Made by a program: the position numbers and the translations under genes. A DNA stretch of 25,830 bases from a virus, in the IMG/VR virus record IMGVR_UViG_3300031578_000301, positions 1 through 25,830 of that record; one strand, written 5' to 3'. The notes under the pieces were generated by a model. It was not told the DNA's origin. It saw only the letters and a list, made by a program, of their open reading frames with translations, and ran no database searches. Positions 1 to 25,830 of this stretch are shown here, piece by piece (position 1 is the first letter of the stretch; each line of letters opens with the position of its first letter).

Positions 1-3000
1 CTTTCTGTAGATTCACGTTAGTTTGAAACTGCTCTTTCATCCACTCAGCAAAATCACCACGCTCGCTATCTTGTGCAAACATGTGTTTATCAGTATCAAA
101 ATCTGAGCCACTAACATTATCAGAATATTTCGTCATTAGATGCATATAGTCTGCACCACGAATATGCATTAGATCAGCACCGTTCTCTCCACTAATCTTT
201 GCAAGTTCACCTGAGTACGATGGAAAAACTGAAGGCCACCTTTCAATAAGCTCATTACCGAAATCTTCCCATGCAGCTTCTCTAACCTCTTTACTTATTT
301 CAAAAGCAGATCCCATAGCTTCATTAAAAGAAAGATTCGGATCAACAGCAGATCTACGTGAAGCCATAACAAGGGCATTGTATTTAAGCTGCCCAGATAT
401 CTTCCCAAACTCACCATCCGCTAACGCTTGATCTGATCCCTTAAGAAGAGATACAAATTTTTTATAGGCTTTATCACCTTCCTTCATTAATTCGCGCTGC
501 CTTTTAGCCCACAAGTTGCCAGATGGAGGTGTGGCAAAATTCTCACGCACAAATATCTTAGCTAGATCAGTAGGTGACTCGTTAAGAGCTTCACCTATAT
601 CTTCAAGTTTACGCTTACGTGATTTCATAATCCCTTGATGCCAGTCACTCTGCATCTCGAATATCATCCTATTCTTTTTAAAGTTATTATCCTTATAGCC
701 TGCACTACGCACATGAGCTAACAGATTATCTTGATTGCTAAAATGCCCACTAGCAGATGTATCATTACGCCCAAACTTTTCAAGCATATAATCTTCATTA
801 ATAGTAAACATAGTTTCAGTGTATGGCTCTATAAGATTAGCTGTATCACCTTCTCCTTCCCATGACATATTCTTCCACTGAGTTACATCATCACCACCAT
901 CTTGTGAACTATAGTTACCATTTTCTATAAAGTGATTCCATGCTTCATCAATAGCAGATTCGCGTGAAGTGGCATAATCGTCTACAAGATTATTTCTATC
1001 ATCATAAACTCTCCATCCATCACCGTATTCGTCATTGCCAATAATTTCATAACCTGTAGATGCATCCCTATAAACTTTAGGTGCATATTCCGCAGCCGAA
1101 CTTTCTGCGTATTCCATTATCGTGTCCTCAATAGCATCAACTAACCACGGATCTCTAAGTGATTCTTCAAAATGTGTAGGCACATCATCCATCACATTAA
1201 TCATGGCATTGCGAAGCATAAGCTTATCAAGATCAGCATCGTATCTCTCACGGTCATAGCCAGTAGCTGTTCTATAACTACGCTTATTCAGCTCACTTCT
1301 AGCCTCCCACATATACTCTTCACTAAGGTAGTCACTGCTCTCAACAGCATCTACAATTTTCTTATCTAACTTATCACCTATTTCTTTTACTTTATTGATA
1401 TAATCAACAACATCAACTCTGCCATCTTTTAAAGCTTCAACTAAATCATCACTGTCTGCAATCTCTGGGAAACCTAATTCATCTGTAATACTGCCAATAC
1501 TTTTAGCAACAACTTGTCTAGATGCTTCTTCAAGTTCATCGGTAAACATATCACCACTACGAGCTTCAGATTGATAATGGTCAAACTCACTATCGACATA
1601 ATCACTTGCGTAAGAGTCACTCATGTGCTCATCTATCACAAAATCTCTGTTGCGCCATATCTCATTGAGAAATTCATCATCATTAACATCGCCACCCTCT
1701 TTACCAATAACTCTCTTTTCCATCTTCATAGAGTTAGAAGTTAAAAAGCTTTCAATATCTTCACGACTAATCTTATCGTTACGCTGAACGTCTAACCAAT
1801 CATCTATGCCAGACCACAATAATTCATCTTTCTTAATTTTACCTTTATCAACTAAGTTCTGGATCTGCTTTTGATATTCAGCAGGGTTAGCTTTCTTAGG
1901 TAAATTAACCAATGCCTTTTCTATCTCAAGATAGGTAGGCTCTGCCAACACTGGCTCACTTATAGTAGCAGGCAAGTTAGGATCACCCACAGATCCGCGC
2001 TGAGAAGCAGCACCACCCATACTAGGTGCAGGTGGCATCTCTAGAAACTTCTCATAAGCATTCTTAACTATTTTAGATCCAGTGCGATATGTCTCAGGTG
2101 TTAGTAGCCCACCTGTAATATATCCACCTGCTGCACCTAATCCTGTCATTTTCGCTGTCTGCCCTAGATCAATCTCTTCCTTATCTGTAGCCTCTACTTC
2201 AATAGCCTGCTTAAAGTAATCATCAATACCAGTGAAGCCTGCTCCATAGATAGTGCCTGTATTAGCTGCTGTGCTAGTGAAAGGTTTAGTTAGTGATTTA
2301 GATATCCATCCCGCTAATTGTCTCTTAGCAGCATACTGCGCTGTTTTTGATGCCACATTCCCTACACCTAATCCTAGATAAGTAAATGGATCTAATGCTA
2401 ACGACTCTAGATTTCTGCCTGTCTGCTCCCATGATGCACCCATTCGCTCATCTAACACTAAGAATGCATAGATCTGCCTCTTAGTTTCATCATTGCCATT
2501 CATAGCTCTATTAGCCATCATCGCTAAATAAGGTACATTCCAATTTACTTGTGACATGTGACGGAAAGCAAAATCTTGAGCCTCTTGATCAGTACCCTTA
2601 AACTCTTCACCTAGCAATGTTTTATATAACGCTCTAGAAGCTAAAGTATAATTCTCACTTTCACGTAACTGATCAATATCAAATTCATCTTCCATCTCTG
2701 GGAACTCATAGTCCACAGGTGCTATCTGATTATTCTCAATCGCATCTATTAATAGCTTCTCATTTGCCGCACCTGTGGCTGCATTCCAAGCAGCAAGCTT
2801 ATGCTCTTCAGGCACACCACTTATCTCTGCTGCAAACGTAGCATAATCAGATCCATTTAATTGAACTCCTAACGCTACCTTACTCAATGCAGGTACAGCT
2901 TCAGCAGATAAACCATTAACTGAATCCGTATAAGAATTGCGCAGCTCAATCACACCATCTTCTATAAGTCCATGCGTATCATCAAACCGACTAGCTATAA

Positions 3001-3280
3001 CATTGTTAGCAGATACATCATGCCCTGCCACAATCATTTGATCACGCTTAAGATACTTATTAGGAAGCTTAACGCCTTGTGTTTCACTCATTGGCTCGAA
3101 TGAGTTACCATCCATGTGCATACCCACATAATCATAATTATCTTGTGAGAAAGCATTATCTAATAAGGGCTGTGATTGTAATTTAGTAACAGCCTCATTT
3201 GACTTCTCCATCCTTAGATCATGCGCATCTGCTTCATCAGCCTCAATAGTAGCCTGCTGTAATTCGTTATAATTTATCAC
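1..3280 (-). CDS. Very large internal virion (DNA-ejection) protein with a QSDWHQ domain, 3' end cut by window edge
   Basis: An open minus-strand frame runs from GTG at 3280 off the left edge, giving about 1093 visible residues without a stop. GAGG lies nine bases before the GTG, and the start overlaps the upstream gene by 14 bases. Residues about 270-400 are rich in Gly/Ala and hydrophobic stretches, as in proteins that enter the host envelope during DNA ejection. Around residues 740-790 there is a WRVYDD...DDYATSRESA segment, and at 875-882 (635-658) the motif EMQSDWHQ, preceded by SGHFSNQDNLLAHVR. I recognise this as the 'EIQSDWHQ' domain of large polyvalent phage proteins, of unknown biochemistry. 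I saw no lytic transglycosylase motif in the visible part. Position after two other internal-protein candidates suggests the counterpart of T7 gp16. The ejection role is inferred from size, order and composition; the domain match is from memory. Confidence 0.7.
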   Translation of the reverse strand, partial: MINYNELQQATIEADEADAHDLRMEKSNEAVTKLQSQPLLDNAFSQDNYDYVGMHMDGNSFEPMSETQGVKLPNKYLKRDQMIVAGHDVSANNVIASRFDDTHGLIEDGVIELRNSYTDSVNGLSAEAVPALSKVALGVQLNGSDYATFAAEISGVPEEHKLAAWNAATGAANEKLLIDAIENNQIAPVDYEFPEMEDEFDIDQLRESENYTLASRALYKTLLGEEFKGTDQEAQDFAFRHMSQVNWNVPYLAMMANRAMNGNDETKRQIYAFLVLDERMGASWEQTGRNLESLALDPFTYLGLGVGNVASKTAQYAAKRQLAGWISKSLTKPFTSTAANTGTIYGAGFTGIDDYFKQAIEVEATDKEEIDLGQTAKMTGLGAAGGYITGGLLTPETYRTGSKIVKNAYEKFLEMPPAPSMGGAASQRGSVGDPNLPATISEPVLAEPTYLEIEKALVNLPKKANPAEYQKQIQNLVDKGKIKKDELLWSGIDDWLDVQRNDKISREDIESFLTSNSMKMEKRVIGKEGGDVNDDEFLNEIWRNRDFVIDEHMSDSYASDYVDSEFDHYQSEARSGDMFTDELEEASRQVVAKSIGSITDELGFPEIADSDDLVEALKDGRVDVVDYINKVKEIGDKLDKKIVDAVESSDYLSEEYMWEARSELNKRSYRTATGYDRERYDADLDKLMLRNAMINVMDDVPTHFEESLRDPWLVDAIEDTIMEYAESSAAEYAPKVYRDASTGYEIIGNDEYGDGWRVYDDRNNLVDDYATSRESAIDEAWNHFIENGNYSSQDGGDDVTQWKNMSWEGEGDTANLIEPYTETMFTINEDYMLEKFGRNDTSASGHFSNQDNLLAHVRSAGYKDNNFKKNRMIFEMQSDWHQGIMKSRKRKLEDIGEALNESPTDLAKIFVRENFATPPSGNLWAKRQRELMKEGDKAYKKFVSLLKGSDQALADGEFGKISGQLKYNALVMASRRSAVDPNLSFNEAMGSAFEISKEVREAAWEDFGNELIERWPSVFPSYSGELAKISGENGADLMHIRGADYMHLMTKYSDNVSGSDFDTDKHMFAQDSERGDFAEWMKEQFQTNVNLQK

Positions 3281-5036
3281 TGTATAGAACCTCATAAAAA
3301 TCGCTTGGATCTTCTAGTGATTTTATGGTTTCCATATCTATATCCACATCATCACCTGTAAGTATTGATAGCCTACGCTCTGCACTTATCTCACTCATTG
3401 ATCTACTTTTCAATGCTTTAAATATACTACGCTTAACCTGATTATCATCTAACTCATCCACAACCTTTTCATTACCGTTAGTATCTTCTTTGGTAACTTT
3501 TTTAGTCATACTTGCGTACTCTGGGTAAGCTGTCATTAAACGCTTCTGCGCTTTCCCTTTATAAACATCAGGATTATATGCAGCCTTATTTTGCTTCACC
3601 CATGTTACTGGTTTTGCATCTGCACCTTCCTGATCCATATAGGCATCAAGATCTCTTTTAAAATCACTGTACGCTGTACGCTGTGGTGCAGTGCCATATA
3701 ATGATGAGAGCATATCTTTCACACCTGTATATGACTTCACCTCACCCATTGCATCCTTATACTCTGGACTACGCAAAATACTGTTAGATTGCTCATTAAT
3801 AGCATTGATTAATTCTAGGTGATCCTGCCCTGTTATAAATGGCTCGTTACCTGTTATATTCCCATTCCTATCTCGACCAGTAGCAGCCTCTAACACTAAC
3901 TGCTTAAGAGCTTCAGATTTACCCATGACTGTTACATCATCACCTTGCACATAACGTAGCGCAGCAATCTGCCCTTTAAATCTGCTCAATGCTGTCTTAT
4001 TAGATGTGACTGGAGAACGCTGACCTTTCTCTAACATAGCCACAAGTGCAGATCCTTTCTCACCTGTTATCTTATCGCTCTTCAATTTATCAGCCACCCA
4101 CTGCCCAGTAAGCTCGCCTCTGATATACATCTCTACACCTAGATCATAGGTGTTAGATTGTGTGGTTTTATATTCAGCCTCTATCTGGTTGCGCCTAGCT
4201 TCAAGATCCTTTTCAAGTGCATTACGCTGCCCTTGATTAAGCCTTAAGTCCTGATAAACCACCTCACCATCTTCACCTAGTACAGCTCTCTCACCTGTAT
4301 CTAGAGAATCCTGCACAACAGATAATCCCTCTAGATCATTAATATTGTTAATCATCTGAGTTACAAAAACCGTATCAATCTCACTCGTGATCTCAGTGTA
4401 CTTAGCTTGTGCTTGCTCTGGATCGATAGCACCCTGCTTATACATTTTGCTTAAGTAGCCTAATGCAGACTCTTCATCACCTGCTTCTACAGCAGATTTA
4501 ATTAAAGCGTTATTTTGTGCAACAACTCGTTTATTCCGTAGCTGTGCTACATGCAGAAATACCTGTGGAACGCTGCTAGTCCTAATGCGTGATACCTTCT
4601 TAACAAAGGCAGGATTAGATGAAGATTTACCATACTGCTTCATATACTCTTTCGTATGCATATCGTAAACTTCAGCAGCTACTTCTTCCATTGGTATCTG
4701 AATAGATGGAGCTAACGGGTATTGAAAGTTATTTTTCTCTAACCACTTGTCAGCTATCTCACCTTCAACTAACGGATCATCTATAGATAAGGAAGATGAG
4801 GTTTGAAGCTTTGCAACTAACTCAGCTTCCTGTGCTGCCCAGTCTGAAGCGTCTAGTTCTGCCTGATTATCACTAAGCGTATTATCTACTTTCTTCTGAG
4901 AGTCACTTAATTTTTTACCTAGTGTAGCAACCGCACCAATAGCCCCTATTACAGCCTGCCCTTTAGCAACTTCATTATTAACACTAGGGCTAGTTAAGGC
5001 TTGCACGCCTGCCTGTACTGGTCTTTGAATTTTCAT
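3267..5036 (-). CDS. Probable internal virion (ejection) protein, T7 gp15-like by position
   Basis: This 589-residue protein has no enzyme motif that I recognise. It begins with a short Ala/Gly/Val-rich stretch (residues about 20-40, AVIGAIGAVATLG) and is then mostly polar and probably alpha-helical, with many Glu, Lys, Gln and Asp residues. Long helical proteins of this kind, between a small Ala-rich protein and a giant protein at the end of a tail module, are usually the second internal core protein that forms the trans-envelope channel during DNA ejection. It starts 12 bases after the preceding gene and overlaps the giant downstream gene by 14 bases, so the two are probably translated together. 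Assignment rests on order, size and composition only. Confidence 0.6.
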   Translation of the reverse strand: MKIQRPVQAGVQALTSPSVNNEVAKGQAVIGAIGAVATLGKKLSDSQKKVDNTLSDNQAELDASDWAAQEAELVAKLQTSSSLSIDDPLVEGEIADKWLEKNNFQYPLAPSIQIPMEEVAAEVYDMHTKEYMKQYGKSSSNPAFVKKVSRIRTSSVPQVFLHVAQLRNKRVVAQNNALIKSAVEAGDEESALGYLSKMYKQGAIDPEQAQAKYTEITSEIDTVFVTQMINNINDLEGLSVVQDSLDTGERAVLGEDGEVVYQDLRLNQGQRNALEKDLEARRNQIEAEYKTTQSNTYDLGVEMYIRGELTGQWVADKLKSDKITGEKGSALVAMLEKGQRSPVTSNKTALSRFKGQIAALRYVQGDDVTVMGKSEALKQLVLEAATGRDRNGNITGNEPFITGQDHLELINAINEQSNSILRSPEYKDAMGEVKSYTGVKDMLSSLYGTAPQRTAYSDFKRDLDAYMDQEGADAKPVTWVKQNKAAYNPDVYKGKAQKRLMTAYPEYASMTKKVTKEDTNGNEKVVDELDDNQVKRSIFKALKSRSMSEISAERRLSILTGDDVDIDMETIKSLEDPSDFYEVLYSDKL

Positions 5037-5048
5037 TTACAGCCTCAA

Positions 5049-5429
5049 TTATATATTGTTAGACCACGTATTCGCAGCAGCAGTTACACCACCTAACGTG
5101 CTTTGATACCATGCTGCCTGCCCCCCTGCTCTTGCTTCTCTAGCAGCCATTTTTGCAGATTCTTTAGCCCACCGTACCTGCCTAATGTTTTCAGTCGCTA
5201 ACTCAGTTAGATTGCTACTAGCAGTGCCAGATGTTTCAGTGATACCTGATCCACCTAAATTTGCTATATTAGTTCCCATGTTGAAATCTTGCTGAATCTC
5301 TAGCCTGCGGATTTCTTCTTCAGCTTGCCGCATGATATTTCTGCTAGTAGTCTTGCCTGCACTCCTTGCATCCTTGCCTGCCATGTAGCCCTGCGCTATT
5401 TGTGCGCCACCTATTAAAGCCTGCCACAT
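5049..5429 (-). CDS. Small internal virion protein, T7 gp14-like
   Basis: A 126-residue protein with an N-terminal stretch (WQALIGGAQIAQGYMAGK) followed by a charged helix rich in Arg, Glu and Gln (residues about 25-50), a Gly/Ser/Thr linker around 58-75 and a second Ala-rich helix (AKESAKMAAREARAGGQAA). This layout is typical of the smallest podovirus ejection protein, which sits at the portal and is released first into the outer membrane. SD GAGG lies five bases before the ATG, and only two bases separate it from the adaptor gene upstream. The order adaptor, small, medium and giant internal protein supports the call. Family membership is inferred from composition and context. Confidence 0.6.
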   Translation of the reverse strand: MWQALIGGAQIAQGYMAGKDARSAGKTTSRNIMRQAEEEIRRLEIQQDFNMGTNIANLGGSGITETSGTASSNLTELATENIRQVRWAKESAKMAAREARAGGQAAWYQSTLGGVTAAANTWSNNI

Positions 5430-5431
5430 AA

Positions 5432-6013
5432 CTACCTCACTCTAATTATGTTAGATGAATTAATCTTTTGAGATTTTCCTTGTAAATTATCGTTACCACA
5501 GGCTTCTCTCAAGAGAACTTCAGACTCATTGATCAAACTGTCTCGTAATTTCGCATTCTCTGTAACCTGTATACACATGTGCGATGCAAGTGTTGTAGCA
5601 AATGTCATTAGAAAGTTAGGCGAGAATGATGTGGTTGCTACATCTTTTGTGATATACCTAACATAGATAACAGAAGCATCACAAACAATCTGCCCACTCT
5701 CATAACGCCACTCAAAGGTAGATGGCTGATTATCTAAATCATTCTGCCTGACATCTATAATTCTGTATGTATCATTAGGTGCAGCGAATGCCTGCCCATA
5801 TCCCCATGCAGGGGGATTAGCCACAGGATTACTTAGCACCACTCGCTTTGTAAGAAAAGTCCAATCTCTTTTCTCTAACATTAGATCCCTAACAATTGGA
5901 TAATATAATGAGCATAGCTCTTCTATATCAGATTGTGGATTATCTATACTGGCTATCCTGTAGCCACCTAACTTACCTAACGCGAGATTACATATATCTA
6001 CTACGCTTGCCAT
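5432..6013 (-). CDS. Head-tail adaptor (tail tubular protein A, T7 gp11-like)
   Basis: The 193-residue protein begins VVDICNLALGKLGGYRIASID, followed by ELCSLYYPIVRDLMLEKRDWTFL. Both are hallmarks of the gp11/gp4-type adaptor that forms a ring between portal and tail nozzle. The central part (WGYGQAFAAPNDTYRIIDVR, then FEWRYESGQIVCDASVIYVRYI) is the beta-rich core usual in this family, and the C-terminal third is helical. The length matches T7-type adaptors. SD AGGTGA lies four bases before the ATG. Unlike in T7, the adaptor gene lies downstream of the nozzle and fibre genes and just upstream of the internal proteins. Confidence 0.85.
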   Translation of the reverse strand: MASVVDICNLALGKLGGYRIASIDNPQSDIEELCSLYYPIVRDLMLEKRDWTFLTKRVVLSNPVANPPAWGYGQAFAAPNDTYRIIDVRQNDLDNQPSTFEWRYESGQIVCDASVIYVRYITKDVATTSFSPNFLMTFATTLASHMCIQVTENAKLRDSLINESEVLLREACGNDNLQGKSQKINSSNIIRVR

Positions 6014-6020
6014 AAATCAC

Positions 6021-6248
6021 CTATAAGTTCGGGCTAATAAAATAATCCAAACTTTCCTGTTTCGTTAGTGTTGCACCACTTTTATAAATACATATACAAT
6101 CCTCTTGAATTGCTGCATATATGCCCCACTCACCTAATACCTGACAATCTAGTAAATTTAGAGATTTTGTATCTACTATAGATCCAACAGCTATATCACC
6201 AATTGAAGATATATTTACCACATGATCTGCTATATTTTTAAACTGCAT
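6021..6248 (-). CDS. Small unknown protein coupled to the tail fibre gene
   Basis: A 75-residue protein that I do not recognise. It overlaps the end of the fibre gene by 11 bases and has no clear SD before its ATG (only GGTATA), so translation probably depends on ribosomes finishing the fibre. The sequence has alternating hydrophobic residues (IADHVVNISSIGDIAVGSIV, later GIYAAIQEDCICIYKSG), suggesting a small beta-rich fold. Small genes in this place can encode fibre assembly chaperones or fibre-tip accessory proteins. That role is a guess from position. Confidence 0.55.
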   Translation of the reverse strand: MQFKNIADHVVNISSIGDIAVGSIVDTKSLNLLDCQVLGEWGIYAAIQEDCICIYKSGATLTKQESLDYFISPNL

Positions 6249-7470
6249 AACGTCTATACCATAATTGAGAAATCATATTGCTTGTATTAGCTCCTATCCA
6301 CCTAACTGTTAGATAGCTTCCCGCACCAACCAGAACTTGATTGTTGTTAGTCACATCACCAAACAAGCTTGAGCCTGTATTTGCGCCATCAACATCAACA
6401 CCATTAACTGCGTAAGTAAGTGTTCCCGCATTCGTATCGGCACGAGAAAAAGATGTGTGAGTAAGTTTGATGTTTTTTGGAATAGCTATCCCTCGCCCCG
6501 CATTCATTCTGGTAGCTCCAAACAGTGCATAAACCCCATTATTAAATCCACCATCATCATTAACTAGAAAATCAAACTCTTGTTCACTAACCCAGTGAGA
6601 GCCATCATAATAATAAGTAGTCTCATCTATACTATTCTCCCATCGCCTTGTTATATCAGAGGGAGCTGAAGATGAACGGATTGGAAGCCGTAGCTCACTT
6701 TGAGTTTTAAAAACGGAAACGCCAGTAGGAGATGTTGCCATTATGCTATCAACAGCAACAGGTGAAGCATTTGGATATCTAACAACATAACTACTAGGCA
6801 GAGATAATGGAGGCAATATAGCTACACTCTCTGTATCTCTAACTAGCTCAAATTCTAGCGTAACAATTCTATCGCCTTGTATAAAATCAAATTCACACCC
6901 ACTACCTTCAATAGTATTAATATTAATATTGTTATTTAGATTAATTATTGGAAGCTCTGGAGTAGTGTTATCCACAGTGATATTTACACCACTTTGAACA
7001 CCTAACACACCACCACCTCCAGTAACGACAGTTTTATACAAACCATCTGCTGCTAGAAAATCAGTAGCTGCTCCATCCGATATTAGATAAACACCATTTA
7101 CAGTTACATCATTAAACACTGCATTATCACTAGGGATAAATTGTGTTAATGACATTGCAAGCTTATCTAGCTCATCTTCTACATTACGTGCAGGGAATGG
7201 CGTTAAATCAGGAAGCGATAATTCTTGAGTTAAAGGAACAGTCCGTAGAATAGTCACCACAGATTGATCCGCAGGGATCAAGCTAAATGTAAATGTACCA
7301 CCCGCGTTATTAATTTGATCTGCATTAAGATCTACCGATCCTGCTACAGTTACACCATCAACCTGCCCTGTAATCCATGAAGGATCATTAGCTTGTATAT
7401 TGAAAGAAAATAGTGAATTAATACCATCACCAATATAACTCTCTTCTCTTACTATGCTTGATACTGTCAT
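6238..7470 (-). CDS. Tail fibre / host-recognition protein with T7-fibre-like N-terminus
   Basis: This 410-residue protein starts with a region resembling the tail-binding N-terminus of T7-type fibres: ESYIGDGINSLFSFNIQ, a GQVDGVTVAGSV strand pair, then a pattern like SVVTILRTVPLTQELSLPD and a helix ARNVEDELDKLAMSLTQF (about residues 5-115). The rest is Gly/Asn/Thr/Val-rich and probably beta-structured. It contains an aromatic stretch (SIDETTYYYDGSHWVSEQEF) and a C-terminal domain ending QLWYRRYAV, likely the receptor-contacting tip. No cleavage motif or enzyme active site was seen. The ATG overlaps the nozzle stop codon by four bases (ATGA). At this length it is a short fibre or spike. Confidence 0.75.
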   Translation of the reverse strand: MTVSSIVREESYIGDGINSLFSFNIQANDPSWITGQVDGVTVAGSVDLNADQINNAGGTFTFSLIPADQSVVTILRTVPLTQELSLPDLTPFPARNVEDELDKLAMSLTQFIPSDNAVFNDVTVNGVYLISDGAATDFLAADGLYKTVVTGGGGVLGVQSGVNITVDNTTPELPIINLNNNININTIEGSGCEFDFIQGDRIVTLEFELVRDTESVAILPPLSLPSSYVVRYPNASPVAVDSIMATSPTGVSVFKTQSELRLPIRSSSAPSDITRRWENSIDETTYYYDGSHWVSEQEFDFLVNDDGGFNNGVYALFGATRMNAGRGIAIPKNIKLTHTSFSRADTNAGTLTYAVNGVDVDGANTGSSLFGDVTNNNQVLVGAGSYLTVRWIGANTSNMISQLWYRRYAV

Positions 7471-9755
7471 ACCTTGTTACCTTGAGCCTTACCATATAAG
7501 GCTGATATGTTAGTGGGAAGTGGTAGATCTTGCTCTACAGTTATCACACCTTTGTTATATCCTGAGTCATAAACACTCACATCACCACTAAACAAAGGAA
7601 CACCATTAGTCATTAGATCAGGTGGAGTTCTGCTTGGTGGCCTATTGCCATTAAGAATAGGCATAGCTGATTCATACACACGAGCAAACACTTCATTAAA
7701 TCTACGCTTCTGAGTTAATGCTGTTCCATCTGGATTAGTACCCTCTAAATCGTTAGTAACTGCAATGGCTGCATAACCTAAACCTACAGCTACAGTTTTT
7801 CCTATAGTCCAATCTTCTAACGTAACTTCACCATTCTCTACAACTAACGATGGATGAATGCTATAGATATCACCATTAACAGTGTCATTATCTAATACAA
7901 CAATCTGAACCTCTTTACCTTCAAGATGCTGCAAGCCTTGTATAACTCCAGTGCTAACAGATCTCACATAGCTATCCTGATAAATAGGCTGACTACTCGA
8001 AGCCTCATATATCTCTATGTAAAGCCCACTGCCATCACGATCAACTAGCACATACTTTGAGCTACCTGTTTGATCTTCTGCAACTGCTGCGCTTATGAAT
8101 GAACCTTGCGTAGTTTCTCTCCACCATCCATTTGCCTGTATAGCTTTGAAGTAGCAACTATCAGCTATAGTGCCATCTAACATAATAGCTGATAACTCAT
8201 AGTGTGGATTCTCTGCATAAGTAAGCTGACATATTTTTTTACGCAAAATATGCTCTGCAATAATTGAAGGCTCAATTGATTCATAACTATTCGAGCTATC
8301 ACCGCCATCAATCATAGTGCGCACCCTTGCTAACTCTGGGCTAACAAAGATAGCTTCCCTACCTGTAGCAGCAGGAGCAAGGTATGCAGAACCCCATGTC
8401 TGCTCAGTAGCGAAGTTAAAATCATCTGCTGTAATAACTGATCCAGTAGAAGTTCCAACTACCTGCCCTAGATCTGTACCTATAAGTAAAGTCTTTAATC
8501 CAAGCATCCATTGGATCTTCCCATTCACAGCCAACTGAAAATCTAACGGATCTTCTGGAGTTGCATTATCTTCTTCAAAATCGAAATAATCCCAAACTCT
8601 CGAAGCCCATATTGTACTTAAACTATCTGGAGCAGCGCCTAGATATAATCGACCTTGATGAAATGCACACACGCTAGGCTGATTATTATCCCATAGGTTA
8701 GGTGATGGCTGTGTAGGAAGGTACTGTGAAAACACCCATGAATCAGTTAAGGCTACATAGGTTAATATATGCATATTGCCACCTAACACTGTAAAGATCA
8801 TCGTGCCTGTGGCGCTATCCATCGCAACTTGTATATCTTTAAGCTTACCTATCCATGATGTAGGTGTTGACCAAACTACAGGAATAGGTGGTATGTTAGA
8901 CTGAACAAGTAGAAAGTTTTTAAACAATAAATTTAACTCTCTATCTCTATCTTTAGGATTAACATTTTGATTATCATTAAACACTTGAACGAGCACAGTA
9001 AGATCCACAATATCTGGCCTACCTGCTAAATCAAAAGTAATTTCGTAATCTTCTACCTCACCAATATTAGGCACTGAAACTGGCGAAGGGAATGTAGTAT
9101 TAGCGTTATAGTTGATCTGTATATCACCCAATATTTCGGCTAAATTAGATCCATTTCTTAGTGATATAGTTACAAATCCCCCTCTCCTTCTATTTGAAGT
9201 ATTTGCTAAAAACTCTGCACTAACAGTGTATGTATATTCTGCCTCTAGAACAGGTATAACTATACCATCTTGATAAACTGCTGCATTACCAACACTAGCG
9301 TTAGCAAAACTATCTATATTGTTGCATGTTGCTCTAAGCCTACAACCAACATTAGAGACTGCTTGTGTTTGCGCTGTTCCTGTGTTTGCTGTGTTTTCGA
9401 TTGTAGTCCAATCTGCAAAACCATTAAGGAATGTAGGATCTGTAATAAGGTTTGCTGTAGCTAAACTTTCTAACACACCATTAACATCATACATAGTGAC
9501 ATTGTTATCACCAATAACCACAACCTTATCATTAGCTCCAATTTGCCTAAAAGTTCTAGCTACAGCATTTTGCTCGCCCGTATTCTCTATAAATCTACTG
9601 CCATTACGCTTTTCTAATGTGGCTTGTGGAGTTACGCGAAAATTCTCACAATAAGCTAATCCATAGTTATATTCTTCAGACTGTGTTCTACCTCTAAGCT
9701 TAGGTGTTATCTCACCATAACCGAAACTACTTTGTATGGGTGATGCGTTAGGCAT
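7467..9755 (-). CDS. Tail nozzle / stabilisation protein (tail tubular protein B, T7 gp12-like)
   Basis: A 762-residue protein whose opening is diagnostic: IQSSFGYGEITPKLRGRTQSEEYNYG, then CENFRVTPQATLEKRNGSRF. Proteins with this 'sF..GE.sP.l.GR.d...Y..g...leNf.v.p.G...rRpGtrf' signature form the hexameric nozzle under the adaptor and carry the fibres. The middle contains the expected beta-propeller-like repeats (for example VCAFHQGRLYLGAAP and EDPLDFQLAVNGKIQWMLGL), and the length fits the family. The SD AGGAGA precedes the ATG, and the fibre gene starts inside the stop codon. A segment at residues about 100-270 is less typical and may be an inserted carbohydrate-binding-like beta-sandwich. 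That last point is inference. Confidence 0.85.
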   Translation of the reverse strand: MPNASPIQSSFGYGEITPKLRGRTQSEEYNYGLAYCENFRVTPQATLEKRNGSRFIENTGEQNAVARTFRQIGANDKVVVIGDNNVTMYDVNGVLESLATANLITDPTFLNGFADWTTIENTANTGTAQTQAVSNVGCRLRATCNNIDSFANASVGNAAVYQDGIVIPVLEAEYTYTVSAEFLANTSNRRRGGFVTISLRNGSNLAEILGDIQINYNANTTFPSPVSVPNIGEVEDYEITFDLAGRPDIVDLTVLVQVFNDNQNVNPKDRDRELNLLFKNFLLVQSNIPPIPVVWSTPTSWIGKLKDIQVAMDSATGTMIFTVLGGNMHILTYVALTDSWVFSQYLPTQPSPNLWDNNQPSVCAFHQGRLYLGAAPDSLSTIWASRVWDYFDFEEDNATPEDPLDFQLAVNGKIQWMLGLKTLLIGTDLGQVVGTSTGSVITADDFNFATEQTWGSAYLAPAATGREAIFVSPELARVRTMIDGGDSSNSYESIEPSIIAEHILRKKICQLTYAENPHYELSAIMLDGTIADSCYFKAIQANGWWRETTQGSFISAAVAEDQTGSSKYVLVDRDGSGLYIEIYEASSSQPIYQDSYVRSVSTGVIQGLQHLEGKEVQIVVLDNDTVNGDIYSIHPSLVVENGEVTLEDWTIGKTVAVGLGYAAIAVTNDLEGTNPDGTALTQKRRFNEVFARVYESAMPILNGNRPPSRTPPDLMTNGVPLFSGDVSVYDSGYNKGVITVEQDLPLPTNISALYGKAQGNKV

Positions 9756-9756
9756 G

Positions 9757-10170
9757 TTATTCTCCTACTACGCAAAATCTAAACTCACTTCCAAACTTTT
9801 CTAACTGCTTCTCTTCTGATAGAACGCTACGGAATTTAGCAAGCTTGATAGGATCATCAACTACTTTTTGATAAGGGCAATTATCAGGATCGTTACAATC
9901 ACCTGCTGCCAATATCTCAATAGGTGAATTATTAAGCACATCTAATTGACGCTGATTTCTAACTATAACGAAAGTTAATGAGCTTATCTCATCATCACTT
10001 TTAATTGTTTTAAACTTATCAAAGCCCATAAATACATATTTCGCCTTACCAACGCTATAGCCATTATGAGACTGGAAAACTAAATCACGCACATCATTAT
10101 AGTTAGCAGCTAACCATGCTTGCAAAGCATCACAGTTTTCACAGTAAGTTAGCAAATGACTATTGAGCAT
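9757..10170 (-). CDS. Unknown virion-operon protein with two Cys-pair motifs
   Basis: I do not recognise this protein. I place the start at the ATG at 10170 (137 residues) because AGGTG lies seven bases before it. The frame could also open at a GTG at 10179, which has no SD. The start overlaps the stop of the upstream gene by 11 bases, and the stop is one base before the nozzle ATG. It has a CxxC near the N-terminus (YCENC) and CNDPDNC in the second half, which might bind a metal, but no known fold is evident. Position immediately before the nozzle suggests a tail or structural accessory role. Confidence 0.6.
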   Translation of the reverse strand: MLNSHLLTYCENCDALQAWLAANYNDVRDLVFQSHNGYSVGKAKYVFMGFDKFKTIKSDDEISSLTFVIVRNQRQLDVLNNSPIEILAAGDCNDPDNCPYQKVVDDPIKLAKFRSVLSEEKQLEKFGSEFRFCVVGE

Positions 10171-11725
10171 TTTGAGCACCTGTTAATGTTAAACCTATAG
10201 TCTCTATACGCTTAAGGTTTCTAATACCAAAAAAGATATCATCTTCAGTTATAGAAGCATTGTTCGCCCACAAATAAAACGAATCAGGTAGTATTGGATA
10301 AATAGATAGCGGAACACCAAATATCACTCCAGTCTGTGCATCTACTGTAAGCCTTAAAGGTAATCCATCTCTAACTTCTAACATGCAGCGCTTCATCTCA
10401 CCAAGCGGCCAATCGCTTAAACTGACGTAACATTGTTCATTGCAGCTTTCAATAGAGCTAGCAAACATTCCAAAATCACCCACTAAATTTGCAAGTAAAC
10501 CGAATGCAAAGCCCTCTGTTGCTGTATCAAAATCACCATTTGTATATGTAGAGAATACTGATATTGCATCACCACTTATATCAGCAACTGGAAGAAGTCC
10601 TGCTGTATTAATAGCTTCAAAGTAAATTGTATAATTTCTATCTGTAGGCGTAGTAACAGGTGCATAAACATCTGCAACATTTAAACGAGTAACAGAACTA
10701 TTAGATGGAGATAGAACAGGCGCATAACGTGATGTACCAGTAGCTGTATAATGCGCCCCATAAACACCTATACCATTTCCTGCAACACCTAAATAAGATT
10801 CATTATATAGATTATCTAACAGATTTATTGTTGCATGTGCAGGATCAGAACCAATGCCAACAGTGCCAGTATCAAAATAGCAGTAACACCATCCACTATC
10901 TAACAATAAAATACCTGAATCACCATAATCTGAACTTTCAGAGGTAACTAAGTTACCAGTAAAGATATCAAATACAACAAATGAACTAGGCTCACCTGTT
11001 AGCTTAATATATCTAGAATCACCTAAAGGCTTAACAAAAAGCCCGCCTCTGATTCTACCACCTAATATATCGTTAGTGCTGTATGACATATCGATCTGCT
11101 TAAAACCTACCACAGCAATCTCATCCAAAACACCAATAGAACCAGTGAGATCTGGAGCTGTATCAGCTACAACTTGCTTAGTTAAACCAATATCATTACT
11201 CCACCCTTTTGGATTAGGAGCTGCATCATTTTGAGTAACATCATAATGCCACCAATGAGCAGATGTATCTTGTGGTCTAGGCTCAATACCGTATAAACCA
11301 ATTGCAGGCACATCGATAGCATTATTAACTAACAATCCTTCACGAATAGAATACTGTGGAGATCCATGTATATGAACAGCAGTGTTAAGAGATTTAGTAT
11401 CTAACGCATCATTAAGAAAAGGATAATGCCATGTCACATTAGAGGTAGGTGGTGGTGATCCACCTACAATTCCCCAGAAACTAATAGCAACATCATTAAA
11501 CGACTCACCCACTGCTCCCTGCAATTTGAAATATGCAAACATACCTTCATTCAATGCAGGCAGCTCTACAGGGAAGGTAGCATCAATAATCTGCTTCCAT
11601 GCATCCTGTACTGTATTCGCAGTCGCTCCTAACGCCTGAAGATACACAAGCTCCATATCTCCTATAGAGCCTGTATAGCCTAGCGTGCGAAGTGCATCAA
11701 ATTTAGTATCATTAACAGTAGGCAT
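10160..11725 (-). CDS. Probable virion structural protein with an 'alGYTGSi.Dm' N-terminal signature
   Basis: This 521-residue protein opens TKFDALRTLGYTGSIGDMELVYLQALGA. This short helical signature recurs at the N-terminus of many phage structural proteins, probably as a docking segment. The rest is Gly/Ser/Thr/Asp- and aromatic-rich and looks like tandem beta-sandwich domains (for example WHYPFLNDALDTKSL, YIKLTGEPSSFVVFDIFTGN and RNYTIYFEAINTAGLLP). This is compatible with a lectin-like or decoration/appendage protein that touches the host surface. SD AGGAG lies before the ATG. It lies between the capsid-proximal small genes and the tail nozzle. It could be a second fibre-like protein or a capsid appendage; no catalytic motif was seen. 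Confidence 0.6.
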   Translation of the reverse strand: MPTVNDTKFDALRTLGYTGSIGDMELVYLQALGATANTVQDAWKQIIDATFPVELPALNEGMFAYFKLQGAVGESFNDVAISFWGIVGGSPPPTSNVTWHYPFLNDALDTKSLNTAVHIHGSPQYSIREGLLVNNAIDVPAIGLYGIEPRPQDTSAHWWHYDVTQNDAAPNPKGWSNDIGLTKQVVADTAPDLTGSIGVLDEIAVVGFKQIDMSYSTNDILGGRIRGGLFVKPLGDSRYIKLTGEPSSFVVFDIFTGNLVTSESSDYGDSGILLLDSGWCYCYFDTGTVGIGSDPAHATINLLDNLYNESYLGVAGNGIGVYGAHYTATGTSRYAPVLSPSNSSVTRLNVADVYAPVTTPTDRNYTIYFEAINTAGLLPVADISGDAISVFSTYTNGDFDTATEGFAFGLLANLVGDFGMFASSIESCNEQCYVSLSDWPLGEMKRCMLEVRDGLPLRLTVDAQTGVIFGVPLSIYPILPDSFYLWANNASITEDDIFFGIRNLKRIETIGLTLTGAQNAQ

Positions 11726-11733
11726 TTAAGCTC

Positions 11734-12141
11734 CTAGCAAACTAAACAAAGTTCTTTAAGCTTTGTTACGCAATAACCTACAGCCACATCTGTTACTACT
11801 GTGCCACGACCACGCGCTCTAATCTCTGGAGAAATACCTATTGCTATCTCGCCTACAGCGATAGCAGCTTCAGAAGCTTCTTCTCGAATATCTGCATTAC
11901 CACCACCGATAGGCATAACGATATAGATAGCAGCACCTGCCTCTCCACCTAACTCATTATCTCTAACGTATGATTTAAGCTTATCAATAACAGCTCGTGC
12001 TTCAGTTATGCGTGATGAGCTTAATTGATTACCTATAATTGACCAGTGATCAGCAGGTACAGGAATGATGGCGTTAGCCACTGCATCTTTAGCAACTCCT
12101 AACCACGGAACATTTATACTTACATCAAATAATATCGCCAT
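11734..12141 (-). CDS. Unknown small virion-operon protein
   Basis: A 135-residue protein with a good SD (GAGGG) eight bases before the ATG. It has a hydrophobic beta-rich start (ILFDVSINVPWLGVA), a central charged helix (SRITEARAVIDKLKSYVRDNEL) and an Ala/Ile/Gly-rich second half ending CLVC. I recognise no family. Its position between capsid and tail genes is where podoviruses often place head-completion or decoration proteins. That is only a positional suggestion. Confidence 0.6.
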   Translation of the reverse strand: MAILFDVSINVPWLGVAKDAVANAIIPVPADHWSIIGNQLSSSRITEARAVIDKLKSYVRDNELGGEAGAAIYIVMPIGGGNADIREEASEAAIAVGEIAIGISPEIRARGRGTVVTDVAVGYCVTKLKELCLVC

Positions 12142-12152
12142 TAGAATACCCT

Positions 12153-12440
12153 CTATTCAGCAGTAGGCTTCTTACGAAATTTAGGCTTTTCTTCTGCGCT
12201 CTCTTCAACAAATTCAGCCACACGATCTTCCGTAGTTTCAACTTTAGGTGTCGGTCTTACCTTGATATCAACTGGTCGAGATTTAACCTCACCACCTTTT
12301 TTGAAATGGTCTATAAACTTAGAAACAATCTCAAGTTTTACACGAGTGTAATCAGAGATATTTTCAGGTGAATAACCCTCATCATAATATCGCTTAATCG
12401 CATTAATTTGAGTTATGTTTGCTCCATTAGTCTTACTCAT
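12153..12440 (-). CDS. Small protein with HTH-like N-terminus and acidic/proline-rich tail
   Basis: A 95-residue protein. Residues about 8-46 (ITQINAIKRYYDEGYSPENI, then a second helix through SKFIDHF) look like a helix-turn-helix of the kind used to count or recognise DNA. Residues 50-95 are charged, Lys/Pro/Glu-rich and likely disordered. The SD AAGG lies before the ATG. Similar small proteins occur next to capsid genes in other podoviruses, but I cannot name the family. It could be structural rather than regulatory. Confidence 0.6.
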   Translation of the reverse strand: MSKTNGANITQINAIKRYYDEGYSPENISDYTRVKLEIVSKFIDHFKKGGEVKSRPVDIKVRPTPKVETTEDRVAEFVEESAEEKPKFRKKPTAE

Positions 12441-12451
12441 AATAACTGCCT

Positions 12452-12610
12452 TTATTTGCCACGCGGATCACGCATTGGAAGTGTTTTGGGTGAAGGATAA
12501 TTCACCACATGTTTTGCAGGCTCTGTACCATTACCTGCACCGTGAATAACACGAGCACTATGCGTACCCTGTTGTGAACTTGATGGTGCTACACCTGATT
12601 TAGGCTTCAT
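12452..12610 (-). CDS. 52-residue unstructured small protein downstream of the capsid terminator
   Basis: This short frame begins with an ATG at 12610 with SD AGGAGA and ends TAA at 12452. The product is rich in Ser, Pro, Gly, Gln and basic residues (KPKSGVAPSSSQQGTHSARV near the start, PMRDPRGK at the end) and has almost no hydrophobic residues, so it is probably disordered. It is the first frame after the terminator at 12624-12646 and the last before the HTH-like gene. Strong SD and tight packing argue that it is translated. The role is unknown; small disordered proteins beside capsid genes can be decoration or minor head proteins. Confidence 0.6.
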   Translation of the reverse strand: MKPKSGVAPSSSQQGTHSARVIHGAGNGTEPAKHVVNYPSPKTLPMRDPRGK

Positions 12611-12623
12611 AATCTTCTCCTAG

Positions 12624-12646
12624 AAAAAAGGGGAGCATAGCTCCCC
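12624..12646 (-). terminator. Rho-independent terminator after the capsid gene pair
   Basis: GGGGAGC (12630-12636) pairs perfectly with GCTCCCC (12640-12646) across a three-base loop. Read leftward, the stem is followed directly by six T residues (complement of 12624-12629). This is a textbook intrinsic terminator for leftward transcription. It lies between the capsid/41-residue genes and the rest of the virion operon, so it should reduce downstream transcription and favour high capsid output. Read-through or an antiterminator must feed the tail genes. Confidence 0.9.
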
Positions 12647-12663
12647 CTCTATATACTTCACTG

Positions 12664-12789
12664 CTAGCCTTTAGTGACAGAGCCACTTTGACCTTTCTTA
12701 ACACCTTTGTACTGGTTGTAGCCTTGTTGATTCGGCTTAACAAAAGTACCTTGCTGTGGTGTTTGCTGTGGTTTGCAACAATCGTTCAT
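12664..12789 (-). CDS. 41-residue Gln/Lys/Gly-rich small protein after the capsid gene
   Basis: ATG at 12789 has a strong SD (AAGGAG), and the frame ends TAG at 12664. The product begins MNDCCKPQQTPQQGTFVKPN and continues Gln-, Tyr-, Lys- and Gly-rich. It has a Cys pair at residues 4-5, no hydrophobic core and probably no fold of its own. It starts ten bases after the capsid stop codon and is the last gene before a strong terminator, so it is likely expressed at capsid level. A capsid decoration or cement role is plausible but unproven. Confidence 0.6.
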   Translation of the reverse strand: MNDCCKPQQTPQQGTFVKPNQQGYNQYKGVKKGQSGSVTKG

Positions 12790-12799
12790 AAGTTACTCC

Positions 12800-13690
12800 T
12801 TACACTGAATCTAAGAAACGACCAACAACAATTTTCTTATCTTGAACCCGAACTGCACCCATTGTTAAGCGTGCGTAGATTCTCCAAGCGAAAGAAGCTG
12901 ATGGATCTTGAGCTACCTGAATAGTGATATCTTCATTCACTTGCAAGCCTAAAGCATCTGGACAGTAGAATAATGCATCCACCACACCTAACGAACTTAG
13001 TAAGCGGGTACTCATTATCCAAGTGAAGCCCATCCAATTTGCAACTACGCCAGAAGCATTAAGCTGCTGAAGAGCTGTACCCGCGCCCGCAGGAGCAACC
13101 GCGAAATCGCGTGAGGTTTGCTCAGTTAGTTGAAGTAATTTACGAACCATTGCAGGAGAAACTACAGCAACTTTAGGCTGCGCAGGATCAACATCGTTAT
13201 TCATAAATACCTCTTGAATCTCAGTCAAAGCATCAAAGCTAACTGATTCAGTAGAGCGATCTACAATTTGACCCGCAGGTAATGGGATAAGCGCACCTGT
13301 ACCATCTTGCGCATCTCCATTAGCAGCAGCGATTATGATATCGTCAATTGCGCGATTCATTGCCATAGATAAGTTATACGCAATGTTAGATTTAGGCTCT
13401 ACTAACATCTGAACGATATCTTCATTATCAACAGTCGAACCAGTGTGCTTAGTTTCAGCAATAGAACGTCTACGATTCCACGGAAGATCTACGTTAGGCG
13501 TAGGAGGTGCAGAGGTTGTTTTATCAATAGCATCTGAAAAATCTAAAGTTTCCCAGTTATGAATATTACCGTTAGTACCGCGCTCCATTACAGTTCCGCG
13601 TAGCTTGGTATTCATTTGTTGTGCTAGGTGTTGTACGTTTTGCTCAAATGTCTGAATATAGACATTATCAATATTTAATCCGCCTGCCAT
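12800..13690 (-). CDS. Major capsid protein
   Basis: This 296-residue protein has the features of a podovirus coat-protein family: IQTFEQNVQHLAQQMNTKLRG at residues 12-31, then NWETL, PWNRRRSIAETKHTGSTVDNEDIVQMLVEPKSN (segments about 70-102) and AMNRAIDDIIIAAANG near 110-125. These match the 'F...vrHLaQQkgSrLR..V' and 'D.vqmLvdP.s.y...la.Am.Ra.DdiIiaA..G' pattern that I know from such capsids. The protein would form the icosahedral shell around the scaffold. GGAGA precedes the ATG. The gene follows the scaffold after a 241-base hairpin-rich leader and is followed by one tiny gene and a terminator, as expected for the most abundant virion protein. Confidence 0.9.
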   Translation of the reverse strand: MAGGLNIDNVYIQTFEQNVQHLAQQMNTKLRGTVMERGTNGNIHNWETLDFSDAIDKTTSAPPTPNVDLPWNRRRSIAETKHTGSTVDNEDIVQMLVEPKSNIAYNLSMAMNRAIDDIIIAAANGDAQDGTGALIPLPAGQIVDRSTESVSFDALTEIQEVFMNNDVDPAQPKVAVVSPAMVRKLLQLTEQTSRDFAVAPAGAGTALQQLNASGVVANWMGFTWIMSTRLLSSLGVVDALFYCPDALGLQVNEDITIQVAQDPSASFAWRIYARLTMGAVRVQDKKIVVGRFLDSV

Positions 13691-13931
13691 GATGATTCTC
13701 CAGTGCAGTTAATTTAATGTAAAAAATTAATCGACTAGAGCTACCCATAACGGACTCGATGTCTTAAGGTTATCGTTCTCCAACGCTGTTCCATGTGGAA
13801 CATGAGCAATACTAACTCTGCCACATTTGAGAGTTAGATTGTCATGCCTGCCCATAGGGAAGCAGTTAGTTGAAAAATAGAACAAGAAAGGGAGCAATGC
13901 AATAACAAAAAGCAATGCTCACTTTTAAGAA
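13691..13931 (-). promoter_or_regulatory. Hairpin-rich leader before the capsid gene
   Basis: These 241 bases lie between scaffold and capsid and hold no convincing gene; a 62-codon frame here opens only with TTG and has no SD. Three inverted repeats stand out: CTAACTCT/AGAGTTAG (13812-13819 with 13830-13837, perfect 8 bp); TGTTCCA/TGGAACA (13787-13802, a two-base gap); and GAGCAATGC/GCAATGCTC (13892-13900 with 13912-13920, one A-A mismatch). The last overlaps a copy of the recurring GTGAGCATTGCT motif, read leftward. A 5' leader controlling capsid expression, an RNA processing site or a phage promoter would all fit. Confidence 0.55.
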
Positions 13932-14765
13932 TTACGCTACCAGTTTTCTGCGTAATTCAATCATGGTATCTACAGCTTTTTTGTGCTGAGGGTGAGATGA
14001 ATCCCAGTAAGGATGAGCTTGATTATTCATCATATCATCTATACGACCTTGAATATCAGCAGGTGCTTCTACCAGATCATCCACAGTAGCCATCGGCCTA
14101 CCTTCCACAGTCATTTGCTTTGACATGTTAAATAACCATCTCATCGTGTCAGCATCAATCTTTTTTTCTTTGATAGCTGTCATTAGCGATTCAGGTGCGC
14201 CTGAACTTTCAGCCATCTTCTGTGCTAACGAGAAACGCTGCTCAAAAGCATCGCCCCACTCATCACTGAGCGCAGCACGAGCTTGATTCACTTGATCTGT
14301 AGTTTTATCTACTATCTGCTTATCAAAGCCCAGTAGATCACTGGCTAACGCTTTGAATTGCTTTTTAGTTAGATTAGCTTTATGGGCATACTCCTTTAAC
14401 TGAGATGCACGCGATTCAGGTATCTCAAAATCATCAAACTCAGGAAGATCATATTTAGCAGGTGTATCTGGCTTACCCAGTGATCGATATGTCTGCTCCA
14501 TAGCAGCATCATCATCAATGTTAGGCTTACGCATAAGATCAGGCGCTTTAGATTCAAGCTTGCCATAAAACTCATTCCATGTTTCTTCCCCCGCCTCTTC
14601 ACTAGGAACGCGAATAGACTTACCCATCATGCTACGCATGTGCGACATTTGATCAAAAAATTTTTCAGGCGTATCACTGTTTTTAAACTCATCCCATTCT
14701 TTAATCTCTTTAGGGATAACTTCTCTCCAGTCACTTGCCACTGTTGTACTTTCTTCTGTGCTCAT
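13932..14765 (-). CDS. Capsid scaffolding protein
   Basis: A 277-residue, highly charged and mostly helical protein, rich in Glu, Asp, Lys and Met, placed between portal and capsid genes. Motifs seen include PKEIKEWDEFKNSDTPEKFF near the start, KPDTPAKYDLPEFDDFEIPE in the middle (a pattern common in podovirus scaffolds) and ALSDEWGDAFEQRFSLAQKM further on. Scaffolds line the procapsid and leave before or during packaging. SD GGAGA precedes the ATG, and the gene begins three bases after the previous stop. The basic C-terminus (MIELRRKLVA) would be the coat-binding end in this family. Confidence 0.85.
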   Translation of the reverse strand: MSTEESTTVASDWREVIPKEIKEWDEFKNSDTPEKFFDQMSHMRSMMGKSIRVPSEEAGEETWNEFYGKLESKAPDLMRKPNIDDDAAMEQTYRSLGKPDTPAKYDLPEFDDFEIPESRASQLKEYAHKANLTKKQFKALASDLLGFDKQIVDKTTDQVNQARAALSDEWGDAFEQRFSLAQKMAESSGAPESLMTAIKEKKIDADTMRWLFNMSKQMTVEGRPMATVDDLVEAPADIQGRIDDMMNNQAHPYWDSSHPQHKKAVDTMIELRRKLVA

Positions 14766-14768
14766 TTT

Positions 14769-14978
14769 TTATTCTCCAAGTTTTTTAAATAATTCTAACG
14801 CTTCATGCGCACCAAGTTTTCGATAGGTTGAGTGAGTATCTTTTCCTATCAATGGGTAAATGCTAAGCTCACTGGCTAACAAGTCCACAGCTTCTTTCCC
14901 TACTTCTGTTTGAAGAAAAGCACGCAATGCTACAGCCACGCGCTTTCTCTTCTCATTCACCTCGGTAGCACTAGCCAT
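14769..14978 (-). CDS. Small unknown protein between portal and scaffold
   Basis: A 69-residue protein, basic at the N-terminus (TEVNEKRKRVAVALRAFL) and otherwise helical (GKEAVDLLASELSI, then GAHEALELFKKLGE). Its ATG overlaps the portal stop by one base (TAATG), with AAGGTG as SD. I recognise no family. A small gene in this spot is common in podoviruses and may encode a head-assembly accessory. Confidence 0.6.
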   Translation of the reverse strand: MASATEVNEKRKRVAVALRAFLQTEVGKEAVDLLASELSIYPLIGKDTHSTYRKLGAHEALELFKKLGE

Positions 14979-16666
14979 TAGATAGCACCTTTAGGAGCTG
15001 CGCTTATAGGTAGTGGCATAGCAGCTCCCATTGTTTCCTGCCCCTTACCTAATGCCTGCATACCTTTACCCATCTGCTCCATGTTTTCACCCTCCACACG
15101 CTGCTGCGCTTGTGCATTACGCTCTTCCCGATCCCGTTTGATATTACTATCTGATCTCAAAAACTTTGCAGGAACTCCCATCATTTGCGCAGTACCTTTA
15201 TACATAGCATCCCAATCTGGAATATCTAACACTTCTGGATTAACTTGAGCAGCAAAACTTAAATCATTCATCCATCTATTAACTGAATCAACTTGATCCT
15301 GCATTAGTGAACGAGCTAGAGCGCCCACATATTCAATATTGAAATCAGACTCACTATCTATAACGCTTTGAGGCATTTCAGGTAATTGGCCTGCACGATA
15401 CATAATATTGAATGTGCGAGTAATACAAGGATCAAGTAGATCAGATATCAAACGACCTATCGTAGGCGCGATGAACTTCTCTAACTGCGCAATACGTGCA
15501 GATATCTCTGTAGCTGTAGCAGGTGTACCTTCCATAGGTGGAAGCATTAACTGATCAAGCATGAAGTATTCACGAATCTGATTTCTGAAACGCTCTATCT
15601 CTTGATAGTTCACATCAAAACGTGCAGAGCTTTCATACGCTCTTACTTCATCAAGATCACGCACAACCGTTAGCCCCGCAGGATTAAGATCAAGATCAGA
15701 TATAAGACCACGATCTGTTGTGAGAGTTGCAGGATCAACTACTTTCTCAGCAGATTGAATATGCAACTCGATAAGCCGATTAAGACTAAGTACGTCAGAC
15801 AAAGCCACCATAGCAGGACTGTTACCCCAGATGCTAGAAGATGTAGTTCTCCATCTAGGCACGTATGCAGGCATTTCATAATAACCACCTTCTTCACTTA
15901 ATGGAGATGCATCTTTAAACAACACCCACCTATAACCATAAGGTCTTTTCTTAGCATCTAATGGTTTCGTTAGATCAATATCATCAACATCTACTTCAGG
16001 TCTACGATAGACAGCAAAAACAATTATCTCTTTTTTATTAGGATCAGCACTAGGATCTTCAGCTTCATCCTTCACCCATTGTGGGCAGGCTTCACCAAAC
16101 TGCGAAACTAACTGCGCGTATGTGCGCTCCATCTTACGGTAGAAACGATACACCTGCTGCTTGCTATCCTGCTCAAAATAACACTCCTTTAATGGTATGG
16201 CTGTAAAATCCAAACCCTTCCAATCACCACGCATATTCTTTTCTTCTTCTTCAAACACCATCGCTGTACCAAAATCCGTTAAATCCTGATACGCCTCTGC
16301 TATCTGTACGTTAAAGTTAGAATCCTGCAAAGCATTAAAGATTCTATTAGAGCACTCATCTGCCCACTCTGCTGCATCACGATCATCATTTAAAGCCTGC
16401 TCACGAAAGCGTAAACCAAACCATCGAAAAGAGGGGGAGGTCAACCGCGAATGTAAGTTCGCTGCTAACGCTTGGCTCGCCATTACCGCAGTCGAATCGA
16501 ATAGCCACGGTTGCCTCCACTCTATACTATTCTCACTACGCTCATCTTTAAAAAAACGCCCACGATAAGGCGCGATGTAACGGGTGATTTCATCCCAGAT
16601 ATCTTGCACTGTTGTACGACCAGATTCTAAGCGTCTTAAACGCATAATTATATCTTCAGGCTTCAT
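14978..16666 (-). CDS. Portal protein (head-tail connector, T7 gp8-like)
   Basis: This 562-residue protein begins RRLESGRTTVQDIWDEITRYIAPYRG, followed by LFDSTAVMASQALAANLHSRLTSPSFRWFGL. Both are signature segments of the podovirus connector that forms the twelve-subunit ring at one capsid vertex. The later TATEISARIAQLEKFIAPTIGRL is the expected long helix of the stem/wing region. The last ~45 residues are Gln/Met/Gly-rich (QMGKGMQALGKGQETMGAAM) and look flexible. GAGGAG lies before the ATG, and the start overlaps the preceding stop (ATGA). Gene order terminase-portal-scaffold-capsid fits. Confidence 0.92.
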   Translation of the reverse strand: MKPEDIIMRLRRLESGRTTVQDIWDEITRYIAPYRGRFFKDERSENSIEWRQPWLFDSTAVMASQALAANLHSRLTSPSFRWFGLRFREQALNDDRDAAEWADECSNRIFNALQDSNFNVQIAEAYQDLTDFGTAMVFEEEEKNMRGDWKGLDFTAIPLKECYFEQDSKQQVYRFYRKMERTYAQLVSQFGEACPQWVKDEAEDPSADPNKKEIIVFAVYRRPEVDVDDIDLTKPLDAKKRPYGYRWVLFKDASPLSEEGGYYEMPAYVPRWRTTSSSIWGNSPAMVALSDVLSLNRLIELHIQSAEKVVDPATLTTDRGLISDLDLNPAGLTVVRDLDEVRAYESSARFDVNYQEIERFRNQIREYFMLDQLMLPPMEGTPATATEISARIAQLEKFIAPTIGRLISDLLDPCITRTFNIMYRAGQLPEMPQSVIDSESDFNIEYVGALARSLMQDQVDSVNRWMNDLSFAAQVNPEVLDIPDWDAMYKGTAQMMGVPAKFLRSDSNIKRDREERNAQAQQRVEGENMEQMGKGMQALGKGQETMGAAMPLPISAAPKGAI

Positions 16667-16848
16667 AGGTCTAACTCCTCTTCTGTTAATGGCACTGGAT
16701 ATAATTTTGGTATATCCAGTAATAATTTATCTTGTGGGTTTGAGCGCAAACCTAAATTAGATTCTAACTCCCAGTAACCTTGCAGCACCTCTACTTCAGA
16801 CATGGCAGGCTGTGGCTTTGCTTTTCTACCTGTTCTAATAACGCGCAT
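16663..16848 (-). CDS. Small unknown protein between large terminase and portal
   Basis: I start this at the ATG at 16848 (61 residues), with GAG eight bases upstream; a GTG at 16857 in the same frame has no SD. The start lies inside the end of the terminase gene (12-base overlap), and the stop overlaps the portal ATG (ATGA), so it is bracketed by real genes and probably translationally coupled to both. The N-terminus is basic (RVIRTGRKAKPQP), the rest acidic and hydrophobic (KLLLDIPKLYPVPLTEEELDL). No family recognised. Confidence 0.6.
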   Translation of the reverse strand: MRVIRTGRKAKPQPAMSEVEVLQGYWELESNLGLRSNPQDKLLLDIPKLYPVPLTEEELDL

Positions 16849-18190
16849 GGCTTGCACTCGTTTTTATTACTCGTGGCTTGTAACGGGTATCAGTATTTCT
16901 GCATTTAGATATACGTGCTCGCTCCATTGTGTCACCCATTTCAGGATGATGATTAATAGCAAGGTAACGAAAACTATCCGCACCGTTAGAAAATTTGTCA
17001 TGCACTGGAGTATCTTTAAAGATCCCAGTTTTAGGATCATGCTGTTTGCGATAGTTATCTAAGCAATCAATGCCACGAGAGCACTTGATTCGATCCATAT
17101 ATATTTGAGGCATTAACTGCCTAACAGCGTTAATACCATCTGCCACAGGAATACGTGGAGTAACAATCACTTCTTCAAACATGTGGCTATTCTCTAACAT
17201 CTCTGTTCTAGTCTTACCATCATTTAAAGATCTTACTTCTGCATCATGGGGGAGAAAGGCTTTACCATAACGATACTGATCAAAAGGCATTCTGCGCATT
17301 TCATCCATAATGTCTAGCAGTGAGGTGTTAGTCCATTCATGGTATGCTAAACATCTCAACTCATTACCCACAGACTGAGTGAACCAAACACTCGTAGCAT
17401 CATCCATTCCCAGATCCATACTGATATCCACAGGGAGCTGCCTAGCATGGGGTATATTTAATACCCTACCCTCCATCTTCAGGCGCGACATTTCAGCACC
17501 ATAATAACCACCCCTAACTGCTGCACTCCAGTCACATAAAAATTCCTGCCTAAACTCTTCTTCACCCATTGTCTTACGGGCTGCTTCTAATTCTTCAGCA
17601 TCAATAAGCTTAGTATCGAGTGCAGAATAAGTTCTGGCTAACCATCCTTCTGTAGCTTCTGCCTCCTTATACGAATCGTAGAAGTGATTCTTACCATTCG
17701 GAGTGCCTAGAAATATAACCCACCCCTTCCTATCTGCTAATGCAGGCCGTAATACCTCACGCCATATCTGTGGTGACATATTTCCCCATTCATCTAACAC
17801 AACTCCATCAACATAATTTCCACGCAATGTTTCAAAATTTTCTGCACCTGATAACTGGATTCTCGCACCATTAGGAAACTCTGCACGCAGATCTGTTTCG
17901 TAAAAGCGCATATCTGGGATGCCTCGCGTAAATTCCTTCAAATAATCCCATACGATAGATCGAGCCTGCTTCATCGTAGGCGCTACATAAAAAAATCTAG
18001 CGTTTGGTAATGGGCATGTTAGTGCTCCATCAATACATTCATTAATAGCAAAAACTGATTTACCGAAACGCCTATGAATAGCCAAACATGCAAAGCGGAT
18101 TCTGATGCCTTTCTCTCTAAGGCTCGCATGGATCTCAGATTGTAGATCGCGAGGGAAGTAGGGGATATCTATCTCTAGCTTCTTACCCAT
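16835..18190 (-). CDS. terL: Terminase large subunit (packaging ATPase-nuclease)
   Basis: From ATG at 18190 the protein has 451 residues. Walker A-like HRRFGKS is at 39-45, Walker B VVLDE at 130-134, the ATPase coupling motif LGTPNG at 161-166, and a nuclease domain with acidic residues in SMDLGMDD (D259, D263/264), LPHDAE (D317) and FSNGADSFRYL (D405). It cuts concatemers and pumps DNA through the portal. The start is uncertain. ATG 18205 (MSIALMGKK) and GTG 18364 are in frame, but none has a strong SD. The 18190 ATG overlaps the stop of a 76-codon frame, so coupling is possible. Residues upstream of MGKK look non-conserved. Confidence 0.92.
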   Translation of the reverse strand: MGKKLEIDIPYFPRDLQSEIHASLREKGIRIRFACLAIHRRFGKSVFAINECIDGALTCPLPNARFFYVAPTMKQARSIVWDYLKEFTRGIPDMRFYETDLRAEFPNGARIQLSGAENFETLRGNYVDGVVLDEWGNMSPQIWREVLRPALADRKGWVIFLGTPNGKNHFYDSYKEAEATEGWLARTYSALDTKLIDAEELEAARKTMGEEEFRQEFLCDWSAAVRGGYYGAEMSRLKMEGRVLNIPHARQLPVDISMDLGMDDATSVWFTQSVGNELRCLAYHEWTNTSLLDIMDEMRRMPFDQYRYGKAFLPHDAEVRSLNDGKTRTEMLENSHMFEEVIVTPRIPVADGINAVRQLMPQIYMDRIKCSRGIDCLDNYRKQHDPKTGIFKDTPVHDKFSNGADSFRYLAINHHPEMGDTMERARISKCRNTDTRYKPRVIKTSASHARY

Positions 18191-18413
18191 GAGAGCAATG
18201 CTCATCGTTAGGTGATATAATTTGTGTGCGGGTAGTAAGGAGGTAAGCGCGTAAATGCGTTTTTTCGCCCCCCACCCCCCTAAAAAAGGCGTGACTCGAC
18301 CTCTCAAAAAAGCTTTTTTTCTGCGCACGATAGCTGCACGTTCGGAGCAAAGTCCATCTAACACATTCTAAGTCATTGATTTTAAACGATTCACCTATGC
18401 GCATAACATTCAT
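18183..18413 (-). CDS. Doubtful 76-residue frame or leader between the terminase genes
   Basis: An ATG at 18413, with a weak purine-rich AAGGGGA upstream, opens a 76-codon frame that ends exactly over the probable terminase start (ATGGGTAA). The predicted product is Arg-, Ser- and Cys-rich with no recognisable fold, and it crosses odd low-complexity DNA: a C6-A-C6 run at 18268-18280 and AAAAAAGCTTTTTT at 18306-18319. Such a frame could serve mainly to couple translation to the terminase. The stretch 18206-18431 could equally be an untranslated leader or a packaging-recognition site. Confidence 0.3.
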   Translation of the reverse strand: MNVMRIGESFKINDLECVRWTLLRTCSYRAQKKSFFERSSHAFFRGVGGEKTHLRAYLLTTRTQIISPNDEHCSHG

Positions 18414-18431
18414 TATGTTAAATCCCCTTAG

Positions 18432-18878
18432 TTACTCAGTATCTATAGGTAAGCGGTCACTTACCTGTGGAGATGCATGTGTATACTCATGCTCAATAAC
18501 ATTTATTTCCTTAATCTCGCTCCCATCCTGCACACCTAGCAAGTGATGATTAACAATGATAGTAACGCCTGCTCCACTACCTTTCTCATTCCTTTGGGGA
18601 TTAAGCTCATCGCCATACCTCTCTCTAGCAAATGCAGCAGCGTGAGGCATAGAGCCTCCCATAGCCTTTGTACGAATCGCTAGAAATAGCTGATCACGTT
18701 CTAACGCTAAACCCTTATCCCATGCGGTTCTTAAGCGATCATCTTTTTTAAATAATTTACGGAGTGTATCTACATGCCATCCTAGTTGTATCGCTATCCA
18801 CGCCTGCGTATGACCTTCACTAGCCCATACTTCAACATCATCATAAATCTGTTTATTTATACGCTTTGGAGCAGGCAT
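18432..18878 (-). CDS. terS: Terminase small subunit
   Basis: A 148-residue protein immediately before the large terminase. Residues about 22-48 (GHTQAWIAIQLGWHVDTLRKLFKKD) form a helix-turn-helix of the kind small terminases use to bind the packaging site, followed by a helix (LALERDQLFLAIRTKAMGGS) likely to form the oligomer core. The C-terminal third is polar with an Ile/Val-rich strand pair (GAGVTIIVNHHLL, then EIKEINVIEHEYTH), as expected for the part contacting the large subunit. SD AGGGTG lies four bases before the ATG. Call based on HTH, size and location. Confidence 0.8.
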   Translation of the reverse strand: MPAPKRINKQIYDDVEVWASEGHTQAWIAIQLGWHVDTLRKLFKKDDRLRTAWDKGLALERDQLFLAIRTKAMGGSMPHAAAFARERYGDELNPQRNEKGSGAGVTIIVNHHLLGVQDGSEIKEINVIEHEYTHASPQVSDRLPIDTE

Positions 18879-18999
18879 TCATCACCCTATAAAGTGTTCA
18901 ATATTCACTCAAAGGAAAATAGCGTATGACTAGAAATACATCAATAACTTAGTACAACTGTTAGCAATGCTCACCTACACCATTATGGGTGAGTGTTAG
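18879..18999 (-). promoter_or_regulatory. Intergenic control region before the packaging genes
   Basis: Between the resolvase stop and the small-terminase start lie CTCACC (18970-18975) and GGTGAG (18988-18993), a 6-bp inverted repeat with a 12-base loop. On the minus strand the second arm continues as GGTGAGCATTGCTAAC, a copy of the motif repeated elsewhere in this window. Further downstream, leftward TTGATG and TATTTT are separated by 17 bases, a possible sigma70-type promoter for the packaging genes. There is no T-run after the hairpin, so it is more likely an operator than a terminator. Confidence 0.45.
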
Positions 19000-19476
19000 T
19001 CACTTATAGCCTGACAAACCTATCCACAAAGCATCTGCTCGATCAATATCCTTTTTACGTTTTAGATCTTTATGCATGTGTGGCCACCTCTGAATAGCTG
19101 CTGTACGTGCAAAATCTTTTTCAGTACCACTTAGCTTAAACATCTTCTTCCACTTATTAGGTGACACGTATTCAAAGCCTAAATTACTGGCTACAACAAC
19201 ACCTACAATCAAGCCTTTACTCATACCAAAATTGAATGAGCTTGTGACACCTTGCTTAGGCATAGCATGTACATCTTCAATGATCACTTTAGGTTGTGCA
19301 TCACATAGAACGCACCAGTTACCAATAATGTTAAATAGTCCTCGTGCATCAACTATTAATTTCTTATCTCGTGTTGGCATATTAGGGATATCAACAACCT
19401 CAATAGGCTCTCCATCTCTAAACAGTGACATAGCACCCTTTGATCCAGTATCGATACCTATAACATAATTACTCAT
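19000..19476 (-). CDS. RuvC-like Holliday-junction resolvase
   Basis: I start at ATG 19476 (158 residues) because a near-perfect SD, AAGGAGG, lies five bases upstream; a longer frame to 19506 would put that SD inside the gene. The fold is RNase H-like: YVIGIDTGSKGAMSL with first catalytic Asp (D9), KVIIEDV with Glu (E67), and DIDRADALWIGL with the C-terminal Asp pair (D145, D148). MPKQGVTSSFNFGMSKGLIVG is the central segment typical of phage RuvC homologues. The enzyme would resolve branched recombination or replication intermediates before packaging. The ATG overlaps the upstream stop by eight bases. Confidence 0.85.
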   Translation of the reverse strand: MSNYVIGIDTGSKGAMSLFRDGEPIEVVDIPNMPTRDKKLIVDARGLFNIIGNWCVLCDAQPKVIIEDVHAMPKQGVTSSFNFGMSKGLIVGVVVASNLGFEYVSPNKWKKMFKLSGTEKDFARTAAIQRWPHMHKDLKRKKDIDRADALWIGLSGYK

Positions 19477-19705
19477 ACTCACCTCCTTCATCTCTAATTC
19501 CATCAATTCTATCTTCTGCTAAGGCTTCTAAAGTCTCACTATCATTGAGCTTCATTGGCTTACCTCGACTACTCATATTATTAAGTGCTATACCATCATC
19601 TATGCACTCTGCACATGTACTAGGAAAGCCCATCGCTTCATTCAGTGGCCAGTAGCATATATCGCATATCACACCATTAATTATTAAATCTGCTATATCA
19701 CTCAT
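19469..19705 (-). CDS. Small zinc-ribbon-like protein
   Basis: A 78-residue protein with two Cys pairs, C14xxC17 (ICDIC) and C31xxC34 (CAEC), that should hold one zinc ion, followed by an acidic C-terminal half. The opening SDIADLIINGVICDICYWPL and GFPSTCAEC pattern is familiar from many small phage proteins of unknown role found among replication genes. SD GAGGTG lies before the ATG. The gene sits eight bases after the previous stop and overlaps the resolvase start. Confidence 0.75.
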   Translation of the reverse strand: MSDIADLIINGVICDICYWPLNEAMGFPSTCAECIDDGIALNNMSSRGKPMKLNDSETLEALAEDRIDGIRDEGGEYE

Positions 19706-19713
19706 ATATCACC

Positions 19714-20010
19714 TCAATTTAATAGTATTATCTGGTTAGCTGATTTCACCTCGATATCATCTCCTTCCAGAAATGTATAAAGCTCGATCAAGCCATTCTT
19801 CACTACATCGATCTCACCACCTATGCGCAGTAGCTCATCAAAGCTAACAGGTGCATCGTGATACTCCTGTTCAGGTAAGCTGCCATCATCGCTGATCTCG
19901 TGAATCATTCTCACTGCTTCATCTTCAACACCTGCACCTGCTCTGCTTGCATGTACATATAATATTTTTAGCTGTTTTTGTAGTAGCTCTTGTGGGCTTA
20001 GTTTTGCCAT
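19714..20010 (-). CDS. Small unknown acidic protein
   Basis: A 98-residue protein, helical and acidic, beginning LSPQELLQKQLKILYVHASR and later SFDELLRIGGEIDVVKNGLI. AGGA lies nine bases before the ATG. It is the first gene of the second leftward block, right after the 10-bp repeat array and the terminator. I recognise no family. Its company (zinc-ribbon and resolvase) suggests a DNA-metabolism accessory. Confidence 0.6.
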   Translation of the reverse strand: MAKLSPQELLQKQLKILYVHASRAGAGVEDEAVRMIHEISDDGSLPEQEYHDAPVSFDELLRIGGEIDVVKNGLIELYTFLEGDDIEVKSANQIILLN

Positions 20011-20045
20011 AATCGTTATCCTGTCAAAAGTAGTTAGTTAATGTA

Positions 20046-20085
20046 AAATTCAGTAAAATATAGTCAAATATAGTCAAACATCAGT
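20046..20085. repeat. Four tandem 10-bp repeats upstream of the second leftward block
   Basis: Four consecutive 10-base units read AAATTCAGTA, AAATATAGTC, AAATATAGTC and AAACATCAGT; the middle two are identical and the outer two match in part. One unit per helical turn would put a bound protein on one face of the DNA. Leftward, the units contain TTGACT hexamers that could act as -35 boxes, although I found no good -10 partner. The array lies 36 bases upstream of the 98-residue gene, so it probably controls that block. Confidence 0.6.
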
Positions 20086-20101
20086 GAATAGGTGGACATG
20101 T

Positions 20102-20143
20102 AAAAAACTTGAGGTTAAGCTGCCAAGCAGCTTACCTCTTTTT
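20102..20143. terminator. Bidirectional intrinsic terminator after the PrimPol-helicase gene
   Basis: GAGGTTAAGCTG (20111-20122) pairs with CAGCTTACCTC (20128-20138) with one bulged base and a five-base loop. Rightward it is followed by TTTTT (20139-20143). Leftward, after three bases, comes a run of six T (complement of 20102-20107). It should stop leftward transcription coming from the control region at 22.4 kb, separating the early regulator/primase unit from the next block. Confidence 0.85.
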
Positions 20144-20174
20144 GACATTCCTCCACTCGACCTAACGCTCATAT

Positions 20175-22082
20175 CTATTCGCCCATGTATCTTATGTGAG
20201 GGGAATTAGCTATAGATATAATCAATCCCCTCTCTTCAAGCTTTGTCATTACCTGCGGAAAGCTTTGTCTGCTAATCCCGTGATCCTTCGCCCACTCTCT
20301 AAGCTCTAAGCGCTCTAACGTAGCAGGGATATCACTACTGGCTTCATTCAATCGTATTTTGATCTCCATGTGACGAGTGCGTATATAATTAATCAGCTTC
20401 AATTGATTGCCCCCTAATCCTTTTGATTCAACAGATAATGTACGCCTCTCTACAGTAGGAGCAGTCGCACAATTGCGTAGCGTTAGCGTGCTCACTGGAT
20501 CACCATCTTCATCATTCCATGATGGTGGTAGCTCGATAACTTCAGGCATAAAACTTAATTCAGGTGGCTGCTTAAAATCCTTTGGATCTTTATAAACACT
20601 GAGAGTTACCATGTCGCTCTCTGCATCTGGTCGCTTTAACAGGTAAGCAACATCTGCTGCACCTGCTTGTTGTGATGAGCCACGCATCCTTTCCTTATTA
20701 TCATGCCCTACGTGATCTACAACTGCTGCCATGCAATTCATTGTGATCTGCAACTTACGCAAAGCGTTAATCCAATTATTCATTGTGGCTGCATCGCTAT
20801 CGCTTCCTGCCATGTTTGCAGACTTTGTATCTACTATGATGAAATCAATCTCATAATCTAGCGCTAAGATATCAACCATTAACTGATCCATCTCACGCCT
20901 CTCATTTATCATCACAGCATTGATTGATACCTGTAATAAATTCTCTCCAAGCTCCACACCATATCTTAGCTCTAATCCTTTCAACCGCTTAGCTAAACCT
21001 CCTGCACCCTCACCATTGATAACGAGCACCTTTCCCTGCCTAACCTTATTGCCACACCAATCTCTCCCTATAGCCACATGATATGCCATATCTAGCATTA
21101 GGAATGTTTTGTAACTACTCCACTCACCTGCAAGCCATGCAATACCTTCTGTGGGTAGATAGTTTTTTATCAGCCATGTTAGCTTTACTGGATTATGCGT
21201 TAGATCATAAGCATCTACCCAGAATTTAGAGTTAGGCGTTAGAGTTTGTTGAACTACCTCATCATCCACGTTAGATGCTTTCTCTAGTGTGGCCTCAATA
21301 TAATCCTTCCTTAATCCTTTATCAGGATTCTCATTCCATTTACACCTGTGCTCATAGATCAGCATTTGCGTTTGATAAACACTGAAGCCCCTAATGTATG
21401 CGCGTGTGGCTATAGCTAGATCATATTCATTCTGGCTTGGCAGATCCTTAAGCTTATTCCACAGCTCATAAGACTGGCTTTCTTCACAGAATTGTATAAT
21501 TAGCTCATGGGCTTCACTTGTGGTTGGTGGCAGCGCTATAGGTTTAGGTGGCTCAATATCGCTAAGTGGCTTCTCAGCTATCTTCTGACTGATCATATCA
21601 ATAGCTGCTTGATTCTCCCTAACCACATCAATACTATTAAACTCCTTACCTGTAATAGTAAAAAATCTACCTTTATTATAAATCTCGCCCACTGTACGCT
21701 TAAGGCATACATCAAGATTTCCTTTAATATAAATATGGAAGCCCTTTCCACTTGGAGAGAACTCAGTATAACTGTTAGCCTCTTCAATCCAATGCAATGC
21801 GTATGGCTCAATCACTCCATCATCATCAATGCACTTATCGATATCCACACCAACAATTCCTACTTCTTCAGTGAATACAAATCCTATTCCATCAAATTGA
21901 TCCGCTTCTGCCACAGCTTCATCATAGCTGCACCATGTATCTGAATTTGTGCTACTGGCTTTCTTTTCTGGTTGCTTAATCTGATATGGAACTTTAGTAG
22001 TATTGAAGCCTCGCTTCTCAAAACGCCATCCTACCCAGTTTGAATGATCGCGCAATTCATCGGGTATATTGTCATAATCCAT
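20175..22082 (-). CDS. PrimPol-type primase fused to a RepA-like helicase
   Basis: A 635-residue fusion. Residues 1-150 carry the archaeo-eukaryotic primase (PrimPol) pattern: WVGWRFEKR, DGIGFVF, catalytic GVDIDKC (D80, D82), SYTEFSPSGKGFHIYIKG (H116) and GRFFTITG. Residues about 300-500 are a RecA-fold hexameric helicase: WLAGEWSSYKTFL (Walker A 319-326, lacking the usual Gly before Lys), KVLVINGEG, FIIVDTKSANMAGSD (Walker B 414-418), VVDHVGHDNKERMRGSSQQAGAAD. The last 60 or so residues look like a winged helix. It would prime and unwind the phage origin. SD GGAG; one base after the regulator's stop codon. No separate DNA polymerase is in the window. Confidence 0.9.
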   Translation of the reverse strand: MDYDNIPDELRDHSNWVGWRFEKRGFNTTKVPYQIKQPEKKASSTNSDTWCSYDEAVAEADQFDGIGFVFTEEVGIVGVDIDKCIDDDGVIEPYALHWIEEANSYTEFSPSGKGFHIYIKGNLDVCLKRTVGEIYNKGRFFTITGKEFNSIDVVRENQAAIDMISQKIAEKPLSDIEPPKPIALPPTTSEAHELIIQFCEESQSYELWNKLKDLPSQNEYDLAIATRAYIRGFSVYQTQMLIYEHRCKWNENPDKGLRKDYIEATLEKASNVDDEVVQQTLTPNSKFWVDAYDLTHNPVKLTWLIKNYLPTEGIAWLAGEWSSYKTFLMLDMAYHVAIGRDWCGNKVRQGKVLVINGEGAGGLAKRLKGLELRYGVELGENLLQVSINAVMINERREMDQLMVDILALDYEIDFIIVDTKSANMAGSDSDAATMNNWINALRKLQITMNCMAAVVDHVGHDNKERMRGSSQQAGAADVAYLLKRPDAESDMVTLSVYKDPKDFKQPPELSFMPEVIELPPSWNDEDGDPVSTLTLRNCATAPTVERRTLSVESKGLGGNQLKLINYIRTRHMEIKIRLNEASSDIPATLERLELREWAKDHGISRQSFPQVMTKLEERGLIISIANSPHIRYMGE

Positions 22083-22083
22083 G

Positions 22084-22395
22084 CTACTCTCCAGAGTCTA
22101 TAATATTCTCGGATGTAGCATCTAACGCTTGAGGTAAGTATATCTCTGGGAAAATATCTTCTAAATATAAAGGGATATCTGCATCTTCTGCATACTTAGC
22201 AAGCCTTAATCCGCTAATAGGCGGGATGCAATTCTTCCAGTGGCTGACAGCACTAGGATTAATATTAAGTATCTTAGCTACTTCCATGCGCCCACCTAGC
22301 TTATCGATCACATAATTCACATGATCATTTCTTCTAATTTGATTACAGTTTGGGATTGGATGAACTGGTTTTTTAGGTGCTTTAATTTCACTCAT
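22084..22395 (-). CDS. Cro/YdaS-like DNA-binding regulator
   Basis: A 103-residue protein with a helix-turn-helix at about residues 33-58 (LGGRMEVAKILNINPSAVSH, WKNCIPP), the pattern of Cro- and YdaS-type proteins: Gly-Gly start, A..L.I...AVS.W, then IP. The flanks are short and polar. Its ATG has SD AGGAG and faces the divergent control region, so it probably binds there and regulates itself and the rightward genes. Being in one unit with the primase-helicase, it could also be an origin-binding protein. No integrase or second repressor is visible, so it does not by itself show lysogeny. Confidence 0.75.
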   Translation of the reverse strand: MSEIKAPKKPVHPIPNCNQIRRNDHVNYVIDKLGGRMEVAKILNINPSAVSHWKNCIPPISGLRLAKYAEDADIPLYLEDIFPEIYLPQALDATSENIIDSGE

Positions 22396-22507
22396 TGTGA
22401 TCTCCTATGTTGAATCTGTTTTTGCTTTTGGAGGGTGAGCATTGCCTAGCTTAATAATAATCACAAGAAAAAAACCATTAAATTAGCATCGCTCACCCAT
22501 AGTTTAA

Positions 22508-22538
22508 CTGGTAGTTGAACTCTTAGTTGAACTACCAG
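22508..22538. repeat. Hairpin 1 of a covarying pair, with 12-bp iterons
   Basis: CTGGTAGTT pairs with AACTACCAG (9 bp); after a G-G mismatch a further 4 bp close a three-base loop. Three adjoining 12-base units (TAGTTTAACTGG, TAGTTGAACTCT, TAGTTGAACTAC; 22500-22535) run through it. Confidence 0.85.
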
Positions 22539-22575
22539 ATCAAGAGTACGTCTAGCTCTGCGACTCACTCATCAA

Positions 22576-22606
22576 CTGTTAGTTGAACTCTTAGTTGAAC
22601 TAACAG
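22576..22606. repeat. Hairpin 2 of a covarying pair, with 12-bp iterons
   Basis: CTGTTAGTT pairs with AACTAACAG with the same mismatch and loop as hairpin 1, 68 bases further on. It differs from hairpin 1 only at positions 4 and 28, which pair with each other (G-C becomes T-A). Iteron units TAGTTGAACTCT and TAGTTGAACTAA span 22580-22603. Confidence 0.85.
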
Positions 22607-22625
22607 TGAGCATCACTTCTTCCCC

Positions 22626-22654
22626 TTGCGATTGTCATTTTCTGTAACTAATCT
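22626..22654 (+). promoter_or_regulatory. Probable sigma70-type promoter for the rightward genes
   Basis: TTGCGA (22626-22631) and TAATCT (22649-22654) are separated by 17 bases, giving a likely start near 22661 and a short leader rich in CAA that should be unstructured. SD AAAGGAG precedes the ATG at 22694. Neither hexamer is perfect, so an activator or the nearby repeats may matter. Confidence 0.5.
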
Positions 22655-22693
22655 TCTCTTCCACAAAACAACAACAAAACAAAGGAGAAAATT

Positions 22694-23464
22694 ATGGCTG
22701 ATTCTACAGCTAAAAAACCAATGATCACTCTCGAATCATTGAAGCAAAGTGTTAAAAAGCCCCCTCGAATATGTATTTATGGTGATGCAGGTATCGGAAA
22801 GACTACCTTCGCAGCACAAGCTCCAAGCCCTATTATTATTCAAACTGAAGATGGACTAGGTGATCTAGATACACCTGCATTCCCATTGTCTCATTCGTTT
22901 GATGAGGTAATAGCTAACTTGGCTTGGCTTGCTACTGAAAAGCATGACTTCAAAACCTTATGCCTCGACTCATTAGATTGGTTAGAAACATTAATATGGA
23001 ACGCTGTCTGCGCAAAGATGAAAGTAGAATCCATTTCTGATATCCCTTATGGAGATGGCTACAATCAAGCCATGATTTTTTGGGAAAAGTTTTTTAAGGC
23101 TTTAACGTACTTACGTGATGAAAATAATATGATAATCATTCTAACAGCTCACGACAGTATCAAACCTATTACTGATCCACTTCAACCTTCCTATGATGCC
23201 CACGGAATTAAACTCCACAAAAAAGCTTCTGCAAAAATAGAAGAATTTTGTGATGTTATTTTATTTGCTACTTGGCAAGTAACTGTATCAAAAGAAGAGA
23301 AAGGTTTCGGCAATACACGTAATCGTGCTGTTAGTACAGGTGATCGTGTTATGTACTGTGATGGCGCTCCTAGCTATGTGGCTAAGAATCGCTACAAACT
23401 CCCTAAACTTCTCCCATTATCATGGGATGAATTCAATAATGCATATCAAAACAGAGGTAAATAA
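22694..23464 (+). CDS. Sak4-like RecA-fold ATPase (single-strand annealing/recombination)
   Basis: A 256-residue ATPase: Walker A GDAGIGKT (30-37) after PPRICIY, IIIQTEDGLGDLD, Walker B-like TLCLDSLD (88-95), then ALTYLRDENNMIIILTAHD (sensor around 151-153). This layout is that of the Sak4/AAA_24 group of phage proteins, distant Rad51/RecA relatives that anneal single strands together with a partner SSB. The next gene is an SSB-like protein and the one after a nuclease, which makes the recombination role likely. First gene of the rightward operon, with strong SD AAAGGAG. Confidence 0.85.
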   Translation: MADSTAKKPMITLESLKQSVKKPPRICIYGDAGIGKTTFAAQAPSPIIIQTEDGLGDLDTPAFPLSHSFDEVIANLAWLATEKHDFKTLCLDSLDWLETLIWNAVCAKMKVESISDIPYGDGYNQAMIFWEKFFKALTYLRDENNMIIILTAHDSIKPITDPLQPSYDAHGIKLHKKASAKIEEFCDVILFATWQVTVSKEEKGFGNTRNRAVSTGDRVMYCDGAPSYVAKNRYKLPKLLPLSWDEFNNAYQNRGK

Positions 23465-23466
23465 TC

Positions 23467-23931
23467 ATGGGTAATTTAGCTAATTGGAAACAAAAAGACA
23501 TTGAAATATCAGAGGGAGGCTTTATGCAATTCCCAGATGGATGGCACGCATTCATCATAACAAGTGCCACAGTTATTATTAGCCAGTTAGATGGATCTGA
23601 TCAGGTGCAGATAGACTTAACAGCTATGACTGGCACAATGGAAGGGAAAACGAAAAAGATATGGCTTAATATCTTTAGTGAGAATCAACAAGTTAGAGAT
23701 ATTGCTAACTCGCAACTTAAGCAGATAGCAGAAGCTGTAGGCATTCAAGATATGAATGATACTAGTGAGCTTGAAAATAAAGGTGTGGATATTGAGCTTA
23801 AGACTAAAGGCAAGTATCAGAACATTAATGGTGTACGCGCACAAGGTCGCAACAGTGGATCTAACAGTGTAGCTTCTAACACGCAAAGCACTGACGATTT
23901 CGATTCACCTCTTCCAGATGCATTCAAGTAA
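23467..23931 (+). CDS. SSB-like protein (DUF669 type), partner of the Sak4-like ATPase
   Basis: A 154-residue protein that looks like the DUF669 family: GGFMQFPDGWHAFIITSATV, VQIDLTAMTG...KKIWLNIFSENQQVRDIANSQLKQIAEAVG (segments of a beta-barrel followed by a helix), then a Gly/Ser/Asn-rich linker and an acidic tip DDFDSPLPDAFK. An OB-like domain followed by a flexible linker and acidic tip is the plan of bacterial and phage SSBs, whose tip recruits partners. DUF669 genes commonly follow Sak4-type ATPases. Two bases separate it from the ATPase gene; SD GAGG. Confidence 0.75.
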   Translation: MGNLANWKQKDIEISEGGFMQFPDGWHAFIITSATVIISQLDGSDQVQIDLTAMTGTMEGKTKKIWLNIFSENQQVRDIANSQLKQIAEAVGIQDMNDTSELENKGVDIELKTKGKYQNINGVRAQGRNSGSNSVASNTQSTDDFDSPLPDAFK

Positions 23932-25001
23932 TGAAAACAACTGATTTAATAAAGCAGCATATTGAGGACTCACAACCAGATAAGCCCACTCGTGGCTATC
24001 TGGGAATGAGTGCTATAGGGCATGACTGCTCACGTAAGCTATGGTACGACTTTAGATTCTGCACAATGCCTCATTTTGATGCTATATCATTGCTACGCTT
24101 TGCAGATGGGCATAACTCTGAAGATATTACAGCACAGAGAATACGTGATGCTATTCCTGAGATGGAATTCCTAACACATAAGCAAAATGGTGAGCAGTTT
24201 GGATTCATTGATATAGGTGGTCACTTTAGAGGGCATTGTGATGGTATAGGATCTGGCTTCCCTGAGTTTGGAAGTGAATGGGCTATCTGGGAGCATAAGT
24301 GCAGTGATCGTGTGAATGTTAATAAGCTTGTACGCGCTATTGAGAAGTATGGCATGGATGCAGCGTTAGCAGAATGGAATTATAACTACTATATACAGGC
24401 GCAAGCTTATATGCATTATGGACAATTAAAGCATCACCTTATGACTGTATCTCACAGTGGCTCACGCGATTATGTGCAGGTAGAGACTAAGTATGATGCT
24501 CATGTGGCAGAGGGCATAGTGGTACAAGCTAAGTACATCATAGCCACAGATACACCTCCAGAGCGATTTAGAGTTGATCCTGAATATTACCAGTGCAAGT
24601 GGTGCGATCACTCTCCTATCTGTCATGGGGATGCTACGCCACCACCCACATGCAGAACATGTATACATGTTAAGCCTGATCTTGAAGGTGATAAAGGTTA
24701 CTGGTTTTGCCATAAGCATGAATTCTTTATCGATATGCCTACTCAGCTTAATGGTTGTGATGATCACAGGTACATACCTCCAGTGTTAGATAACTGGGCT
24801 GATATCACAGGCGCTAATGAGAATGATGGCGTTACCTATCAAAATAAAACTAATGGTGAGCACTTTGCTAACGGTAACGGTAAAACTGAGTACAGCAGTA
24901 AAGAGTTGTATAAGTGTAATCAACCTAGCCTTGTGGGTGATGCGTTAGTAGAGCAAATGAAAGGCTTGTATGGAGCTAAGATCGATGCACCAAGTAAGTG
25001 A
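23931..25001 (+). CDS. Cas4/RecB-type PD-(D/E)XK nuclease with Fe-S cysteines and a second Cys cluster
   Basis: This 356-residue protein has the PD-(D/E)XK pattern: FRGHCDG (D104), WEHKC (E121, K123) and YYIQAQAYM (Q157, Y160). C33 together with C222xxC225x5C231 reproduces the cysteine spacing of the 4Fe-4S nucleases Cas4 and AddB. A second set, C241xxC244x15C260x15C276, could bind zinc or another cluster. The C-terminal 70 residues are polar. It probably resects DNA ends for the Sak4/SSB pair. Its ATG overlaps the SSB stop (TAATG) and has no SD, so translation is coupled. Confidence 0.82.
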   Translation: MKTTDLIKQHIEDSQPDKPTRGYLGMSAIGHDCSRKLWYDFRFCTMPHFDAISLLRFADGHNSEDITAQRIRDAIPEMEFLTHKQNGEQFGFIDIGGHFRGHCDGIGSGFPEFGSEWAIWEHKCSDRVNVNKLVRAIEKYGMDAALAEWNYNYYIQAQAYMHYGQLKHHLMTVSHSGSRDYVQVETKYDAHVAEGIVVQAKYIIATDTPPERFRVDPEYYQCKWCDHSPICHGDATPPPTCRTCIHVKPDLEGDKGYWFCHKHEFFIDMPTQLNGCDDHRYIPPVLDNWADITGANENDGVTYQNKTNGEHFANGNGKTEYSSKELYKCNQPSLVGDALVEQMKGLYGAKIDAPSK

Positions 25002-25311
25002 TGGTTTTGATCTAATTAAGCCTATTAAAAAGGGAGGTAAGTACAAGTATCTCCAAAGGCAGCCTAATGGGAATTATTATCCCATTTGGCTACCACTAAA
25101 ATATAATGAAATTAAAGAGAGATTTATGATGACTACAGATTATACAAATTCAGATGTATACATACAGACTGATAACATGCGTGTGGCTATTGATATTAAT
25201 GACCACAATGATTTAGAGATACTATCCACAGTGTTTTGCGAGATAGAACGCAAAAAAAGGAAACTGTTAGATCTAAAGGACATTAAAGAGGCTAAGTGCA
25301 ATTGTGGCTAA
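24985..25311 (+). CDS. Small unknown protein
   Basis: I start at ATG 24985 (108 residues), with GGAG nine bases upstream; ATG 24970 in the same frame has a poorer site. It begins MHQVSDGFDLIKPIKKGGKY and has a second half rich in Asp, Ile and Lys (DVYIQTDNMRVAIDINDHND), ending CNCG. No family recognised. It overlaps the end of the nuclease gene by 17 bases and belongs to the same operon. Confidence 0.6.
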   Translation: MHQVSDGFDLIKPIKKGGKYKYLQRQPNGNYYPIWLPLKYNEIKERFMMTTDYTNSDVYIQTDNMRVAIDINDHNDLEILSTVFCEIERKKRKLLDLKDIKEAKCNCG

Positions 25312-25435
25312 TTGCACCAAAGAAAATAAATACCCTCTTCTCACTGTCGCAGATGTTAGGTATAGAACACCTGCCATCTGCATGACATGGGAAGATTACG
25401 GAAAATACATAGGAGCATTAAAATGCTTAAGGTAG
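25304..25435 (+). CDS. Possible 43-residue protein
   Basis: A GTG at 25304, eight bases inside the end of the preceding gene, opens a frame that ends TAG at 25435, 13 bases inside the next gene. AAGAGG lies 12 bases upstream, a weak spacing. The product (VANCTKENKYPLLTVADVRY at the start, TWEDYGKYIGALKCLR at the end) looks protein-like, and the frame fills an otherwise empty 111 bases in a tightly packed operon. Confidence 0.4.
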   Translation: MANCTKENKYPLLTVADVRYRTPAICMTWEDYGKYIGALKCLR

Positions 25436-25641
25436 ATATCAATTTTGGAACGAAGCATGGCTTCAAAGTGTTAGATGATGAAAATCCACTAACCATTGTG
25501 GCAGTGGATGATGCAGGCAATCACGTATATAGCGGAGATGATTTAAGTGGAGCTATCACTGGAGCTATCATCCTTAAAGCCCCACTCGCTTTCGGAAAAA
25601 CGCTTAAGACTGGTAAGATCCCCTTTCCTAGCAAAGGCTAG
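25423..25641 (+). CDS. Small unknown protein
   Basis: ATG 25423 has a clear SD (AGGAG, seven bases away); the longer frame from 25387 has none, so I use 25423 (72 residues). The protein starts MLKVDINFGTKHGFKVLDDE and ends with a basic, Gly/Pro-rich tail. It looks beta-rich and soluble; no family recognised. Its last 99 bases lie antisense to the leftward gene that ends at 25543. Confidence 0.6.
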   Translation: MLKVDINFGTKHGFKVLDDENPLTIVAVDDAGNHVYSGDDLSGAITGAIILKAPLAFGKTLKTGKIPFPSKG

Positions 25642-25782
25642 CTGCTTCTGTATAGACTCCTGCCTTTGTCTAACACCTAATATCATCCTATTCAGTGATT
25701 TCAATTGTTCATCGTGCAGGGTATTAAGCCCTGCTAGATTTTCGATCAATCGATCTAATGTTTCTTTATCTAATTTACTCAT
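25543..25782 (-). CDS. Small coiled-coil-like protein, convergent with the rightward operon
   Basis: A 79-residue, leftward protein with GGAG six bases before its ATG. Residues 1-55 are charged and helical with a heptad-like pattern (KLDKETLDRLIENLAGLNTL, then LKSLNRMILGVRQRQESIQK); the end is a Ser/Asp-rich tail (DDSSSDSST). Unknown function. It would be transcribed from beyond the right edge or from the short stretch at 25783-25830. Its 3' end overlaps the rightward gene tail to tail by 99 bases. Confidence 0.6.
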   Translation of the reverse strand: MSKLDKETLDRLIENLAGLNTLHDEQLKSLNRMILGVRQRQESIQKQLAFARKGDLTSLKRFSESEWGFKDDSSSDSST

Positions 25783-25830
25783 AAATGCTCCACTCTTCTG
25801 TAGTTTGATTAATTGTTATGGTGAGATGCT

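Follow-up and report, generated by a model that had tools for sequence, protein, structure and literature searches.

Gene content of the fragment and copies of the motif

The window analyzed here is the whole 25,830-bp fragment of an uncultured podovirus (IMG/VR record IMGVR_UViG_3300031578_000301), of which 1,420 bp (5.5%) is non-coding. Genes on its minus strand encode tail, internal virion, capsid, scaffold-like, portal, terminase, RuvC-like, primase-helicase, and Cro-like proteins, and genes on its plus strand encode a Sak4-like AAA protein, an SSB-like protein, and a Cas4-type exonuclease. The portal is 41 to 44% identical to the portals of Vibrio phages K300 and VP5. Among the long records found, the closest is G002 (38 kb), which matches the window in gene order around cro, with 67% identity in the capsid protein and 62% in TerL. 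Searches of viral contigs for close relatives of the primase, portal, and Cro proteins returned either a near-identical contig or no match, and searches of prokaryote genomes with Cro and TerL, as well as tRNA and Rfam searches, returned no matches. The left end was extended with contig G001 by ~2.3 kb, apparently coding sequence for an internal virion protein; extension of the right end through its last bases gave nothing.

A short motif had been predicted to recur at control points across this fragment, mostly in non-coding DNA, and to be a phage-wide operator or promoter element. All of the positions listed in that original prediction are verified in the sequence: 22433 to 22445 (plus strand, GGGTGAGCATTGC), 22486 to 22498 (minus strand, GGGTGAGCGATGC, two mismatches), 22606 to 22617 (plus strand, GTGAGCATCACT), 18964 to 18975 (minus strand), 18194 to 18205 (minus strand, ATGAGCATTGCT), and 13911 to 13922 (minus strand, exact). 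A half copy, GGGTGAG, is present at 18987, and the partial copy at the right edge of the window (ATGGTGAGATGCT) is truncated and has motif bases missing.

With up to three mismatches allowed, the motif occurs 31 times in the whole window versus 31.3 expected, which is the level of chance. An enrichment that exceeds that of shuffled sequence, and that bears out the mostly non-coding placement, is seen once non-coding DNA is counted separately. Copies with at most one mismatch number 4 in non-coding DNA and 0 in coding DNA (Fisher 9e-6), and GTGAGCATTGCT with at most two mismatches is found at 8 non-coding versus 3 coding places (8/11; Fisher 1e-8), so that coding density is not equal to non-coding density within this fragment; these Fisher values are a less fair measure than the shuffle test because the word was chosen from the same data. 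The 10-mer TGAGCATTGC has four exact copies in non-coding DNA, as does a second word, TAGTTGAACT, while only 1 in 2,000 dinucleotide shuffles of the non-coding DNA gives four copies of any 10-mer. The best 12-mer with at most two mismatches has 8 places, versus no more than 5 in 40 shuffles of non-coding DNA. In a held-out test, words that recur in the divergent region were looked for elsewhere, and GTGAGCAT was found twice in 1.1 kb of non-coding DNA and not at all in 24.4 kb of coding DNA, a result (p 0.002 before correction for 54 correlated words) that is only supportive and is weak once corrected. Repeated phage words such as this one need to be tested separately in non-coding DNA, since the whole-window count conceals the signal.

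The M1 dyad and other inverted repeats of the control regions

The motif word (GTKAGCANTGCTMAC; M1, as distinct from the M2 word TTAGTTGAACT described below) is one side of an imperfect 15-bp dyad, GTKAGCA-N-TGCTMAC, whose core, AGCAWTGCT, is a palindrome. When the dyad is scored over the window, position 18960 scores 15/15 and positions 13802, 18191, and 22482 score 13/15, and these top four places are all non-coding. A score of 12/15 adds 13908, 22435, a terminator stem at 12631, and three coding places. Put as a symmetric model, scores of ≥13 are found at 4 non-coding and 0 coding places and scores of ≥12 at 7 versus 3 (one of the 7 being the terminator stem), and the 7 non-coding matches compare with an average of 0.17 when non-coding DNA is shuffled; as the model derives from the same sites, these numbers describe the pattern, its independent part being the site at 13802 and the palindromic core. 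The match at 12631 to 12645, a terminator stem with a T-run behind it, was left out of the M1 sites.

There are seven to nine M1 sites, in four regions and in both orientations. In the divergent region between cro and the recombination genes, S1 (22435 to 22449, plus strand, GTGAGCATTGCCTAG) and S2 (22482 to 22496, minus strand, ATTAGCATCGCTCAC in plus-strand letters) are inverted partners with centers 47 bp apart, and the M1-like S3 (22606 to 22617, plus strand, GTGAGCATCACT) has a weak dyad fit and an alternative palindrome, AGTGAGCATCACT. Before terS, S4 (18960 to 18974, minus strand, GTTAGCAATGCTCAC in plus-strand letters) is the best match in the window, and its inverted partner 29 bp away is the half copy S9 (18989 to 19003, plus strand, GTGAGTGTTAGTCAC), the last bases of which overlap the 3' end of the RuvC-like gene. 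S5 (18191 to 18205, minus strand, GAGAGCAATGCTCAT in plus-strand letters) is at the terL start. In the capsid leader, S6 (13908 to 13922, minus strand, AAAAGCAATGCTCAC in plus-strand letters) and the M1-like S7 (13890 to 13904, plus strand, GGGAGCAATGCAATA) form an inverted pair 18 bp apart, and S8 (13802 to 13816, plus strand, ATGAGCAATACTAAC), which had been missed in the original prediction, lies further downstream. In S3, S6, and S7, only one of the two half-sites fits the dyad well.

The terL copy may be coding: ATGAGCATTGCT reads ATG AGC ATT GCT (MSIA), which would be codons 1 to 4 in the terL frame if translation starts at 18205 and not at 18190. The alignment with the G002 TerL homologue begins at the second ATG (18190), and a start there would place the motif in the leader. 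Two contigs that share >99.9% identity with the window, L004 and L005, have the same M1 and M2 elements wherever they overlap it; they are so nearly identical that they are not independent evidence. One single-nucleotide difference between L004 and the window lies just outside S1. The right end of another near-identical contig, L044 (G001), falls at window position 13913, within S6, which is probably a coincidence of assembly.

M1 is absent from two further control regions, 20011 to 20174 (before a 98-aa gene) and 25312 to 25423. The minus strand of 20011 to 20174 carries a terminator-like stem followed by repeats of TTTGACTATA, and it has the strongest sigma-70-like promoter among the scanned control regions.

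The M2 elements are two near-identical 31-bp inverted repeats built on TTAGTTGAACT, which share the divergent region with M1 and lie before the recombination operon. Their form is CTG(G/T)TAGTTGAACTCTTAGTTGAACTA(C/A)CAG, and copy 1 (22508 to 22538, plus strand, CTGGTAGTTGAACTCTTAGTTGAACTACCAG) and copy 2 (22576 to 22606, plus strand, CTGTTAGTTGAACTCTTAGTTGAACTAACAG) differ by one paired change and fold as strong hairpins (z -4.0 and -4.5). Partial M2 copies are found beside M1 in the terS leader (AACTGTTAG, near 18956 to 18964) and in the capsid leader (GTTAGTTGAA, near 13865), and the pattern TTAG-N5-CTAA is common to M1 and M2. The M2 elements are operator candidates equally as good as M1.

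A parS-like palindrome, TGTTCCATGTGGAACA (13787 to 13802), directly abuts S8 in the capsid leader. It is one mismatch from P. aeruginosa parS2/parS3 (TGTTCCACGTGGAACA; PMC5098823), and the expected count of its 14-bp core over the window is 0.0003. The related podovirus genomes G012 (IMGVR_UViG_3300038682_000138; L045+L046) and G008 (IMGVR_UViG_3300038309_000033; L047+L048) contain 23 and 25 copies, respectively, of GTTCCAYRTGGAAC, versus 0.0006 expected in each 39-kb genome. These copies are mostly flanked by GGGG...CCCC, as GGGGTTCCACGTGGAACCCC; about half are between genes, several are at convergent gene ends, and one G008 copy is in the capsid leader (33901). No ParB_N domain was found above the cut-off in either genome. 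Contigs L149 and L153 have 5 copies of GTTCCAYRTGGAAC each, and in VP5 (L136, NC_005891), TGTCGACGTCGACA is present eight times, usually in the form GGGTGTCGACGTCGACACCC, both within genes and between them, with outer arms that resemble those of the G012 and G008 element. The parS-like palindromes may be terminators, may bind a host ParB, or may have another role. Like M1, the iterated palindromes of G012, G008, and VP5, which are portal or capsid relatives, are dyad words that recur along a phage genome, but unlike M1 they are longer and perfect or nearly so, are present in 8 to 25 copies of which about half are within genes, and have other letters.

The Cro-like protein and its predicted promoter region

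The candidate ligand of the M1 sites is the 103-aa Cro-like DNA-binding protein encoded on the minus strand at 22084 to 22395. It belongs to the P22_Cro family (Pfam PF14549, 30.9 bits versus a cut-off of 30.2), its PHROG category is DNA-binding, and its only PDB match is 1rzs (P22 Cro); its AlphaFold model (pLDDT 50) is too poor for use. No other repressor gene was recognized in the window. The best-scoring minus-strand promoter of the divergent region, predicted with an approximate sigma-70 matrix, is TTTAAT-17-TATTAT at 22454 to 22482, between S2 and S1, with a predicted start near 22447. S1 covers this start and S2 overlaps the -35 hexamer, an arrangement that, if the promoter is placed correctly, fits autorepression.

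In the terS leader, the center of S4 is ~58 bp upstream of a weak predicted start at 18909, and in the capsid leader, the center of S6 is ~48 bp upstream of a weak predicted start at 13867. Given these weak promoter predictions, the two placements fit activation or repression equally. A promoter score of ≥7 arises about once per 530 bases per strand, and a scan for the sigma-70 consensus finds fewer sites than in shuffles, so the promoter calls are only hints.

Comparison with other phages favors the Cro-like protein as the possible ligand. The Cro protein of Acinetobacter phage vB_AbaSI_1 is 41% identical to the Cro-like protein and has a similar recognition helix (PSSVSGWK versus PSAVSHWK). 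The cI-cro intergenic region of that phage contains GTTAGGAAATCCTAAC, which has a related GTTAG half-site with a spacing one base longer than that of M1, and these operators may belong to its CI. The G002 Cro is 31% identical and has a different helix, RTNVSKWK, and in place of M1 the G002 divergent region has TGCACA 6 times in 304 bp versus 0.4 expected (P 4e-6). Repeats of other letters beside a diverged Cro helix are expected if operators and regulators co-evolve. TGCACA is not repeated in the terS and capsid leaders of G002, so the reach into late genes is not conserved. In 12 related records, we found only two one-mismatch matches to an 11-mer of M1, neither of them traced to a control region. 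The literature on BcepC6B and epsilon15 operators yielded nothing relevant. The proposal of a phage-wide element thus holds for four control regions of the fragment and does not extend to the two that lack M1 or to the late leaders of G002.

Candidate operators and competing readings

Based on the dyad shape of the sites, their concentration in non-coding DNA, their mostly paired arrangement, and their position on both sides of the best predicted cro promoter, the operator half of the original prediction is supported. The best explanation, to which we give about even credence, is that M1 sites are 15-bp operators of one dimeric helix-turn-helix regulator, most likely the P22-Cro-like protein at 22084 to 22395, which on sequence grounds is a plausible ligand. 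With dimers bound at S1 and S2, the start and the -35 region of the leftward cro promoter would be occupied, and cro would be repressed along with the replication genes behind it. The Cro-like protein, or one sharing its sites, would also bind S4/S9 before terS, S5 at terL, and the capsid-leader sites S6/S7/S8, and binding at these late leaders would determine when the packaging and head genes are expressed.

Among the closest known systems are the immunity operators of lambdoid phages with a P22-type Cro (P22, N15, phiKO2, PY54). The P22 half-site is of the TTAG kind and resembles the M1 half-site. As in these phages, a P22_Cro-family gene is adjacent to several 15- to 17-bp dyads in the intergenic region beside cro: S1, S2, and M2 sit in 22396 to 22693 between the leftward cro-primase genes and the rightward Sak4/SSB/Cas4 genes, which are divergent early units. 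Unlike in the lambdoid phages, no cI adjoins cro, and further sites lie in the terS and capsid leaders and at terL. Facing cro is an AAA_24/Sak4-like recombination gene rather than a CI-type repressor gene; a CI gene may lie outside the fragment. The Cro of phiKO2 binds only OR3 (PMC4997575). Mycobacteriophage cluster A (L5-type) stoperators are similar to M1 in being short words at many genome places that are tied to a phage repressor. However, stoperators are 13-bp sites in one orientation to transcription. They are asymmetric and are recognized by a monomeric repressor that stops elongation (PMC9283540), whereas M1 is dyadic and lies in four control regions of the fragment in both orientations.

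A competing reading, which we consider somewhat unlikely, keeps M1 as operators but assigns them to another phage regulator, a CI-type repressor or late activator encoded outside the fragment, with the Cro-like protein binding M2. The missing part of the genome may encode such a regulator, and G002 encodes a tyrosine-recombinase-like protein (19366 to 20775, read from its sequence), which suggests that the lineage may be temperate; in addition, M2 is strongly repeated and is the element closest to the rightward recombination operon. In contrast, cro is the sole repressor gene recognized in the window, and the two dyads with the clearest relation to a promoter bracket that of cro itself. It is improbable that M1 acts in RNA, as arms of leader hairpins that affect transcript stability, termination, or translation. 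S6 and S7 do fold together into a single hairpin of the capsid leader (z -4.0), S1 and S2 make up inverted arms of 8 bp, and the paired change between the M2 hairpins is in keeping with such a role. However, neither the pair in the terS leader nor the region around 13802 gives a better fold than shuffled sequence, an RNA hairpin could not close on the single-base loop left by the core dyad, and M1 is without a following T-run or an Rfam family match.

That M1 is a promoter of a phage RNA polymerase or sigma factor is highly improbable, even though the copies before terS, terL, and the capsid gene are oriented toward their genes. The promoter half of the original prediction fails on conservation, which ends at ~15 bp, on the dyadic core, and on orientation, which goes both ways in the divergent region; moreover, the tested large open reading frames of G002, a complete relative of this incomplete window, match internal virion and lysis families and include no recognizable RNA polymerase. 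Very little probability also attaches to chance repetition of a word in AT-rich leaders. The whole-window count at expectation, the choice of the word after looking, and the corrected held-out test favor chance, but both the rarity of four exact copies of any 10-mer in shuffles and the excess over shuffles under the symmetric model, although that model shares its sites, argue against it.

The arrangement around cro is familiar, yet the reach of the preferred operator system into late capsid and packaging genes would be wider than that of lambda-type switches. In its boldest form, which we regard as unlikely, a podovirus would use a P22-type Cro that has no CI beside it as a global switch, shutting the early operon and binding paired dyads in the terS, terL, and capsid leaders so that late genes are timed directly and not via an antiterminator. 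The M1 sites provide a testable operator set for poorly studied environmental podoviruses, and if it is true that one Cro-like protein reaches the late leaders, this would offer the phage a simple means of tying early shut-off to packaging and head synthesis.
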